64,000 bases of DNA from Bacteroidota bacterium (lineage in GTDB: Bacteria; Bacteroidota; Bacteroidia; Flavobacteriales; Schleiferiaceae), in assembly GCA_024742495.1 (NCBI GenBank), contig JANSYJ010000004.1, positions 1-64,000 of the forward strand, in the 5' to 3' direction. Under the pieces are notes generated by a model. It was not told the origin of the DNA. It did no database searches and saw only the letters and a program-made list of their open reading frames with translations. Both the position numbers and the translations under genes were made by a program. This document shows, piece after piece, positions 1 to 64,000 of the stretch (positions within the stretch are counted from its first letter, which is position 1; each line of letters opens with the position of its first letter).

Positions 1-402
1 AACCACGTGGGACGAATTGTCATTATCCTGATTTGCCAAACCCTGTTCTCCGGAAAGAATAGAGGGATATTTCCGCCAATCTCTTTGGCTCTTCTGGCTT
101 TCATTTCCCTGAAAACCACCGTAAATCCGCAAGCCCGGTTTCAAGCGAAAAGTACAGGCTCGTTTATCCGTAGGAATCACTCCGCTTGTATCTAAGCTGG
201 GAATATAAGTTCCCTGGGCTACCCAAACTTCCTCACCACTCAGACCTAGGCTTAAAGCCGATTGTAAATCTGTAAATGCATTAGCCCAAGAACTGCCATC
301 ATTGCTACCCGTAGCAGCATGGTTTACATAATGGATAGTTTGGGCCCCGATCGGAAAACTAATACTGAGGATCGCTAATAAAATGAATCGCTTTGCTAAC
401 AT
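1..402 (-). CDS. N-terminal part of a secreted beta-helix-type surface protein (truncated by window edge)
   Basis: The reading frame opens at an ATG (402-400) and stays open to base 1, so only the first 134 residues are visible. It begins with a signal peptide (MLAKRFILLAILSISFPIGA, then Q), followed by a segment of the type NHAATGSNDGSSWANAFTDLQSAL, a 'VWVAQGTY' strand and a 'LRIYGGFQGNE' strand. This pattern (GxSWxxAxxxLQxAL, then VWVAxGTY, then YGGFxGxE) is what I know from large Bacteroidota secreted proteins with right-handed parallel beta-helix or polymorphic-outer-membrane-type repeats, which usually end in a T9SS sorting domain. That end lies outside the window, so the secretion route is inferred. 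The protein is predicted extracellular or surface bound; no enzymatic role can be assigned. Confidence 0.75.
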   Translation of the reverse strand, partial: MLAKRFILLAILSISFPIGAQTIHYVNHAATGSNDGSSWANAFTDLQSALSLGLSGEEVWVAQGTYIPSLDTSGVIPTDKRACTFRLKPGLRIYGGFQGNESQKSQRDWRKYPSILSGEQGLANQDNDNSSHVV

Positions 403-458
403 AGATGTGATAAGGTTAAGGTGGCCAAAAAATTTTTGTTTTAAAGACGAAGCTGCCT

Positions 459-466
459 CAAATATA
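459..466 (-). promoter_or_regulatory. Bacteroidota -7 element (TATATTTG) for the secreted protein at 1-402
   Basis: On the minus strand the sequence reads TATATTTG, a perfect TAnnTTTG match. It would give an untranslated leader of about 50 nt before the ATG at 402. No clear -33 element is visible, so support rests on the -7 box and its position. Confidence 0.5.
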
Positions 467-567
467 AGAATCCCCTTTATGACTCCCTAAGAAGAAAACA
501 GCTCCTTCGATCAAATTTAAGGTCGAATTTAAAAGTAGGCGATTAAGGTTCTGCTCCTTTTATGGTG

Positions 568-670
568 TCGCCCTAAATCAAGTGCCAAACCACGCTTCCC
601 GATCTAGACTGCGATATTGAACGGCCTCTGCCACATGTTTTGCTTCTATATCCTCCGAAGCTTCCAAATC
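568..670. repeat. Direct repeat, copy A of the comM 3' end (103 bp)
   Basis: Bases 568-670 match 1827-1929 in the same orientation with only two differences (593 versus 1852, and the C/T-type difference in the His codon). The repeat covers the last 30 codons plus stop of comM and about 10 bases beyond the stop. Both differences are silent in the comM frame (Ala GCG/GCT, His CAT/CAC). The matching stops abruptly at both ends. Confidence 0.95.
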
Positions 671-877
671 TATTAATGAATCTCGTTTACCAAAGCCTAG
701 GTCAGGATGACTATCCTCTTCATTTTCAGACAACACCTTTTTACACTGATTACATACTTTAGCTTCTCTCATTGTATAAGCTGTTTTAAAGGCCTCCGGA
801 ACCTTATCAATATTTGATAGGGCTCTTACCGCTGCATTATACTCCTCCTTTTGCCGTGCACCAAGCAATGTTCCCAA
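578..877 (-). pseudogene. Chimeric reading frame: fragment of an unknown gene fused in frame to the comM 3' end
   Basis: The frame opens with TTG and no convincing start signal, and the same frame is closed by TGA shortly upstream. Its first ~69 residues match nothing I recognise; they include a CNQC motif (C-x2-C) and an acidic stretch. Its last 30 residues are identical to the C terminus of ComM and are read in the comM frame up to the same stop. I infer that recombination joined the 3' end of comM to the middle of an unrelated small gene. The preceding 826-963 frame may hold the lost N-terminal part, which would require one frameshift. Expression as a protein is doubtful. Confidence 0.55.
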
Positions 878-963
878 AAGGGATCCTGCAAGTCTACTTC
901 AGCAATTTGCTTCTCAGAGACCCAGGCTTCCCATGCACTTTGACGCGAGGCTTTAAATTTCAT
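826..963 (-). other. Short open frame, possible N-terminal remnant of the disrupted gene at 578-877
   Basis: A 45-codon frame starts at ATG 963 with MKFKASRQSAWEAWVSEKQI and continues through EVDLQDPFW before a stop at 826. Its composition (Trp/Glu/Lys-rich amphipathic helix) looks coding. It overlaps the start of the 578-877 frame in another register, so the two together could be one ~110-codon gene broken by a frameshift. I do not recognise the protein. Intact small gene, remnant and chance frame all remain possible. Confidence 0.3.
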
Positions 964-1167
964 TCTAGGCTTAAGGTTCTTTGGCTCAGGTTGCTCGTGG
1001 TATTTGGATTATGGATTGATTTTCCGAAAGAGGCTAAAAATAGGATTTTCCTGTAAGGCACATGGCCATCGGGTGGCCTAATGGTTTTCAGCTTAGATGG
1101 TTGAGCTCCGGGGATGCCTACCTACTTTGGAACGGAACGAATACCGCTAATTTATTCACGCTGTTTC

Positions 1168-1695
1168 TTACTCTTCTTTGTGTTTAAATCCTATCGATAC
1201 TCTTGGGCTTTTTTGTTCTTTAATGAACTGTTTCAAGTAGTTGAATATGAGTTCTATTTTATCATCCTGTCCACTTACTTTTTTGCGGATCTCTTCCATT
1301 TCAATAAGCAGATCCTTATGGGTTAAGAGCATTTCCCGCATTTTCACAAAGACTTCAATTATGCTTATGCTCATTTGAACGGCCCTGCCACTTCTTAGAA
1401 CATTGGCGAGTTGTAAAACACCATGCTCTGTAAAAACATAAGGTAAAGTGCCGCCCAGCTGTTGTTTGGAAGGTATCGCATTTTGCGATACCATGGTTTC
1501 GGTCTCTTCTTCTGTGAGTTGGAACATGAAGTTTTCAGGGAAGCGTTCAGCATTTCTTTTCACTTGCTCCCTGAGTCTTATCGCTTTTACACCATATAAT
1601 TCTGCCAAGTCTCGATCCAACATTACTCGCTGATCACGAACCACATATATCTTCCTTAAAATCGTTTCTTGAGGTACTAAATCTGTATCCGCCAT
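1168..1695 (-). CDS. ORF6N-domain DNA-binding protein
   Basis: The 175-residue protein has the ORF6N (Pfam PF10543) hallmarks: an N-terminal IYVVRDQRVMLDRDLAELYGV stretch, then the LREQVKRNAERFPENFMFQLT helix pair, then TLPYVFTEHGVLQLANVL. A C-terminal amphipathic helix (about 120-165) is likely a coiled coil for oligomerisation. ORF6N/KilA-N proteins are phage-related DNA-binding modules, often called antirepressors, and are frequent and sporadic in Bacteroidota genomes. I chose ATG 1695 rather than an in-frame TTG 15 bases upstream because the domain starts just after it. It is the only intact gene inside the comM-flanked islet. It may be a regulator or the remnant of a larger mobile element; its target cannot be read from the sequence. 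Confidence 0.85.
   Translation of the reverse strand: MADTDLVPQETILRKIYVVRDQRVMLDRDLAELYGVKAIRLREQVKRNAERFPENFMFQLTEEETETMVSQNAIPSKQQLGGTLPYVFTEHGVLQLANVLRSGRAVQMSISIIEVFVKMREMLLTHKDLLIEMEEIRKKVSGQDDKIELIFNYLKQFIKEQKSPRVSIGFKHKEE
1472..1492. repeat. Perfect 9-bp inverted repeat inside the ORF6N gene
   Basis: GGTATCGCA and TGCGATACC flank a 3-base spacer. The site lies within codons for MVSQNAIP of the ORF6N protein. It could form a hairpin or be a protein-binding palindrome, or it could be chance within coding sequence. Confidence 0.6.
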
Positions 1696-1826
1696 GCTTC
1701 TTATTTTCAAATTTCAAAACCATCCATATTCATCTCTTGGAGACATGCCTTCAAGAGAATTTAAACAAAGACTAATTGCCTAAAATCGGTAGTTTAGACC
1801 AATTGGAATAATGGGGGACTTACAGT

Positions 1827-1929
1827 TCGCCCTAAATCAAGTGCCAAACCAAGCTTCCCGATCTAGACTGCGATATTGAACGGCCTCTGCCACGTGTTTT
1901 GCTTCTATATCCTCCGAAGCTTCCAAATC
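1827..1929. repeat. Direct repeat, copy B (3' end of intact comM)
   Basis: This is the copy that forms the real C terminus of comM. It is identical to 568-670 except for two silent differences. The two copies lie 1259 bp apart in direct orientation. Confidence 0.95.
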
Positions 1930-3378
1930 GGCAATGGTGCGCGCTACCTTCAAAATACGATCATAAGCCCGGCCACTGAGGTTTAATTTTTCGATGGCCA
2001 ACTTTAGCAATTCCATACTGGGGGCGTCTAGCTTGCACACTTTCCGCAATTGCTTGCTGTGCATTTGGGCATTGCTGTAAATTCCCGACTCCACTTTAAA
2101 GCGCTGATCTTGCTTTGCTCGAGCTCCTAAAACCCGCTCCCTAATTTTAAGACTGCTTTCCGCAGCGGCGGTGGAGGATATTTCCTCAAAGGGCACCGGG
2201 GTCACCTCTACATGCAAATCGATGCGATCTAGCAATGGACCGGATATTTTACTCAGGTAATTCTGCACCAAATTAGGGGAGCAAACACATTCCTTTTCGG
2301 GGTGATTGAAATAACCACAGGGACAGGGATTCATGGAGGCCACTAGCATAAATGAGGAAGGGAAATCAACACTGATCCGAGCCCTGCTGATGGTCACCTT
2401 TCGGTCTTCCATCGGCTGCCGCATTACCTCTAATACGGTGCGCTTAAATTCGGGCAGTTCATCTAAAAACAAAATACCATTATGGGCCAAACTGATTTCT
2501 CCCGGTTGTGGATAGCCGCCACCACCAACCAGGGCCACATCGGAAATAGAGTGATGGGGACTGCGGAATGGACGCTGGGTGACTAGGCTTTGATTCGCCT
2601 CTAGTCTACCAGCCACGGAGTGAATTTTAGTGGTCTCTAAGGCCTCTTCTAAAGACATCGGTGGCAAAATGCCCGACATGCGTTTGGCCAACATGGTTTT
2701 TCCCGCTCCCGGTGGCCCGATGAGAATTACATTATGACCACCAGCCGCGGCGATTTCCAAGGCTCTTTTCACATTCCCCTGTCCGCGCACCTCGGAAAAG
2801 TCGAAAAACAAATGTTTAGACTGATCCCGCAATTGCGCACTTACATCTACCTCCGTTTTTGCTATTAGCTGCTCTCCACTTAAGTGATCTACCGCCTCCC
2901 GTATAGTTGGGGCACCATAAACGGAAATACCCTCCACCATCGCTGCTTCGCGTGCATTGGCCACCGGTAGGAGCACCGCCTTAAAACCTTCGCGCTGGGC
3001 CTGCAACACCGAGGACAAAACACCAGTAATGGGCACCAAGCCGCCATCTAAAGAAAGCTCCCCCAAAATTAAATAGTCTTCTAAATCATGAAATTCCATT
3101 TGCTTGGAAGCGGCTAAAACCCCTAAGGCGATCGGTAAATCATAAGCAGAACCTTCCTTGCGAATATTGGCCGGTGCTAAGTTTACGGTAATCTGAATGC
3201 CCGGCCACTTTAAATCATTGTTCTTTAAGGCAGCTACTATGCGGTGTTGGCTCTCCTTAATTGTAGAATCTGGCAGGCCAACCAGAAAGAAATTTATGCC
3301 CTGGTCGGTATGGGTTTCTACTGTAACCGTGGTTGCATTTACGCCAATAACCGCACTGGTATAAGTTTTAATTAACAT
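1837..3378 (-). CDS. comM: ComM/YifB family Mg-chelatase-like AAA+ ATPase
   Basis: This 513-residue protein has the full family architecture: an N-terminal S5/Lon-protease-like ChlI domain (about 20-140), an AAA+ core with Walker A GPPGAGKT at 221-228 and a LFLDELPEF Walker B, a CPCGY...CxC cysteine cluster near 350, and a C-terminal Mg-chelatase domain (about 405-500). ComM is a hexameric helicase that promotes branch migration during natural transformation in Vibrio and Acinetobacter. Length and start (ATG 3378, with MLIKTYTSAVIG as in homologues) are normal. The last 31 codons are duplicated downstream at 568-670. The gene stands alone, with no competence gene adjacent. Confidence 0.95.
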   Translation of the reverse strand: MLIKTYTSAVIGVNATTVTVETHTDQGINFFLVGLPDSTIKESQHRIVAALKNNDLKWPGIQITVNLAPANIRKEGSAYDLPIALGVLAASKQMEFHDLEDYLILGELSLDGGLVPITGVLSSVLQAQREGFKAVLLPVANAREAAMVEGISVYGAPTIREAVDHLSGEQLIAKTEVDVSAQLRDQSKHLFFDFSEVRGQGNVKRALEIAAAGGHNVILIGPPGAGKTMLAKRMSGILPPMSLEEALETTKIHSVAGRLEANQSLVTQRPFRSPHHSISDVALVGGGGYPQPGEISLAHNGILFLDELPEFKRTVLEVMRQPMEDRKVTISRARISVDFPSSFMLVASMNPCPCGYFNHPEKECVCSPNLVQNYLSKISGPLLDRIDLHVEVTPVPFEEISSTAAAESSLKIRERVLGARAKQDQRFKVESGIYSNAQMHSKQLRKVCKLDAPSMELLKLAIEKLNLSGRAYDRILKVARTIADLEASEDIEAKHVAEAVQYRSLDREAWFGT

Positions 3379-3489
3379 GCTTAGACTATTTTTTAGTGCT
3401 TTAAAACATTAATCGACCAGTTTAGACCTAAAGCTCGGGCAAACAGCCTCAATTTAATGGAGGTTTATTTTTATGAATTCAAAATTATT

Positions 3490-3497
3490 TAGATTTG
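3490..3497 (+). promoter_or_regulatory. Putative -7 element (TAGATTTG) upstream of the 85-aa gene
   Basis: A perfect TAnnTTTG match 49 bp before the ATG at 3547. No clear -33 box is present. Confidence 0.4.
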
Positions 3498-3546
3498 CAT
3501 TTCAATTTTCAGGAAGGATTATTTAAACATTTTTAAACTCTTATTT

Positions 3547-3804
3547 ATGTCTAGAGTACCAAAGTCAGCGCACACGCCAAAGCAAGTAGCGCAGTATTTA
3601 AAAGATCAAATTGCCGTGCGCGGGGAGCGCGGATTAAAAAATGCTTTTGCAGCTCAATTCTTTTCGCATTTTACCGCGGATGAATTAGAAGATTTATCAA
3701 GCTCCTTTCAGCGCGAACTACAAAATCGTTCTGAAGCGGAAATCGCTCACTTACGTAATATGTTAGAAGCAAAAAGCGGCAAAACCGTAGAGCTAAGAGA
3801 CTAA
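3547..3804 (+). CDS. Small hypothetical cytoplasmic protein (85 aa)
   Basis: I do not recognise this protein. It is soluble and predicted almost all-helical. An N-terminal basic segment ([20 protein letters not shown]) precedes a central segment with two Phe-rich helices and a Glu/Arg-rich C-terminal helix. There is no signal peptide, Cys or known motif. It is likely a real gene because it sits alone between a good -7 box and a strong terminator hairpin, with normal codon use. It lies just before recA on the same strand but is separated from it by that terminator and by recA's own promoter, so it is probably not co-transcribed. Confidence 0.65.
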
Positions 3805-3833
3805 GAACTTAGCGCTAAAACGTTTTAAAAATG

Positions 3834-3867
3834 ATAAGGCTCATTTCTGTGAAGAAGTGAGCCTTAT
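3834..3867 (+). terminator. Hairpin terminator between the 85-aa gene and recA
   Basis: A 15-bp stem (ATAAGGCTCA...TGAGCCTTAT plus five inner pairs, one of them G-T) closes a GTGA loop. The U tract behind it is weak, so termination may be partial. Confidence 0.6.
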
Positions 3868-3895
3868 TTATGTTCGAGCACTGCCTCTAGCACCC

Positions 3896-3903
3896 TATAT
3901 TTG
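3896..3903 (+). promoter_or_regulatory. recA -7 element (TATATTTG)
   Basis: A perfect TAnnTTTG match ends 25 bp before the recA ATG at 3929. It lies downstream of the preceding hairpin and upstream of the chosen start, and so excludes the longer GTG-initiated reading (3857). No inverted repeat resembling a LexA box was noticed. Confidence 0.55.
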
Positions 3904-3928
3904 CTCAGCAAAGAAAAACATCAATTTC

Positions 3929-4927
3929 ATGAGTGACGATAAAAGCGCAAAGCTGAAAGCTTTAAAGCTAACCTTAGATAAGCTGGACAAAACCTACGGA
4001 AAAGGCGCGGTAATGCGCATGGGAGATTCGGCCATAGAAGAGATTGCCGTTATCCCATCTGGTTCCTTAGGAATCGATTTGGCCTTAGGCGTATCCGGTT
4101 ATCCACGCGGCAGAGTGGTAGAAATTTACGGGCCAGAGAGCTCGGGTAAAACCACCCTTACCCTGCACGCCATTGCCGAAGTGCAAAAGCAGGGAGGCAT
4201 AGCAGCCTTTATTGATGCGGAACATGCCTTTGATAGAATTTATGCGGAAAACCTTGGTATTAATACCGAAGACCTCATCATCTCTCAACCAGACAATGGC
4301 GAGCAAGCCTTGGAAATTGCCGATAACCTTATTCGCTCCGGCGCCATTGATTTAATTATCATCGACTCGGTGGCGGCTCTTACACCAAAAAGCGAGATTG
4401 AAGGTGAGATGGGTGACAGCAAAATGGGCCTTCAAGCACGTTTAATGTCCCAAGCCCTCCGTAAGCTTACCGGAACCATTAGCAAAACAAATTGCTGCTG
4501 CGTTTTCATTAATCAGCTTCGTGAGAAAATCGGGGTGATGTTTGGAAATCCAGAAACCACCACCGGTGGTAATGCCCTAAAGTTTTACTCCTCGGTGCGT
4601 ATCGACATTCGCCGTATCTCCCAAATTAAAGATTCGGAAGGCGTTACCGGAAACCGTGCCCGGGTGAAAGTGGTGAAAAACAAAGTTGCTCCTCCTTTTA
4701 AACAAGCGGAATTCGATATCCTTTATGGAAAGGGAATTTCTAAAGTTGGGGAAATCATCGACTTAGGTGTAGATCACGAAATTGTGAAAAAATCAGGCAG
4801 CTGGTTCAGCTACGGCGACACCAAATTAGGTCAGGGACGAGATGCCGTGCGTCAACTCCTAGAAGACAATAGCGAATTGGCGGAAGAAATTGAAACCAAA
4901 ATAAAAGCGAGCATCGCCGCTAAATAA
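3929..4927 (+). CDS. recA: Recombinase RecA
   Basis: The 332-residue protein is RecA: Walker A GPESSGKT at 68-75, Walker B LIIIDS, the [15 protein letters not shown] segment and the [23 protein letters not shown]2-region hallmark. It forms ATP-dependent filaments on single-stranded DNA for homologous recombination and repair. I chose ATG 3929 ([12 protein letters not shown]) because the -7 box lies between it and the only longer alternative. The C-terminal acidic tail is short. It is monocistronic, bounded by a terminator at 4949, and no recX follows. Confidence 0.98.
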
Positions 4928-4948
4928 ACAGGCCACCTTTTTAAATTT

Positions 4949-4978
4949 AGCTCGTCCTTTAGAGGATGAGCTTTTTTG
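4949..4978 (+). terminator. Intrinsic terminator after recA
   Basis: A 10-bp stem (AGCTCGTCCT / AGGATGAGCT, one G-T pair) with a four-base loop is followed by TTTTTT. Confidence 0.85.
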
Positions 4979-5003
4979 TTTCCCTAATTTCATCGAGGCA
5001 TAG

Positions 5004-5011
5004 TACTTTCG
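5004..5011 (+). promoter_or_regulatory. Possible -7 element (TACTTTCG), very close to the TPR lipoprotein start
   Basis: It matches TAnnTTTG with one mismatch and ends only 4 bases before the ATG at 5016. This is the same spacing as in front of glyS and the 57336 gene, and predicts a leaderless mRNA. Confidence 0.35.
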
Positions 5012-5015
5012 TAAT

Positions 5016-6065
5016 ATGAGAATTCTCAAAACCCTCTTTTTTAGCAGCATCCTAATTTTAGGTGCTTGTCAAGATCCGGCCACGGAAACGACAAACAATG
5101 GCACTAGCAGCGATACCACCGCCGCCGAGCAAATTAGCAGGCCCACTAGCCCTAAAAGTCAAGGTGATAGTTTAGATGCCGTAATTGCAACCGAACCCAA
5201 TAATATTGAAGCCCTCACCTTAAGGGGTAGTCTGCGCCTACGTTTTAATGATCCCAATGGAGCCCTTTTAGATTTCCAAAGAGTAGCGGCGATCGACAGC
5301 ATGCATGCACCGATGTTATTGCATTTGGGTGAATTAAAAATGCTGCGTAACCAAAGTCGTGAAGCCCGCAATGCCTGGACCAATTGCGCCCTTGCCGATC
5401 CCGAAGCCATCGATTGCCGCATCAATTTGGCTAAGCTTCATGCTAGTATTCAAAACTATGAGCCGGCTTTAAAATACCTCAATGAACTCATTGAAATTGA
5501 TGAATACTACGCCCCGGCCTACCTCTTTAAAGGTATAGTGGTTCGCGATGCAAAAAGGGACACCACTCTGGCCCTGCAGTATTTCCAAAAAGCCACCGAA
5601 GTGGAACCCAAATACGTGGAAGCTCTGGACCTGATGGCTGTAACCTTGGCTTCCCGTAAGGATACCCTGGCTAAATACTACTATCAACGGATTATAGACA
5701 TTGAACCTAAAAATGCCGAGGCTTGGTATAAATTAGGGGTGCACTATATGGATATTGATGAAATTAATCGCGCCATTGAGGCCTATACCCAAGCGACCAT
5801 TATTGATCCTAATCAGTCAGATGCTTACTATAATTTGGGCTACATCTTTACTGTTATGGTTCCCGATTATAAAGAAGCCTTAAAATACTATTCGGCCAGC
5901 TTAAAGGCTAAACCCGATAATAATTACAAGGCGCATTATGGTCGTGGTTATGCCTATGAAATGCTGGGTGATGTGCAAAAAGCAGAAAAGGAATATCGTA
6001 AAACCTTAGCCCTCTTACCCATCCATAAACCAGCAAAAGACGGTCTGGAACGAATTCGGAGATAA
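5016..6065 (+). CDS. TPR-repeat lipoprotein
   Basis: The 349-residue protein starts with a lipoprotein signal (MRILKTLFFSSILILGAC, lipobox LGAC, Cys at 18) and a Thr/Ser-rich linker. It then carries about seven tetratricopeptide repeats, seen in recurring motifs such as ALDLMAV, AEAWYKLGVHYMD, SDAYYNLGYIF and YKAHYGRGYAYEMLGD. TPR lipoproteins of this kind are scaffolds for protein-protein contacts at the periplasmic face of the outer membrane; the partner is unknown. The next gene starts one base after its stop, so the two form an operon. No enzymatic motif is present. Confidence 0.85.
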   Translation: MRILKTLFFSSILILGACQDPATETTNNGTSSDTTAAEQISRPTSPKSQGDSLDAVIATEPNNIEALTLRGSLRLRFNDPNGALLDFQRVAAIDSMHAPMLLHLGELKMLRNQSREARNAWTNCALADPEAIDCRINLAKLHASIQNYEPALKYLNELIEIDEYYAPAYLFKGIVVRDAKRDTTLALQYFQKATEVEPKYVEALDLMAVTLASRKDTLAKYYYQRIIDIEPKNAEAWYKLGVHYMDIDEINRAIEAYTQATIIDPNQSDAYYNLGYIFTVMVPDYKEALKYYSASLKAKPDNNYKAHYGRGYAYEMLGDVQKAEKEYRKTLALLPIHKPAKDGLERIRR

Positions 6066-6066
6066 T

Positions 6067-6369
6067 ATGGAAGATTGGTATTCATTTAAAAACTGGGGTG
6101 ATGAGGAACATCAGCAGTTCTACCAGCACTATCGAGAGGCGGATGCCGAAACCCAGGAAAAAGCCATCCTTCATCAAGCTTCCTTACTTAGTAAGCATTT
6201 GGATAACACCACCCTAAAGGCGGCGGAGTCCTTATTAATATTATGGCTATCCAAGCATTTTAATCCCAAAAAGGCGGCAGAAGTTTACCAGCTCATGAGC
6301 ACCATCTGTAGCCGCATTGGCGATCATCATCGGGCTAAGGAATTTCAAGAAAAGCTGAAGAATCTTTAA
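6067..6369 (+). CDS. Hypothetical helical protein, second gene of the TPR operon
   Basis: This 100-residue cytoplasmic protein is predicted all-helical and resembles a lone TPR pair: NTTLKAAESLLILWLSKHF, then KAAEVYQLMSTICSRIGDHHRAKEFQEKL, the latter with TPR-like spacing. It is rich in Trp, His and Glu near the N terminus. The start is one base after the lipoprotein stop, which implies translational coupling. The 3' end overlaps that of the convergent minus-strand gene by 4 bp. I do not recognise the family. Confidence 0.7.
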   Translation: MEDWYSFKNWGDEEHQQFYQHYREADAETQEKAILHQASLLSKHLDNTTLKAAESLLILWLSKHFNPKKAAEVYQLMSTICSRIGDHHRAKEFQEKLKNL

Positions 6370-7292
6370 AAACGCCCTATCGCGGAAAGCATACGGGCAG
6401 GATAATCGCTTATAATGCCATCAACGCCCCAAGCCCTTAGGCGCTCGGCATCGGCGATCTCATTCACCGTCCACGGAATTACCTTTATGCCACTGGCTTG
6501 CAATTGCTTGAGATCTGCCTTGCTCAAGATCGTATAATCGCAACTATACACATCAGGAACAAAACCGAGCGCGCTAATTTGCTCCGCTGGTGGGATGTTA
6601 GCATTTTCCGACAAAAAGGAAAGCTTAATTTGAGGGTAGTTTTGATGAAGGTATTGCAAGGTTCGAGCATCAAAACTTTGGATTGTTAATCGCTCACCCA
6701 AGCTGGCCTTAGACAAGTCTTGCATCACCAATTCGCAATAAGCCTCTAAACTTGGGTAATAGATGGAATCCCAAGCGGGCTTAGATTTAATCTCAATATT
6801 ATAATGCGGTTCGCCACCATTTAAAAGCATGCTGGCTTCCTCCACTTCCGATATTACATCAATCAATTTTGGTTTCTCGGCAAAATAATGCTCCTGAGCG
6901 GGAAAACGTGGGTAAGGCTTGCTGCCACAATCGCATTTAGCTATTTCGGAATAAGGGTAATGAAAAATATTCGGGTCGGCTGAATCCTGCCACTCTTGGC
7001 CCTTAAAATCCAAACATATATCCGGATTAAACCAAGGTTCATGGGAAAGTAAAACAATGGAATCGGCGCTGAGCACAACATCCATCTCTAGGGTTTTAAC
7101 TCCTTCTTGCAAGGCCCTTAGCATAGCGGGAAGGGTGTTTTCGGGCGCCTCACCTCTTGCACCACGATGGCCTTGCCAATCGAATACTTCGGGTTCTTTT
7201 ACCCCTGTTTTACAGGCACCTAATAGCAATCCGATAAGGATTATGCTACTTGCCTTTACGTGTCGCTTCACCAATCCAATCCCACATTTCAT
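6366..7292 (-). CDS. Glycerophosphodiester phosphodiesterase family lipoprotein
   Basis: The core has the GDPD TIM-barrel motifs: QGHRGARGEAPENTLPAM (catalytic HRG and E), then LEMDVVLSADSIVLLSHEP (E-x-D metal ligands and catalytic His), then NIEIKSKP, and a C-terminal PWTVNEIADAERLRAWGVDGIISDYP. GDPDs hydrolyse glycerophosphodiesters to an alcohol and sn-glycerol-3-phosphate. A lipobox (LLGAC) places it as a periplasmic lipoprotein. The ATG at 7292 lies inside the upstream SDR gene (47-bp overlap); a GTG seven codons later gives a tidier signal peptide (KRHVKASSIILIGLLLGAC) and could be the true start. It is likely co-transcribed with the SDR gene. The precise substrate is not visible. Confidence 0.88.
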   Translation of the reverse strand: MKCGIGLVKRHVKASSIILIGLLLGACKTGVKEPEVFDWQGHRGARGEAPENTLPAMLRALQEGVKTLEMDVVLSADSIVLLSHEPWFNPDICLDFKGQEWQDSADPNIFHYPYSEIAKCDCGSKPYPRFPAQEHYFAEKPKLIDVISEVEEASMLLNGGEPHYNIEIKSKPAWDSIYYPSLEAYCELVMQDLSKASLGERLTIQSFDARTLQYLHQNYPQIKLSFLSENANIPPAEQISALGFVPDVYSCDYTILSKADLKQLQASGIKVIPWTVNEIADAERLRAWGVDGIISDYPARMLSAIGRF

Positions 7293-8118
7293 CCGGAACC
7301 GCTTCTAAAAAGTTTAATTCTCCTGCGCCTAATAACCATTCGCCACCATCGATGGTAACAATCTCTCCATTCATATAGGCTGCATAATCACTCACCAGGA
7401 AGGCCGCTAAATTGGCCAATTCTTGCTTGTCGCCCGCTCTTTTAAGTGGAACCTGATTTTCGATTTTCAGCATATCGGGAATATCGCCGGGCAATAATCT
7501 GCTCCAAGCTCCTTCGGTTGGGAATGGTCCCGGTGCAATCGCATTAAAGCGAATACCATAGCGTGCCCATTCAACCGCCAAAGAGCGGGTCATGGCCGAA
7601 ACACCCGCCTTAGCCATAGCCGAAGGAACAACAAAGGCCGAACCAGTGCTGGCATAGGTAGTGGTAATATTTAGCACCACTTTATCGCGTTCCTCCGCTT
7701 TAATCCAATTCTTTCCAAAGGCCAAGGTGCAATTCTTGGTTCCTTTCAGTACAATGTCAATCACGGCATCGAAAGCCCCAGGAGAAAGGCGCTCGGTTGG
7801 ACTAATGAAATTACCAGCGGCATTATTCAATAGCACATCCACTTTTCCGTAATGGGCCAATACCGCATCGCGAAAAGCTTCCACTTCCTCGTAATTACGA
7901 ACATCACAAGAATGGGTAAATACTTCCGAACCTTTGGCCGCCATCATTTCAGCGGCGGCTTTTTCAAGCACTTCAGTTCTGCGACCGCAAATGGCCAGCT
8001 TGGCTCCAAGCTCAAGAAAATACTCGCCCATGGCTCTTCCAAGGCCAGTACCGCCTCCGGTTACAACGATTACTTTATCATTTAAAGCTCCGTCACGAAG
8101 CATGCCTTTATGAGCCAT
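7246..8118 (-). CDS. SDR family oxidoreductase, 2,4-dienoyl-CoA reductase type
   Basis: The 290-residue Rossmann protein has the glycine-rich TGGGTGLG at 20-27, LNNAAGNF, and a C-terminal NGEIVTIDGGEWL. The usual SDR YxxxK is absent; instead it has SAMAKAGVSAMTRSLAVEWA. This is the arrangement I know from mitochondrial/peroxisomal 2,4-dienoyl-CoA reductases, where Lys and Ser act with an Asn and a more distant Tyr. The likely role is NADPH-dependent reduction of 2,4-dienoyl-CoA during beta-oxidation of unsaturated fatty acids, though related trans-2-enoyl-CoA reductases cannot be excluded. It is cytoplasmic, first in a two-gene minus-strand operon with the GDPD lipoprotein. Confidence 0.85.
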   Translation of the reverse strand: MAHKGMLRDGALNDKVIVVTGGGTGLGRAMGEYFLELGAKLAICGRRTEVLEKAAAEMMAAKGSEVFTHSCDVRNYEEVEAFRDAVLAHYGKVDVLLNNAAGNFISPTERLSPGAFDAVIDIVLKGTKNCTLAFGKNWIKAEERDKVVLNITTTYASTGSAFVVPSAMAKAGVSAMTRSLAVEWARYGIRFNAIAPGPFPTEGAWSRLLPGDIPDMLKIENQVPLKRAGDKQELANLAAFLVSDYAAYMNGEIVTIDGGEWLLGAGELNFLEAVPDEMWDWIGEATRKGK

Positions 8119-8219
8119 CTAGGGGTAATTTGGTGAGCGTGCAAGATAAGTAATAATGATAGGCCTTGGTCTAATCCCTCGCCAAGAAAAATTAGGAACT
8201 TAGCAGCAAATCTATTCTC

Positions 8220-10265
8220 ATGTCTAAAGGCCCTTCTGCCCCTAAAAAAAATGAAGAACTCAAAATCCACGGCGATCTTAGGCTCGACCCCTATTACTGG
8301 CTAAATGATCGGGAGGCTCCGGAAACCATCAGTTACCTGGAAGCCGAAAATGCCTACCGAGAGGAGGAAATGCAAAGCCTAAAACCGCTGGAGGAAAAAT
8401 TATTTTTGGAGCTCAAAGGTCGAATTAAAGAGGATGACAGCTCCGTGCCCTATTTTAAAAATGGTTACTGGTATTACCTCCGCTATGATCAAGCTAAGGA
8501 CTACCCCATTTATTGCCGCAAGGCGGAGAGCATGGAGGCCAAGGAGGAAATAATGCTGGATGCCAATGTGGAAGCCAGCGGCAAAGATTATTATCAGGTT
8601 GGAGGCCTAAGCCTTAGTCCCGATCGCAATTGGCTAGCCTACAGCTATGATGAACAAAGTAGGCGTATTTTTAAAATTAGATTCCGAAATTTAAGCAGCG
8701 GTGAGGAGCTCAATTATGAATTGGCTAACTCAACTGGCTCCGCTTCTTGGAGTAGTGATGGCGCTTATATTTTTTACACCCAAAAAGATGAAACCCTCAG
8801 GCCCAACAAGATTTTTAGGCATAAAATCGGCAGCCCCGTCCAAGATGATGTCTTGGTCTACGAAGAACTAGACCCCACTTTTATTTGCTCGGTTTACCGA
8901 AGTAAGAGTGAGAAGTATTTAATTATTGGCTCGCATAGCACCGTTTCTAACGAATACCGCTACTTGCCCGCAGATCAGCCGGAAGGCGAATTTAGATTGG
9001 TGCAGCCACGAGAAAGAGATTTGGAATATTCCATCGCCCACTATGGTGAACATTGGTATATCCGCACCAACTTTCAAAATGCGGCCAACTTTAAGTTGAT
9101 GCGAACCGAGCTGGATAAGGGCCTAAAAGAAAATTGGGAGGACCTCATCCCCCATCGCAAGGAAGTGTATTTAGAGGGCATTGCCATTTTTGAAAAATAT
9201 TTGGTATTAGAAGAACGGGAGAAAGGATTAACGCGCTTAAGAATAAAGACTTGGCAGGGCGAGGACGATCACTATATTGAATTTGATAGCGAGACTTATA
9301 CCGCAGGCATTGGTCTAAATCCAAGCTTCGAGAGCGACAAACTGCGTTATGGCTACGCCAGCTTAGTGCAGCCCTTTTCGGTGATTGAATACGATATGGG
9401 CGACCGCAGTAAAAAGCTTTTAAAGGAACAGGAAGTACTGGGTGACTTCAATGCAAATAATTACCGTGAGGAAAGGCGATGGTATGAAGCGGCGGATGGC
9501 AAGAAAGTTCCGGTAAGCCTAGTTTGGCGCCCTGATCGCCAGTCGGAAGGTCCGCAAAAACTCCTGCTCTATGGCTATGGCTCTTATGGCCATACTATAG
9601 AACCGAGCTTTTCCTCCAACCGTCTTAGCTTGCTCGATCGAGGTTTTACCTTCGCCATTGCTCATATACGTGGTAGCCAATACTTGGGTAGAGAATGGTA
9701 TGAAGACGGCAAGATGCTCCACAAGAAAAACACCTTTAGCGATTTCATTTGCGTTGCCGAAGGTCTTGTAAAAGACGGCCTTACTAAGGAAGATCGTCTG
9801 TTTGCCATGGGCGGCAGCGCCGGAGGATTGCTAATGGGAACGGTTATAAATTGGAAGCCAGCGCTTTTTAAAGCAGTTATTGCCGCAGTACCTTTTGTAG
9901 ATGTGGTCACTACCATGCTCGATGAAAGCATCCCCTTAACCACCGGCGAATTTGATGAATGGGGAAATCCAAAAAATGAAGAGTACTACCATTATATAAA
10001 ATCCTATTCGCCTTATGATAATGTAAGCGATCAGGCTTATCCCAATTTGCTTATTACAACCGGATTACACGATTCTCAAGTGCAATATTGGGAGCCGGCT
10101 AAATGGTGCGCTAAACTGCGCGATTATCATCAAGGATCGAATGTTATATTAATGTATTGCAATATGAGCACCGGCCACGGAGGGGCCAGTGGGCGTTTTG
10201 AAGCCTTAAAAGAAACGGCAATGGAATACAGCTTTTTATTTTGGCAGGCGGGAATCGAGAAATAA
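8220..10265 (+). CDS. ptrB: Oligopeptidase B (S9A prolyl oligopeptidase family)
   Basis: The 681-residue protein has an N-terminal seven-bladed propeller (about 70-400) opening with the typical HGDLRLDPYYWLNDRE. A C-terminal alpha/beta hydrolase domain carries the triad Ser533 (GGSAGG), Asp618 (TTGLHDSQVQYWEP) and His653 (STGHGG). The VSLVWRP and GREWYEDGKMLHKKNTFSDF stretches are characteristic of oligopeptidase B, which cleaves short peptides after Lys or Arg. There is no signal peptide, so it is cytoplasmic as expected for OpdB. The start at ATG 8220 agrees with family length. The following glycosyltransferase gene overlaps its 3' end. Confidence 0.92.
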   Translation: MSKGPSAPKKNEELKIHGDLRLDPYYWLNDREAPETISYLEAENAYREEEMQSLKPLEEKLFLELKGRIKEDDSSVPYFKNGYWYYLRYDQAKDYPIYCRKAESMEAKEEIMLDANVEASGKDYYQVGGLSLSPDRNWLAYSYDEQSRRIFKIRFRNLSSGEELNYELANSTGSASWSSDGAYIFYTQKDETLRPNKIFRHKIGSPVQDDVLVYEELDPTFICSVYRSKSEKYLIIGSHSTVSNEYRYLPADQPEGEFRLVQPRERDLEYSIAHYGEHWYIRTNFQNAANFKLMRTELDKGLKENWEDLIPHRKEVYLEGIAIFEKYLVLEEREKGLTRLRIKTWQGEDDHYIEFDSETYTAGIGLNPSFESDKLRYGYASLVQPFSVIEYDMGDRSKKLLKEQEVLGDFNANNYREERRWYEAADGKKVPVSLVWRPDRQSEGPQKLLLYGYGSYGHTIEPSFSSNRLSLLDRGFTFAIAHIRGSQYLGREWYEDGKMLHKKNTFSDFICVAEGLVKDGLTKEDRLFAMGGSAGGLLMGTVINWKPALFKAVIAAVPFVDVVTTMLDESIPLTTGEFDEWGNPKNEEYYHYIKSYSPYDNVSDQAYPNLLITTGLHDSQVQYWEPAKWCAKLRDYHQGSNVILMYCNMSTGHGGASGRFEALKETAMEYSFLFWQAGIEK

Positions 10266-12001
10266 TAAAGCATTTAAAAAGCCACGGGGTCTTTTTACTT
10301 ATTCTGCTTTTAGCGGGAACGCTGCGCTTTTGGAATCTGGCTAATTTGCATTTTTCCCATGATGAGCTAAGCGCCTTAATCCGCACCCAATTTAATAGCT
10401 TCCCGGAGCTTATCAATAAAGCGGTGCGTATTGATGGCCACCCGGCATTGGTGCAGGTTTTCCTCTACTATTGGGCGCCCTTGGTAAATTACAGTCCCTT
10501 TTATATTAAAATTCCCTCGGTGCTTTTGGGCCTGGGCTCCATTGTTTTAATTTATGCCACTAGCTTAAAACTACAGCGGAAAAAAGCCGGAACCATCACC
10601 GCCCTTATCCTCAGTTTAAGCACCTTTTTTCTCTACTATCATCAAGTCGCTCGGCCCTATGCTTTTGGCGCTTTTTTCGTGGCCTTGGCGGGATACGCTT
10701 ATGTCTCCTGGTTTTTTCATCGTAAAGAAAATCGCTATTTGGTCCTCTTTGCCATCGGCGCAAGCCTAGCTGCCTACAGCCATTATTTAGCCTTGCTCTC
10801 GGTTTTACTTATGGGTATTAGCGCCTTGGTACGCAGTTGGAAAAATCCCAAACCTTGGCTTTTAGTAGGCTTTGGGGTGATGGCCAGTTTCGCGCCTCAT
10901 TGGGCTGTTTTTTGGGACCAATTGCAATTAGGGGGAGTGGGGCAATGGCTTGCCGCACCAGATGCCCTTTGGATAGGGCGCTTTTTCAGCTATCTATTTA
11001 ATTACCAAGCGATCTGCCTCGGGCTAGGATTGGGCTTAATTTTAATAAGCCTCACCAATAAGAATCAAAGTAAAAAGTTTCCAGAAAGCTGGATCTGGTT
11101 CCTAGCTTGTTTCCTTATTGCCTTTGCTTATTCCATTTTCCGCGATCCCCTATTGCGCTATTCCAGTTTAATTTTCTTGAGTCCCTTTCTTTTTATCGCC
11201 CCTTTAGAACTTGGTCACGGCTATAAGCGCTGGTTATTAGTTTTACTATTTTTCATGAGCTTCGCCATTTACGATCGTGAGTATTTCCAAAAAGCTCAGC
11301 TTAGTCCACCCAAAGTAGCGGAAGCCTATTTAGCTGAGCAAGAAAAGGAGCTGCCTGTATATTACCATTGGAGCGATGAAAAATGGGACTACTATCAAAA
11401 AATAGACTCGGGAATTCCCAGCGGTACTTTTTTAGAAAAGGATCTCAGCCCTTGCCTTTCGGCTGATGAATTTCTGCTCCTATGTGACCATGCCAGTCCG
11501 GCCTACTGGCCTTTGCAGCTCTTAGATAAAGCTTACGTCCCCAAAAAAATCGAATACCATTTCGGCTTCAGCCTTTACCATTTCAGCAGGGATAGGTCTC
11601 AAGCCAAAAACCCTTTAGAAGTTCACCAGATATTGGATTCCACCTCCTTTAAAACCGAGGCAAAGCAATACCAGCGCCTGGCCCAAATCGAGACTAAGCC
11701 TTATTTCTTTAATAATGCTGCAGCCAGTGTGGTAGTGGATCTGCAAGAATTAAAGGGCGAGGGCGGACATTTAATTTTTCAACTGATGGAGGGGGAAGTG
11801 CAAAAAGGCTGGTTTGCTTATCCCTTAAATAATGGAAGCAATTATTTCAGTCGCCCCATTTCAGATCTTAAAGATGAAGACCATCATTGGAATATCCTTT
11901 TAGACCAAGGTGCGGAAGCTCGGGCACATTCGGGCCGCCTTCGCATTCGATGGATAGAAGGGAATTCTAAAATTTACGGGCTGGAAAAAGACTTTAAATA
12001 A
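10241..12001 (+). CDS. GT-C type membrane glycosyltransferase (glycosyltransferase family 39-like)
   Basis: This 586-residue integral membrane protein has about 10-11 hydrophobic helices in its first ~360 residues and a soluble C-terminal part. The HFSHDELSALIR segment after the first helix is the DE motif of the ArnT/PMT-type GT-C fold, which uses polyprenyl-phosphate sugars to modify lipid or protein acceptors facing the periplasm. No ATG is available; the likely start is TTG 10241, overlapping the ptrB end by 25 bp, so translational coupling is likely. The C-terminal 200 residues (YYHWSDEKWDYYQK region) are not a domain I recognise. The acceptor is unknown. Confidence 0.78.
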   Translation: MAGGNREIIKHLKSHGVFLLILLLAGTLRFWNLANLHFSHDELSALIRTQFNSFPELINKAVRIDGHPALVQVFLYYWAPLVNYSPFYIKIPSVLLGLGSIVLIYATSLKLQRKKAGTITALILSLSTFFLYYHQVARPYAFGAFFVALAGYAYVSWFFHRKENRYLVLFAIGASLAAYSHYLALLSVLLMGISALVRSWKNPKPWLLVGFGVMASFAPHWAVFWDQLQLGGVGQWLAAPDALWIGRFFSYLFNYQAICLGLGLGLILISLTNKNQSKKFPESWIWFLACFLIAFAYSIFRDPLLRYSSLIFLSPFLFIAPLELGHGYKRWLLVLLFFMSFAIYDREYFQKAQLSPPKVAEAYLAEQEKELPVYYHWSDEKWDYYQKIDSGIPSGTFLEKDLSPCLSADEFLLLCDHASPAYWPLQLLDKAYVPKKIEYHFGFSLYHFSRDRSQAKNPLEVHQILDSTSFKTEAKQYQRLAQIETKPYFFNNAAASVVVDLQELKGEGGHLIFQLMEGEVQKGWFAYPLNNGSNYFSRPISDLKDEDHHWNILLDQGAEARAHSGRLRIRWIEGNSKIYGLEKDFK

Positions 12002-12332
12002 TCGCGTCGAAATTTTCCTTGGGACGGCCAATGGCGGCTTTATCACCATTTAGCAAAATCGGCCTTTCCATTAATTGCGGGTATTCGATCATGCTTAAGA
12101 TGAGCTCATCTTCTTCCAATTCCTTATCCGCAAATTCCTCCTTCCAAATCGATTCATTTTTGCGGATAAGCTCCAGGGCATCAATATCCAAAGCATCAAT
12201 AATCGTTTCTAAGTCCGAGGGGCTTAAGGGTTCTTTCATATAAAGCACCAATTCTGGTTTTAGACCCTTTTCTTCTAAATAAGCGAGTCCCTCACGACTT
12301 TTAGAGCAGCGGGGATTATGGAAATATCTCAT
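11994..12332 (-). CDS. arsC: ArsC/Spx-type thioredoxin-fold protein, probable arsenate reductase
   Basis: At 112 residues it matches the glutaredoxin-linked ArsC family in length. The N-terminal NPRCSKSREGLAYLEEKG carries the catalytic Cys in CxxS context, and the C terminus has RPILLNGDKAAIGRP with the conserved cis-Pro/Arg region. ArsC reduces arsenate to arsenite; many members of this family (ArsC-like, YffB) have no proven arsenate activity. No ars operon genes are nearby, so a housekeeping thiol role is possible. It converges on the glycosyltransferase gene with an 8-bp overlap. Confidence 0.85.
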   Translation of the reverse strand: MRYFHNPRCSKSREGLAYLEEKGLKPELVLYMKEPLSPSDLETIIDALDIDALELIRKNESIWKEEFADKELEEDELILSMIEYPQLMERPILLNGDKAAIGRPKENFDAII

Positions 12333-12343
12333 GTAAAATTTAC

Positions 12344-15300
12344 TTAACGTTGAAGGTGCAGGAAGCCTTTAGAATCCTGTACTTGGCCGCAAATATCTTG
12401 ATATTTGAAAACATAAAAGTAAACCGCGGGCGAAAGTTCGGTGCCTTCATTGGTGCCATCCCAGGATTCCTTCAATAGGTCACCAGCAAAAATTCGAACG
12501 CCCTTGCGATTGTAAATTTCAATATTCGCCTGCGCTAAAAATGGTGCCAGCTCTTCACGGTTTAGCATATTAAACTCATCGTTTAGGCCATCGCCATTAG
12601 GCGTGAAGATATTGGGAAAGTTTAATTCAAAATCTTCATCATAGAAAAACAACTCTTCTTCCTCATCAATCTGCCTTCCGCATATAGTATCGATATAGCG
12701 CAGTTTCAAATCGTGATAACCACCGGATCTAAAATTATAATTCAGGCTATCTCCTGTTCCCACCAGCTGATCATCTATATACCATTCAAAAAGCTGAAAA
12801 TCATATTCATCTATCTTGGATAAATCCGCTTGGGCTGAGAGTTGCCGTTCCGGATCGCAGGCATCACTTTCGATAAATAAGCCCGTTTGCCCCGATCTAA
12901 AGCTTATCCTCAAATTCTGTTCTAGGGTATCATTAAAATTGCAGACGGTATCCGTAACCACCAGCCTTACCGTGTAGTTTCCTGGCAAATAATTATGGGC
13001 GGGCTCCATGGCGCTACTGGCATTCCCATCGCCGAAATCCCATCGGAAAGCACTTGCTCCGGCGCTAGCATTTAAAAATTGTACCTGACCCGTGCCATTG
13101 CAACTATCATAGTCAAAACTAAAAGCCGCCGACAGGGGTTTATTGTAGCCATAGACCAGTACATCATTGCTATCAATCAAATTGCAATTGGTGTCGAGGG
13201 CGAAAAACCGAAATGTACTAAAGCCACTATCGCTCACGGTAAAACTTTGATTGCCCAGAGTATCGATGCTACCATCGGGTAATTGTACCAGGGTAAGATC
13301 CGCGTTAAAGCTAAAATCGGAGAACTTCAATTCCGCCGGCAAACAGGTACTATCCGAGAATCCTGGCGCCACCGACACGTCGCTGTAAATGGAATCCGCT
13401 TGCATATCAAAGCGAAAAACAAGCATATTGCAGTTTCCACTCCCATTCGAGTCGGCAAAGGCTGTGGCGCTGGTTGGAAATAAATCCGAGCAAGCACAAA
13501 CTGCTTGGAAAATACTGCCATCTTTTCGGAATCTAGAACTGCCGCCGTCCACATGATCGGCACTTAGACCATACTGACCAAAGAAGGTCGCATATTCCAA
13601 TTTCTGCCAAGTTGAAGACAGGCGCATAAAATAAAAATCGCCAAAATCGGAACTATCGCGATAGGCATTGGGCGTTACGGGCATACCTCCTGCGTCGCCC
13701 ATAAATCGGGTATAAGATGCTCCCCAACCGGAAATGAAAATATCACCACAATCGGAGACCATCAAGGCGGTTGGACTAATATCGGTTTCGCTGCGATCGC
13801 CATCGCCAAAAACAGTGGACCGAAGTACCTGTGAAAGGTCGGGGCTAAACTCTTGCAGGAACATGGAGCTATTGGCTACACCCCAAACACTATCGCCAAT
13901 GGAAGGCCAAAGACCATTGGTTTGCCCGAAAACAACCAAATTCCCCTGCGGGGTATAGTCGATGAAAAAAGCGCGATCATTGGCCGCCGTTCCGGTATAA
14001 GTCCATTTTATAATACTACCATTATTGGGATTTAGCTCCGCTAGAAAAGCATCATCTAAATCTAATTTCGAGCCTTGATAAACATTGGTGGTATCGTAAC
14101 TAAGGCTATCACTGCGGGTGATACCGGTAACATACAATCTATTTTGTGGGGTATAGCGTACCGAAATGGTCGCATCATGATCTTCTCCACCGATATAGCT
14201 GGCCCAGTTTAATTGCTGTAAATCGGAACTGAAAGAAACAACCAATCCATCTTGATTGCCTCTATACTGACTATCCGAGGCCGAGCCGGTAGGTAGATTA
14301 TCGGAATAGGTGTAAGAGCTTATGATGATATTGCCTTGATTGTCGAGGGTAATATCGCCCCGGGCCGGATCACCATAATTATAGCGCAAAGCCTGATTAT
14401 TACCATCGCTAGCGCTATCACCAAAAAAGGTAGAGCCCAGCAGATTACCGCCGGTACTATCTAAGATGCAGACAAAAATATCCGAGGAATTAGGCATGGC
14501 AATCGTACCTCCAATGGTAAATAAATCGGAGGAACCTTTGGTGAAACTGGTATCATAGCCCGAAGGGTTCATCGGGAAGTTTTGTGAGCCAGTTGCTCCT
14601 AAAACAATCAAGCTTTTATTGGGTCCTTCCAGTAAACTAAAAGGCAGCTCATTGTTTATACCGCCTAAATAGGTCGCGTAAATCTGACTGCTGCCATCTG
14701 CCGAATACTTACTAATTCCGATATCTACCCGCCCACCTTGGGAAGAATCTTGCAAGGCACCATTGGTGGTTGGATAGGCGCGATGTAAAACATTATAGCC
14801 GTAAACGATTCCTGCACCGTAGGCCGAACCATCTTCCGCATAGGTCGCGGAAAAACCAAAATTATCATCGGTAGAAGCGCTGTAGGTGCTAAACACCAGG
14901 ATGGGATCAATTACTAAATCTTGTTTCTCATCAAATTGAGGAATATTGAAGCCATAGCGCCCATCCGATATTTTTTGGAAGGAAGAAGCTACTTCCTCAC
15001 CATCCTGAAAACTTTTGGGTGCGCTGTAAATGGCCGATCCTACCGAGGTGATTAAAACCAGGTTCTCGTCCATTAATCCATGCTCCTCTATCCCTTCAAT
15101 CTCCCAGTTTATGTGCTTGGGGTCGCCACCAGGGTGCACGATAAAATCGAAGGCGCATACCCCTGCTGTGCTTAGGTAATAGCGCAAATCGATATTGGGG
15201 TAAATATTATGGTAGGTAATTTCTTGGTACTGATCTAAGCCACTGGCCCATTTGCTGGGATCACTTCCCAATAAATAATTAAGCTTCGGGGATTGACTGG

Positions 15301-15583
15301 CTTTACGACTTGAAATCTGAGCTTCGGGATTAGCGCCCAACCACTTTATCGTGTAAACGTGCGCCTTCCAGGGATGCTGATGATGGTGGTGATGCTGATC
15401 GTGAACCGAACGTTTTTGGATTAAGGCCACCTTCTGCTCTTCCGCTTTTAGGTAAACATAGCCTTGGGGGTCGCGAAGGCGAAAGTCGAACTCTCCTTCC
15501 CATTGGCCTGCATTGGGCACGAAGCCCACTTCCTGCGCCGAAAGACCAAAAACCATTAAAAGGGAAAGTAGCAGCGTTCTCAA
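12344..15583 (-). CDS. Large secreted T9SS type B protein with DUF7948, SBBP-type propeller and PKD domains
   Basis: The 1079-residue protein has a short signal peptide (MRTLLLSLLMVFGLSA). The N-terminal VPNAGQW...FRLRDPQGYVYLK domain with IDLRYYLSTAGVCAFDFIVHPGGDP is the DUF7948-like module, interrupted by a HHHHH run near residue 67. A repeat region (ATYLGG, STFFGD, ASYIGGEDHDA) resembles SBBP/beta-propeller repeats. A PKD domain (FRWDFGDGNASSAMEPAHNYLPGNYTV pattern) follows, then a gliding-motility-associated C-terminal domain with FPNIFTPNGDGLNDEF, the T9SS type B sorting signal. It should be exported and attached or released at the cell surface. The only available start near the signal peptide is TTG 15583. 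Its role may be adhesion or gliding-linked surface function, but this is inferred. Confidence 0.88.
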   Translation of the reverse strand: MRTLLLSLLMVFGLSAQEVGFVPNAGQWEGEFDFRLRDPQGYVYLKAEEQKVALIQKRSVHDQHHHHHQHPWKAHVYTIKWLGANPEAQISSRKASQSPKLNYLLGSDPSKWASGLDQYQEITYHNIYPNIDLRYYLSTAGVCAFDFIVHPGGDPKHINWEIEGIEEHGLMDENLVLITSVGSAIYSAPKSFQDGEEVASSFQKISDGRYGFNIPQFDEKQDLVIDPILVFSTYSASTDDNFGFSATYAEDGSAYGAGIVYGYNVLHRAYPTTNGALQDSSQGGRVDIGISKYSADGSSQIYATYLGGINNELPFSLLEGPNKSLIVLGATGSQNFPMNPSGYDTSFTKGSSDLFTIGGTIAMPNSSDIFVCILDSTGGNLLGSTFFGDSASDGNNQALRYNYGDPARGDITLDNQGNIIISSYTYSDNLPTGSASDSQYRGNQDGLVVSFSSDLQQLNWASYIGGEDHDATISVRYTPQNRLYVTGITRSDSLSYDTTNVYQGSKLDLDDAFLAELNPNNGSIIKWTYTGTAANDRAFFIDYTPQGNLVVFGQTNGLWPSIGDSVWGVANSSMFLQEFSPDLSQVLRSTVFGDGDRSETDISPTALMVSDCGDIFISGWGASYTRFMGDAGGMPVTPNAYRDSSDFGDFYFMRLSSTWQKLEYATFFGQYGLSADHVDGGSSRFRKDGSIFQAVCACSDLFPTSATAFADSNGSGNCNMLVFRFDMQADSIYSDVSVAPGFSDSTCLPAELKFSDFSFNADLTLVQLPDGSIDTLGNQSFTVSDSGFSTFRFFALDTNCNLIDSNDVLVYGYNKPLSAAFSFDYDSCNGTGQVQFLNASAGASAFRWDFGDGNASSAMEPAHNYLPGNYTVRLVVTDTVCNFNDTLEQNLRISFRSGQTGLFIESDACDPERQLSAQADLSKIDEYDFQLFEWYIDDQLVGTGDSLNYNFRSGGYHDLKLRYIDTICGRQIDEEEELFFYDEDFELNFPNIFTPNGDGLNDEFNMLNREELAPFLAQANIEIYNRKGVRIFAGDLLKESWDGTNEGTELSPAVYFYVFKYQDICGQVQDSKGFLHLQR

Positions 15584-15662
15584 AAACGATAATTTCCAGC
15601 AAATTAAGAAGCTTTTTCCGGATTCCGGCTATCGCTTGAGGCAGCTATTGATATCCTCTATT

Positions 15663-16775
15663 TTACGATGGAACTTCTTCAGAATCTGCACCCTGGCCCT
15701 TGCTCATTAAATAGGATTTTATGAAAGCGTCTAAATCGCCATCTAAAACCTGATCTACATTGGAGGTTTCTTCCGCCGTTCGCACATCCTTAATGAGCTT
15801 GTAGGGATGTAAAACGTAGTTGCGGATTTGACTACCCCATTCAATTTTCTTTTTCCCGGCTTCAATCTCGGCCCGCTTGGCATTTTTGGCCTCTAGCTCA
15901 ATTTCAAAAAGCTGCGACTTTAAAAGCTGCATCGCTTTATCTTTATTCTGAAGTTGAGATCGACTCTCGGTATTCTCAATGATAATTCCCGATGGTCCGT
16001 GCTTTAAGCGAACCCCGGTTTCTACTTTGTTCACATTCTGTCCACCTGCTCCACCAGAACGGAAAGTATCCCATTCGATATCAGAAGGGTTTACCTCAAT
16101 TTCTATTGAATCGTCCACCAGGGGAAATACATATACAGAAGCGAAACTAGTATGCCGTTTAGCATTGCTATCAAAGGGCGAAATTCGCACCAAACGATGT
16201 ACTCCGTTTTCCCCTTTGAGGTAGCCAAAGGCGAAGTCGCCTTCAAACTCGAGGGTTACGGTTTTAATTCCGGCCACATCGCCATCCTGATAATTGAGCT
16301 CTCTAATTTTGAAATTCTGACGCTCGCCATAGCGGATGTACATACGCATAAGCATGGATGCCCAATCGCAAGATTCCGTTCCACCGGCACCGGCGGTTAT
16401 TTGCAAAACGGCACTTAACTGATCCTCTTCTCCCGAAAGCATATTTCTAAACTCCAGATCCTCCAAGACCTTAACCGCCTTAGCATACATGGTATCTAGT
16501 TCGGCTTCATCCAATTCTCCTAATTCGTAGAATTCTAGGCCCAATGCTACTTCCTCTACCGCCGTTGCCAGCTCATCATAGGATTCGGTCCAAAATTTTA
16601 GACCGCGAATCCGCTTCATCACTTTTTGTGCTTCCTTCTGATCTTCCCAAAAACTAGCTACCGCCGTTTTCTCTTCTTGGTTAATGATCTGAATCCGTTT
16701 TTCTTCAATTTGCAAATACTTATGCAGGTCTTCCAATTGAAGCTTTAAAGTTTGCAATTGCTCTTTACTTACCAT
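15663..16775 (-). CDS. prfB: Peptide chain release factor 2, without programmed frameshift
   Basis: The 370-residue RF2 has the GGQ loop ([19 protein letters not shown]), the RF2-type anticodon SPF tripeptide within [13 protein letters not shown], and RF2-specific stretches such as [20 protein letters not shown]. It terminates translation at UGA and UAA. In E. coli and many bacteria, RF2 synthesis needs a +1 frameshift at an in-frame UGA after a Shine-Dalgarno-like sequence near codon 25. Here the equivalent stretch ([11 protein letters not shown]) is read without interruption. The start is ATG 16775. Downstream is the T9SS type B gene, 79 bp away. Confidence 0.96.
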
Positions 16776-16780
16776 GTCGA

Positions 16781-16788
16781 CAAAGTTA
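16781..16788 (-). promoter_or_regulatory. Putative prfB -7 element (TAACTTTG) next to the start codon
   Basis: A perfect TAnnTTTG match on the minus strand ends five bases before the prfB ATG (16775). If used, transcription would begin at or next to the start codon, giving a leaderless mRNA. Confidence 0.45.
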
Positions 16789-16973
16789 AACTTTGGTAGA
16801 ATTCCTTAACATACAATTGCCTTTAATCCCAAAGCAAATTGGCATCCTAAGTTGAGCAGATGGCTATTATGGCTAATCCTTGGGTCTATCTTATTTTAAA
16901 TGAGGCTTTTCTATTCCTTTATAGTGTGAGGCAATAAGTAGCTCCTGCCCATAGCTAGAAACTAATGATTCGC

Positions 16974-16981
16974 TAATTTTG
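16974..16981 (+). promoter_or_regulatory. lpdA -7 element (TAATTTTG)
   Basis: A perfect TAnnTTTG match 29 bp before the lpdA ATG. The rest of the 16776-17010 gap holds nothing else I can recognise. Confidence 0.5.
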
Positions 16982-17010
16982 GGGCATCATAAAATCTAAG
17001 CTTAAAATCC

Positions 17011-18408
17011 ATGGATAAATTCGACGTAGCCATAATTGGCTCGGGTCCTGGGGGCTATGTTGCCGCCATTCGCTGTGCTCAATTAGGTATGAAAACGGCC
17101 ATTATTGAGAAATACGCTACCCTTGGCGGCACTTGCTTAAACGTAGGTTGTATTCCTTCCAAAGCTTTATTAGATAGCAGCGAGCATTTTCACAATGCCC
17201 ATAAAAACTTCGCCGATCACGGTATTGAAATCGATACGCCAAAGGTGAACTTCGAGCAAATGGTTGCACGTAAGCAAGGCGTTGTAGATCAAACTACCGG
17301 TGGTATCCAGTTTTTAATGGACAAAAATAAAATCACCGTTTTTGAAGGTCTTGGTTCTTTTGTAGATGAGCATACCATCGCCATAAAAGGCAAAGAGGAG
17401 CAAAAGATAGAGGCTAAAAATATCATTATCGCTACTGGTTCAAAACCTACGGAACTGCCTTTTGCCAAATTCGATAAAGAACGCATTATCAGCAGCACCG
17501 AGGCTCTTAAACTTTCTGAGGTTCCAAGTAAAATGCTCGTAATTGGAGCCGGAATTATTGGTCTAGAATTAGGTAGTGTTTACGCCCGCCTAGGAGCGGA
17601 AGTACAAGTTATTGAATACTTGGATCGTGCGATTCCAACTTTTGATGGCGCCATGAGTAAGGAAATCACCAAGTCTTTGAAAAAGCTTGGAATGAAATTC
17701 CACTTTAACCATAAAGTGAGCGATGTAAGTCGCAATGGTGAGCAAGTAACTGTTACCGCTACCAATAAAAAAGATGAAGAGGTAAAATTTGAGGCCGATT
17801 ACTGTTTAGTGGCAGTGGGGCGCAGCGCTTATACCGATGGATTAAATCTAGAAGGTGCTGGATTATCTGCTGGCGAACGCGGTAAAATTGAGGTGAATGA
17901 TCATCTGCAAACCGCCAAGTCTCATATTTACGCCATTGGCGATGTTATAAAAGGCGCCATGTTGGCCCATAAGGCTGAAGAAGAAGGCGTGTTTGTAGCC
18001 GAACTTTTAGCTGGTCAAAAACCACATATCAATTACGATCTTATTCCAGGGGTTGTTTATACTTGGCCAGAGGTGGCTAGCGTAGGTAAAACCGAAGAAG
18101 AACTTAAGGAGCAAGGCGCATCCTATAAATCGGGATCTTTTCCATTCCGTGCTTTAGGTCGAGCCAGAGCGAGTGGCGACATTGAAGGATTAGTGAAAAT
18201 TTTGGCGGATAAAGAAACTGATGAAATTTTAGGCTTCCATGTGATTGGCCCAAGAGCAGCAGACCTTGTAGCAGAGGGGGTTGTGGCGATGGAGTACCGC
18301 GCTTCAGCGGAGGATATTTCCCGTATGAGTCATGCCCATCCGACCTTTGCCGAAGCGGTAAAAGAAGCAGCTTTGGCCGCTACCGATAATCGTCCGCTTC
18401 ATGTGTAA
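17011..18408 (+). CDS. lpdA: Dihydrolipoyl dehydrogenase (E3)
   Basis: The 465-residue flavoprotein has the FAD-binding GSGPGGYVAAI, the redox disulfide in GGTCLNVGCIPSKALL, an NAD-binding GAGIIGLELGSVYARLGAEV and the catalytic His-Glu pair in MSHAHPTFAEAVKEAAL. It reoxidises dihydrolipoamide for pyruvate and 2-oxoglutarate dehydrogenases and the glycine cleavage system; gcvP, the P-protein of the last complex, also lies in this window at 42491. No E1 or E2 gene is adjacent. It has its own -7 box and is followed by a terminator-like hairpin, so it looks monocistronic. Confidence 0.97.
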   Translation: MDKFDVAIIGSGPGGYVAAIRCAQLGMKTAIIEKYATLGGTCLNVGCIPSKALLDSSEHFHNAHKNFADHGIEIDTPKVNFEQMVARKQGVVDQTTGGIQFLMDKNKITVFEGLGSFVDEHTIAIKGKEEQKIEAKNIIIATGSKPTELPFAKFDKERIISSTEALKLSEVPSKMLVIGAGIIGLELGSVYARLGAEVQVIEYLDRAIPTFDGAMSKEITKSLKKLGMKFHFNHKVSDVSRNGEQVTVTATNKKDEEVKFEADYCLVAVGRSAYTDGLNLEGAGLSAGERGKIEVNDHLQTAKSHIYAIGDVIKGAMLAHKAEEEGVFVAELLAGQKPHINYDLIPGVVYTWPEVASVGKTEEELKEQGASYKSGSFPFRALGRARASGDIEGLVKILADKETDEILGFHVIGPRAADLVAEGVVAMEYRASAEDISRMSHAHPTFAEAVKEAALAATDNRPLHV

Positions 18409-18432
18409 TTGAGATTCTTATTATAAAAACAG

Positions 18433-18460
18433 TGGGGGTGGCTTAATTGCCCCCCCTTTT
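18433..18460 (+). terminator. Probable terminator after lpdA
   Basis: A GC-rich hairpin (GTGGGGGTGGC facing GCCCCCCC, one mismatch) is followed by TTTTT. It overlaps an upstream TTG that could extend the next gene, and so argues for the ATG at 18498. Confidence 0.6.
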
Positions 18461-18497
18461 TACTTATTTTAGGCTCTGCTTTGTTTATGTCTTGGGA

Positions 18498-21400
18498 ATG
18501 CGCAATATAAAATGGGCCTACATTAGTTACATTTTGCTGATAATCTTTATCAGCTTTTTGCTTTATTTATTTCTGAAAAGCAGTCATAAAGAGCAAGCTC
18601 ATGATGCCCAACGCATTAATATTACGGGCCGACAGCGAATGCTCTCGCAGCGCATTACCAAAGAAGCACTCCACCTAACGGAATACACCCAAGTAGCGGA
18701 AGTACAGCGAAATTGCACCGACCTCAATAGTGCCTTAAATACCTTTTTGGATGAAGAAGCGGCCTTGAAAGACGGTCCCCTTTATTGGAAGGTAAAACTA
18801 GAAACCCGCCTAGCGGTGGATTCTTTGCATAAGCGACATCAAGGTTTACGAGATCGGTTTATTGGCAATGCCCAAAAACTCAATCAATACTGCCAGGGTA
18901 AAATTTCGGCCCAAGAAGCGAGAGTGTATGCCTTGGCGCTTTTGGATGACAGCGATTACATGCTGGTTTATCTGGAGAACATGGTTGAATTTTTCGCCAA
19001 GGATTCCCAAATCAAAGATGATGAGCAATTAAAGTTCAACAACATTGCTTTCGCAACGGTGGCTTTCACCTTCATCCTTCTGTCTATCCTCTTTTTCCTG
19101 CCTATTTTCCAACAGCATAAACGGGAGTATGCGGCGCGAATGAAAAGCCTTCAGACCAGTAGGGAAAGTGGTAAAAAGCTGAGCCAACTTTTGGAATCTG
19201 AAAAAGAGTACAGTCTCGAATTGCAAAGGCAAAGGAATGCCCTTGCCATGAGTCAGGAAGAACTAAAAAGCTACTTGAAGGAAATTGAGCAGGCCCGCGA
19301 AAAATTAAAGCTTAGTGAAACCGAATTGTTGAGTGTTATCGACAATTTACCGGTGGGAGCTATCTTAATGCAAGGTGATAGTTTAAAAGCCAATAAAGTC
19401 ACTCAGGAGATTATCGGCTTTGAAGCCGCCGAAGTTGACACCGCCAAAAAGTTTTTTGAAAAGGTATATCGGGATAATTCCACCGACATTCAAAGTCAAT
19501 ACCGCGACATCTTGAATGAAGGCAGCATTGAGCCCTTTCTCTTCCCCATTTATCGTAAGGATGGCCAGCGTCGAATAATAGAATTTGGCGGACACAAATT
19601 TGGTCGCGGGGTAGTTTGGACATTATTAGATGTAACCGACAAACGCCGTGCCGAGCAAAGCTTAAAACGGAATGAAGAAGCCATTCGCAAGCTCTACAGT
19701 ATTTCTTCCGATCGGAATTTAGATTTCGATGGTAAGGTGAAGAAAATCCTCGAATTAGGGACGGAACGCTTTAAGCTGCCTACCGGAGTAGTAACCAAGT
19801 TTCATCACCCTAGTCAAACTTATATGGCCATTTACGGCCATAGCACCAATGGAAGCGTGGATATTGGCCGAGAGCTGCCGCTGAAAGGAACCTTGAGTGA
19901 GATGATACTCCGCAGCAACAATGCCGTAGGTTTTAACGATGCCCAATCAGCGCCAGACTTCATCAATGAAATTGAGAACTTCCCAATTCAGGCCTACCTT
20001 GGTGCTCCCATAGAAACAGAATCGGGGATTTTCGGAACCTTAAACTTCAATAGTCCCAAGGAAACTTCTCGGGCTTTTACGCAGAACGATTTAGATTTAT
20101 TGCGCTTAATAGCCCGCTGGCTAGGCGCGGAAATCACCGCCGAACAATCGCGTAAGGAAATTATTAGCGCTAGAGACAAGGCCGAATCAGCCGCCAAGGC
20201 AAAAAGCGAGTTTTTAGCCACGATGAGTCATGAGATCCGAACCCCTATGAATGGGGTTATTGGCATGACCTCCCTCCTGCTGCAAACCCATCTGGATGAG
20301 GAGCAAAGGGACTTTGTAAATACCATTCGCTTAAGTGGTGATACCCTCTTGAGTATTATAAATGACATTCTCGACTTCAGTAAAATAGAAGCCGGGAATA
20401 TGGATTTGGAGGAATATCCCTTCTCGGTGAAGCAATGTGTGGAGGAGAGCATTGAACTGTTATCCAATAAAATTGCAGAGAAGAACTTAGAGCTGATTTA
20501 CAGCGTTGATCCTAAAATCCCTAATTATATAGTTGGTGATATTACCCGTTTGCGGCAAATCCTCATTAACCTTCTTACCAATGCGGTGAAATTCACCGAA
20601 GCGGGGGAAATTGAAATTAAAGTGGAGCTGGAGCATTTCGCCAATCAAGAATACACGGTGCATTTTTCAGTTAGGGATACGGGAATTGGAATGAGCGAGA
20701 AACAACAAGAAAAGTTGTTTAAAGCCTTTAGTCAGGCGGATAGCTCTACCACAAGAAAATATGGCGGAACGGGATTAGGCTTGGCCATATCGCAAAGACT
20801 CACGGGCTTAATGAGCGGTAAAATTTGGGTAGATAGTAAAGCAGGACAAGGCTCTACCTTCCATTTCACCCTAAAAGCCAAGCAGGCCGAAAACCAACAG
20901 GATAATAATATTGATGAAATCCTACAGAGCCTTCGCAATAGGCGCGTGCTGTTGATTGATGACAACAATACCAACCTTCGCGTACTGCTGAAGCAATTGC
21001 GTTTATGGGGCATGCAAGCCTTTTCTGAATCGGATCCGAGGATTGGTTTGGAAACGGCCATGAAGCAAAACATTGAAGTGCTGATTACCGACTACGAAAT
21101 GCCGATGTTAAATGGCCTCGACCTCAGTAGGAAGCTAAAAGTTGATAAGCCCGATTTACCCATATTGATGCTTAGCTCGGCTTATCTGGATATTGATCCG
21201 GAGGAAAAAGACAAACTCTTTAATTACTACCTCTCTAAGCCGGTAAAGCATTCGCAGTTACTGAATTGCCTGGGTAGCATTTTTAAAGATCAAAAATCGA
21301 AAATTGCCGAGGCTAAAGATGAGGCTCTAGGAGAACGCCTTTTATCGGACCTAGGCAAAGACTTTCCCTTGCGTATCCTATTGGCAGAAGACAATGCCGT

Positions 21401-21746
21401 AAACCAAAAGCTGGCGGTGCTTACCTTAAAAAAGATGGGCTATGATGCCGATATTGCCGCCAATGGCTTAGAGGTATTGGAAGCCCTGGAGCGACAAGAA
21501 TACGACCTGATTTTTATGGATATTCAAATGCCAGAGATGGACGGTATGGAAGCCACCGGAGCAGTGATTGAACGCTATGGAAAAGAGCGACCGGCTATTA
21601 TTGCCATGACCGCTAATGCCATGGAGGGAGATCGTGAAAAGTTTATGGCTACTGGTATGGATGATTATGTCACCAAGCCTATTAACCTGCGGATCATCCA
21701 AAATATGTTACGCAAAGTTTACCTCAAGGAGTATTCTGCCGAATGA
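18498..21746 (+). CDS. Hybrid sensor histidine kinase with PilJ/NIT-like periplasmic domain, PAS, GAF and two receiver domains
   Basis: The domain order in the 1082-residue protein is as follows. TM1 is near 6-28. A periplasmic helical domain begins with RINITGRQRMLSQRITKEAL, the P-box-like signature of PilJ N-terminal/NarX-type sensors. TM2 is near 180-200, then a coiled coil, a PAS domain (about 280-385), a GAF domain (about 400-545), HisKA with His578 (MSHEIRTPMNGVIG), HATPase_c (LTNAVKFTEAG, GIGMSE, GGTGLGLAIS), REC1 with Asp865 (ITDYEMPM) and REC2 with Asp1008 (MDIQMPEMDG). Both receivers retain Lys and acidic residues. No Hpt domain is present, so the output goes through another protein. 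It is the first gene of a run with pabB, tilS and dsbD. Confidence 0.92.
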   Translation: MRNIKWAYISYILLIIFISFLLYLFLKSSHKEQAHDAQRINITGRQRMLSQRITKEALHLTEYTQVAEVQRNCTDLNSALNTFLDEEAALKDGPLYWKVKLETRLAVDSLHKRHQGLRDRFIGNAQKLNQYCQGKISAQEARVYALALLDDSDYMLVYLENMVEFFAKDSQIKDDEQLKFNNIAFATVAFTFILLSILFFLPIFQQHKREYAARMKSLQTSRESGKKLSQLLESEKEYSLELQRQRNALAMSQEELKSYLKEIEQAREKLKLSETELLSVIDNLPVGAILMQGDSLKANKVTQEIIGFEAAEVDTAKKFFEKVYRDNSTDIQSQYRDILNEGSIEPFLFPIYRKDGQRRIIEFGGHKFGRGVVWTLLDVTDKRRAEQSLKRNEEAIRKLYSISSDRNLDFDGKVKKILELGTERFKLPTGVVTKFHHPSQTYMAIYGHSTNGSVDIGRELPLKGTLSEMILRSNNAVGFNDAQSAPDFINEIENFPIQAYLGAPIETESGIFGTLNFNSPKETSRAFTQNDLDLLRLIARWLGAEITAEQSRKEIISARDKAESAAKAKSEFLATMSHEIRTPMNGVIGMTSLLLQTHLDEEQRDFVNTIRLSGDTLLSIINDILDFSKIEAGNMDLEEYPFSVKQCVEESIELLSNKIAEKNLELIYSVDPKIPNYIVGDITRLRQILINLLTNAVKFTEAGEIEIKVELEHFANQEYTVHFSVRDTGIGMSEKQQEKLFKAFSQADSSTTRKYGGTGLGLAISQRLTGLMSGKIWVDSKAGQGSTFHFTLKAKQAENQQDNNIDEILQSLRNRRVLLIDDNNTNLRVLLKQLRLWGMQAFSESDPRIGLETAMKQNIEVLITDYEMPMLNGLDLSRKLKVDKPDLPILMLSSAYLDIDPEEKDKLFNYYLSKPVKHSQLLNCLGSIFKDQKSKIAEAKDEALGERLLSDLGKDFPLRILLAEDNAVNQKLAVLTLKKMGYDADIAANGLEVLEALERQEYDLIFMDIQMPEMDGMEATGAVIERYGKERPAIIAMTANAMEGDREKFMATGMDDYVTKPINLRIIQNMLRKVYLKEYSAE

Positions 21747-23005
21747 TGAAACGTCTTCGCCTCCCTTTACAGCATGGGGCCTCGATTATCGATTCCATTG
21801 AAAACCTAGCCCGTCAAAGTGAGCATTGCCTTATTTTAGATTCCCATCATCATGTAGATGCCTATGGCAAATTTGAGCGCCTCATTGCCTGGGATGCACA
21901 TGCGGTATTAAAAACAGATGGTCCAGATCCTTTGCAAGAACTGCAGGCCTTTAGAGCCAAACATCAAGACTGGTTATTAGGCCACTTTTCTTTCGACCTA
22001 AAAAACAAATTGGAGCCTTTGGAAAGCAGCAATAGCTCTCCCTTCGCTTGGGCGGATTTGCAGTTTTTTGCGCCCAAAAACCTCGTTTTTTGTCAAAAAG
22101 GGCAATGGTTCTTAGAGTCGAGTAGCTTTAAAAGCGCTGAAGAACTGCAGCAGGCCTGCCACCAAGATATGCCAACAGATAGGCCTCCATTACAATATCA
22201 AGCGCAAAGCAGTTTAAAGGATTACCTCGATGATATTTCCTCCTTAAAAAAGGAATTGCAATATGGATCGATTTACGAGATAAACTACTGCACCCTCTTT
22301 GAAGCCCGCGGCCCGCTGGAACCCTTTGCCCGGTATCGCGCATTAAGGCAAAAGCACCAAGCACCTTTTGGAGGCTATTATAGAGATCATAGTCAACACT
22401 TACTATGCTTTTCCCCCGAACGCTACCTGCGGAAAATCGGCAATAGCCTTATCTCCCAACCGATTAAGGGTACCACTCCACGCCATCCTGATCCCGAAAA
22501 GGATGAAGCTCAAAAGGCACATCTACTCGAATCGGAAAAAGAGCGAGCTGAAAATGTGATGATAGTAGATTTGGTCCGAAATGACCTCTCGCGCACTGCC
22601 CGTAAAAACTCGGTTTCGGTGCCAGAGCTTTTTGGCCTCTATAGCTTTAAGGCCGTTCATCACATGATTAGCACCGTGCGCAGTGAACTCAATGCAGAAA
22701 AATACAGCGCCGAAGATGCCATTCGCTTTTCCTTTCCAATGGGAAGTATGACTGGCGCTCCAAAAATATCGGCCCTAGAACTCATTGATAAGCACGAGCA
22801 TTTTAAGCGAGGCATCTATTCCGGATCGATTGGTTACTTTGATCCCGAAGGAGATTTCGACTTTAACGTGGTTATCAGAAGCATTCAGTATCAGGAAGAA
22901 TTACAAATTGCCCAGGTAGCCGTGGGCAGTGCCATTACCATACATTGTGATGCGGAAGCTGAATATAAGGAATGTCTCTTAAAGGCTGAAAAGCTCATCC
23001 GCTAA
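21743..23005 (+). CDS. pabB: Aminodeoxychorismate synthase component I
   Basis: The 420-residue protein is a chorismate-utilising enzyme: FSPERYL, ERAENVMIVDLVRNDLSR, then FPMGSMTGAPKISALELID and SGSIGYFDPEGDFDFNVVIRS. The PIKGT motif at 240-244 has the Lys nucleophile typical of PabB; anthranilate synthase TrpE has PIAGT. It makes 4-amino-4-deoxychorismate for folate synthesis, using ammonia from a glutaminase partner (PabA) not found here. The start ATG overlaps the kinase stop (ATGA), implying translational coupling. The N-terminal ~150 residues are divergent, as usual in this phylum. Confidence 0.93.
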   Translation: MMKRLRLPLQHGASIIDSIENLARQSEHCLILDSHHHVDAYGKFERLIAWDAHAVLKTDGPDPLQELQAFRAKHQDWLLGHFSFDLKNKLEPLESSNSSPFAWADLQFFAPKNLVFCQKGQWFLESSSFKSAEELQQACHQDMPTDRPPLQYQAQSSLKDYLDDISSLKKELQYGSIYEINYCTLFEARGPLEPFARYRALRQKHQAPFGGYYRDHSQHLLCFSPERYLRKIGNSLISQPIKGTTPRHPDPEKDEAQKAHLLESEKERAENVMIVDLVRNDLSRTARKNSVSVPELFGLYSFKAVHHMISTVRSELNAEKYSAEDAIRFSFPMGSMTGAPKISALELIDKHEHFKRGIYSGSIGYFDPEGDFDFNVVIRSIQYQEELQIAQVAVGSAITIHCDAEAEYKECLLKAEKLIR

Positions 23006-23014
23006 TAAGACCCT

Positions 23015-24328
23015 ATGTTAGAAGCTTTTAAAAATTGCCTCGATCGCCATGATCTTGATTCCCGAGATCAGGTTTTGCTTGCTATTAGTGGCGGTTTAGA
23101 CAGCTGCGTCTTATTGCGGCTATTACTCGATTTAGGCTTTCTCCCTCAATTGGCACACGTAAATTTCCAATTGCGAGGAGCGCAGTCCAATGCCGATGAA
23201 GCCTTTTGTAAAAGCCTGGCCCGGCAGCATAATCTCCGCTTCCATAGCCTAAAGGTTGATACTTTGGAATACGCGCAAAAGCACGGACTCTCAAGCCAAA
23301 TGGCCGCCCGCGAATTACGCTATCAGTTTTTTGAAGACTTAGATGCAAAACATCAGTATCGCGCTATTTTAACCGGGCATCATGGCGATGATCAAATTGA
23401 AACCATGCTGTATAAGCTAGCCCGAGGCAGTGCCCTGGAAGCAGTAGCAGGCATTCGAGAGAAAAGGGAAAAGTACTTACGCCCTATGCTAGGGATTCTT
23501 CGCAAAGACCTGGAGACCTTCGCGAAAGCAAAAAAATTAGAGTGGCGGGAAGATATTTCCAATGCCGATACCCGATACTTAAGAAATGCCTATCGCCATC
23601 GCCTCATCCCCATGTGGGAAGAAATTCAAGCTGATTTTAAAAGGAAGTTAATCGATAGCTCCCAATTGCTCCGACAGCAAAGTGATGCCTTGGAAGCATT
23701 AATTTCAGAAAAGCTTCAAGAAGTTTTGGAAGTGGAAGAAGACTGCGAAAGGTTGCATTATGGCAATATTTCGTCCAAAAGCTATTTCCAACAAGTCCTC
23801 TTTCAATGGCTAAGAGCTAAGGGCTCCTGGGATTGGGAGGCGGTAAATCAGCTCTGGCGTTCAGCCAAGGGTCGCTTCACCGAAAATGATCAGTATAGCT
23901 TAAGTCAGGGCGGAGGTTTTTATGAATTACGCCCAGTGGAAAAAGCCCTTGATTTTAACATTGAAATCGGAGCGCAAACCACGGAGATTGAGGAACCCAT
24001 GCCTATTGCCTTTGAATTCTTGAAACGGGAGGGCCTTAAAATTGACGGCAATCCCAATCACCTTTTCCTTGATGCCGATTTATTGCGATTCCCCTTAAAA
24101 TTAAGACCTTATCGAGAAGGAGATCGATTTCAACCCTTGGGGATGTCAGGAACGAAGAAGCTGAGCGACTATTGGATCGATATTAAATTGAATCGGTCGC
24201 AAAAAAAGCAGCAATTGGTCCTTTTAAGCGATGGCGAAATCGTTGGCCTAATCGGTCACCGTATTGACCACCGTTACCGCATTAAGAATTCAACGAAAAC
24301 TGTTTACTTTGTTCGACTCAAAAAATAA
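23015..24328 (+). CDS. tilS: tRNA(Ile)-lysidine synthase
   Basis: The 437-residue protein has the N-type PP-loop SGGLDS at 25-30, the HHGDDQIETMLYKLARGS segment, NADTRYLRNAYRHRLIP, and the C-terminal TilS domain with RPYREGDRFQPLGMSGTKKLSDYWID. It converts the wobble cytidine of tRNA-Ile(CAU) to lysidine and is normally essential. It starts 9 bp after pabB and ends 7 bp before dsbD, so the four genes form one probable operon. Length and motif order are typical. Confidence 0.96.
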   Translation: MLEAFKNCLDRHDLDSRDQVLLAISGGLDSCVLLRLLLDLGFLPQLAHVNFQLRGAQSNADEAFCKSLARQHNLRFHSLKVDTLEYAQKHGLSSQMAARELRYQFFEDLDAKHQYRAILTGHHGDDQIETMLYKLARGSALEAVAGIREKREKYLRPMLGILRKDLETFAKAKKLEWREDISNADTRYLRNAYRHRLIPMWEEIQADFKRKLIDSSQLLRQQSDALEALISEKLQEVLEVEEDCERLHYGNISSKSYFQQVLFQWLRAKGSWDWEAVNQLWRSAKGRFTENDQYSLSQGGGFYELRPVEKALDFNIEIGAQTTEIEEPMPIAFEFLKREGLKIDGNPNHLFLDADLLRFPLKLRPYREGDRFQPLGMSGTKKLSDYWIDIKLNRSQKKQQLVLLSDGEIVGLIGHRIDHRYRIKNSTKTVYFVRLKK

Positions 24329-24335
24329 AGCGCCC

Positions 24336-26456
24336 ATGCGATTTTTATACACTCTGTTCTTTAGCCTAAGCTTCCTATTTGCTTCTGCCCAAATTTTGGA
24401 TCCAGTTGATGTTGACTTCGAAATGAAGGAGCTCGGCAATGGCGAGATGGAGCTAATCGCAAAGGTTAGCATGGACCCCGAATGGCACGTTTATTCTATC
24501 AAAACGCCAGACACATCTTTAATAATGGGTTCTCGCTTTGAGCTGGTTCAAACCGATAAATTCAAATTACTGGGCGAAGCTCAAGAACCCAAGCCACATT
24601 GTGAATACGATAAGTATTACATGCAAGATCTTTGTTCCCACGAAGGAACAATTCGTGTTAAGCAAAAGATAAAGGTTTTATCAACTGAAGATATTGAAAT
24701 CACCGGCACCTTCTCTTATCAAACTTGTAATGCCGAGACCTGCCTTCCGCCGGAATACATTGATTATACTTTTGAAATTAAAGGATCGGAAGTAGCGGCC
24801 ACAAATGACACCAAGGCCCAAGCCCAAGAAGCTTTGATAAGCAATGATAAAAGTGAGGGTTCAAAAGACGAGGCTAACAAAGGCGAAGAAACTGCTGAAA
24901 CAAGTAAAGGTGGAGAACCGCTAGAGCTCGATTATAGCGAGGACACCAAAAGCGAAGATGCTGCTAAAAATGAATCACAAACTAAAAAAGAAGGTGGCGT
25001 GCATACTGCTTCGGATGATGAGGAGGCCAGCCGCTCACTATGGGGGATTTTTATTTTAAGTTTTCTTGGTGGCTTTGCTGCTTTGCTTACGCCCTGCGTA
25101 TTCCCGATGATTCCATTAACGGTAAGCTTCTTTACTAAACAAAGTAAAACTCGATCAAAGGGCATTGCCAATGGGATCATTTATGGTTTAATGATCATCT
25201 TTCTTTACACCGTAATTGGCTGGTCCATTACAGCCATTTTCGGTCCAGATGCCTTAAATGAATTCAGCACTAACCCCTATGTAAACCTGGCCTTCTTTGT
25301 AATTCTCGTGGTGTTTGCCATAAGTTTTTTCGGAGCTTTCGAAATCACCTTGCCTTCAAAGTGGGTGAATAGCGCCGACAGGGCATCTGAGAGAGGTGGT
25401 TTATTGGGTATCTTCTTCATGGCCCTTGTATTAGCTTTAGTTTCTTTTAGCTGTACTGGACCAATTATAGGGGGCCTCCTATTTGAAGCATTTAGCGGAG
25501 GCGTTAAAGGACCATTAGTAGGAATGTTCGGATTTAGCTTAGCCTTGGCTCTTCCTTTTGCACTATTCGCAGCATTCCCAGGATGGATGAATTCACTTCC
25601 AAAAAGTGGTGGATGGTTAAATTCAGTTAAAGTGTTCCTAGGTTTCGTAGAATTAGCCTTTGCCTTTAAGTTCTTAAGTACGGCAGATTTAGTTTGGCAA
25701 GCAGGTTTATTAAAACGAGAATATTTCTTAGTTATATGGATTGCAATTGGCATTCTTCTTACCCTATATCTTCTTGGTAAATACCGAATGCCACACGATA
25801 GCCCGAGTGATAAAATATCAGTTTTCAGGTTAATGCTATCGGTCGTTGTTCTGTCATTCACGATTTATCTTATACCCGGTATTTGGGGAGCTCCCTTAAA
25901 ACTCATTTCTGGCTTCCCTCCCCCCATGTTCTATAGCGAAGCGCCACAAGGAATTGGTGCCGGAGGACAAGTTGCCACAAATAGCGACGTCCCCGATGGG
26001 GCCGATCCAGAGCACTGCCCCTTATTTTTAAACTGTTTTCATGATTTTGAAACGGGTCGTGAATACGCTAAACAGGTCAACAAACCTATTCTTTTGGACT
26101 TCACTGGATGGGGATGTGTAAATTGTCGCAAAATGGAGGAAGAGGTCTGGAGCGACCCTAAAGTATTAGATATACTTCGCAATGATGTAGTCCTTATTTC
26201 TTTGTATGTTGATCAAAAGGAGGAATTACCCGCAGAGGAGCAGTATTTAAGTGAAGTAACGGGTAAAAAAATCCGCAGCATAGGAAACAAGTGGAGTGAA
26301 TTCCAAATCAAACACTTTAATCGAAATGCTCAGCCACAGTATATCTTACTAAACCATAATAGCATGGAACCCATTAACGGTTGGACCGCTTATGATCCCG
26401 ATATCCAACTCTATGTAGATTGGCTGAAGGAAGGAATTACTGAGTTTAAAAAATAA
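24336..26456 (+). CDS. dsbD: DsbD-type thiol:disulfide interchange protein
   Basis: The 706-residue protein has a signal peptide (MRFLYTLFFSLSFLFASAQ) and an N-terminal DsbD-alpha-like immunoglobulin domain (19-165, with the YMQDLCSHEG and TCNAETCLPPE cysteines). A highly charged Lys/Glu/Ser linker (about 170-235) leads to eight hydrophobic helices with LLTPCVFPMIP and FSCTGPIIGG (the CcdA-type cysteine pair), then a C-terminal thioredoxin domain with Cys594-Val-Asn-Cys597. It carries electrons from cytoplasmic thioredoxin to the periplasm for disulfide isomerisation or cytochrome maturation. I chose ATG 24336; a longer frame from 24264 lies inside tilS and lacks a signal peptide. Confidence 0.94.
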   Translation: MRFLYTLFFSLSFLFASAQILDPVDVDFEMKELGNGEMELIAKVSMDPEWHVYSIKTPDTSLIMGSRFELVQTDKFKLLGEAQEPKPHCEYDKYYMQDLCSHEGTIRVKQKIKVLSTEDIEITGTFSYQTCNAETCLPPEYIDYTFEIKGSEVAATNDTKAQAQEALISNDKSEGSKDEANKGEETAETSKGGEPLELDYSEDTKSEDAAKNESQTKKEGGVHTASDDEEASRSLWGIFILSFLGGFAALLTPCVFPMIPLTVSFFTKQSKTRSKGIANGIIYGLMIIFLYTVIGWSITAIFGPDALNEFSTNPYVNLAFFVILVVFAISFFGAFEITLPSKWVNSADRASERGGLLGIFFMALVLALVSFSCTGPIIGGLLFEAFSGGVKGPLVGMFGFSLALALPFALFAAFPGWMNSLPKSGGWLNSVKVFLGFVELAFAFKFLSTADLVWQAGLLKREYFLVIWIAIGILLTLYLLGKYRMPHDSPSDKISVFRLMLSVVVLSFTIYLIPGIWGAPLKLISGFPPPMFYSEAPQGIGAGGQVATNSDVPDGADPEHCPLFLNCFHDFETGREYAKQVNKPILLDFTGWGCVNCRKMEEEVWSDPKVLDILRNDVVLISLYVDQKEELPAEEQYLSEVTGKKIRSIGNKWSEFQIKHFNRNAQPQYILLNHNSMEPINGWTAYDPDIQLYVDWLKEGITEFKK

Positions 26457-26470
26457 ATTGACCCTAAATT

Positions 26471-26505
26471 AAAGCCTCGATTACCTTATCGGGGCTTTCT
26501 TTTTA
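26471..26505 (+). terminator. Intrinsic terminator after dsbD
   Basis: An 11-bp stem (AAAGCCTCGAT / ATCGGGGCTTT, one G-T pair) is followed by a T-rich stretch. Confidence 0.75.
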
Positions 26506-26668
26506 GTACCAATTGCCAAGCTATAAATTGAGAGGGAGAAGCAATACCGGAGATTAATTCCACTTCCTCTTGGGCTGCTAGCTTATCGATTAATAAAACA
26601 TGATTATCCCAAAACAGGGAACCGCTTTTAGAGTAGTATTCTAAAAACCGAAATCTAAAACCAACCAG
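26486..26668 (-). pseudogene. Possible remnant of a gene C terminus (unrecognised)
   Basis: Minus-strand reading gives a coherent stretch of about 55 residues with native-looking codon choice, including SGSLFWDNHVLLIDKLAAQE, then SGIASPSQFIAWQLVLKRK, ending in a stop within the dsbD terminator. No plausible start codon precedes it; upstream the frame runs antisense to the small gene at 26671. It may be the tail of a lost gene, perhaps an enzyme with a Rossmann-like 'GSLFWDN' strand-loop, or a chance frame. I do not assign a function. Confidence 0.3.
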
Positions 26669-26670
26669 GA

Positions 26671-26982
26671 ATGAAAAATAGAAAATACGGCCTTCATGGT
26701 AAACTAAAGGCAAAAGCAGGTCAGGGAGAAGCACTGGCGAAAATCCTTTTAGAAGCGGCAGAATTAATGAAAAGGGCCCCGGGTTGCGAGCTATATGTAG
26801 TAAGCCTAGACGCCCGTATTCCTGATGAAGTCTGGATAACGGAAATTTGGGATAATGAAAATTCCCATGACGAATCTTTAAACCTCAACGGAGTAAGAGC
26901 CTTAATAGGCCAAGCCATGCCCCTGCTAGATGGAAGTCCGGAAGTAGGACAAAAACTAGTAGTGCTGGGCGGGCATCAATAG
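26671..26982 (+). CDS. Antibiotic-biosynthesis-monooxygenase (ABM) domain protein, putative quinol monooxygenase
   Basis: The 103-residue protein shows the dimeric alpha+beta barrel ABM pattern: YGLHGKLKAKAGQGEALAKIL, then PGCELYVVSLDARIPDEVWITEIWDNENSHDESL, then a C-terminal strand. Known relatives include YgiN quinol monooxygenase and heme-degrading IsdG-type enzymes; the heme-binding residues are not evident, so a quinone-type or unknown substrate is more likely. It is a small cytoplasmic protein. A stop codon lies just upstream in frame, which fixes the start near ATG 26671. It stands alone between the dsbD terminator and the next promoter. Confidence 0.82.
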   Translation: MKNRKYGLHGKLKAKAGQGEALAKILLEAAELMKRAPGCELYVVSLDARIPDEVWITEIWDNENSHDESLNLNGVRALIGQAMPLLDGSPEVGQKLVVLGGHQ

Positions 26983-27016
26983 CTAAATAAAATACTGGGG
27001 ACCATTTTTGAAATTC

Positions 27017-27024
27017 TATCTTTG
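27017..27024 (+). promoter_or_regulatory. -7 element (TATCTTTG) for the TonB-type receptor gene
   Basis: A perfect TAnnTTTG match 102 bp before the ATG at 27127, leaving a leader of about 95 nt. Confidence 0.5.
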
Positions 27025-27045
27025 CCCCACCGATTCACTAAATGC

Positions 27046-27081
27046 TGCGGCCTTTCCTTTTTAGGATTTTCTTAGGCCGCA
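27046..27081 (+). promoter_or_regulatory. Hairpin in the receptor mRNA leader
   Basis: TGCGGCCT (27046-27053) and AGGCCGCA (27074-27081) form a perfect 8-bp GC-rich stem with a T-rich 20-base loop. It lies between the -7 box and the start codon. It is not followed directly by a U tract, although CTTTTTTTGC comes about 20 bases later, so attenuation is conceivable. I do not recognise a riboswitch. Confidence 0.4.
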
Positions 27082-27126
27082 TCAGCGCCCACTTGTGCTT
27101 TTTTTGCATCATCATTACACCTCTCT

Positions 27127-29517
27127 ATGAAAAGAATCACTATCCTCTTCTTTTTACTTCTTTCCCATCTTGGCTTCAGCCAGATAAGTGGAAAGGTAAA
27201 TAGTGTCAATGGAGCTTCTATTCCCCTTGTTAATGCCTTACTATACAGCGCCTCGGATAGCAGTTTAGTGAAAGGCGCTACCAGCGACCGCGATGGTCAG
27301 TTTAAACTTCGCCCCGCTAAAACTGGGGTATTTTTCCTAAAGCTTCAATTACTCGGATTCGAAGAGAAATACATTCGAGACATCAATTACAGCGGTGAAG
27401 CTCTAAACTTGGGCAAAATTCAAATGCGCGAATCCTCCGACCTTCTTGATGAAGTTAAAGTAAAGGCCGAGAAACCTGTAATTCAAATGGAGGCGGGCAA
27501 AGTAATTTTTAATATCGATGCCAATTTAAGCGCCGGAAGTGGGAATGCTCAAGATCTACTGCGGGCCGCACCAGGATTATTTGTCGACCAAAACGACAAC
27601 CTTATTCTCGAAGGGCGTTCTGGCGTGCAGGTATTTGTTGATGGTCGCCCCTTAAATCTACAAGGCGATGATCTTAATGCCTACCTCCAAAATCTGCAAA
27701 GTGATCAAATAGAAAAGGTGGAAATTATTTCCCAACCCGGATCGCAATATGATGCGGCTGGTAATGCTGGTATTATAAACATCGTTTTAAAACGCGACAA
27801 GAGTTTAGGAACAACAGGCTCCTTTTCGCATCGCTATACCCAAGGTTACTATCCGCGTAATAATGGAAACCTCAACCTCTATCACAATCGCCGCTCCCTG
27901 CGTTTACTCGCTGCCTTTGGTTATGGCATGAATCAGTCGCGCAACTTCATGGATTTGTACCGCAGCCAAAATAATACCCAGTTTAATAGAGAGTCGGTTA
28001 CCTCTAATGACCGGGAGGGCTATAATGCTAGAATCGGCGCAGATTGGCGATTGGCCGATAAACACAGTCTTGGTTTTACGGTGAAAGGAGATATTAATCA
28101 AAATCAAAGCTTAAGCACCAGCCGCACCCCTATTATTCCCGATAGTAGTGCCAGCCCTACTGAGGTTTTACTTTCGATTGCGGAAGGTGATGATGACAAT
28201 TACAGCCTCTTTAGTAATGTGTACTACCGCTGGAAAAGCGATGATAAGCAATTTGGTATTGACCTAGATCAAGGTCGCTTTTCAGCCCAATCTTTTACGG
28301 ATCAACCCAATCGCTACCTCAATGGGGATGAAGCGATTATTCTATCGGAAAACAATTATCAGATGGAAACCAGCCGAGAATTTGATTTGTACAGTGCCAA
28401 AGCCGACTACAGCATGAGCCTTGGCGATTGGAAGTTAAACTCTGGTGTAAAATGGTCGGAAGTTCGTACCGCCAATGACTTCGATTTTTTCATCCTCAAT
28501 AATGGTCGCGTTCAAGATGCGAACCGCAGTAATTTATTCGACTATAGCGAAACCATATCCGCCGCTTATGCCGAAACCAGTCGCGATTGGAAAAATTGGG
28601 GCCTCCAAACCGGACTGCGCTACGAGCATACCAATTCAAGTGGTCAGCTCTACACCTTAGATTCCTCTGGCGATAGCCTGGTAGTACGCGATTATGGCAA
28701 TTGGTTTCCCAGCCTTTCCTTGACTTACAAGAAAAACCCCATGAGTCAATGGAGCATGAGTTATAGCCGACGTATTCAGCGACCCAACTATCAGAACCTA
28801 AACCCTTTCCTCTACCAAAGAGATGAACTTTCCTTTTCGCAGGGGAACCCTTTCTTAGTACCGCAGATAAGTGACAATTTTAGAATTGGTCACTTATACC
28901 GCTACTCAACCAGCACCTCCATTTCTTACTCCTATACCCGCGATTTCTTTGCCCAAATTACCGATACGGTGGGGGTTCAACGCAACTCTTTAATTACCCG
29001 CAATGTGGCCGATACCCGAAGCATCAACTTAAGTGTTGGTACTCCGCTTAAACATAATGATTGGTGGAATAGCTACATCAGCATTAATGCCTTTCAAACT
29101 TGGTATATCCCACAAGACATCAGCTTCCAAGCTATTGAGCTCTTTACGGTTTCCTTGTACGCCCAGAGCAGCTTTGGCTTAGGGAACAACTGGCAATTGC
29201 AGCTATCTGGCTGGTGGAGTTCGCCCGGTGTATGGGGTGGAACTTTCCGGACCAAAAGCTTAGGCGCTTTAAATACTTCCATCAGCAAAAGCTTAATGAA
29301 TGATAAATTAAAGCTCTTTGTAAACTTTAATGATATCCTTTTCACCTCCCCTTGGTATGGCGATATGGAATACGGCGGACTAGCCATTAACGGTACAGGA
29401 GGTCGCGATAGCCGGCAAATTGAATTTGGTTTGACCTATCGTTTTGGGAATGATCAGGTAAAAGCCCTAAAGGAAAATGAAGGTGGCTTAAAGTCGGAAA
29501 GCGAAAGAGTAAACTAA
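27127..29517 (+). CDS. TonB-dependent receptor-like outer membrane protein with carboxypeptidase-regulatory-like domain
   Basis: The 796-residue protein has a signal peptide (MKRITILFFLLLSHLGFSQ) and a CarboxypepD_reg-like beta-sandwich (20-100, GKVNSVNGASIPLVNALLY). A plug-like domain (about 115-220) carries AQDLLRAAPGLFVDQNDNLILEGRSGVQVFVDGRPL and YDAAGNAGIINIVLKR. A C-terminal outer-membrane beta-barrel of the OMP_b-brl_3 type ends in QIEFGLTYRFG. This family is widespread in Bacteroidota and is thought to import or secrete substrates, but specificity is unknown. There is no SusD partner nearby, so a SusCD glycan-uptake system is unlikely. The gene appears monocistronic. Confidence 0.9.
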   Translation: MKRITILFFLLLSHLGFSQISGKVNSVNGASIPLVNALLYSASDSSLVKGATSDRDGQFKLRPAKTGVFFLKLQLLGFEEKYIRDINYSGEALNLGKIQMRESSDLLDEVKVKAEKPVIQMEAGKVIFNIDANLSAGSGNAQDLLRAAPGLFVDQNDNLILEGRSGVQVFVDGRPLNLQGDDLNAYLQNLQSDQIEKVEIISQPGSQYDAAGNAGIINIVLKRDKSLGTTGSFSHRYTQGYYPRNNGNLNLYHNRRSLRLLAAFGYGMNQSRNFMDLYRSQNNTQFNRESVTSNDREGYNARIGADWRLADKHSLGFTVKGDINQNQSLSTSRTPIIPDSSASPTEVLLSIAEGDDDNYSLFSNVYYRWKSDDKQFGIDLDQGRFSAQSFTDQPNRYLNGDEAIILSENNYQMETSREFDLYSAKADYSMSLGDWKLNSGVKWSEVRTANDFDFFILNNGRVQDANRSNLFDYSETISAAYAETSRDWKNWGLQTGLRYEHTNSSGQLYTLDSSGDSLVVRDYGNWFPSLSLTYKKNPMSQWSMSYSRRIQRPNYQNLNPFLYQRDELSFSQGNPFLVPQISDNFRIGHLYRYSTSTSISYSYTRDFFAQITDTVGVQRNSLITRNVADTRSINLSVGTPLKHNDWWNSYISINAFQTWYIPQDISFQAIELFTVSLYAQSSFGLGNNWQLQLSGWWSSPGVWGGTFRTKSLGALNTSISKSLMNDKLKLFVNFNDILFTSPWYGDMEYGGLAINGTGGRDSRQIEFGLTYRFGNDQVKALKENEGGLKSESERVN

Positions 29518-29613
29518 AATTTAGGGCTTATTTCACCTTATGTTTTTTCCCCACCTGCATCCTTCTAAATAGGCCAAAAAATAATAGCATCTTGCCTAGT
29601 AAATTCCCAGCGC

Positions 29614-30291
29614 ATGACCAAGGCCGAGAAAGTACAGTTTGTGATAGATAAGCTCGAGGAGCTGTATCCCGAGACGCCCATTCCTCTAGATCATAAAGAT
29701 CCTTATACCTTATTGATAGCGGTTTTACTATCGGCCCAGTGCACGGATGAAAGGGTGAATAAAATCACCCCGCTCCTTTTCGCTAAAGCGGATAACCCTT
29801 GGGATATGGAAAAGCTGAGTTTGGAGGAAATTAAAGACATCATTCGGCCCTGCGGATTAAGCCCAATGAAATCGAAAGGGATTTATGGCTTAACACGCAT
29901 TATACTCGAAGAACATGAAGGCCAAGTACCGGCCAGTTTTGAAGCCTTAGAGGCTCTTCCCGCGGTTGGACATAAAACAGCAACGGTGGTTATGAGTCAA
30001 GGTTTTGGACATCCTGCTTTTCCAGTGGACACTCATATTCATCGCCTTATGTACCGCTGGAACCTCAGCAATGGGAAATCGGTTGAACAAACGGAAAAGG
30101 ATGCTAAAAGGCTTTTCCCAAAAAAGCTTTGGAACAAATTGCATCTGCAAACTATATTCTATGGTAGGGAGTATAGTCCCGCTCGTTCTTGGGACTTAAA
30201 CAAGGATTTCATCAGCCGAAAGCTTGGCCGTAAAAGTCTTATTAAAAAAAGCTTTGGAGCTGATGGATTAGCTTTAATGGAGGATGCTTGA
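29614..30291 (+). CDS. nth: Endonuclease III homologue lacking the iron-sulfur cluster ligands
   Basis: The 225-residue HhH-GPD glycosylase has LLSAQCTDERVNKITPLLF, the helix-hairpin-helix LPAVGHKTATVV with catalytic Lys121, and VDTHIHR with catalytic Asp139, so base excision of oxidised pyrimidines plus AP lyase activity is expected. The C-terminal C-x6-C-x2-C-x5-C [4Fe-4S] motif of E. coli Nth is missing: the corresponding YGREYSPARSWDLNKDF and following residues contain no Cys (only Cys43 and Cys80 exist). From memory this is a lineage feature of flavobacterial Nth. The start is ATG 29614. Confidence 0.93.
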   Translation: MTKAEKVQFVIDKLEELYPETPIPLDHKDPYTLLIAVLLSAQCTDERVNKITPLLFAKADNPWDMEKLSLEEIKDIIRPCGLSPMKSKGIYGLTRIILEEHEGQVPASFEALEALPAVGHKTATVVMSQGFGHPAFPVDTHIHRLMYRWNLSNGKSVEQTEKDAKRLFPKKLWNKLHLQTIFYGREYSPARSWDLNKDFISRKLGRKSLIKKSFGADGLALMEDA

Positions 30292-30392
30292 GATAAAGTG
30301 AATAGCACTTGGCCTCAAATTAAAGTTCATTAAACCATAGATTCTTGTAATACCAGCTGGCCAATTAGAGCGGGTACAAAGTGGGCCTTGAC

Positions 30393-33300
30393 TTAAAAAT
30401 CGGTTGACAAGGAAACATAGAACAAGCCTGGGAGTACTACTCCATCTTCAATTCCCCAGGCCCAATCGGCACGTACATAATAACCGAATAATCTACTGCG
30501 CAAGCCAAATCCCGTACCTATTACAATTGGGTTCTTTTGCGAATCTAAAACGATTTGGCCTCCACTACCTAAGGGCACCGTACGGGTATTAATTGCATTT
30601 TCTGGGTCCCAAGGATCAGGACCATTCCAGGCGGTACCAACATCGGTAAAACCAATCACCATTAGGTTGTTTAAAAAGTCGTTGCGAATGGGGCGATTCG
30701 CCAAATAGCTCACAAAGGGCCAACGCAATTCGGAGTTTAAAACGGCAAAGCTGTTGCCATTTCGCGTGTTCTGAAAAAAGCCACGCATATTAGTTACCAA
30801 GGTTTGGAAGACATAGTTATTTTCGGTAGCGATAGGTGTAGATTGATCGAGGCGTGGCGAAAATTCATTATCTACTCCACCTAAAATATGAATCAATTTT
30901 TCCGGGCCAAAAGAGGTACCTGCGGCCAGACGGTTCGCCCAAATCATATTCCGGTGAATTATGGTGTAATGCCGAGCATCAATACCCGTTGTCCATAATC
31001 CACTTTCGGATTTAGTGAGGTTTCGGTAGTATTCCCCAAAAATCTTGTAGCGCAAACCCGCGTAAAGGTTTAAGCCGATCTTACGCGAATTATCGTAAAC
31101 ATAGGCCGTTCGCGCGATGGCGTAATCGGTATAATTAATGGGCTCATCCAGATTATTAAAATCCGTGGCCAGGCGAATGTTCTCATCAATACGGTAACCC
31201 GCCGACAATCGAATTCCTGAAACGGGATTAAAAGGGAATATCACCTTATAATTAAACTCATTATTGATGAGTCGTCTAAAATTATTTAGCGCTAAAAACT
31301 GCACCTGAGAGCGACGGGTATAGGTGTAATATTTATCCCATCTGTTTTTAAAATCCGCTACCCCAATTACAAACTCGGCATTGGGCGTAAGTGATGTTCC
31401 CGGCAGGGGTTGAAAGGTAGTGCGCAGCCCCGCGATGATGCGGTAGTCGTGCATAAGGTCCATTACCCCAACCTTAAAGTTCATATTAAAACCTTGATTT
31501 AATATATCACCACTAACAAAGCCCGTGAAAGGCTGATACTGGGGATTATCGAACATATTATCAAAGCGAACCGTAAAGTTGTCTTGAAAAAAGGAAAGGA
31601 AATAATTACGGGTGGGTGGATTCTCAAACTCATCTTCGGCTTCTGCATCCGCGGCGGCTAAGCTATTTGGCAAGAGCGGCACCTGCTTAATGGCTTCTTG
31701 AGATTTTGGACTTTGCGGTGTAGCCTTCTTCTCCTCGTAAAACTTGTAGTTTAAAACATCCACCTCTAAGGCCGAACGCGGAATGGCGCCATAATATTCC
31801 TGCACAGGCTGAGCAGGGTCCGCTGCTTCATTTGCACTACTATCTGGGGCGCTAGCCATATTATTTCGGCTTTCAACTTGGATGGGCTGGCCCACAAAAT
31901 CTCGGGGTTCTGGGTATTCTTCGAGGTAAAGACGATAGCGTTTATCTTGTAAATAAATCTCAGAACGCAAGGTTTCTGCCGGCGACATATCTACATCAAT
32001 TAGCGAACTTAATTTTGAGCTATACGCGTATTCTGAAAAATAGTAATCGTAATGAGTAGTGGTATCTACGTAGGCAATGCCCGAATCGATCTTTACTAAA
32101 TTTTGACGGCGGATGCCATTGCGGTCGCTGGTGAAACTTAAGATGCCATTTTGCAGCTCTTGGGCCGATCTTTCATCAATTCCCGGGGTATTGGTTAATT
32201 GCCAAATTTTTAAAGAATCCTGGCGGAGATCACGATTTTCGGTGGCAAATAAATCTAAATCGGTAGTGCGAATAAAACGACTATCATTGGGCAGCAAACT
32301 GTCCATTGGTCGGTTGGAGCTCCAGGCAATACGCTTGCCATTGGAAAGGAAGGTAGGCTCCACATCATCGTAAACATCCTTAGTTATAGGACGAATTTTG
32401 GTATTTAAGATGGTGTACACATAAATGTCCGATTGACCATCCTTAACCGCCGAAAATAAAAACTGCTTTCCATCGGGAGAGTATTCTAAGGAAACAATTT
32501 TATCGAATCGATAAAAAGGCTTGGTGGTAAGTTCCTTGCTTTCTAAATTATAGACGCTAAACTGTGTCACCCCCTTTTCTTCGGTAAAGATTGTAATCAT
32601 CTCTCCATTGGGATGCCAAGCCATAAGGGGATAGGAATAATCTGTGTTTTGGGCAATGCGGTATCCTCCCTGGTAAATCCTCTTTTTCTTTTTAGTTTCA
32701 CGATCGTAGATATAAACCTTATAACGACTAAAGCGGCGATCGACATAAGCTAAATAGCGACCATCCTTGCTGATCTCAACATTGGTGATTTCATGATTTT
32801 TTCGACCTTTTATCAGAGCCGATCGATCTTTGAACTTTCGATCATCAGTTAATTTGTATCGATCCTTATAGAACTGCTTCCAATCATTGGTCATCTGTTC
32901 CATATCCTTTCCGAGGATATACACAAATCCGCTTTCGATATCTCGGTTTACCACCGACATGTAAACAATATTGCGAATTACTTTTTCGCCATAGGTCTCC
33001 TTTACAAAGTACCAAAAGGAATGGCCCGCATAGCGCGCATCCAGTTGCGTTAAGGTATTAATTCGATTGTATTTCTTGCTGAAAAAACCGTCTCTTACTT
33101 GTACATCAATATCAGAATTCCACTCATCGCCAACAAAGGAAATAAGGCCTTCCATATACCAAGTAGGGAGGTTTAAGAGTGCGGAGTTGGTCACACTTTG
33201 GGTGAAGCTGCCGTATATTAAATTACTAAGAACCACCTCACTAAGTCCCATTCTTAGGGTTTTTTCCAAATTGGCATAATTCCCATCGAAATAAACAAAT

Positions 33301-33710
33301 AGTCTCCGCCCGCTAATGCGGGTAACCCCGCCAGTATTGTAATCGTCTTCCTCGGAGCTATTTACATTGCTCTGCTTTAGATCAGAGAGACTATTAAAAA
33401 CTAATATCTGAATCCGCTCATCCAGAGGGGCATCCAGGTAATTTTCTATTTGGGGTAAATTCTTGTGGGTCAACCGCGCCACATTCTCCGCCAAGTTTTC
33501 ATTACCTCGATAGAAGTAAACATCAAAGCCTTCGAAGCGTAAAAAGACCCAATCAAAGTCATTAAACTGCACTCTATTTTTACCAAAGTCCTGACGGATT
33601 CCATAGTAAAATTGCGCTTCCGCACTAATACTGCCGAAAACTAGAAGAACAGGAACACAGGCCCTTAGGAGGATTCGATAAATTTGTTTCAAATAATTAC
33701 TTTGTTGCAC
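30393..33710 (-). CDS. TolB-like propeller protein with peptidase-MA-like N terminus and outer-membrane barrel C terminus
   Basis: The 1105-residue protein has an N-terminal signal peptide ending near SAEAQ. Residues about 40-290 resemble a peptidase-MA/gluzincin fold (LPTWYMEGLISFVGDEW is the PxWxxEG element), but the HExxH helix is replaced by LSEVVLSNL, so it is probably inactive. A PD40/TolB beta-propeller follows (ISKDGRYLAYVDRRFSRY, MAWHPNGEMITIF, LEYSPDGKQFLFSAV). The last ~400 residues look like a surface-antigen (BamA/D15-type) barrel with SAGYRIDENIRLATDF and a final VSLSTDF. Bacteroidota homologues are usually labelled 'biopolymer transporter Tol'; the function is unknown. GTG 33710 is the only visible start. 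It is divergent from the T9SS gene, with 41 bp between them. Confidence 0.82.
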   Translation of the reverse strand: MQQSNYLKQIYRILLRACVPVLLVFGSISAEAQFYYGIRQDFGKNRVQFNDFDWVFLRFEGFDVYFYRGNENLAENVARLTHKNLPQIENYLDAPLDERIQILVFNSLSDLKQSNVNSSEEDDYNTGGVTRISGRRLFVYFDGNYANLEKTLRMGLSEVVLSNLIYGSFTQSVTNSALLNLPTWYMEGLISFVGDEWNSDIDVQVRDGFFSKKYNRINTLTQLDARYAGHSFWYFVKETYGEKVIRNIVYMSVVNRDIESGFVYILGKDMEQMTNDWKQFYKDRYKLTDDRKFKDRSALIKGRKNHEITNVEISKDGRYLAYVDRRFSRYKVYIYDRETKKKKRIYQGGYRIAQNTDYSYPLMAWHPNGEMITIFTEEKGVTQFSVYNLESKELTTKPFYRFDKIVSLEYSPDGKQFLFSAVKDGQSDIYVYTILNTKIRPITKDVYDDVEPTFLSNGKRIAWSSNRPMDSLLPNDSRFIRTTDLDLFATENRDLRQDSLKIWQLTNTPGIDERSAQELQNGILSFTSDRNGIRRQNLVKIDSGIAYVDTTTHYDYYFSEYAYSSKLSSLIDVDMSPAETLRSEIYLQDKRYRLYLEEYPEPRDFVGQPIQVESRNNMASAPDSSANEAADPAQPVQEYYGAIPRSALEVDVLNYKFYEEKKATPQSPKSQEAIKQVPLLPNSLAAADAEAEDEFENPPTRNYFLSFFQDNFTVRFDNMFDNPQYQPFTGFVSGDILNQGFNMNFKVGVMDLMHDYRIIAGLRTTFQPLPGTSLTPNAEFVIGVADFKNRWDKYYTYTRRSQVQFLALNNFRRLINNEFNYKVIFPFNPVSGIRLSAGYRIDENIRLATDFNNLDEPINYTDYAIARTAYVYDNSRKIGLNLYAGLRYKIFGEYYRNLTKSESGLWTTGIDARHYTIIHRNMIWANRLAAGTSFGPEKLIHILGGVDNEFSPRLDQSTPIATENNYVFQTLVTNMRGFFQNTRNGNSFAVLNSELRWPFVSYLANRPIRNDFLNNLMVIGFTDVGTAWNGPDPWDPENAINTRTVPLGSGGQIVLDSQKNPIVIGTGFGLRSRLFGYYVRADWAWGIEDGVVLPGLFYVSLSTDF

Positions 33711-33751
33711 CTTATCTTTAACGAGAATTGCGCGAAATATTTCTAAGTCTT

Positions 33752-35638
33752 ATGACGAATATACTTACTCTACGTCGAATTGGCATCTTTTGTTTGCTCT
33801 TGCTTTTAAGCTTTAACACAAAAGCCCAATTTACTTTCCAAAAACACAGCTTTAGCATCAATCCTGCTGGGGGATTTACACCGGCAGAAATTGAAAAGAT
33901 TTTTGCTCCTAGTCTAACTGCTCAAGAGATGCATCACCCTGACGGGGAGCTAGATCGCATTTGGTCTAAGAATGCTGATCGCGCCGAGTATTTTGGCAAA
34001 GTGGCCAATGATGTAATTATTAATCCCAACACGCCTCGTCCGGAAGTTATGGATAGCCTTGCTGGAAATAATTACAGTGGCTCCGTTCCTAATGATGATG
34101 ACTTTGCGATTGGTGCCAATCAACAAATCCTTAGGGTTCGAAATTCTACCATTGGCGCCTACGATTACCAAAAGGATAGCTTGCTTTACGAGCTTACCCT
34201 ATTTCGTTTTTATCGCCCAAGCACCTTTTTACCGGGCAGTAAATATGATCCACGGGCGCTTTACGACCCTACCGCGGATCGCTTTATTGTTCTGTACCTC
34301 AGCGGCAATACCTGGGAAAACAGCAAAATAATTGTGGGTTTTTCCAAGTCTAATGACTTAGCAGATGGATTCAATATTTATGTGGTAGATGGCAATCCGC
34401 TAAATGATTCCACCTGGAGCGACTATCCACACATCACCGTTTCGGAGGATGACCTCTTCATCACCATGAATACCTTCTACAATGGCTCTACCAATAATAG
34501 TGGTTATGTTCAATCTACCATCCGCCAAATTGGAAAGCAGGCCGGATACGACAGTTTAGCTTTAACCGAGCACTATTATTCCAACTTTAAAATTGGCAAT
34601 CGAAATCTATTTAACTTCACGGGAATTGATAGAGCTGATGATGAATTTCCGCCCAATGCTCCTACTTATTTTCTGAGCAATCGGAATTTAGATAGCATTA
34701 ACGATAGCATTTTTGTGGTGCGCATTGAAGGTAATGCTGGGAATAATCCTCAGATGTATCTGGAAACCTACACCACCGAAACGCCTTATGGCTTGCCACC
34801 CGAAGCTAGACAGGCGCAGGATCACAAATTTGATTGCAATGATAGCCGTATTCAAGGTGGTTTCATTCATGATGGTGTAATCCAATATGTGGGAAACACC
34901 ATTACTTCCAGCGGTAATTCCGGTATCTATCACGGGATGATTAATCGCTATGGCCCGAAAACAAACAGCTATTTTAAAATAATAAATTTTGATCCCATTG
35001 ATATTGGTTACCCTCAAGTAACTTTTACAGGAAAATCGAAGTCGGAAATTGAAAGCATTATTAGTTTCAACCATACGGGAGACAGCTTAAATGCCGGTTT
35101 TAGCTGTATGTTTTTTGATAATGATAGCAGCTATAGCCGCCGCAAGCAGATCGTAGAAGGAGGTGACTTTGTGGACATCATAAGTAGCGGTGGAAATCGC
35201 AAATACGAACGCTGGGGAGACTATACTGGAAACCAAAACGCCTATGGTGAAACTGGGGTAATTTGGGCCAGTGGCTACCAGGCAACTACCAACGGACAAC
35301 CGCTTACGGCAATCGCAAAATTACGCAGCCCCAATTGGCAAAATGCTCCCAGCATTGGCCTCGCGGAAAAATCTGTTCAAAGCTCTGTTGCGCCCAACCC
35401 CATTTCTAATTGGTTCGAGTTTCATCTACAGCAGGATAAGGAAGACCTATTACAGTTTAGCCTTAGGGCCGCTGATGGCCGTTCCGCTAAGGTCCTTTTT
35501 GACGTGGAGGAGCTAGCCCTGGAAGGAAAAAATAGTTTCAGATTTAAAACCGATGCACTTAGTCCTGGCCTATACATCCTAAGCGTTTACAACAGCAAAG
35601 GTGAAGCGATAGCCCAGGAAAAAATCCTCAAAAAGTAA
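33752..35638 (+). CDS. Secreted T9SS type A sorting-domain protein
   Basis: The 628-residue protein begins with a signal peptide (MTNILTLRRIGIFCLLLLLS to NTKAQ) and ends in a T9SS type A domain: SSVAPNPISNWFEFHL, LRAADGRSAKVLF, then LSPGLYILSVYNSKGEAIAQEKILKK. The middle (about 80-520) has repeated Tyr/Asn/Asp-rich motifs (YDPRALYDPTADRFIVLYLSG, WSDYPHITVSEDDLFITMNTF), probably a beta-propeller of the kind found in surface proteins without known activity. I chose ATG 33752 over an in-frame TTG 24 bases upstream. A small membrane protein gene follows 14 bp downstream and may be co-transcribed. Confidence 0.85.
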   Translation: MTNILTLRRIGIFCLLLLLSFNTKAQFTFQKHSFSINPAGGFTPAEIEKIFAPSLTAQEMHHPDGELDRIWSKNADRAEYFGKVANDVIINPNTPRPEVMDSLAGNNYSGSVPNDDDFAIGANQQILRVRNSTIGAYDYQKDSLLYELTLFRFYRPSTFLPGSKYDPRALYDPTADRFIVLYLSGNTWENSKIIVGFSKSNDLADGFNIYVVDGNPLNDSTWSDYPHITVSEDDLFITMNTFYNGSTNNSGYVQSTIRQIGKQAGYDSLALTEHYYSNFKIGNRNLFNFTGIDRADDEFPPNAPTYFLSNRNLDSINDSIFVVRIEGNAGNNPQMYLETYTTETPYGLPPEARQAQDHKFDCNDSRIQGGFIHDGVIQYVGNTITSSGNSGIYHGMINRYGPKTNSYFKIINFDPIDIGYPQVTFTGKSKSEIESIISFNHTGDSLNAGFSCMFFDNDSSYSRRKQIVEGGDFVDIISSGGNRKYERWGDYTGNQNAYGETGVIWASGYQATTNGQPLTAIAKLRSPNWQNAPSIGLAEKSVQSSVAPNPISNWFEFHLQQDKEDLLQFSLRAADGRSAKVLFDVEELALEGKNSFRFKTDALSPGLYILSVYNSKGEAIAQEKILKK

Positions 35639-35652
35639 GGAGCAATCACCGC

Positions 35653-36135
35653 ATGACCCTCAACGAAGAGAATATAGATTACTATCAAAGTTTTTTTGGC
35701 AGTAATTATGAATACTGGACCAAGGAAGCGGTTCAATTGGAAATGCAAGGCAAGACCTCCTTTAATCTTTATGCCTTCTTTTTCGGTCTCTTCTGGTTCT
35801 TATACCGCAAGATGTTCCGAGAGGTGGTGGTTATTGTTTTAGTGGTAATGGCCGTCCGCTATTTAGAGGCGGTTCTAATCTTAAATGAGATTGTTGCTAA
35901 GGAAAATGAGCTCGTATTAAGTATGTGTACTACCCTTGGCCTTTCGAGCCTCTTCGGCCTTTTTGCAAACAAACTTTATTTGCGGCATTGTCATCTCCAA
36001 GTGACTCAAATATTAGCTGGTGACATGGAGGCTAATGCCAAGATTGAAGTCTTAAAGAACAAGGGTGGTATAAGTTATATTAGTCCAATCATCCTTCTGA
36101 TTTTAATGATTGTGGTAAACAGCATTGCTTATTAA
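35653..36135 (+). CDS. DUF2628-type small membrane protein
   Basis: The 160-residue protein has a soluble N-terminal segment (YYQSFFGSNYEYWTKEAVQLEMQGK) and a hydrophobic pair around FNLYAFFFGLFWFLYRKMFREVVVIV, the signature I associate with DUF2628. Further membrane segments lie near 88-105 and 137-159. The family consists of inner-membrane proteins of unknown function. It lies 14 bp after the T9SS protein gene. The assignment rests on the FxxFFFGxFWFLYRKM pattern only. Confidence 0.7.
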   Translation: MTLNEENIDYYQSFFGSNYEYWTKEAVQLEMQGKTSFNLYAFFFGLFWFLYRKMFREVVVIVLVVMAVRYLEAVLILNEIVAKENELVLSMCTTLGLSSLFGLFANKLYLRHCHLQVTQILAGDMEANAKIEVLKNKGGISYISPIILLILMIVVNSIAY

Positions 36136-36234
36136 TTCGAAAAAAATAAAGGCTCCCTGGCTCGTCCCTATTGCCTTAAAAGCTAAACTTTAACAAAATA
36201 CCTTTTACTGAAAAGAGGTTTATAAAAACAGGAC

Positions 36235-36870
36235 ATGAAAAAAACCATTTACATTTTAACCAGTCTTGCTTTGCTGCTTTTTAGCAAGAATTTGAAAGCT
36301 CAAGAATTTTTAGATGAAATTACCAAGGGAACTTGCACTTGCGTTGAAGAGCTTGATCCTGATCTAAATGCAGAAGAGTTTCAGGTGCGCCTAGGTCTAT
36401 GCATTTTCGCTGCAGCTGAGCCTTATTCCAAAGAACTAGAAGAAGAGTTGGGCTTTAAGATGGAAGACATGCAAACCAAAGGTGAAGAGCTGGGCCGCTT
36501 AGTTGGTGCGCGCATGGTTACCATTTGCCCCGGTGTAATTGCAATTCTGGCTCAAAAGCTTTCTGGCGATTCGGAAGCTGTGGAAGTGGAAGTGGATGTG
36601 GAAGATGATGACAGCGACTTTTTTAGCGGAACTGTTGTGAATGTTGAAGACAAAATGTTTCCCGTTTTAACTATTTCAAATAATGAAGGGAAGACTTACA
36701 AATGTCATTGGTTAACTTATGTAGAAACCAACTTTGAACTTAGTGATGGCTTAAAAGGCCTAAAGGGAGAAGAAGTAACAGTTTCAATAACGGAATTCGA
36801 ATTATTTGATTCTCAAAACGGTGAATACCGCTCCTTTAAGGTTCTTGATTCCCTGGAAGTACTGGAATAA
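36235..36870 (+). CDS. Secreted hypothetical protein with conserved-looking Cys pattern
   Basis: The 211-residue protein has a signal peptide (MKKTIYILTSLALLLFSKNL to KAQ). A helical domain contains the spaced cysteines TCTCVEELD, LGLCIFAA and TICPGV, which probably form two disulfides in the periplasm. After an acidic linker (VEVEVDVEDDDSDFF) comes a beta-rich C-terminal domain (FSGTVVNVEDKMFPVLTISNNEGKTYKCHWL) that could be a small OB- or SH3-like barrel. I know similar CxC...LGLC...CP domains in unannotated flavobacterial secreted proteins but cannot name a family. It stands alone, followed by a strong terminator. Confidence 0.75.
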   Translation: MKKTIYILTSLALLLFSKNLKAQEFLDEITKGTCTCVEELDPDLNAEEFQVRLGLCIFAAAEPYSKELEEELGFKMEDMQTKGEELGRLVGARMVTICPGVIAILAQKLSGDSEAVEVEVDVEDDDSDFFSGTVVNVEDKMFPVLTISNNEGKTYKCHWLTYVETNFELSDGLKGLKGEEVTVSITEFELFDSQNGEYRSFKVLDSLEVLE

Positions 36871-36896
36871 CTAACAAAGGATTAAAATTTTCATAA

Positions 36897-36930
36897 AGGG
36901 TCAGGCTAATTAGTCTGACTCTTTTTTTTG
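36897..36930 (+). terminator. Strong intrinsic terminator after the secreted hypothetical gene
   Basis: A 13-bp near-perfect palindrome (AGGGTCAGGCTA / TAGTCTGACTCT with two G-T pairs) is followed by eight T residues. Confidence 0.85.
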
Positions 36931-36960
36931 GGGCTACAGCCATTCACCAAAAGCAAATAC

Positions 36961-36968
36961 TATTTTTG
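36961..36968 (+). promoter_or_regulatory. glyS -7 element (TATTTTTG) four bases before the start codon
   Basis: A perfect TAnnTTTG match ends 4 bp before the ATG at 36973. Transcription would start at about the ATG, giving a leaderless mRNA. Confidence 0.5.
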
Positions 36969-36972
36969 CCGC

Positions 36973-38505
36973 ATGAATCAAGACGATCTCTTTAAGAAGG
37001 TAATTGCGCACGCGAAAGAATACGGCTTTATCTTTCAATCGAGCGAAATATATGATGGCCTATCTGCCGTTTACGACTACGGTCAGAATGGGGTAGAGCT
37101 CAAGAAAAACTTACGTGATTACTGGTGGAAAGCCATGGTACAAATGCACGAAAATATTGTGGGCTTGGATACCGCGATTTTCATGCATCCCACTACCTGG
37201 AAAGCAAGCGGCCATGTGGATGCTTTCAACGACCCTCTAATCGATAATAAAGATAGTAAGAAGCGCTACCGTGCGGATGTTCTTTTAGAGGATTATGCCG
37301 AGAAGCTAAGACAAAAAGCAGAAAAAGAAATTGCCAAGGCTAAAAAACGATTTGGTGATGACTTTGATGAAGCAATGTACCGTGAAACCAATCCTCGGGT
37401 GCGTAAATACCTCGATGAAGTAGATGCTACATTACAAAGAATGGCCCGCAGTTTAGAGGCTGGGGATCTTAATGATGTAAAGGCCTTAATTGAAGAAAAA
37501 GGAATTGCTTGTCCGGTAAGCGGATCCAAAAATTGGACGGATGTACGTCAGTTTAATTTGATGTTTGGCACCCAAATGGGATCAACAGCCGAGGGCGCTT
37601 CCACCCTTTACCTCCGTCCGGAAACCGCCCAGGGGATCTTCGTAAATTTCCTAAACGTTCAGAAAACGGGAAGGATGAAGATTCCATTTGGTATTGCTCA
37701 AACCGGAAAAGCTTTTCGCAATGAAATCGTAGCCCGCCAGTTTATTTTTCGCCAGAGGGAATTCGAACAAATGGAAATGCAATTCTTTGTTCGCCCCGGT
37801 GAAGAGTTAAAATGGTATGAGTACTGGAAAGAGGCCCGCATGAAATGGCATCAATCTTTGGGCATGGATGAAAGCTATTACCGCTTTCACGATCATGAGA
37901 AACTAGCCCATTATGCCAATGCTGCGGCTGATATTGAATTTAAATTCCCCTTTGGTTTTAAAGAGTTAGAGGGCATTCACTCACGCACCGACTTCGATTT
38001 AAAGGCTCATGAGGAGCACAGTGGTAAAAAGCTGCAATTTTTTGATCCCGAGCTCGGCAAGAATTATGTGCCTTATGTGGTGGAAACTTCCATCGGTTTA
38101 GATCGCTTGTTTTTAGCGGTGCTTTCCTATGCTCTTCAAGAAGAAAAACTCGAAGATGGCAGCAGTAGAACCGTATTGAGGATTCCAGCGCCAATAGCTC
38201 CAGTGAAGGCTGCTATACTTCCTTTGCTTAAAAAGGACGGTTTACCCGAAATTTCCCGTGAAATACTCAATGAGCTGCGTTTCGATTTCAATGTTCAATA
38301 CGATGAAAAAGACGCCATTGGAAAACGTTATCGTCGCCATGATGCCATCGGTACACCTTTTTGCATTACCGTAGATCATGACACAAAAGAGGATCATTGT
38401 GTAACCTTACGTGAGCGCGATTCGATGCAACAAGAAAGGGTTCCGATAGACAGTCTGAAATCCAGACTATTAGAATCTCTGAGTATGAGCACCTTGATAA
38501 AATAA
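36973..38505 (+). CDS. glyS: Glycine--tRNA ligase (single-chain, class II)
   Basis: The 510-residue enzyme is the alpha2-type (eukaryote/archaea-like) GlyRS, not the alpha/beta tetramer: SSEIYDGLSAVYDYGQNGVELKKNL at the N terminus, class II motif 2 FRNEIVARQFIFRQREFEQMEMQFF, LRPETAQGIFVNF, motif 3 ETSIGLDRLFLAVL, and a C-terminal anticodon-binding domain (APVKAAILPLLKKDG). It charges tRNA-Gly. I chose ATG 36973 (MNQDDLFKKV) because the longer frame begins inside the preceding terminator. It appears monocistronic. Confidence 0.96.
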   Translation: MNQDDLFKKVIAHAKEYGFIFQSSEIYDGLSAVYDYGQNGVELKKNLRDYWWKAMVQMHENIVGLDTAIFMHPTTWKASGHVDAFNDPLIDNKDSKKRYRADVLLEDYAEKLRQKAEKEIAKAKKRFGDDFDEAMYRETNPRVRKYLDEVDATLQRMARSLEAGDLNDVKALIEEKGIACPVSGSKNWTDVRQFNLMFGTQMGSTAEGASTLYLRPETAQGIFVNFLNVQKTGRMKIPFGIAQTGKAFRNEIVARQFIFRQREFEQMEMQFFVRPGEELKWYEYWKEARMKWHQSLGMDESYYRFHDHEKLAHYANAAADIEFKFPFGFKELEGIHSRTDFDLKAHEEHSGKKLQFFDPELGKNYVPYVVETSIGLDRLFLAVLSYALQEEKLEDGSSRTVLRIPAPIAPVKAAILPLLKKDGLPEISREILNELRFDFNVQYDEKDAIGKRYRRHDAIGTPFCITVDHDTKEDHCVTLRERDSMQQERVPIDSLKSRLLESLSMSTLIK

Positions 38506-38546
38506 TAAAATTGATATATCTGAATTACAGAGCTTTGAATTTTATT

Positions 38547-38554
38547 TACATTTG
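38547..38554 (+). promoter_or_regulatory. -7 element (TACATTTG) for the small lipoprotein gene
   Basis: A perfect TAnnTTTG match 36 bp before ATG 38591, located after the glyS stop. Confidence 0.55.
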
Positions 38555-38590
38555 TGCGAAATTGTTTAACAACCAAATCTCGAGAGAAGG

Positions 38591-38806
38591 ATGAAAAAAG
38601 TAAGTTTTTACGCATTTGCACTTATGTTTGCCGGAGCAGTAGCATGTAACAACCCAGCTGCTGAAGATACTGGCGACGCTATGGAAGAAATGGCTGACAG
38701 CACTATGGAAGCTGCTGGTGACGCTGCCGACGCAATGGAAGGCGAAATGGAAGAAGCTATGCACGACGGTGACCACGATCACAGCGAGCACAGTGACGAC
38801 ATGTAA
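38591..38806 (+). CDS. Small acidic lipoprotein with His/Asp-rich tail (71 aa)
   Basis: After a lipoprotein signal (MKKVSFYAFALMFAGAVAC, lipobox with Cys19), the ~52-residue mature part consists almost only of Ala, Asp, Glu, Met, Gly and Thr. It is an amphipathic helix with recurring DAMEE/DAMEGEMEEAM units, then a tail of alternating His and Asp (HDGDHDHSEHSDDM). It is probably anchored to the outer membrane or periplasmic side of the inner membrane; the tail could bind divalent metals. It has its own -7 box and terminator, and the leader ends in GAGAGAAGG just before the ATG, a rare purine-rich stretch in this window. The family is not recognised. Confidence 0.8.
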   Translation: MKKVSFYAFALMFAGAVACNNPAAEDTGDAMEEMADSTMEAAGDAADAMEGEMEEAMHDGDHDHSEHSDDM

Positions 38807-38828
38807 GCGAAAGCTTAACGAAATAAAA

Positions 38829-38865
38829 AATCCCGATTGTCTTAATGATAATCGGGATTTTTTTA
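38829..38865. terminator. Bidirectional terminator between the small lipoprotein and kmo
   Basis: A 10-bp perfect stem (AATCCCGATT / AATCGGGATT) with A-rich sequence before and T-rich sequence after. It can serve both the plus-strand lipoprotein and the convergent kmo gene. Confidence 0.85.
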
Positions 38866-38877
38866 TTCCATTTATTA

Positions 38878-40224
38878 CTACAAGCGTTGTGCTAATTCTA
38901 ACATCTTCGCTTCTACCTCGGCACTATCCCAAACCTCGTGAATATTGGGCATGGCCATAATTTCTGCCATTAGGTCGTCTTGTCGCCGTCCTAAAGCTTG
39001 GGCTTCGGAATAGCGAACCTGTGGACTAAAGGTTACTAAACTGTATAAGGGTGTCCATTTATCTGGATGTTTACTTGAAAAGCGACCTTCAATTTTCTTG
39101 CGTAGTAAAAAGTCAGCATCCCCAGTTAAGTCGCGCATCTCCACAAAATTCCGCATCGCTAAATCCGCAATAGCATCGCCATCTGGTTTGCGTTCCTTTT
39201 CATAGGCGCTTAAAATCTGATCCCAATCCGAACCCTCTCCCATTAAGCGATCGAGCACAAAACAATCCTCAAAACCGGAGTTCATTCCCTGTCCATAAAA
39301 GGGTACTATGGCATGACTAGCATCACCAATTAGCGCAACTTTTCCGTTTCTGGTCCAAGGATAACATCGAATGATTACCAAAGATGAATCTGGATTTTCT
39401 TCCCATTCCTTATCAAAATTCGGCATTAAAGCAAGGGCATCAGGAAACTGCTCTTCAAAGAAGCTGCGGGCCTTAGCAACCGAATCTAAGCTTTCAAAGG
39501 ATGGGTCACCTTCCATCGGGAAGAATAAGGTACAGGTGAAAGAAGCATCGGGGTTGGGCAGGGCAATTAACATGTAATTCCCTCTAGGCCATATGTGGAG
39601 GGCATTTTTCTCCAGCAAGAAGCTGCCATCCGTACCGGCAGGAATCTCCAATTCTTTGTAGCCATGATCGATATACTCTTGCGAGTAGCTAAAACGATCC
39701 GTTTTTTGCATAATTCCACGAACCGCGCTAAAGGCGCCATCGGCTCCAAAAAGCAGGTCGCTATTTACATGGGCCTTTTGGCCTTCACGATTCACAAAAG
39801 TGGCATCGGCATTTTCTAGATTCACCGCCGCACAGGCCTGGGAAAAGTGTAGCTCCACCCCATGCTTTTCGGCCTCCTCCATGAGGAGCATATTAAGGCC
39901 AGCTCGGGATACCGAGTTAATGGCCTGCCCTTCCTTGCCATAAGGCTGAAAGGTTAAATTTCCTGCTTTATCGTGCATCACGCGCCGATACATGGGAATG
40001 GCCATTTCCGCTAAAACGCGTTCCTCCAAACCCACCTTGGCCAAGGCCTGCAATCCACGATCACTCAAAGCCAAATTGATGGATCTTCCGCCATCAATTG
40101 TGTTTTTCCGAGCATCCGGTCGGCGCTCATAAATCGAAACTTTATGGCCACGCTTCGCTAGATAAACGCTTAGTAAGGAACCTACTAATCCGGCACCAGC
40201 GATAGTTATCTTCTTTGCCTCCAT
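38878..40224 (-). CDS. kmo: Kynurenine 3-monooxygenase
   Basis: The 448-residue FAD monooxygenase has the N-terminal dinucleotide motif GAGLVGSLLS, then the ERRPD acidic end of the second strand, DGGRSINLALSDRG (typical of KMO), a GADGAFSAVR motif and GDASHAIVPFYGQGMNSGFEDC for FAD. It hydroxylates L-kynurenine to 3-hydroxykynurenine using NADPH and O2. The start is one base downstream of the kynU stop, so both are in one operon. Together they convert kynurenine toward 3-hydroxyanthranilate; tryptophan dioxygenase and HAAO are not in the window. Confidence 0.96.
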   Translation of the reverse strand: MEAKKITIAGAGLVGSLLSVYLAKRGHKVSIYERRPDARKNTIDGGRSINLALSDRGLQALAKVGLEERVLAEMAIPMYRRVMHDKAGNLTFQPYGKEGQAINSVSRAGLNMLLMEEAEKHGVELHFSQACAAVNLENADATFVNREGQKAHVNSDLLFGADGAFSAVRGIMQKTDRFSYSQEYIDHGYKELEIPAGTDGSFLLEKNALHIWPRGNYMLIALPNPDASFTCTLFFPMEGDPSFESLDSVAKARSFFEEQFPDALALMPNFDKEWEENPDSSLVIIRCYPWTRNGKVALIGDASHAIVPFYGQGMNSGFEDCFVLDRLMGEGSDWDQILSAYEKERKPDGDAIADLAMRNFVEMRDLTGDADFLLRKKIEGRFSSKHPDKWTPLYSLVTFSPQVRYSEAQALGRRQDDLMAEIMAMPNIHEVWDSAEVEAKMLELAQRL

Positions 40225-40225
40225 T

Positions 40226-41500
40226 CTAATCTTTTAAAAATTTTGTCAATAACTGACCAAAGTGATATACATCTTCGAAAGAATTGTAAAGTGGTACAGG
40301 TGCTAAACGAATCACATCTGGCTCCCGCCAATCGGCAATTACACCGGCAGCACTTAATTTTTCAAAGGCGGCCTTTCCTTTACCTGGCACGCTAATAGAA
40401 ATTTGGCAGCCACGTTTTTTAGGATCGGAAGGAGTAATGATACGAATAGCTTGACCGCTATTTTTTGAAGCATCTTGAATCACCATCTCCAGGTAGGCGG
40501 TTAAGGCCAAACTTTTAGTTCTTAAAGCTTGCATGCCAACCTGATCATATAAGTCTAAGGATGCTCTTAAAGGCGCCATGGATAATACTGGAGCATTGCT
40601 CAATTGCCAAGCTTCAGCGCTATTTATGGGAACAAAGGTATCCGGCATTTGAAAACGATCTTCCTTATTATGGCCCCACCAACCTTCAAAACGTGGCGTC
40701 TCGGTTTTACCATGATGCTTCTCATGAATAAAAACCCCCGAAACTCCACCCGGTCCGGAATTTAAATACTTGTAACCACACCAAGCGGCAAAATCCACAT
40801 TCCATTTGTGCAATTCTAGCGGCACATTACCTGCGGCATGCGCTAAGTCCCAAGCTACTATCGCACCAGCGCGCTTACCTGCATCTGTAATTCGCTCCAT
40901 ATCAAACCATTGGCCGGTATAATAATTTACACCGCCAATCATAATAAGCGCTATCTCATCCCGATGTTCATCAATGGCCTTAATAATGCGCTCATCGTCT
41001 ATCAATTCGGTTTCCGGATCTGGCATTAATTCAATAAGGTGATCCTGTGGATCCAATCCATGAAAGCGCAACTGACTCTTTAAGGCATATTGATCACTGG
41101 GAAAAGCCTTGCCTTCGCATAATATTTTAGTCCGCTTGCCCTCCGGGCGAAAAAAGGAAACCATTAATAAGTGGAGGTTGGTTGTTAAACCATTCATGGC
41201 CACCACTTCAGACTCTTTAGCTCCAACAATTTTGGATAGTGAATTTGCAAATATCTCGTGGTAAGACAACCAAGGTCGTTTAGCCTCAATATGCCCATCA
41301 ACCCCCCAACGGGCCCAATCATCTAATTCCTCCAAAATTATAGCCCGAGCTCCTTTCGGCTGCAAACCCAGGGAATTACCTGTGAAGTACAAAACATTAT
41401 CCGATTGCTTTTGGGGAAATAAGAAATGTTCTCGGTAGGGCGCCAGGGCGTCAGCTTTATCTGCGGCGCGCGCAGCTTCCAAAGTATTGGAGATACTCAT
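40226..41500 (-). CDS. kynU: Kynureninase
   Basis: The 424-residue PLP enzyme has YFTGNSLGLQPKGA at 38-51, NGLTTNLHLLMVSFFRP, the AWDLAHAAGNVPLELHKWNVDFAAWCGYKYLNSGPGG segment containing the PLP Lys244, and GWWGHNKEDRFQM. It cleaves kynurenine or 3-hydroxykynurenine to anthranilate or 3-hydroxyanthranilate plus alanine. It is encoded immediately upstream of kmo and 23 bp downstream of the UbiA-like membrane gene. The pathway feeds NAD synthesis or tryptophan breakdown; which one cannot be told from this window. Confidence 0.96.
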   Translation of the reverse strand: MSISNTLEAARAADKADALAPYREHFLFPQKQSDNVLYFTGNSLGLQPKGARAIILEELDDWARWGVDGHIEAKRPWLSYHEIFANSLSKIVGAKESEVVAMNGLTTNLHLLMVSFFRPEGKRTKILCEGKAFPSDQYALKSQLRFHGLDPQDHLIELMPDPETELIDDERIIKAIDEHRDEIALIMIGGVNYYTGQWFDMERITDAGKRAGAIVAWDLAHAAGNVPLELHKWNVDFAAWCGYKYLNSGPGGVSGVFIHEKHHGKTETPRFEGWWGHNKEDRFQMPDTFVPINSAEAWQLSNAPVLSMAPLRASLDLYDQVGMQALRTKSLALTAYLEMVIQDASKNSGQAIRIITPSDPKKRGCQISISVPGKGKAAFEKLSAAGVIADWREPDVIRLAPVPLYNSFEDVYHFGQLLTKFLKD

Positions 41501-41523
41501 ATAATTACTTTAAGACTTCAAAG

Positions 41524-42378
41524 TTAATAATTGCCTACCGCCAATTGAAGGAGCAGATACAAAATGAAAATATAGATCGGAATGCCTTCAACATAAAAGC
41601 CGACAAAATGATTAATTCGGTGATTCCTAACCTTGCGAATAATAAAGGATCCGAGTTCGAGTCCTAGTAACCAAGCTACACTGATGCTTAGCTCGAGCCC
41701 CCAAATGAAAAAGGCGGCAATCACCCAAATTTCATAAATCAGAAGTAAGAGAGAGGCGATATATAAGGAGCGCTCCACTCCCACTAATTGCGGTAAGGTG
41801 CGCATGGTAGTGGAATCGTATTGAATATCCCGCACATCAAAGGGAATAGTTAATCCCGCAATAAGTAGGGTTCTAAACAAAAGCTCCATCAGCAATAAGC
41901 TGCTCCAAACTTGTTGCTCCAAAACCATGGGAACAGCAAAGCTTAACCAAGCCCAAGAGGCTGATATTAGAAGTAGCTTTAACATGGGAATGCTTCTTAG
42001 CGAAGTGAAATGCTGATTGGGATGCGGAAAGGCTAGAGGATATAATAGTGCAATCACCAAAGCAGGACTTAAGGCCCATAAAAGTCTGTCGGATAAAATG
42101 TAGCTAAGAAAGTAAAGTGCCAATCCTCCATTGATAATGGTATAGGCCAAGGCATAGCCACTTTTTTGAAATCCGGCTACTTCTATGGGTTGACCTGTTT
42201 TATCGCCTTGCACCATTTTTACCCAGCGCATATAACTGTAGGCAGAAACGGTAGCGAAAAAAAGGAACAATGTATAGAGGAGGGCTTCAATAGTCCATGG
42301 CTGCGGAAAGCTTAACAGGGCTAGCATTGCTACTGCTAAGCCTACCCAAATATTTGATGAAATAAGAAAACCTTTCAT
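41524..42378 (-). CDS. UbiA-prenyltransferase-like integral membrane protein
   Basis: The 284-residue protein has about eight to nine membrane helices. The PFDVRDIQYD element near residue 190 resembles the second Asp-rich motif (DxxxD) of UbiA-type prenyltransferases. The first motif (NDxxDxxxD) is not evident: the corresponding loop reads YMRWVKMVQGDKTGQP. It may therefore be a divergent or inactive UbiA-fold protein. I chose ATG 42378 (MKGFLISSNIWVGL); an in-frame TTG 33 bases upstream lies in the presumed promoter. It is followed after 23 bp by kynU, so it may belong to the kynurenine operon or simply be the leading gene of the transcript. Confidence 0.65.
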   Translation of the reverse strand: MKGFLISSNIWVGLAVAMLALLSFPQPWTIEALLYTLFLFFATVSAYSYMRWVKMVQGDKTGQPIEVAGFQKSGYALAYTIINGGLALYFLSYILSDRLLWALSPALVIALLYPLAFPHPNQHFTSLRSIPMLKLLLISASWAWLSFAVPMVLEQQVWSSLLLMELLFRTLLIAGLTIPFDVRDIQYDSTTMRTLPQLVGVERSLYIASLLLLIYEIWVIAAFFIWGLELSISVAWLLGLELGSFIIRKVRNHRINHFVGFYVEGIPIYIFILYLLLQLAVGNY

Positions 42379-42453
42379 ATTCTTATAATCGTTGCCTATT
42401 AGACCCAACAAAGATTAGTGATCAAGGTTAACAAATATGCTGAGCATGATGAT

Positions 42454-42461
42454 TACTTTTG
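42454..42461 (+). promoter_or_regulatory. gcvP -7 element (TACTTTTG)
   Basis: A perfect TAnnTTTG match 29 bp before the gcvP ATG. Confidence 0.5.
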
Positions 42462-42490
42462 CCGAATATTGACATTTATTTTCAATTGTT

Positions 42491-45358
42491 ATGAAGACAG
42501 ACGCTTTTGCCTATCGCCATATTGGACCGCGAGTTGAAGATTTAGATGAGATGCTGAAGGTGGTAGGGGCCGATTCCCTAAAACAACTTATTTCTGAAAC
42601 CATTCCTGAGGACATTCTTCTGGAGTCGGATTTAGACCTAAGTGAAGCCATGACGGAGAACGAGTTCTTAAATCATATCCGCGATTTAGCGCGTAAGAAT
42701 AAGGTTTTTAAATCCTATATCGGTTTGGGTTACCACCCCACAATTTTACCAGGGGTAATTCAACGAAATATCTTGGAGAATCCAGGTTGGTATACGGCTT
42801 ACACGCCTTATCAAGCCGAAATTGCTCAAGGCCGATTGGAAGCCCTATTGAACTATCAAACCATGGTTTCGGATTTAAGTGGATTGCCAATTGCCAATGC
42901 CAGTTTACTGGATGAGGCTACCGCAGCTGCTGAAGCGATGTCGATGTTTTTCGGTTCTCGCAGCCGCGACAAAAAGAAAGCCGGAGCCAATAAGTTTTTT
43001 GTATCCATCCACTGTTTACACCAGAATATTGAGCTTATAAAAACGAGGTCCGAGCCTTTGGGTATCGACCTAGTAATTGGTGATCACCGTGAGGTGAATT
43101 TGAGTGAAGAGTTTTTTGGTGCCCTATTGCAATATCCCGCTGCCGATGGTGAAATCTTCAACTATGAAGAGTTCATGAAAGCTGCAGGCGAGCACGACGT
43201 TCAAGTGGCGGTTGCTGCGGACATAATGAGTTTAGTGCTGCTAAACCCTCCCGGTGAATGGGGAGCCAAAGCAGTAGTGGGCACCACGCAGCGATTTGGT
43301 ATTCCATTGGGTTTTGGTGGACCACATGCTGCCTTCTTTGCTACTACCGAAGAATACAAGCGCAATATTCCGGGTCGCATTATTGGTAAAACCATCGACC
43401 GTGCAGGTAATCCGGCCTTGAGAATGGCGCTACAAACTCGGGAGCAACACATCAAAAGAGACAAGGCAACTTCTAATATTTGCACTGCTCAAGTTCTTTT
43501 AGCGGTTATGGCCGGCGCCTACGGTGCTTACCACGGTCCTAAGGGTTTAAAAAATATTGCTAACAAAATTCACTACCACACAGTTAGCTTAAGCGAAGGA
43601 TTAAATCGCTTGGGTTATACTCAGGTAAATCAGAATTTCTTCGATACCCTTCGTATTGAGTTGGGACAAGTGGATAAGGAGGAAATCCGCCGAAGAGCGA
43701 TTGATAGAGAAATTAACCTTAGATATATCTCCGCCCACGAAGTTGGGATTAGCGTGAATGAGACCACTAATATGGTGGCCATTGAGGAATTACTGGAGAT
43801 TTTCGCTGAAGCTAAGGAAGCTAGTGTACCTAATATTAAGCTTCTTGAGGTAAGCGTAATACCCGAGGATCTCAAAAGGAAAAGCAGCTTTTTAACACAC
43901 CCGGTCTTTAACAAATACCACAGTGAAACTGATATGATGCGCTACCTGAAAGCTTTAGAGCGCAAAGATCTTTCACTAAACCACAGTATGATTTCTCTTG
44001 GTAGCTGTACCATGAAATTAAATGCTGCCACAGAAATGATTCCATTGAGTTGGCCGCTATGGGCAAATATCCACCCCTTTGCCCCTACTGATCAAACTCT
44101 AGGTTATCGTGAGTTAATTGCTAATCTGGAGAGAGATCTTTCAGAAATTACAGGATTTCACGCCATGAGCATGCAGCCTAATAGTGGCGCTCAGGGTGAA
44201 TATGCTGGCTTAATGGTGATTCGCGCTTATCATTTATCACGCGGTGATGATCAAAGAAATATTGCGATCATTCCTAGCTCGGCCCATGGAACTAATCCTG
44301 CCTCAGCGGTTATGGCCGGTATGAAGGTAGTAGTGGTTAAATCTGATGAAAACGGTAAAATCGATGTTGAAGATTTACGCGAGAAAGCCGAAAAACACAG
44401 TGAAAATTTAGCCGCCCTAATGATCACCTACCCTTCTACCCACGGGGTTTTTGAAGAGCGCGTGAGAGAAATTACCAATATCATCCACGACCATGGCGGT
44501 CAGGTATATATGGATGGTGCAAATATGAATGCTCAAGTAGGACTTACTAGTCCTGGTGCCATTGGAGCCGATGTTTGTCACCTTAACCTTCATAAAACCT
44601 TTGCCATCCCTCATGGAGGCGGTGGCCCCGGGATGGGACCTATAGGCGTAGCCGAGCATTTAGCTCCTTTCTTACCCGGACATCCCTTGGTGAAATCCGG
44701 TGGTAAAAATCCCATTTCACCCATTTCTGCGGCGCCATTTGGCAGCGGTTTAATCTTAATCATTAGCTACGGTTACATTAAGATGCTTGGTGTTGATGGC
44801 TTGAAGGCCTCAACGGAATACGCCATTTTAAATGCGAATTATCTGAAAGAGAAATTGCATGGGGCCTTTGAGGTATTGTATACCAATGAGAACAACCGCG
44901 CGGCTCATGAAATGATTATCGACTGCCGACCTTATAAAAAGGAAGCCGGAATTGAGGTTACCGATATCGCGAAGCGCCTAATGGATTATGGCTACCACGC
45001 GCCAACCGTAAGTTTCCCAGTGGCTGGAACGGTAATGATTGAGCCAACAGAGAGCGAGAGTAAAGAAGAGCTTGATCGATTTATCGAGGCTATGATCAGC
45101 ATTCGCAAAGAGATTGCCGGCATTGCTACCGGTAGTTTTGATGCAGTGAACAATCCTTTAAAAAATGCGCCGCATACTATGCAGCAATTAACCGCTGATG
45201 AATGGAGTCTTCCCTATGATCGCAAGACGGCCTCCTTTCCGCTGGATTATTTATACAGCAATAAATTTTGGCCTTCCGTTCAGCGTGTTGATGACGCCTA
45301 TGGCGACCGTAATTTAATTTGCACCTGTGAGCCAATAGAGTCTTATATGGAAGATTAA
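42491..45358 (+). CDS. gcvP: Glycine dehydrogenase (decarboxylating), P-protein of the glycine cleavage system
   Basis: The single 955-residue chain carries both halves of the P-protein: an N-terminal [17 protein letters not shown] and [20 protein letters not shown] region, and a C-terminal half with [21 protein letters not shown], a [12 protein letters not shown] stretch and [19 protein letters not shown] with PLP Lys702. It decarboxylates glycine and loads the aminomethyl group on GcvH. The E3 component lpdA is at 17011; gcvH and gcvT are not in the window. It is flanked by a -7 box and a strong terminator. Confidence 0.97.
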
Positions 45359-45394
45359 AATGCTTTTATAGTAATTTATGGCACAAATATCACC

Positions 45395-45422
45395 AAGGCA
45401 GCGCAATGCGCTGCCTTTTTTC
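45395..45422 (+). terminator. Intrinsic terminator after gcvP
   Basis: A 10-bp perfect stem (AAGGCAGCGC / GCGCTGCCTT), loop AAT, then a run of T. Confidence 0.9.
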
Positions 45423-45444
45423 TTGCTGTAAACCTTTTGTTTGT

Positions 45445-45452
45445 TATTTTTG
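45445..45452 (+). promoter_or_regulatory. -7 element (TATTTTTG) for the first tandem T9SS gene
   Basis: A perfect TAnnTTTG match 41 bp before the ATG at 45494. A TTG at 45423-45425 lies 19 bp upstream, the expected place for a -33 element. Confidence 0.55.
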
Positions 45453-45493
45453 TTACCCTAGTGTTAATACGATATAACCCTTAATTCAAAAAC

Positions 45494-47479
45494 ATGAAGA
45501 AAACAGCTATCCTATTTCTTAGCTTAAGTACTGCTGTTGCTGTAAATGCGCAGGGTCTTCCTCAGGTAGATCCGGTATTAGAGCCAACAGAAGTAGTAAA
45601 ACACATCAAACGTTCCGCGCAAACAGAATCCAGCGTGAACGTAGTATGGAGTGAAGATTTCGCAAATGGTATTCCAGCAGATTGGAGCCAAAACGGAACT
45701 CCAGCTACGGCACAATGGGAATACCGCGGTCCTAACACTACCCCTAGTAATGCTACTGGTGGTCGTGGTAACTTCTCAGGTATCAACAACAATCCTCCTA
45801 CCAATACTCCTATCCTTTCTACGACGGCGAGTAATGGTTTTATGATTTTTGATTCTGATTACCTTGACAATGGTGGTACCGGCAACTTCGGTTCTGGAAC
45901 TGCTGCTGCACCTCACGTTGGTCGTTTAACTACCGACACCATTGACCTTTCAATGCACCCATCTTTGGAATTAAAGTTCGAGATGTATGCGCGTCGTTTT
46001 TTCTCAGATTGGTTCGTAGCCTTCTCTACTGATGGTGGTGCTACCTTTACTGATACTATCGAGTTTTTCGATTCTGATGCTATCGCCGTAAATGGCGCTA
46101 CTGCAGATAATGAAGTGGCTCTTGCAAATGTATCTAGCATTATCGGTGGTCAATCACAGGTAGTGATGCAGTTCATCTTTGATGGTACTCCTGGAAACGC
46201 AAACGGTAACGGTTACTATTTCTGGATGCTTGACGATATTGAACTTCGTACGCCTCCAGCAAACCAAATGTTATTTACCGGATGGCAAGGTGCTCCTCCT
46301 CACGACATGATTTACAACAGCAATGGTGCTGAGTATCCTAAGTATGGTATCATGCATACCAATCAAATCGTACCAGTAGAATTTGATGCCAACTTCTACA
46401 ACTACGGAACGCAAACCCAAACCAATGCTACGCTTGACGTAGAAATTTGGGACGTAACTAGCGGAACTCCTAGCCTTTTATCTACTATATCTGCTCCTGG
46501 ATGTCCTACTTTAGCTTCAGGTGATACTTGTAACTTCAATGATTTAACTACTCCTACCTGGACTCCTCCAGCTCAAGAAGCTAGTTACCTAATTGTTTAC
46601 AAGGCAGTATCAGATAGCATTACTAGCGCAATGACTACTAGCACTGATACTTTCTCTTTCTTCGTAAATGACGATTTGTATTCTACCGATCGTAATCAAG
46701 TTGACAATTTCGTTGGAACCAACTCAGCAAACCCTGAGATTATTGCAATGGGTGTGATGTACGACATGAGCAACGAAGACCCGAATGGTTCTGGTGGTGT
46801 AGTTTATATTGATGGAATAAACATCAATTTAAGTGCACTAACTGATTCTACTGCAGATATCGAAGTTGCTTTTTACGACACTACAGGTTTTGCTTTCAAC
46901 GCCGGCTTCCCTGCAGGCGCAACTGCAGCCTACCGTAAGTCATTTACCTTAAACGGTTCTTTAATTGGAACCGTAGCTAACTTTAGTTTGCAAGATGCTA
47001 ATGGTAATCCATTAGTTATGCCTAATCAGCCTTGGTTAATGATTATCAACTTCTTCCCAAATGCAACCGACGGTGTAATCCGTATTGCTAATGATGCAAG
47101 TTTCGATCAGCCAGATATCTCTACTGTTATGCAGTTAGCTGATGGAAACTGGTTTGGTGGATTTACCTCAGACGCCCATGAAGGAACACACATCCGTTTA
47201 GATGTTGGTGCGCCAATTGGAATAGAGGAAACTGAATTTGGTGATTTCAGCATGTATCCTAACCCAACTGCGGGTGCTACTAAGCTTGAATTTGCTGATG
47301 GTGGTACTTACGCTATTAACGTTACTGACATGACTGGAAGTACCGTTATCTCTATCGAGGAGAGCGTAAACGCTAATGAGGCCATTGAACTTGATATGAG
47401 CAGCTACCCAATGGGTATCTACCTTGTAAATATCAAAGGTGAAAATGCTTCTAAAACTGTGAAACTTACTGTGAAGTAA
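45494..47479 (+). CDS. Secreted T9SS type A protein, first of a tandem pair
   Basis: The 661-residue protein has a signal peptide (MKKTAILFLSLSTAVAVNAQ). Residues about 50-255 (WSEDFANGIPADWSQNG to YYFWMLDDIEL) form a jelly-roll like MAM/concanavalin-type binding domains, with GFMIFDSDYLDNGG and LELKFEMYARRF strands. A second beta-rich part lies around 270-580. The T9SS type A domain at the end reads DFSMYPNPTAGATKLEFADGG, then GIYLVNIKGENASKTVKLTVK. No catalytic motif is visible. Codon use is even more T-ending (GGT, GCT, ACT) than in neighbours, often a sign of high expression. A paralogue follows at 47631. Confidence 0.85.
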   Translation: MKKTAILFLSLSTAVAVNAQGLPQVDPVLEPTEVVKHIKRSAQTESSVNVVWSEDFANGIPADWSQNGTPATAQWEYRGPNTTPSNATGGRGNFSGINNNPPTNTPILSTTASNGFMIFDSDYLDNGGTGNFGSGTAAAPHVGRLTTDTIDLSMHPSLELKFEMYARRFFSDWFVAFSTDGGATFTDTIEFFDSDAIAVNGATADNEVALANVSSIIGGQSQVVMQFIFDGTPGNANGNGYYFWMLDDIELRTPPANQMLFTGWQGAPPHDMIYNSNGAEYPKYGIMHTNQIVPVEFDANFYNYGTQTQTNATLDVEIWDVTSGTPSLLSTISAPGCPTLASGDTCNFNDLTTPTWTPPAQEASYLIVYKAVSDSITSAMTTSTDTFSFFVNDDLYSTDRNQVDNFVGTNSANPEIIAMGVMYDMSNEDPNGSGGVVYIDGININLSALTDSTADIEVAFYDTTGFAFNAGFPAGATAAYRKSFTLNGSLIGTVANFSLQDANGNPLVMPNQPWLMIINFFPNATDGVIRIANDASFDQPDISTVMQLADGNWFGGFTSDAHEGTHIRLDVGAPIGIEETEFGDFSMYPNPTAGATKLEFADGGTYAINVTDMTGSTVISIEESVNANEAIELDMSSYPMGIYLVNIKGENASKTVKLTVK

Positions 47480-47500
47480 GAATCATCGAAAACATAAGAG

Positions 47501-47538
47501 TCCGCTTCTTGCTCCATGCAGGAAGCGGATTTTTTTTG
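47501..47538 (+). terminator. Intrinsic terminator after the first tandem T9SS gene
   Basis: An 8-bp stem (TCCGCTTC / GAAGCGGA) with a 13-base loop is followed by eight T. Confidence 0.85.
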
Positions 47539-47630
47539 CTCGAAAAACTGGTACTATAAATAGGCAATTTTAGACAAGCGCGGGTCGCTGCTTCCCGCTA
47601 TCATTGTGAGCTAATCCCTATTTACTATTT

Positions 47631-49664
47631 ATGAAAAAAGCAGCTATCCTTTTAGGAATCATTTTCGTGGGTTCCTCTGGCCTTTCGGCCCAAAGCAAAA
47701 AACACTTAGCCCCGAGTGCTATTAAACCCGAGGTTTACAATCCAGAAATTAAAAAATCGGTCCATCGCCATCAACAGCGAAACGCCAATATAGAGAGTGC
47801 TAGCACCACCTTTTGGAGCGAAGATTTCGCCAATGGCATTCCTGCCGGATGGACACAAAATGGCAACATCGCTACCTCAACCTGGGAGTACCGTGGTCCG
47901 AGCACCACGCCCAATAGAAATACTGGTTCCAGAGGTGCATTTGCCGCAGGTACAGGCACCATTCAAAGCGCTACAGCTAATAATGGCTTCGTTATTTTCG
48001 ACTCTGATTACCTCGACAATGGTGGTGTAGCCGCTAATGCCGGTTCTGGTCCCTCGCCTACTCCGCATATCGGCAGGCTTATGACCGACACCATTGACCT
48101 TAGTACGCAAGCCGCGGTGGAATTAACCTTCACTTCCTATGCCCGTCAGTTTTTCACCAATTATTACGTTGCCTTTAGTAAAGATGGCGGTGCTACTTGG
48201 AATGATACCATTGAACTTTTTGATGAGGTAGAAGTGAACGCTGGTACCGATGAAGACTTGGAGCTGAGCTTTAATGTTTCAGGATTTATTGGCGGCGAAA
48301 GCGAGGCCATGATGCAATTTGTATTTGCAGGCAACAAACCCGGTAACATCAACGGTACAGGATATTATTTCTGGCAGTTGGATGATATCGAGTTGCGCTC
48401 TCTTCCCGAAAATGAGTTGAGATTTACCGATCTAAATGGAGCTCCGGCTCAAGATGTAATCTTTAATGGCGATCCCGCCCATGGCAAGTACGGTACTCTA
48501 AATGACGATCAGAATGTAAGTCTATCCTTTGATTGTAACGTTTATAATTATGGCTCTGCAACCCAAAACAATGTTACACTGGAAGTAGAAATATTTGATG
48601 GTAATGGTGGCCTGCTTACCACTTTAAGCTCTTCGGCCGGCGGTCCCTTACAAATGCTAGACTCCTTGGATTACACCGTGCTTAATACACCCAACTGGAC
48701 GGCCCCCGGACCCGATACCTACCAAGTAGTTTATAAGGTAACATCGGATAGCCTTCCCTCTAGCACTACCCCTACTACCGATACCGTTCAGTTTAGAGTA
48801 AGTGAAAATACCTATGCTCTAGATTGGGGCCTTATTGACAATTACTTTGATACCGAAAGTGCTACAGGAGACATGATTGCCGCCGGTACGCGCTACTCCT
48901 TAGAAAATGAAGATTCCGATAGCTCAGGTTCCGGTTTGGTATTTATTGATGGCGTTGACATCTTCCTTTCACTTAGAACTGACTCCACTGCCGATCTTGA
49001 AATTAGCTTGTATGACACCGCTGGATTTGAGTTTAATGCTGGCTTCCCGGGAGGAGCAAATCCTATCGAAAGCAGGGTATTTAACCTTAATGCCGGATTA
49101 CTAGGTCGATTAAGTCGCTTCTCTTTTACCGATACCGATAGCATTTATGATAATGGTACCTGGACCGAAGTAGAAGTTCCAACCGCTATTCCTACCGGCA
49201 CCTACTTTGTAGTGGTGAGTTTCTTCCCTAATGCCGCCGATGGAATAGTTCGAATTGCCAATAATGCCAGTTTTAATCAACCTGGTGAAGCATCTATATT
49301 CCAAACCGGAAATGGCGATTGGTTTGGCGGTTTCTTAAACTCCACCACCTTTGAAGCCCCTATTATTCGACTAGTAGTTGGAGATGCTCCACAATTTGAT
49401 GTGAGCCTCCAAGAAACCGATCAAAACAGGTTTAGCGTTTACCCGAACCCTACCAACGGTGAAGGCAGCATCCTTTTTGAATTAGGCGGTGCTTATCAGC
49501 TAAGAGTAGTAGATGTCACTGGTCAAGTTCACATGAACGAAAGCCTTAAGGTGAATCAGAATGAAAGACATGATTTCAACCTTGATCATTTAAAGTCTGG
49601 TGTGTACTTAATGCACATTGAGGGTGAAGGATTAAACAAAACGATCAAACTCAGAATTCAATAA
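47631..49664 (+). CDS. Secreted T9SS type A protein, second of a tandem pair
   Basis: The 677-residue protein shares its whole architecture with the gene before it: signal peptide (MKKAAILLGIIFVGSSGLSAQ), the same WSEDFANGIPAGWTQNG start of the jelly-roll domain, NNGFVIFDSDYLDNGG, YYFWQLDDIELR, an FFPNAADGIVRIANNASFNQP segment, and a type A sorting domain (RFSVYPNPTNGEGSILFELGG, then GVYLMHIEGEGLNKTIKLRIQ). The pair evidently arose by tandem duplication. Each gene has its own terminator, so they can be expressed separately. It is presumably displayed on or released from the cell surface; ligand unknown. Confidence 0.85.
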   Translation: MKKAAILLGIIFVGSSGLSAQSKKHLAPSAIKPEVYNPEIKKSVHRHQQRNANIESASTTFWSEDFANGIPAGWTQNGNIATSTWEYRGPSTTPNRNTGSRGAFAAGTGTIQSATANNGFVIFDSDYLDNGGVAANAGSGPSPTPHIGRLMTDTIDLSTQAAVELTFTSYARQFFTNYYVAFSKDGGATWNDTIELFDEVEVNAGTDEDLELSFNVSGFIGGESEAMMQFVFAGNKPGNINGTGYYFWQLDDIELRSLPENELRFTDLNGAPAQDVIFNGDPAHGKYGTLNDDQNVSLSFDCNVYNYGSATQNNVTLEVEIFDGNGGLLTTLSSSAGGPLQMLDSLDYTVLNTPNWTAPGPDTYQVVYKVTSDSLPSSTTPTTDTVQFRVSENTYALDWGLIDNYFDTESATGDMIAAGTRYSLENEDSDSSGSGLVFIDGVDIFLSLRTDSTADLEISLYDTAGFEFNAGFPGGANPIESRVFNLNAGLLGRLSRFSFTDTDSIYDNGTWTEVEVPTAIPTGTYFVVVSFFPNAADGIVRIANNASFNQPGEASIFQTGNGDWFGGFLNSTTFEAPIIRLVVGDAPQFDVSLQETDQNRFSVYPNPTNGEGSILFELGGAYQLRVVDVTGQVHMNESLKVNQNERHDFNLDHLKSGVYLMHIEGEGLNKTIKLRIQ

Positions 49665-49684
49665 AATTCTGATCGCTTTAGTTT

Positions 49685-49719
49685 AAAGGCCATCTCCGCA
49701 AGGGGCTGGCCTTTTTTTT
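49685..49719. terminator. Terminator between the second T9SS gene and mlaF (convergent)
   Basis: AAAGGCCA / TGGCCTTT stem followed by T8. It sits exactly between the convergent gene ends. Confidence 0.8.
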
Positions 49720-50473
49720 AGGCCTTATTTCTGCGGATCCTCTTAAATAACTCCGAGCTGTAAACGAAATCTACAATCTCCGGACTTTCAGTATCGAGGA
49801 TATCTTCTCCGGTGCCCTGCCAGGCCTTTTTGCCTTCTTTAATGAATATGATATGGTCACCAATTTCAATAACCGAATTCATGTCATGGGTATTGATCAC
49901 CGTAGTCATGCCAAATTCTTCTGTAATTTCTTGAAGCAGCTTATCAATAACAATGGCCGTTTTGGGATCTAATCCCGAGTTCGGTTCATCGCAAAAAAGA
50001 TACTTTGGATTCATGCTGATGGCCCTGGCGATAGCAACCCTCTTTTGCATTCCTCCCGATAATTCGGATGGAAACTTTGAGCCCACATTAGGTAGGTTTA
50101 CGCGTTCCAAACAGAATTGAGCACGGTCGCGCTTTTCTGAAACGCTCATGCCACTAAACATACTTAAGGCAAAGGTTACATTCTCCTCAATGGTTAAAGA
50201 ATCGAATAAAGCGTTTCCCTGAAAAACCATTCCCATTTCCGTTCTCAAGCTCTTGCGCTCCTTAGTATTTAGAGACCCTAAAGCCTGACCATTGTATTCA
50301 ATTTCTCCCTGGTCGATTTCGTGCAAGCCCACTAAAGATTTCAGGAAAACTGTTTTTCCCGAACCACTCTGACCGATGATCAAATTAGTTTTGCCGTGAT
50401 AGAAAGTAGCATCGATGCCTTTTAGAACCTGATGCTCGCCAAAAGACTTATGAATTTGTTTAACCGCTATCAT
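49718..50473 (-). CDS. mlaF: MlaF-type ABC transporter ATP-binding protein
   Basis: The 251-residue ATPase has Walker A GQSGSGKT in the first 45 residues, the signature LSGGMQKRVAIARAI and Walker B YLFCDEPNSGLDP, followed by the switch His in NTHDMNSV. The IDKLLQEI/TTVINTHDM layout and the partner permease place it in the MlaF family, which powers phospholipid transport between inner and outer membranes via MCE proteins. Its ATG overlaps the stop of the permease gene by one base (TAATG), so translation is coupled. No MCE-domain (MlaD) gene is adjacent. Confidence 0.9.
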   Translation of the reverse strand: MIAVKQIHKSFGEHQVLKGIDATFYHGKTNLIIGQSGSGKTVFLKSLVGLHEIDQGEIEYNGQALGSLNTKERKSLRTEMGMVFQGNALFDSLTIEENVTFALSMFSGMSVSEKRDRAQFCLERVNLPNVGSKFPSELSGGMQKRVAIARAISMNPKYLFCDEPNSGLDPKTAIVIDKLLQEITEEFGMTTVINTHDMNSVIEIGDHIIFIKEGKKAWQGTGEDILDTESPEIVDFVYSSELFKRIRRNKA

Positions 50474-51219
50474 TACACTAGTAGTAATTGGGTTAATATA
50501 TAATTGCTAACGATAATCGCTACTGAGCTGCTCACCACTGCTTTTGTGGCATTAACGCCAACCTCTATGGCTCCACCTTTAACATAAAAGCCAAAGTAGC
50601 CGGAGATGCTAACAATTAAAAAGGCAAAAACAAAGGTTTTCATAATCGCATAACTAACGTGATAGGCATTAAAATCTACCGTAAGGCCATAGGCAAAATC
50701 TTCAACCGACATTACCCCGCCCAAGGAAGCCAGATAACCGCCAATCATACCTAAAAACATACTTAACATGATTAGGATTGGATTAAAGAAAACCAAGGCT
50801 AAAATTTTAGGCGCAATTAAATAAGATGCCGGATTCACCCCCATTACCTCCAGCGCGTCAATTTGCTCTGAAACTCGCATGCTACCTAGGGTTGAGGCAA
50901 TATTAGAACCAACTTTTCCCGCTAGTATCAAACTTATGATGGTTGGCGAAAATTCAAGGATTATGCTTTCCCGCGTCGCAATAGCGATATAATAATCAGG
51001 AACTAAAGGGTCGTCTAAATTAAAAGCAGTTTGAATAGTGACCACTGCTCCTACGAAGATTGAAATTACCGACACAATCCCTAATGAATTGAGACCCAAC
51101 AATTCAAGGTCACTCATGAAGGCGCGATAATACATTCGAAAATTCTCTGGTTTCCGGAATGTGCGACCGAGCAATTGCATATATCGGCCTAAGGAAAGGA
51201 TCCACTTTTGAAAAAGCAT
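50473..51219 (-). CDS. mlaE: MlaE-type ABC transporter permease
   Basis: The 248-residue permease has five to six membrane segments and the MlaE signatures: IGFVSV-type helix (LGIVSVISIFVGAVVTIQTAFNL), LEFSPTIISLILAGKVGSNIASTLGSMRVSEQIDALEVMGVNP, and ATKAVVSSSVAIIVSNYILTQLL. It forms the membrane part of the Mla lipid transporter with the ATPase encoded immediately downstream. I chose ATG 51219 (MLFQKWILSLGRYMQLL) over a TTG ten codons upstream that sits in the short divergent promoter region shared with the 51255 gene. Confidence 0.9.
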   Translation of the reverse strand: MLFQKWILSLGRYMQLLGRTFRKPENFRMYYRAFMSDLELLGLNSLGIVSVISIFVGAVVTIQTAFNLDDPLVPDYYIAIATRESIILEFSPTIISLILAGKVGSNIASTLGSMRVSEQIDALEVMGVNPASYLIAPKILALVFFNPILIMLSMFLGMIGGYLASLGGVMSVEDFAYGLTVDFNAYHVSYAIMKTFVFAFLIVSISGYFGFYVKGGAIEVGVNATKAVVSSSVAIIVSNYILTQLLLV

Positions 51220-51254
51220 ATCGCGAAAATAAAAGTAATTTCGCAGCAAGCTAT

Positions 51255-51377
51255 ATGATGAAAAAAGCCAATTTGATAAAAGTGCTCCCTTTGTGCTTTT
51301 TCCTCGCCTTTTTACTCCTAAGCTCCTGTAAAGTTTTGGAGCCTTGTAATTGTCCGGGCAAATCGCAAATGAGATGA
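51255..51377 (+). CDS. Tiny lipoprotein (40 aa) preceding the SprT-like gene
   Basis: The frame encodes MMKKANLIKVLPLCFFLAFL, then a lipobox LLSSC and a short mature peptide with two further Cys (KVLEPCNCPG). Its stop overlaps the next start as ATGA, which supports a real, translated gene. A possible -7 box TAATTTCG (one mismatch) lies upstream. The mature part after the lipid-modified Cys is only about 17 residues. The family is not recognised; a translation-coupling leader peptide is an alternative. Confidence 0.55.
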   Translation: MMKKANLIKVLPLCFFLAFLLLSSCKVLEPCNCPGKSQMR

Positions 51378-52003
51378 GTGACTCCTATGCGGCATTAGGA
51401 AAATATCTGCCAGAAGGGAGCTTGGAATTAGTACGCCCACTCCTAAAACGCTATGCGATTCAGCTAAAAATAAGTCGACCGCGCAAGACTAAATTTGGTG
51501 ACTATCGCTTTCCAAGTGGAAATGCGCCGCATCGAATAAGCGTTAATGGCGATTTAAATCCCCATGCCTTCTTAATCACTTTACTGCATGAGTATGCTCA
51601 TTTGGTAGCCTTTGATAAGTTTGGGAAAGGCATCAAGGCCCATGGCAAAGAATGGCAGTTTTGCTTTCGAGAAATTGGCGAGCCCTTTCTAAACGGGCAA
51701 ATTTTCCCTAGTCAAATTGAAAGCGCCTTTAAAGCAAGCCTCCTGAGGGGCCATGCCAGCTCGGCCACCGATCACCAACTATTGCGCGTTTTAAAACAAT
51801 ACGATTCACCAGAATCAACGCAGGCTCGTACCTTTGTTGAGGATATTAAGGTGGGCGAATGCTTCGAGCTAAACGGTAAAATATTTAAAAGAGGTCCTAA
51901 AAGTCGAAAGCGCTATAAATGCGAGGAAATTGCGAGCAAACGACTGTTTATGGTGCATCCCTTAGCGGAAGTTAAAACTTGGAAACAAACAGATGAACAC
52001 TAA
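51374..52003 (+). CDS. SprT-like zinc metalloprotease-domain protein
   Basis: The 209-residue protein contains LLHEYAHLVAF (HExxH zinc site at 72-76) and a third His ligand candidate in KAHGKEWQF (His92), the arrangement of the SprT-like/SPRTN family. The C-terminal part (GECFELNGKIFKRGPKSRKRYKCEE) is the place of the usual zinc ribbon but keeps too few Cys. Eukaryotic SPRTN cleaves DNA-protein crosslinks; bacterial SprT function is poorly defined. I chose ATG 51374 because it overlaps the lipoprotein stop. The gene overlaps purK by 11 bp at its 3' end. Confidence 0.85.
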   Translation: MSDSYAALGKYLPEGSLELVRPLLKRYAIQLKISRPRKTKFGDYRFPSGNAPHRISVNGDLNPHAFLITLLHEYAHLVAFDKFGKGIKAHGKEWQFCFREIGEPFLNGQIFPSQIESAFKASLLRGHASSATDHQLLRVLKQYDSPESTQARTFVEDIKVGECFELNGKIFKRGPKSRKRYKCEEIASKRLFMVHPLAEVKTWKQTDEH

Positions 52004-53156
52004 GAATTATTTCTCTTCGGATTTTAAACTTGGCATTGTTGGCGGTGGCCAATTAGGAAAAATGCTTTTACAGGAAACACGTCGATTGGATATTGCCACG
52101 GCCGTGCTAGATCCCAGCGAAACCGCTCCGAGCAGAATTGCTAGTAATAGCTTTTCTCAAGGGTCTTTAACCGATTTTGATACCGTATATAATTTCGGTA
52201 AGGCTTGCGATTTAATTACCATTGAAATTGAAAATGTTAGCGTAGAGGCCCTCAAGAAGCTGGAATCTGAAGGGAAAAAGGTATTTCCGCAGCCTGCCTT
52301 AATTGAGCTTATCCAGAATAAAATAAGTCAGAAGAATTTCTACCAAGAACATGCTATACCCACCGCCGATTTTCAGGCCTTTGAAAACTTAAACCAATTA
52401 AAAACCGCCTTAAATGAAGGCCAATGGACCTTACCCTTTGTGTGGAAGCAAAGTAAAGGGGGCTTCGACGGACGCGGAGTGGCAATGATTCGCAAGGCGG
52501 AGGATCTTAATGATCTGCCCGATGTACCTTGTCTGGCCGAAATGCTCATCCCCTTTGAAAAGGAACTGGCAGTAGTTGTAGCGCGTTCGGAGTCTGGAGA
52601 ATGCAAATCCTTTCCAACGGTGGAAATGGACTTTCATCCCGAAGCCAACCTAGTTGAATATGTGTTTAGCCCTGGTAAGGTTGAAGCCGCTATTAGTGCC
52701 AAGGCACAGGAGCTTGCGCTGATGGTTGCCCAAAAACTAAACATCGTTGGGATACTGGCGGTGGAGATGTTTTTAAGTAAGGACGGTCGCCTTCTAATTA
52801 ATGAGGTAGCCCCGCGGGTACATAATAGCGGTCATCTTAGCATCGAAGGAAATATTAGCTCTCAATTTGAACAACACCTCCGGGCCATTCTAAATTTGCC
52901 TTTGGGAAATACGGAAACTATTCAGCCGGCGGTAATGGTAAACTTAGTGGGTGAAGAAGGTCATACCGGTCCCGTGGTTTATGAAGGTATTGAAGATATT
53001 TTAGCCTTGAGTGGCGTTTATGTTCACCTATATGGAAAGGCAGAAACACGCCCCTTTCGTAAAATGGGGCATGTTACCATAATTGATCCCGACCTCGAAA
53101 AGGCCCGTGCAAAGGCCCGGATCGTTAAAGAAAAAATTAAAGTCATTAGTGTATGA
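51993..53156 (+). CDS. purK: 5-(Carboxyamino)imidazole ribonucleotide synthase
   Basis: The 387-residue ATP-grasp enzyme starts with KLGIVGGGQLGKMLLQETRRL, has KQSKGGFDGRGV (ATP-binding loop), EMLIPFEKELAVVVARS, and EVAPRVHNSGHLSIEGNISSQFEQHLRAI with the metal ligands. It carboxylates AIR to N5-CAIR in purine synthesis. It overlaps the SprT-like gene upstream by 11 bp and purE downstream by 4 bp, so purK-purE are translationally coupled. Confidence 0.97.
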   Translation: MNTKNYFSSDFKLGIVGGGQLGKMLLQETRRLDIATAVLDPSETAPSRIASNSFSQGSLTDFDTVYNFGKACDLITIEIENVSVEALKKLESEGKKVFPQPALIELIQNKISQKNFYQEHAIPTADFQAFENLNQLKTALNEGQWTLPFVWKQSKGGFDGRGVAMIRKAEDLNDLPDVPCLAEMLIPFEKELAVVVARSESGECKSFPTVEMDFHPEANLVEYVFSPGKVEAAISAKAQELALMVAQKLNIVGILAVEMFLSKDGRLLINEVAPRVHNSGHLSIEGNISSQFEQHLRAILNLPLGNTETIQPAVMVNLVGEEGHTGPVVYEGIEDILALSGVYVHLYGKAETRPFRKMGHVTIIDPDLEKARAKARIVKEKIKVISV

Positions 53157-53644
53157 GTCCAGTAGTAAGCATAATAATGGGTAGTCAAAGTGATTTACCC
53201 ATAATGCAGGAAGCCATTGATATCTTAAAGGAATTAAATGTTGAAGCAGAAGTAAATATTGTTTCTGCTCACCGCACTCCCGAGCTTATGTTCGACTTTG
53301 CCAAGTCGGCTCATGGCCGAGGAATAAAGGTAATTATCGCCGGTGCCGGTGGTGCTGCTCATTTACCTGGCATGGTTGCCTCTATGAGTCCCTTGCCGGT
53401 AATTGGTGTTCCGGTTAAAAGCCGAAACTCCATTGATGGTTGGGATTCTGTTCTTTCAATACTTCAAATGCCTGGCGGCGTGCCGGTTGCTACCGTTGCT
53501 TTGGATGGTGCTAAAAACGCTGGCATTTTGGCCGCTCAAATAATTGGCAGCGCCAATCCAGAAGTGCTACAAAATGTAGTAGACTACAAAGAAGGATTAA
53601 AAGAAAAAGTAATGGCTTCTCGCCAGAAAGTTAAGAAAGCCTAG
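53153..53644 (+). CDS. purE: 5-(Carboxyamino)imidazole ribonucleotide mutase
   Basis: The 163-residue class I PurE has GSQSDLPIMQEAIDIL, VSAHRTPELMFDFAKSA with the catalytic His, and GAGGAAHLPGMVASMSPLPVIGVPV. It converts N5-CAIR to CAIR, the step after PurK, which matches the coupled gene order. Its 3' end overlaps the convergent LytTR gene by 4 bp. Confidence 0.97.
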   Translation: MSPVVSIIMGSQSDLPIMQEAIDILKELNVEAEVNIVSAHRTPELMFDFAKSAHGRGIKVIIAGAGGAAHLPGMVASMSPLPVIGVPVKSRNSIDGWDSVLSILQMPGGVPVATVALDGAKNAGILAAQIIGSANPEVLQNVVDYKEGLKEKVMASRQKVKKA

Positions 53645-54402
53645 AGGTTTTTAAGCAGGCTCATCAACTGTTCCTTCTTGCGATTGGCAACGGGAATGCG
53701 GCTGCCATCTTCTAAAATAAGGTAGCCACCATCGGTTTGTACATACTTCTTTAGGAAGTTAACATTTACAAGGTGCGACTTGTGAAACCTAAGGAAGGAG
53801 TATCCTTCGAGCATCATGTCGAATTCTTTTAAGGTTTTGGAGGCGAGGAGATTTTTCTGCCCATTTAAAAAGAAGGTCGTGTAATTCGAGCTACTCTCTA
53901 GTCGTACAATATCGCTAAGGCGAATTACGTGCATGCCATCAGAAGTTGGAATAACAATCTTTTTTGGTGAATCCGAAGCTTGACGGATGTTCTCCACTAG
54001 AACATTAAAGTTGGTGGCTTTTTTAGGTAATCCCTTTTCGCTTTCCACCTTGCGCACCGCCTTAACCAATTCTTCAGGATCTACGGGCTTTAATAAATAA
54101 TCGAGGGCACTAAACTTTATGGCTTGGATCGCAAACTCGTCGTGAGCGGTAATAAAAACCACTGCCGGCGTGGAGGCAGTTTCATCTTCGGTTAAAGCCT
54201 TTAAAAGGTCAAAGCCGCTTTCTCCTGCTAAATCTATATCTAAAAAAAGAAGATCTACCTCCTGAGATTTGATCAGGTCTAAACCTTCTTGTACGCTTCC
54301 CCCTTCACCAACTATTTCTAATTCGGGGCAAAATAAGTCGAGTTTGCCCGCTAAGGTTTCCCGTGAATTCTGTTCGTCGTCAATCAGTATTGCTTGTAGC
54401 AT
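53641..54402 (-). CDS. LytTR family response regulator
   Basis: The 253-residue regulator has an N-terminal receiver (ILIDDEQNSRETL, phospho-acceptor Asp55 in LLFLDIDLAGESG, FITAHDEFAIQAIKFSALDYLLKP with Thr and Lys switch residues). The C-terminal LytTR DNA-binding domain begins near IVIPTSDGMHVI and includes IVRLESSSNYTTFFL, FLRFHKSHLVNVNFLKKY and RIPVANRKKEQLM. It is encoded 2 bp downstream of the propeller kinase gene, which should phosphorylate it. Target genes are unknown. Confidence 0.95.
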   Translation of the reverse strand: MLQAILIDDEQNSRETLAGKLDLFCPELEIVGEGGSVQEGLDLIKSQEVDLLFLDIDLAGESGFDLLKALTEDETASTPAVVFITAHDEFAIQAIKFSALDYLLKPVDPEELVKAVRKVESEKGLPKKATNFNVLVENIRQASDSPKKIVIPTSDGMHVIRLSDIVRLESSSNYTTFFLNGQKNLLASKTLKEFDMMLEGYSFLRFHKSHLVNVNFLKKYVQTDGGYLILEDGSRIPVANRKKEQLMSLLKNL

Positions 54403-54404
54403 AA

Positions 54405-57236
54405 TTAAAGTTCTTGTGCGGGTAGGCGAATCATAACTTTGGTTCCTGTCGCTTCCCCTTGTTGGTTAAATTTATCTTCTATTTTTAAATCAACGACCTC
54501 ATCTACAGACTTCCGTAAAAGGTCGATGCGATCTTTATTAATCTTGGTGGCCATGCTGCGATGGGCCTTTTTATTTGGCAGTTCCTTAGCCTTGTCTCTC
54601 CCAATCCCATCATCTTCAATTGTGCAGCACAAAATATCATCATCCAAAACAAAGCTAATCTTCAAGAAGCCTTGGCTCTTCTTAGGCTTTAGTCCATGTA
54701 AAATGGCATTCTCAACATGCGGCTGAATAAGCATAGGAGGTAATCCCACACTGTAATCCAATTCCTCATCCACCTCAATCTCATAATCAAACTTGCCGCT
54801 AAATCTGAGCTTCTCCAGTTCAAGGTAATTCTTAAGAATTGAAACCTCGGTTTCCACGGGGTGAATATGCTCCATTGATGATTCAAGGGTTAACCTCATT
54901 AATTTTGCGAAATTATTGAGATAGCGCACCGCCATTTTTGGATCCTTCTTAAATATGAAACTGGAAATACTATCCAAGGCATTGAATATAAAATGTGGAT
55001 TCATCTGCAAACGCAAGGCCTTACGCTCCATCTCCAGTAAGTCATTTTCTAGCTTAAGTCGTTCTCTTTGCTTTTGCCAACGATCGTTGATATATAAGTA
55101 AGCTAAGAATAAGAGGGCCGCGCCGATGATGATCCAAAACCAGTAGGTTCGCCAAACGGCTTGCTGGATTTCAAAGGTGTAGATTGGCGCCTGCATGGTC
55201 CAGCTTTGCCATGGGTAGCGGGCCTGTACCTCCAAACTGAAGGTCCCTGCTTTTAAATCGCTAAACAAGGCCTCGCGGTTGGTGCCGGTATAGGTCCACT
55301 TTTCACTTTGCCCCCGCAGGCGGTAACGGTATTGGATTAAGTCTGGTCGGTATAAACTTCGGGTTCCAAATCTAAATCTCAAATAATTTTGATCGTAATC
55401 AAGGTCGCTCAGCAAATGCATGCCACTAAATGGCTTGGTTGCATAAGCTTCCAATTCCATATTGCCCTCATCTTGTAAAAACTCAGCTTCCAGCAAATCC
55501 AATTGGCCACTAGGATGGGCCTTCTGATGCCAATCTAAAGCCCAGGAAAAAAGTCCTTTCTCGCCTCCGGCGTAAAGTTTCGAATCTTGTATCTGCATAG
55601 AACCTCCATTAACCGGTAGGCCTACAAAGTGCAATTGTCCAGATTCCCCGGCTTTGCGACTTTCAACAATATCTATAAAGCTCAATAGCCCCTTATTGGT
55701 ACCTAACCATAATTCAGAAGCTTGAACTGCAAAGGCTCTAATTTCTGCGAACTCCAAATCCTTTAGACGGAAATGTTCTACTTGTTCTCGGGCCAAATCA
55801 AAAATGTAAAGACCATCACTTAAAGTTCCCACCGCCAAACGATCTCCCGACAAGGGCTGCATGGCACTCAAGCCAATGCTATCTAGGCGCACTCCCGCTA
55901 GTTCTTGAATGTTTTCCCAAAGGCCATCACGGTAATGCCATAAACCCTTGGTATAGGTGGCAAACCACAAACCACTTAGCGAATGATATTTGGCGGAAAA
56001 AATGCTTGCGAAGGCTAGCGAAGCTGCGTCTTTCTCTAGGCTCCAATGCCCATCTCGCAATTGCCATATTCCGCTGCTTGAGGCCGCCCATAATGTAGAT
56101 CCTTGCTTTGCCAGGCTAAATACAAATCCATTAACCGGACTTTGCTTTAAGGCTGCCCCGAAATAGGGTCGATAGTAAAGTCCCGATTCCGTGGCTACAA
56201 AAAGACTGTCCCCTATATGTTCTGAGCCAAAGACCAAGCCGTTGGTGGCTAAAAGCTGATTTTGAAAAAGAGGCGATTCCAAACCACGTGGGGTACCGAT
56301 ATAAGGCACGCCATCCAATTCCAAGCTTACTATTGGGGCTAGATTTTCATCATAAGCTTGAAAGAAATTTGGCGCCTTTATTAATCCTTGATCACTAATA
56401 AGCACCACCTGACCCTGGTTGATAAACAAGCCCGTAATCTTAGCAGCGTCAATAGTGCTTGGCAACACTCTATGCGCGGTGAGATAGGATGCGGAATCTT
56501 GCATATCCACCCAATACAAGGAGTCGCTGCTTAAAAATATATACTGATCATTTTGGCTATAGCTGATTAATCCGCTAGAGCTTTGTGGCAATTGATTGGA
56601 TACTATAAAGCTTTGGCCCTCCAAATTATAAAGGCCGCGTTGCCAATAATAGGCATTGGCTTGCCCTCCGATTAAATGAATCGGCTGCTGCTGTTTTCTC
56701 CATTGCCGATCCCAATGATAGGCGCCACTGTCAGTCGCAGCCCATAAATTAGATTGTAAACTAGCCAATCGATTAAAACCTTCCGGTAAATCAGCTTGGA
56801 AGTGAATACTATCTGAAATCCAGTGATACAAGCCATCGTCGAGTGCGAGGTATAAACTGCCCTTAACATCACATATATCCAAAATTTGTCGATTCTCGCC
56901 AAGGTCGATAAGGTCTAGTTTTAGTCCATTGTATCGCGCCAAGCGTTGGCCATCGTGAATAAATAAAGCTTGGCCGGAATCGCTAAGGATTACCTCCTCC
57001 ACTACCGGAAAAGCCTCTAGAAAGTAGGTTTCAAAACTATAACCATCATATCTTATCAGGCCCGCTCCTTCGCTTGCCATCCAAATAAATCCCGCCGGGC
57101 CTTGCACCAAATTGTTAATTCCCTTGCTCGGAAGGCCCTCTTCTAATCCTATGTATTGCCATTCCGAATCCTGCCCCAAAAGACCTAAAGTCCAGAGTGA
57201 AATAAATAGAATAAGTCGTCCTCGTTGAAGAGACAT
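54405..57236 (-). CDS. Two-component sensor histidine kinase with N-terminal beta-propeller (LytS-like)
   Basis: The 943-residue protein has a signal sequence (ILFISLWTLGLLGQ). A two-bladed-repeat propeller region follows (EGLPSKGINNLVQGPAGFIWMASEGAGLIRYDGYSFE and further WxATxSGxY repeats, about 25-560), then a Y_Y_Y-type immunoglobulin domain (LRFRFGTRSLYRPDLIQYRYRL), one TM helix (about 695-715), and a His_kinase domain with His748 in RLQMNPHFIFNALDS. The HATPase follows with QPHVENAILHGL and DDGIGRD. This architecture is the Bacteroidota 'ligand-binding sensor' type paired with LytTR regulators. I chose ATG 57236 over an overlapping TTG. Confidence 0.94.
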   Translation of the reverse strand: MSLQRGRLILFISLWTLGLLGQDSEWQYIGLEEGLPSKGINNLVQGPAGFIWMASEGAGLIRYDGYSFETYFLEAFPVVEEVILSDSGQALFIHDGQRLARYNGLKLDLIDLGENRQILDICDVKGSLYLALDDGLYHWISDSIHFQADLPEGFNRLASLQSNLWAATDSGAYHWDRQWRKQQQPIHLIGGQANAYYWQRGLYNLEGQSFIVSNQLPQSSSGLISYSQNDQYIFLSSDSLYWVDMQDSASYLTAHRVLPSTIDAAKITGLFINQGQVVLISDQGLIKAPNFFQAYDENLAPIVSLELDGVPYIGTPRGLESPLFQNQLLATNGLVFGSEHIGDSLFVATESGLYYRPYFGAALKQSPVNGFVFSLAKQGSTLWAASSSGIWQLRDGHWSLEKDAASLAFASIFSAKYHSLSGLWFATYTKGLWHYRDGLWENIQELAGVRLDSIGLSAMQPLSGDRLAVGTLSDGLYIFDLAREQVEHFRLKDLEFAEIRAFAVQASELWLGTNKGLLSFIDIVESRKAGESGQLHFVGLPVNGGSMQIQDSKLYAGGEKGLFSWALDWHQKAHPSGQLDLLEAEFLQDEGNMELEAYATKPFSGMHLLSDLDYDQNYLRFRFGTRSLYRPDLIQYRYRLRGQSEKWTYTGTNREALFSDLKAGTFSLEVQARYPWQSWTMQAPIYTFEIQQAVWRTYWFWIIIGAALLFLAYLYINDRWQKQRERLKLENDLLEMERKALRLQMNPHFIFNALDSISSFIFKKDPKMAVRYLNNFAKLMRLTLESSMEHIHPVETEVSILKNYLELEKLRFSGKFDYEIEVDEELDYSVGLPPMLIQPHVENAILHGLKPKKSQGFLKISFVLDDDILCCTIEDDGIGRDKAKELPNKKAHRSMATKINKDRIDLLRKSVDEVVDLKIEDKFNQQGEATGTKVMIRLPAQEL

Positions 57237-57254
57237 GTACAATTGGATTTAGCA

Positions 57255-57262
57255 CAAATTTA
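57255..57262 (-). promoter_or_regulatory. -7 element (TAAATTTG) for the propeller kinase/LytTR operon
   Basis: A perfect TAnnTTTG match on the minus strand, 18 bp before ATG 57236. Confidence 0.5.
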
Positions 57263-57323
57263 CATGATGCAATTGTGATGTGTTTATAAGTGATTAGGAT
57301 AAGAGTTCCCCAAAACTGCTGCC

Positions 57324-57331
57324 TAGGTTTG
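57324..57331 (+). promoter_or_regulatory. -7 element (TAGGTTTG) four bases before the 57336 gene
   Basis: A perfect TAnnTTTG match followed by AAAA and the GTG start, again predicting a leaderless mRNA. Confidence 0.45.
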
Positions 57332-57335
57332 AAAA

Positions 57336-58091
57336 GTGAAAAATAGCAGCTTTTTATTCCTTCTACTTTGCCAAATCCTTACTGCTCAAAACCCAAGCAT
57401 TGAGGCTATTGGCTTAGCTGAGCTAGATGCGCGCTGCACCATTCTTAACAATCCTGCCCAAGAGGGATCCCAGCGAGGGGAAATGAGTCAGAGCCTACTT
57501 TACAATCCGCAGCTAAGCGAGCTATACACAAGTTCCACTTTTTGGGAGTACTCTAAAAATGGAAAAAACTATGCTTTGCTCCTGCAACACTTCGGACCGG
57601 AGCATTACCAAAACACCTTAGTTCAGCTAGCCTTCGGATTGCAAATTTACCGAACCTTCGGTATAGGTATCTCAGTTTCCGGAAGTAGAGAAAAGGTGGT
57701 GGAACAAAATGCCCAGCGCTTTTTAGCTTATAGCCTGCATTGGGATTATCATCCAAAAAACAGTCTTCATTGGGCCGGCTCCTTTCAACAATCCGGTCTA
57801 TCTGAAGCGAAGTATAGCTTTAAGCAGCAGCTCATCTACAATGCTAGTAAAGCCTTGACGCTACTTGGTGGATTTAGTTTAGAAAGTCAGCGAGGGAGCT
57901 ATTTATCTCTCGCCACCGAATATGCTCTATTTGATTTTTTGCGATTACGCCAAGGTATCCGATATGCCGAGCAGCTGGATTATCGCGCGGGCATGGGTTT
58001 AAGTTTTGGCGATTGGGAATTTCAAGTCTCCTTTCAATGGCAACTTGCCTTGGGGCAGCAGGAAGGAATTAGTATTTGCTACAAATGGTAA
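57336..58091 (+). CDS. Secreted beta-rich protein, probable outer-membrane partner of the HhH-barrel protein
   Basis: The 251-residue protein starts at GTG with a short signal peptide (MKNSSFLFLLLCQILTAQ). The early LDARCTILNNPAQEG is reminiscent of PorV/FadL-like short barrel proteins (xxNPAG motif). The rest alternates polar and aromatic residues in strand pairs (YALLLQHFGPE, AFGLQIYRTFGIGISVSGSRE, YRAGMGLSFGDWEFQVSFQWQLALG), suggesting an 8-12-stranded outer membrane barrel. The next gene starts before its stop (7-bp overlap), so the two proteins probably work together. No family name can be given with confidence. Confidence 0.72.
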   Translation: MKNSSFLFLLLCQILTAQNPSIEAIGLAELDARCTILNNPAQEGSQRGEMSQSLLYNPQLSELYTSSTFWEYSKNGKNYALLLQHFGPEHYQNTLVQLAFGLQIYRTFGIGISVSGSREKVVEQNAQRFLAYSLHWDYHPKNSLHWAGSFQQSGLSEAKYSFKQQLIYNASKALTLLGGFSLESQRGSYLSLATEYALFDFLRLRQGIRYAEQLDYRAGMGLSFGDWEFQVSFQWQLALGQQEGISICYKW

Positions 58092-60028
58092 AGTGCTTTC
58101 GCATCCTTCTTTGCTTTGTCTCCTTCCATCTTCAGGCTCAGGCTGATCTTAATGAGCTTATTAACTTAAACAGTACCGATGACCTTCAGGGTCAACAAAT
58201 GCTATTGGCCTGGGAAGATTTAAAATCAAATCCTATAGCCATAAATTTTTGCAGCCGGGAGGAACTTCTATCCACCGGCTTAATAAACGTTTTTCAATGC
58301 CATAATCTCATTCAGTATCGGGAACAAAGCGGAGCGATTTTAAGCGCCAAAGAACTAATCCTGGTTAAAGGCTTTGGTGCCGAACTCATAAAGCTCTTGA
58401 CTCCCTTTCTTGACTTTAGAACGGTGGTGCAAAGGCCTAGTTTCAGCAAATCGGCCATTTTAAATTTTGCCAAACACGATCTTTTATGGCGCTGGCAAAT
58501 GCAGGCGCCTATGGCCGAAGGCTTTCTAAATGGGAAATACCTTGGTGATCCATTAGAGAGCCGACTTCGTTATCAGTTTCAGAGCAGGAATGGCTTGGGG
58601 ATGGCTTTGAATTTGCAAAAGGATCCTGGCGAAAAATGGCAAGGCCCGCTCCTTTTCGACCATGCTTCCTTTTACCTGCACTTTCGTGGAGAAGGCGCCC
58701 TTCGTCAAATCGTGCTGGGTGATTTTCAATTTCAATTTGGACAAGGCCTTAGTTTATGGTCTGGCAGCGCTTTTGACGCCAATGCTATTGGCGCTAATTT
58801 TAATCGTCATAGCAATGGCTTCCGACGATCAGCGGGAAATATCGAAAATCGCTTTTTCCGCGGTCTTGCTTTAGAGTATCAGTACAAAAATTGGAATTCA
58901 CAGCTCTTCCTTTCCAATCGGCAATTAGATGCTAAAGTGGAAAGCATTGATGGTCGGCCCTACTTTCAAACACAAAGTACAGGTTATCATCGCAGTGAAA
59001 CTGAACTATCCGCTAAGGATCAAATCAATCTCAAGTCGGCTGGTTTTCGCACCCTTTACGCTTACTATTTTTTTGACATTGCGCTATTGGGGCATATCCA
59101 TCATTTTGAAGATCCGCCAGTGGCATCGGAATACATATATGATCAAATTGCGCCGAAGCGACAAAGCTATGCCGGCCTTAGTCTGCACCTCAACCTGCTG
59201 CTAGGCGCTTACCATATTACTTCCGAGATAGCCTTAAGTGAGACTTTAAAACCTGCTTTCTTTATATCCTGGCAAAAGAAAATAAATGACAAATTAAGCC
59301 TGCGGCAAGCGATCCAAAAGTATCATTCTGGCTATCGAAGTTTCTGGAATGCCCCACCAGCCCTAAGCGGTCGCTCGGGTGAATTTAATTTAAAGCAACA
59401 ACTAGATATCAATTGGTCTTGGTTGCATCAAAGTGCTATTCTTTATCAATTTGCAAAATTCCCATGGCCCCGCTATCAAATTGACGGGCCTTCATCGAGC
59501 CATGTGGTGCAGGCTTTTCATCGCTGGCGAGTTTCGGGGAAGCAAGTAGACTTTCGTTTGCGCTTTACCAATGCCCTTAAATATGAGACTGATGCGGAAT
59601 CAGCACTATTCATTCCCCAAAAAAGTAATGAACTGCAGGCTCGATTAATTTTTAGGCTAGACTTGGGTGCTGGTCTTAAAAGCCGAACCATGGTTCAAGT
59701 TAAAAGCATTCCCCTTCCTAAGCAATGGCTAATAGGTAGTATGGCCAGCCAACAATGGGTATATAATTACAAGGACAAATGGCGCCATACTTTTCGGTTG
59801 GCATTTAGTGATCTACCTCCAGAGTTGGGCTCATTATACGACTATGAACCCGATTTAATTTACGGTTTTTCGATTCCGCCCTTAAGCCGGCAACATATTA
59901 GACTCAGCTTTCTAAGCAGGTGGAAAAGAGGACGCTTAACCTGGGAAGGTAAACTAGCCTATGCTCAAAAGTTAGAAACTAATAAATCTTCTTGGGAGCT
60001 TAAATTTCAATGTCGTTTTCAAATCTAA
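58085..60028 (+). CDS. Helix-hairpin-helix domain protein with C-terminal outer-membrane barrel
   Basis: The 647-residue protein has a signal peptide (MVKCFRILLCFVSFHLQAQA) and a periplasmic helical domain at about 20-115. This domain contains ComEA-like helix-hairpin-helix elements (NPIAINFCSREELLSTGLI, IQYREQSGAILSAKELILVKGFGAELIKLLTPF). The remaining ~500 residues are antiparallel-strand-like (LRYQFQSRNGLGMALNL, VLGDFQFQFGQGLSLWSG, FRLDLGAGLKSRTMVQV) and end in LKFQCRFQI with a terminal aromatic-rich strand typical of outer membrane barrels. HhH motifs generally bind DNA backbone, so contact with DNA in the periplasm is conceivable. I chose ATG 58085, overlapping the previous stop. Confidence 0.72.
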   Translation: MVKCFRILLCFVSFHLQAQADLNELINLNSTDDLQGQQMLLAWEDLKSNPIAINFCSREELLSTGLINVFQCHNLIQYREQSGAILSAKELILVKGFGAELIKLLTPFLDFRTVVQRPSFSKSAILNFAKHDLLWRWQMQAPMAEGFLNGKYLGDPLESRLRYQFQSRNGLGMALNLQKDPGEKWQGPLLFDHASFYLHFRGEGALRQIVLGDFQFQFGQGLSLWSGSAFDANAIGANFNRHSNGFRRSAGNIENRFFRGLALEYQYKNWNSQLFLSNRQLDAKVESIDGRPYFQTQSTGYHRSETELSAKDQINLKSAGFRTLYAYYFFDIALLGHIHHFEDPPVASEYIYDQIAPKRQSYAGLSLHLNLLLGAYHITSEIALSETLKPAFFISWQKKINDKLSLRQAIQKYHSGYRSFWNAPPALSGRSGEFNLKQQLDINWSWLHQSAILYQFAKFPWPRYQIDGPSSSHVVQAFHRWRVSGKQVDFRLRFTNALKYETDAESALFIPQKSNELQARLIFRLDLGAGLKSRTMVQVKSIPLPKQWLIGSMASQQWVYNYKDKWRHTFRLAFSDLPPELGSLYDYEPDLIYGFSIPPLSRQHIRLSFLSRWKRGRLTWEGKLAYAQKLETNKSSWELKFQCRFQI

Positions 60029-60035
60029 TTGCGAT

Positions 60036-60043
60036 TATCTTTG
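60036..60043 (+). promoter_or_regulatory. ftnA -7 element (TATCTTTG)
   Basis: A perfect TAnnTTTG match 25 bp before the ferritin ATG. Confidence 0.5.
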
Positions 60044-60068
60044 TTAAGACAAAAAGAAAATAATTAGC

Positions 60069-60587
60069 ATGCTTTCAGAAAAATTAGCAAAGGCGCTCAA
60101 TGAGCAAATAAATGTCGAAGCGGCATCATCTCAAGTTTATTTAGCCATGGCCTCATGGGCAGAAGTACAAGGTTTAGAGGGTGTTGCCTCCTTTATGTAC
60201 GAGCAATCAGACGAGGAACGTCAGCATATGTTAAAGCTGGTAAAATTTGTAAATGAAAGAGGTGGTCATGCCTTAGTGCCTCAATTAGCTGCACCAAAAG
60301 CCGAGTTTGGCACTTTTAGAGATATGTTTCAGGAGCTCTATAACCACGAGCTTAAGGTTTCGGCGAGCATTAACGAATTAGTGCACACGGCTTTAGAAGA
60401 GCGAGATTATGCTAGCCATAACTTTTTACAATGGTATGTAGCGGAGCAGATTGAAGAAGAAGCTCAAGCGCGCACTATCTTAGATAAGATTAATCTCATC
60501 GGAAATGATAAAGGAGGACTTTACCTCTTTGATCGAGACATACAGCAATTAACTGTAGAGAGTGCCGCTTTCGACAATCCTCAATAA
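60069..60587 (+). CDS. ftnA: Non-heme ferritin
   Basis: The 172-residue protein has the four-helix ferritin pattern: LNEQINVEAASSQVYLAMASWAE with the ferroxidase Glu, YEQSDEERQHMLKLVKFVNERGG with the second Glu/His set, and HNFLQWYVAEQIEEEAQARTILDKI. There is no heme-ligand Met as in bacterioferritin. It stores iron as ferric mineral in a 24-mer in the cytoplasm. It has its own -7 box; the polyamine genes follow after only 9 bp and may be partly read through from this promoter. Confidence 0.95.
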   Translation: MLSEKLAKALNEQINVEAASSQVYLAMASWAEVQGLEGVASFMYEQSDEERQHMLKLVKFVNERGGHALVPQLAAPKAEFGTFRDMFQELYNHELKVSASINELVHTALEERDYASHNFLQWYVAEQIEEEAQARTILDKINLIGNDKGGLYLFDRDIQQLTVESAAFDNPQ

Positions 60588-60596
60588 TAATTGAGC

Positions 60597-62000
60597 ATGA
60601 AGAACAGCTACTTTGATCTGATTGATCAGACTTATTATTTTCCGCAAGAAGGTTTTGACTTACGCGATGAGCATCTAACCTTTCATGGGATCTCACTAAA
60701 GCACTTGATCGATAAATATGGCACGCCCTTTCGCTTTATTTACTTGCCTAAGATCGGGGATCAGATTAAAAAAGCGCGGAACCTCTTTAATAGGGCGATA
60801 AAAAAGTCGGGTTATAAAGGGACTTACAATTTTTGCTATTGCACCAAGTGTAATCACTTTTCCCACGTGGTTAGTGAGGCCCTAAAGCATAAAGTAAATT
60901 TAGAAACCTCCTCCTCCTTTGATATCGACCTGATATTAAATCTGTTTAAAGAAGGTAAGTTTAGCAAGGACCGCTTTATTGTAAATAATGGCTATAAAAC
61001 AGATGACTACCTGCAGAAAATTGTTCATCTGCACGAGCTAGGCTTCCGAAATGTCATTGTGGTTTTAGACAGCATGGAGGAGCTCAAACGCCTCATGCAC
61101 TTTGCTGGTTCTAACAAAATAAAGATTGGCTTAAGAATGGCCATCAACGAAGAGCCCCAGTCGAGTTACTATACCTCGCGACTGGGTATAAGGCATGATG
61201 AAATGCTCGACTTCTACAAAAGCCATATTCAAGGGAATGATCAGGTAGAGCTGCAGATGCTGCACTTTTTTGTTGATTCTGGCATTAAAGACAGCCTTTA
61301 TTATTGGGGTGAATTCCAGCGTGCCCTAAAGTTGTATATCAATCTTAAAAAAGAATGCGACAGCCTAAACCAGTTCAATTTGGGAGGCGGTTTCCCGATT
61401 CGGAATAATTTGGGCTTCGAGTATGATTTCGATTATATGATTCGGGAGATTGTTCAGAATATTGCTGATGCCTGCAATGCTGAAGAAATCCCTCATCCCA
61501 ATATTTTCACTGAATTTGGAAAGTACACGGTTGGTGAAGCAGGCGCTATCATATTTGAAGTGTTGGAGCAAAAAAAGCAAAACGATACGGAGAGCTGGTA
61601 CATCATCAACAACAGTTTAATGAACACCATCCCTGATGCTTGGAGTATTCAGGAGAAATTTATTCTACTGCCCATTAACAAATGGAATCACGAGTATCAA
61701 AGAGTAAATATTGGTGGGATAAGTTGCGATCATTCCGATTATTACAATTCCGATGAATTAAATCAGGAAGTACTATTACCCACTTATCCAAATGATGATA
61801 GCACGCCCCTTTATTTGGGCTTCTTCCATACGGGCGCCTATCAAGACGCCATTTCCGGATATGGCGGGATAAAGCACTGTTTAATTCCATCGCCAAAGCA
61901 TGTAATCATTGATCGCGATGAAAAGGGCAATATCATTGACTATGTGTATCGCAATGAGCAATCGGCGGATGAAATGTTTAAACTTCTAGGTTACAAATGA
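60597..62000 (+). CDS. speA: Biosynthetic arginine decarboxylase (PLP, alanine-racemase fold)
   Basis: The 467-residue protein is a group IV (fold III) decarboxylase: HGISLKHLIDKYGTPFRFIYLPKIG, then NFCYCTKCNHFSHVV, where Lys in CTKCN takes the place of the PLP Lys usually seen in YPIKVNQ. It also has NLETSSSFDIDLIL, NLGGGFPIRNNLGF (Gly-rich phosphate loop), FTEFGKYTVGEAGA and FFHTGAYQDAISGYGGIKHC (catalytic Cys-type region). It makes agmatine from arginine. It is shorter than E. coli SpeA (about 658 residues). The next gene overlaps its stop (ATGA) and encodes agmatinase, so agmatine goes to putrescine. I chose ATG 60597 over a TTG two codons upstream. Confidence 0.88.
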   Translation: MKNSYFDLIDQTYYFPQEGFDLRDEHLTFHGISLKHLIDKYGTPFRFIYLPKIGDQIKKARNLFNRAIKKSGYKGTYNFCYCTKCNHFSHVVSEALKHKVNLETSSSFDIDLILNLFKEGKFSKDRFIVNNGYKTDDYLQKIVHLHELGFRNVIVVLDSMEELKRLMHFAGSNKIKIGLRMAINEEPQSSYYTSRLGIRHDEMLDFYKSHIQGNDQVELQMLHFFVDSGIKDSLYYWGEFQRALKLYINLKKECDSLNQFNLGGGFPIRNNLGFEYDFDYMIREIVQNIADACNAEEIPHPNIFTEFGKYTVGEAGAIIFEVLEQKKQNDTESWYIINNSLMNTIPDAWSIQEKFILLPINKWNHEYQRVNIGGISCDHSDYYNSDELNQEVLLPTYPNDDSTPLYLGFFHTGAYQDAISGYGGIKHCLIPSPKHVIIDRDEKGNIIDYVYRNEQSADEMFKLLGYK

Positions 62001-62848
62001 GAAATTACGCCGGCGTAGAAGGAAGCTGGAATAGCTATGAAAAAGCCCAGATTCTTCTGCAATCCATTCCCTATGACGGAACCAGCACTTGGGGCAAGGG
62101 CGCAGACAAAGGCTTTGAGGCCTTTATGGACGCTACCGACAATATGGAGCTTTACGATATTGAAACCCAATCTGAAGTTTATCGGAGAGGGGTACATATT
62201 CTCGATTCCATTACTGAGAGCGCTAGCCCCGAAGCTTTGTTTAAAGCGGTATATGATAGCACCAAGTTTTTACTGAACACGGATAAGTTTTTAAGCTATT
62301 TTGGTGGAGAACACAGCATTAGCATCGGCGTGATTAAGGCCTTTTACGAGAAGTACTCCAATTTAACCGTACTTCAGTTAGACGCTCATGCTGATTTGCG
62401 ACCAAGCTATCACGGCAGCCCTTACAATCATGCCTGCGCTTTATACGACGCTAGTCGAAATTGCAATTTGGTACAAGTTGGCATCCGCAGTATGGATATT
62501 GAGGAAAAGCAATATATACAAAGTGGAAATTGCTTTTTTGCCCACGAGATGTATGGCCACAATCGTTGGATGCAGGAGTCAATAGAGAGAATGACCGAAG
62601 ATGTTTACCTCACTATAGATTTGGATGCATTTGACCCATCAATTCTTGCTGCGACCGGAACCCCTGAACCGGGAGGCTTGAGCTGGTACGATACTTTGAA
62701 CTATTTGAGGCAGGTATTTAAATCGAAAAATGTGGTGGGCTTTGATATAGTAGAGCTTGCTCCTGAAGTTGGACAGAAGGCTTCCAGCTTTTTGGCCGCC
62801 AAACTGTATTACAAACTTTTAAGTTACAAATTTGAGGATGGACAATAG
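61997..62848 (+). CDS. speB: Agmatinase (ureohydrolase family)
   Basis: The 283-residue protein has the binuclear Mn site motifs of ureohydrolases: FGGEHSISIGVIKAF, QLDAHADLRPSYHGSPYNHACALYD and TIDLDAFDPSILAATGTPEPGGLSW. Length and motif spacing fit agmatinase rather than arginase. It hydrolyses agmatine to putrescine and urea, directly using the product of the upstream gene, whose stop codon it overlaps by 4 bp. Confidence 0.94.
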   Translation: MRNYAGVEGSWNSYEKAQILLQSIPYDGTSTWGKGADKGFEAFMDATDNMELYDIETQSEVYRRGVHILDSITESASPEALFKAVYDSTKFLLNTDKFLSYFGGEHSISIGVIKAFYEKYSNLTVLQLDAHADLRPSYHGSPYNHACALYDASRNCNLVQVGIRSMDIEEKQYIQSGNCFFAHEMYGHNRWMQESIERMTEDVYLTIDLDAFDPSILAATGTPEPGGLSWYDTLNYLRQVFKSKNVVGFDIVELAPEVGQKASSFLAAKLYYKLLSYKFEDGQ

Positions 62849-63815
62849 AGGACCAATAGGAAACTTCATGCTAGAGCACTACAAGCATTTTAACGCTGCT
62901 GCTTTAGTGGATGCCGCCAAGGGCTATGAAAAACATTTGGCGGAAGGGAAAAGAATGATGATCACTTTGGCTGGAGCAATGTCTACTGCAGAGCTAGGCA
63001 AAAGCTTAGCGGAAATGATTCGAGAAGATAAGGTGCAAATTATCTCTTGTACCGGTGCCAACCTCGAAGAAGATCTTATGAATTTAGTAGCGCACAGTCA
63101 CTACGAAAGGGTACCTCACTACCGAGATTTAACCCCCGATCAAGAGTGGGCCCTTTTAGAACGAGGTTTAAATCGGGTTACCGATACCTGCATTCCCGAA
63201 GAAGAGGCTTTTCGTCGATTACAATCACACATTTTTGAAATTTGGCAAGATGCCGAGGCCAAAGGTGAACGACTATTCCCTCATGAATGCATGTATAAAT
63301 TATTGCTTTCGGGCGTCCTAGAACAGTACTACGAAATAGATCCAAAAAACAGCTGGATGTTGGCGGCGGCAGAAAAAAACCTACCGATCGTTGTCCCAGG
63401 CTGGGAAGACTCTACCATGGGTAACATTTTTGCATCCTATTGTATTAAGGGAGCACTAAAAACTTCCACCATAAAGAGCGGTATTGAATACATGACCTTT
63501 TTGGCCGATTGGTATACTGAAAACTCGCAGGATGCTGGAATTGGATTCTTTCAAATAGGTGGAGGCATTGCAGGTGACTTCCCCATTTGTGTAGTTCCCA
63601 TGCTCTACCAAGATCTTGAGCGAACCGACACGCCATTTTGGTCCTATTTCTGCCAGATAAGTGATAGCACTACAAGCTACGGATCTTACTCCGGAGCGGT
63701 GCCAAATGAAAAAATTACCTGGGGAAAATTAGACACCACCGGACCTAAGTTCATCATTGAATCTGATGCAACCATAGTGGCTCCATTACTATTTGCATAC
63801 CTCTTAGGTTGGTAG
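62838..63815 (+). CDS. Deoxyhypusine synthase homologue (putative homospermidine or related synthase)
   Basis: The 325-residue NAD-dependent enzyme aligns by eye with DHS: LAGAMSTAELGKSLAEMIREDKVQIISCTGANLEEDL at the N terminus, QIGGGIAGDFPICVVPML, and SYSGAVPNEKITWGKL, which keeps the catalytic Lys of human DHS (SWGK motif). Bacteria have no eIF5A, so the substrate must be a polyamine: the enzyme probably transfers the aminobutyl or aminopropyl group to putrescine or another amine, for example making homospermidine. Coupling to arginine decarboxylase and agmatinase supports a polyamine role. I chose ATG 62838, overlapping speB by 11 bp. Confidence 0.85.
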   Translation: MDNRGPIGNFMLEHYKHFNAAALVDAAKGYEKHLAEGKRMMITLAGAMSTAELGKSLAEMIREDKVQIISCTGANLEEDLMNLVAHSHYERVPHYRDLTPDQEWALLERGLNRVTDTCIPEEEAFRRLQSHIFEIWQDAEAKGERLFPHECMYKLLLSGVLEQYYEIDPKNSWMLAAAEKNLPIVVPGWEDSTMGNIFASYCIKGALKTSTIKSGIEYMTFLADWYTENSQDAGIGFFQIGGGIAGDFPICVVPMLYQDLERTDTPFWSYFCQISDSTTSYGSYSGAVPNEKITWGKLDTTGPKFIIESDATIVAPLLFAYLLGW

Positions 63816-64000
63816 ATGAAGACCATTGAAAACATAGAATTGGCCTATCTAAACGCCAATGACTACCAGGCTTTAAAAGACCTTATGCAAGTGGCCTATC
63901 CCGACATGAAAGACTTGCATTGGAAAAAACATGAAATAGAAAAGCTAGTAAGTCTTTTCCCTGAAGGTCAAGTAGTTTTAAAAGTAAATGGCGAATTAGC
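63816..64000 (+). CDS. N-terminal part of a probable GNAT/carbon-nitrogen-hydrolase protein (truncated by window edge)
   Basis: The ATG follows directly on the preceding TAG, so this is the fourth gene of the polyamine operon. Only 61 residues are visible: IENIELAYLNANDYQALKDL, then WKKHEIEKLVSLFPEGQVVL and VNGEL. This beginning resembles the GNAT-like N-terminal domain of Bacteroidota proteins that continue into a nitrilase-type carbon-nitrogen hydrolase. If so, it could act on an N-acyl or carbamoyl polyamine derivative. The second domain lies outside the window, so the assignment is from memory of the family start only. Confidence 0.55.
   Translation, partial: MKTIENIELAYLNANDYQALKDLMQVAYPDMKDLHWKKHEIEKLVSLFPEGQVVLKVNGEL

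What the first reader, a model, noticed from the sequence alone, without database searches (positions are those of the whole stretch)
568..1929. Duplicated comM 3' end flanking an ORF6N islet
A 103-bp segment containing the last 30 codons plus stop of comM occurs twice in direct orientation (568-670 and 1827-1929). About 1.15 kb with an ORF6N-domain gene lies between. Both of the two differences are silent in the comM frame. This is compatible with copies that each served as the end of a working comM, for example an incoming element that carried its own comM end. comM is a known island-insertion site elsewhere. No integrase is present, so the element would be non-autonomous or a remnant.
Basis: partly seen in the sequence, partly recalled or inferred. 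Interest (0 to 1): 0.6.

Follow-up and report, generated by a model that had tools for sequence, protein, structure and literature searches.

The report
Copied comM end beside toxin cluster
The end of a housekeeping DNA-uptake gene has been copied twice, most likely by rearrangements around a toxin and adhesin gene cluster that came to lie next to it, so the repeat is probably rearrangement debris rather than the two ends of a small mobile element.

Summary
The 103-bp direct repeat is real (568-670 and 1827-1929; 2 differences, both silent) and an ORF6N gene lies between. comM's 3' side is changed here and undisturbed in two same-genus relatives, so "something came in" is right. The proposed element bounded by these repeats is not supported. 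(1) The genome has a third tail copy on contig C9, inside an 818-bp, 92%-identical duplicate of window 262-1059, without ORF6N. (2) On the comM side the repeat stops where a broken end of an IS3-family (IS407-type) insertion sequence begins: 1714-1824, 12 bp past the comM stop. (3) comM's old neighbour gene sits near the end of contig C24, followed by IS debris and the 3' end of a T9SS-secreted gene X, whose 5' end is window 402-1. Contigs C28, C9, C3 and C24 end inside X copies; C9 and C3 are collinear with one region of relative G005. Best reading: a cluster of RHS-type genes, X and a pilus/type II secretion operon lies beside comM; the comM tail was fused to the region before X, that unit was duplicated, probably through recombination among X copies, and IS-linked change left ORF6N at comM. 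Ordinary in kind; contig joins and order of events unproven.

The parts
1837..3378 (-). comM, intact, 513 aa (stop codon at 1837-1839)
   Evidence: ORF list; Pfam Mg_chelatase, ChlI, Mg_chelatase_C
1827..1929 (-). comM tail, copy R (the end of the working comM)
1825..1828 (.). GTTC, presumed 4-bp target of the IS (other end lost, so not provable)
   Evidence: matching 4-bp flanks in 3 of 4 intact copies in G005
1714..1824 (+). 3' end of an IS3-family (IS407-type) element: last codons of the transposase and the terminal inverted repeat; the rest is missing
   Evidence: about 90% to four 1183-bp copies in G005; family
1168..1695 (-). ORF6N-domain gene, 175 aa from ATG, intact
   Evidence: the relatives' ORF6N genes lie elsewhere than their comM match
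1060..1132 (.). stretch between module and ORF6N; window 951-1132 resembles (65%) C9:18995-19175, around the 5' end of an RHS-core frame
671..1059 (-). 'module': 389 bp of apparently decayed coding sequence of unknown origin, also on C9 (94%)
578..877 (-). 99-codon frame that joins the module to the comM tail
   Evidence: the junction is shared by copies L and B
568..670 (-). comM tail, copy L (detached)
403..567 (.). region between tail L and gene X; C9 copy 90%
1..402 (-). 5' part of gene X, a presumed secreted protein (the full-length G005 relative has a T9SS sorting tail); runs off the contig end
262..1059 (.). block duplicated at the right end of contig C9 (21388-22205), 92%

Best explanation
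The repeat is a by-product of rearrangement, not a pair of attachment sites. A cluster with RHS-type genes, T9SS-secreted X genes and a pilus/type II secretion operon came to lie between comM and its old convergent neighbour. In that process the last 30 codons of comM plus about 10 bp became joined, on one side to the region before gene X and on the other side to a 389-bp module. That unit (module, comM tail, 160 bp, X) was then duplicated, most likely through recombination among the X copies: one copy is next to comM (L), one at the end of the RHS genes on C9 (B). An IS407-type element landed 12 bp past the stop of the working comM; later loss of most of the IS and of what followed left the ORF6N gene next to it. 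Shown: three tail copies, the 818-bp duplicate, the IS remnant, the displaced neighbour, X ends at the ends of four contigs, undisturbed sites in two relatives, C9 and C3 collinear with one G005 region. Inferred: that C28, C9, C3 and C24 are joined through X copies in one array, that recombination at X made the duplicate, and the order of events.
For: Third tail copy at C9:21797-21899 inside an 818-bp, 92% duplicate of 262-1059. IS end at 1824 next to GTTC. In G002 and G003 the stops of comM and a convergent gene overlap; in this genome that gene is at C24:71217-73193, 1.8 kb from the contig end, and that 1.8 kb holds IS debris and the C-terminus of X. X 5' ends at C28, C9 and C3; X 3' ends at C9, C3 and C24. 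C9:1314-16756 and C3:647-12498 match one G005 region in order, with X lying between them there. L and B share the same module/tail junction. X 5' parts 98% against 90% just upstream, as expected if X copies are kept alike by recombination.
Against: The join of the four contigs is not in the assembly; a separate circular C9+C3 replicon would also fit the X ends. A simple tandem duplication does not by itself place X directly before orf1. No uninterrupted copy of the module was found in this genome or in 58 others, so the event that joined module and tail is not reconstructed. The tail is more alike between L and B (1/103) than its near flanks (39/554; Fisher p 0.013), which a plain duplication does not predict.
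Confidence: 0.65

Rival explanations
1. A site-specific integrative element inserted at the comM 3' end, restoring the gene with its own tail; the repeats are attL and attR and the ORF6N islet is its remnant.
For: Direct repeats at a gene's 3' end, intact gene, undisturbed site in two relatives.
Against: Third tail copy with the same non-comM flanks on another contig, without ORF6N; likeness on the comM side is cut by an IS end; no integrase or recombinase noticed among the reading frames listed for the window's first 8 kb, C9, C3 and the C24 end, of which only some were scanned against Pfam or NCBIfam; none of 81 usable comM loci has a full second tail; 24 exact bases of the tail match no viral contig.
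Confidence: 0.08
2. Tandem duplication of one long unit (comM tail, 160 bp, X, RHS genes, module) followed by IS-linked loss of the first X and RHS copy beside comM.
For: Explains why module and tail are joined at the same base in L and B, why X follows both detached tails, and why R shares about 10 bp past the stop with L and B.
Against: No native end of the module found; X next to orf1 needs a further crossover; only 12 bp past the comM stop of R is left to test.
Confidence: 0.3
3. Gene conversion: the tail copies are kept alike by ongoing recombination with working comM.
For: Tail 1/103 differences between L and B against 39/554 in near flanks; both variable sites among the three copies are silent.
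Against: Very few sites; chance or constraint could do the same; two of the three codon changes just upstream of the tail alter the protein, which speaks against constraint there.
Confidence: 0.2
4. Assembly artefact at a contig end.
For: The window begins at contig base 1 and four contigs end in copies of the same gene.
Against: L, B and R differ from each other and the L/B flanks differ by 2-10%, so they are not one locus assembled twice; the repeat lies 568 bp or more inside the contig.
Confidence: 0.05

Closest known systems
Rhs loci with downstream orphan or displaced toxin tips (Salmonella LT2; PMC3967940, abstract and passages seen)
   Same: RHS genes with extra tip fragments; the authors propose locus duplication followed by homologous recombination
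   Different: There the recombining homology is within rhs genes; here the shared repeats are a secreted-protein gene X and its upstream region with a housekeeping-gene tail; nothing tested experimentally
E. coli rhs C-terminal tips with an H-repeat (PMC3032704, passages seen)
   Same: IS-like repeat reported with RHS tips
   Different: Here the remnant is IS3/IS407-type and half of the remnant-bearing stretches show no RHS core
IS3 family, IS407 subgroup
   Same: IS3-type transposase; matching 4-bp flanks in 3 of 4 intact copies of the relative G005
   Different: Only fragments were found in this genome's assembly
AbaR islands in comM of Acinetobacter baumannii (PMC7253598, passages seen)
   Same: comM as a place where foreign DNA is found
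   Different: AbaRs commonly disrupt comM; here comM is whole and the change is past its stop

Membership tests
Integrative element with att sites at a gene 3' end | Direct repeat exactly bounds the element and restores the gene | tested here: not met
   Likeness on the comM side stops 2 bp from an IS end; third tail copy with the same foreign flanks elsewhere
Integrative element with att sites at a gene 3' end | Integrase or other site-specific recombinase, or a helper copy | tested here: inconclusive
   None noticed between the repeats or among listed frames of C9, C3 and the C24 end; not every frame was scanned and the rest of the genome was not searched for a helper
Integrative element with att sites at a gene 3' end | Empty site in relatives | tested here: met
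   G002 and G003: comM abuts its convergent neighbour
IS3 family, IS407 subgroup | IS3-type transposase | tested here: met
   NF033516 173 bits against cut-off 160 and rve domains for the second frame of the G005 copy; the window keeps only the last codons
IS3 family, IS407 subgroup | 4-bp target duplication | tested here: met
   GTGA, GTGG, GGTC in 3 of 4 G005 copies, the fourth mismatched; subgroup rule from a PMC10045372 passage. Not testable in the window, one end only
Rhs locus with displaced tips | RHS core domain in the cluster | tested here: met
   TIGR03696 above cut-off in the 3213-codon and the 386-codon frames of C9 and in a C21 frame; the 2323-codon frame of C9 matched no family; no RHS core in the first 13 kb of the window
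Rhs locus with displaced tips | Variable tips with cognate immunity genes | not tested
   Neighbouring small frames have no matched function; toxin and immunity roles are guesses from position
ORF6N-domain protein | PF10543 above gathering score | tested here: met
   112.4 bits against 27.8

The most novel reading that the evidence does not exclude
The comM tail travels with the X unit as a homology arm: because each detached unit carries a near-perfect comM end, a circle freed by recombination among X or tail copies could reinsert beside comM, making comM a self-reinforcing landing site for toxin/adhesin cassettes without any integrase.
Probability: 0.06. Interest if true: 0.5.

Novelty: new member of a known kind. 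Interest (0 to 1): 0.25.

Why it matters
It shows how a perfect-looking gene-end repeat can mimic the two ends of an integrative element: the third copy, the IS end and the displaced neighbour only appear when the rest of the genome is searched. If the inferred array is right, it documents duplication at an RHS/T9SS locus in Flavobacteriales-like bacteria, with a housekeeping-gene end caught up in it.

Tried and rejected
RNA families in the first 4 kb: none at E up to 1. Tail core in genome contigs (29 bases, exact) and viral contigs (24 bases, exact): no match in either; these collections may leave out this genome. Plasmids and phages: one plasmid match, in the ORF6N gene only (Legionella oakridgensis record, 69.7%); no phage match. 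The module as a known family: only sub-threshold Pfam matches for the fused frame and no match outside this genome among 59 searched.

Second comM tail elsewhere: 93 loci given to (80 and 13 of the comM loci from the whole-genome searches, not all of those), 81 usable with at least 1.5 kb downstream, 12 skipped (three named records and nine short stretches); one 23-nt partial match in L175, not followed up and treated as chance; G003 is counted twice among the 81 (L035, L107). In the same call X-like frames at 31-33% identity turned up downstream of comM in 2 of 81 loci (L127, L129). I did not follow them up; at that identity they may be unrelated secreted proteins, but they leave open that such genes settle near comM elsewhere. 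X itself matched in 6 of 36 genomes, orf1 in 3 of 20, one of them a weak frame with stops.

My first attempt to compare codons before the junction failed and was redone. IS remnants and RHS: an RHS core lies on 5 of 10 remnant-bearing stretches (window, C24, C22, C2 and C30 have none) against 0 of 15 control stretches; the stretches differ in length and several are short RHS-rich contigs, so this is only suggestive. Literature: the listings (10 of 842 shown) showed no paper on this arrangement; five searches cannot show that none exists, and only passages of the cited papers were seen.

Full report
Observation. The 103-bp direct repeat is present at 568-670 (L) and 1827-1929 (R), 98% identical without gaps. 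R is the end of an intact 513-codon comM on the minus strand (1837-3378). L is detached: its frame is joined to codons that are not comM (578-877). The three copies in the genome code for the same 30 residues and stop; the two variable sites are third codon positions. An ORF6N gene (PF10543, E 1.3e-32) lies at 1168-1695.

A third copy. A search of the own genome finds three tails at E up to 0.001: L, R and one on contig C9 at 21797-21899 (B). B is part of an 818-bp stretch, 92% identical to window 262-1059, at the very end of that 22,205-bp contig. B therefore has the same neighbours as L: the 'module' (671-1059) on one side, about 160 bp and the start of gene X on the other. There is no ORF6N gene beside B; the genome's one ORF6N match is the window's. 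Identity between L and B by segment is 97.9% in X, 90.3% between X and the tail, 99.0% in the tail and 94.1% in the module, which also has a 20-nt gap. The tail differs from its near flanks with p 0.013 (1/103 against 39/554) or p 0.033 against all flanks, a weak hint of conversion with comM or of constraint.

The comM-side edge. Window 1714-1824 matches the last 111 bp of a 1183-bp insertion sequence found four times in the same-genus genome G005. Its transposase is IS3-family (HTH_Tnp_1 and rve domains). Three of the four G005 copies have matching 4-bp flanks (GTGA, GTGG, GGTC), the fourth does not (ACTT/GGTT). A 4-bp duplication is the rule for the IS407 subgroup (PMC10045372, passage seen). 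In the window the IS end stops at 1824, 12 bp before the comM stop, and GTTC follows it. The likeness between L and R stops 2 bp from that IS end, so this edge of the '103-bp repeat' is where the IS cut the homology. In the own genome's assembly only fragments of this IS were found (16 matches, the longest 174 bp).

The changed site. In G002 and G003 the comM stop overlaps the stop of a convergent 664-668-codon gene, next to a DUF3857/transglutaminase gene (domain names from the own genome's copy). In the window's genome these genes are near the right end of contig C24 (71217-73193 of 75,027). Past that gene, C24 has IS debris and, in its last 160 bp, the C-terminal end of an X-family gene. 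Other same-genus genomes differ again: in G006 comM is followed by a TraB/PrgY/gumN-family gene (family of the G003 relative) and in G005 by other genes, so this side of comM varies within the genus.

Gene X and the contig ends. The full-length relative in G005 has 627 codons and a T9SS sorting tail. X 5' ends lie at C28 (the window, 402 to 1), C9 and C3; X 3' ends lie at C9, C3 and C24. The body between them was not found on any contig, as would happen if near-identical copies collapsed. C9:1314-16756 and then C3:647-12498 are collinear with one G005 region. On C9 this covers a 2323-codon frame of no matched family and a 3213-codon frame with an RHS core; on C3 it covers orf1 and an operon with GspE/PilB-, secretin- and GspF/PilC-type genes. 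In G005 X lies between the two parts. The C9 stretch 17977-22205 (an LRR gene, a further RHS-core frame, small frames, module, tail B, X start) is not matched in G005 by that search. With the orientation of the ends, the simplest chain is comM - IS end - ORF6N - module - tail L - X - RHS genes - module - tail B - X - orf1 - operon - X - C24 debris - old neighbour. This chain is inferred; C28-X-C24 with C9+C3 as a separate circle also fits.

How it most likely arose. One event joined the comM tail to the module and to the region before X; L and B share the joint. A later event duplicated that unit. Recombination among X copies is the likely cause, since they are more alike than their flanks and, in the inferred chain, direct repeats. 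The IS and loss of neighbouring DNA then shaped the comM side and left ORF6N there. Duplication followed by homologous recombination is what the authors of PMC3967940 propose for a Salmonella rhs locus (abstract and passages seen), and IS-like H-repeats are reported with rhs tips in E. coli (PMC3032704, passages seen).

Against the attachment-site reading. The module matched in 1 of 59 genomes, this one. Of 93 comM loci given to, 81 could be judged and none has a full second tail; one has a 23-nt match. ORF6N relatives occur in 11 of 36 genomes, this one included, and none lies in the 81 downstream stretches. No integrase was noticed in the stretches listed, though not every frame was scanned. 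Exact searches for the tail core in viral and genome collections found nothing.

Verdict. The element it drew is not supported: the repeat is best read as debris of duplication and IS activity at the edge of a larger cluster of RHS-type, T9SS and secretion genes. Ordinary in kind, instructive as a mimic.

Noticed in passing
own genome C21, C22, C6, C2, C31, C11, C24, C30, C4 and window 1714-1824: Fragments of one IS3/IS407-type element, no intact copy in the assembly; an RHS core lies on 5 of 10 fragment-bearing stretches and on 0 of 15 control stretches.
   Followed up: partly
L025 (C21:1-8000), 1153-4255: Two IS fragments flank several small frames and an RHS-core gene with its neighbour, like a cassette between IS debris.
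   Followed up: no
L030 (G005:C1:1622000-1627000): The one intact IS copy whose 4-bp flanks do not match (ACTT/GGTT), as if two copies had recombined.
   Followed up: no
L175: A 23-nt partial repeat of the comM end about 0.5 kb downstream of comM.
   Followed up: no
L127 and L129: X-like frames (31-33% identity) 1 to 3.5 kb downstream of comM in two distant relatives.
   Followed up: no
downstream side of comM in G002, G003, G005 and G006: The genes following comM differ between same-genus genomes, so this flank is variable in general.
   Followed up: partly
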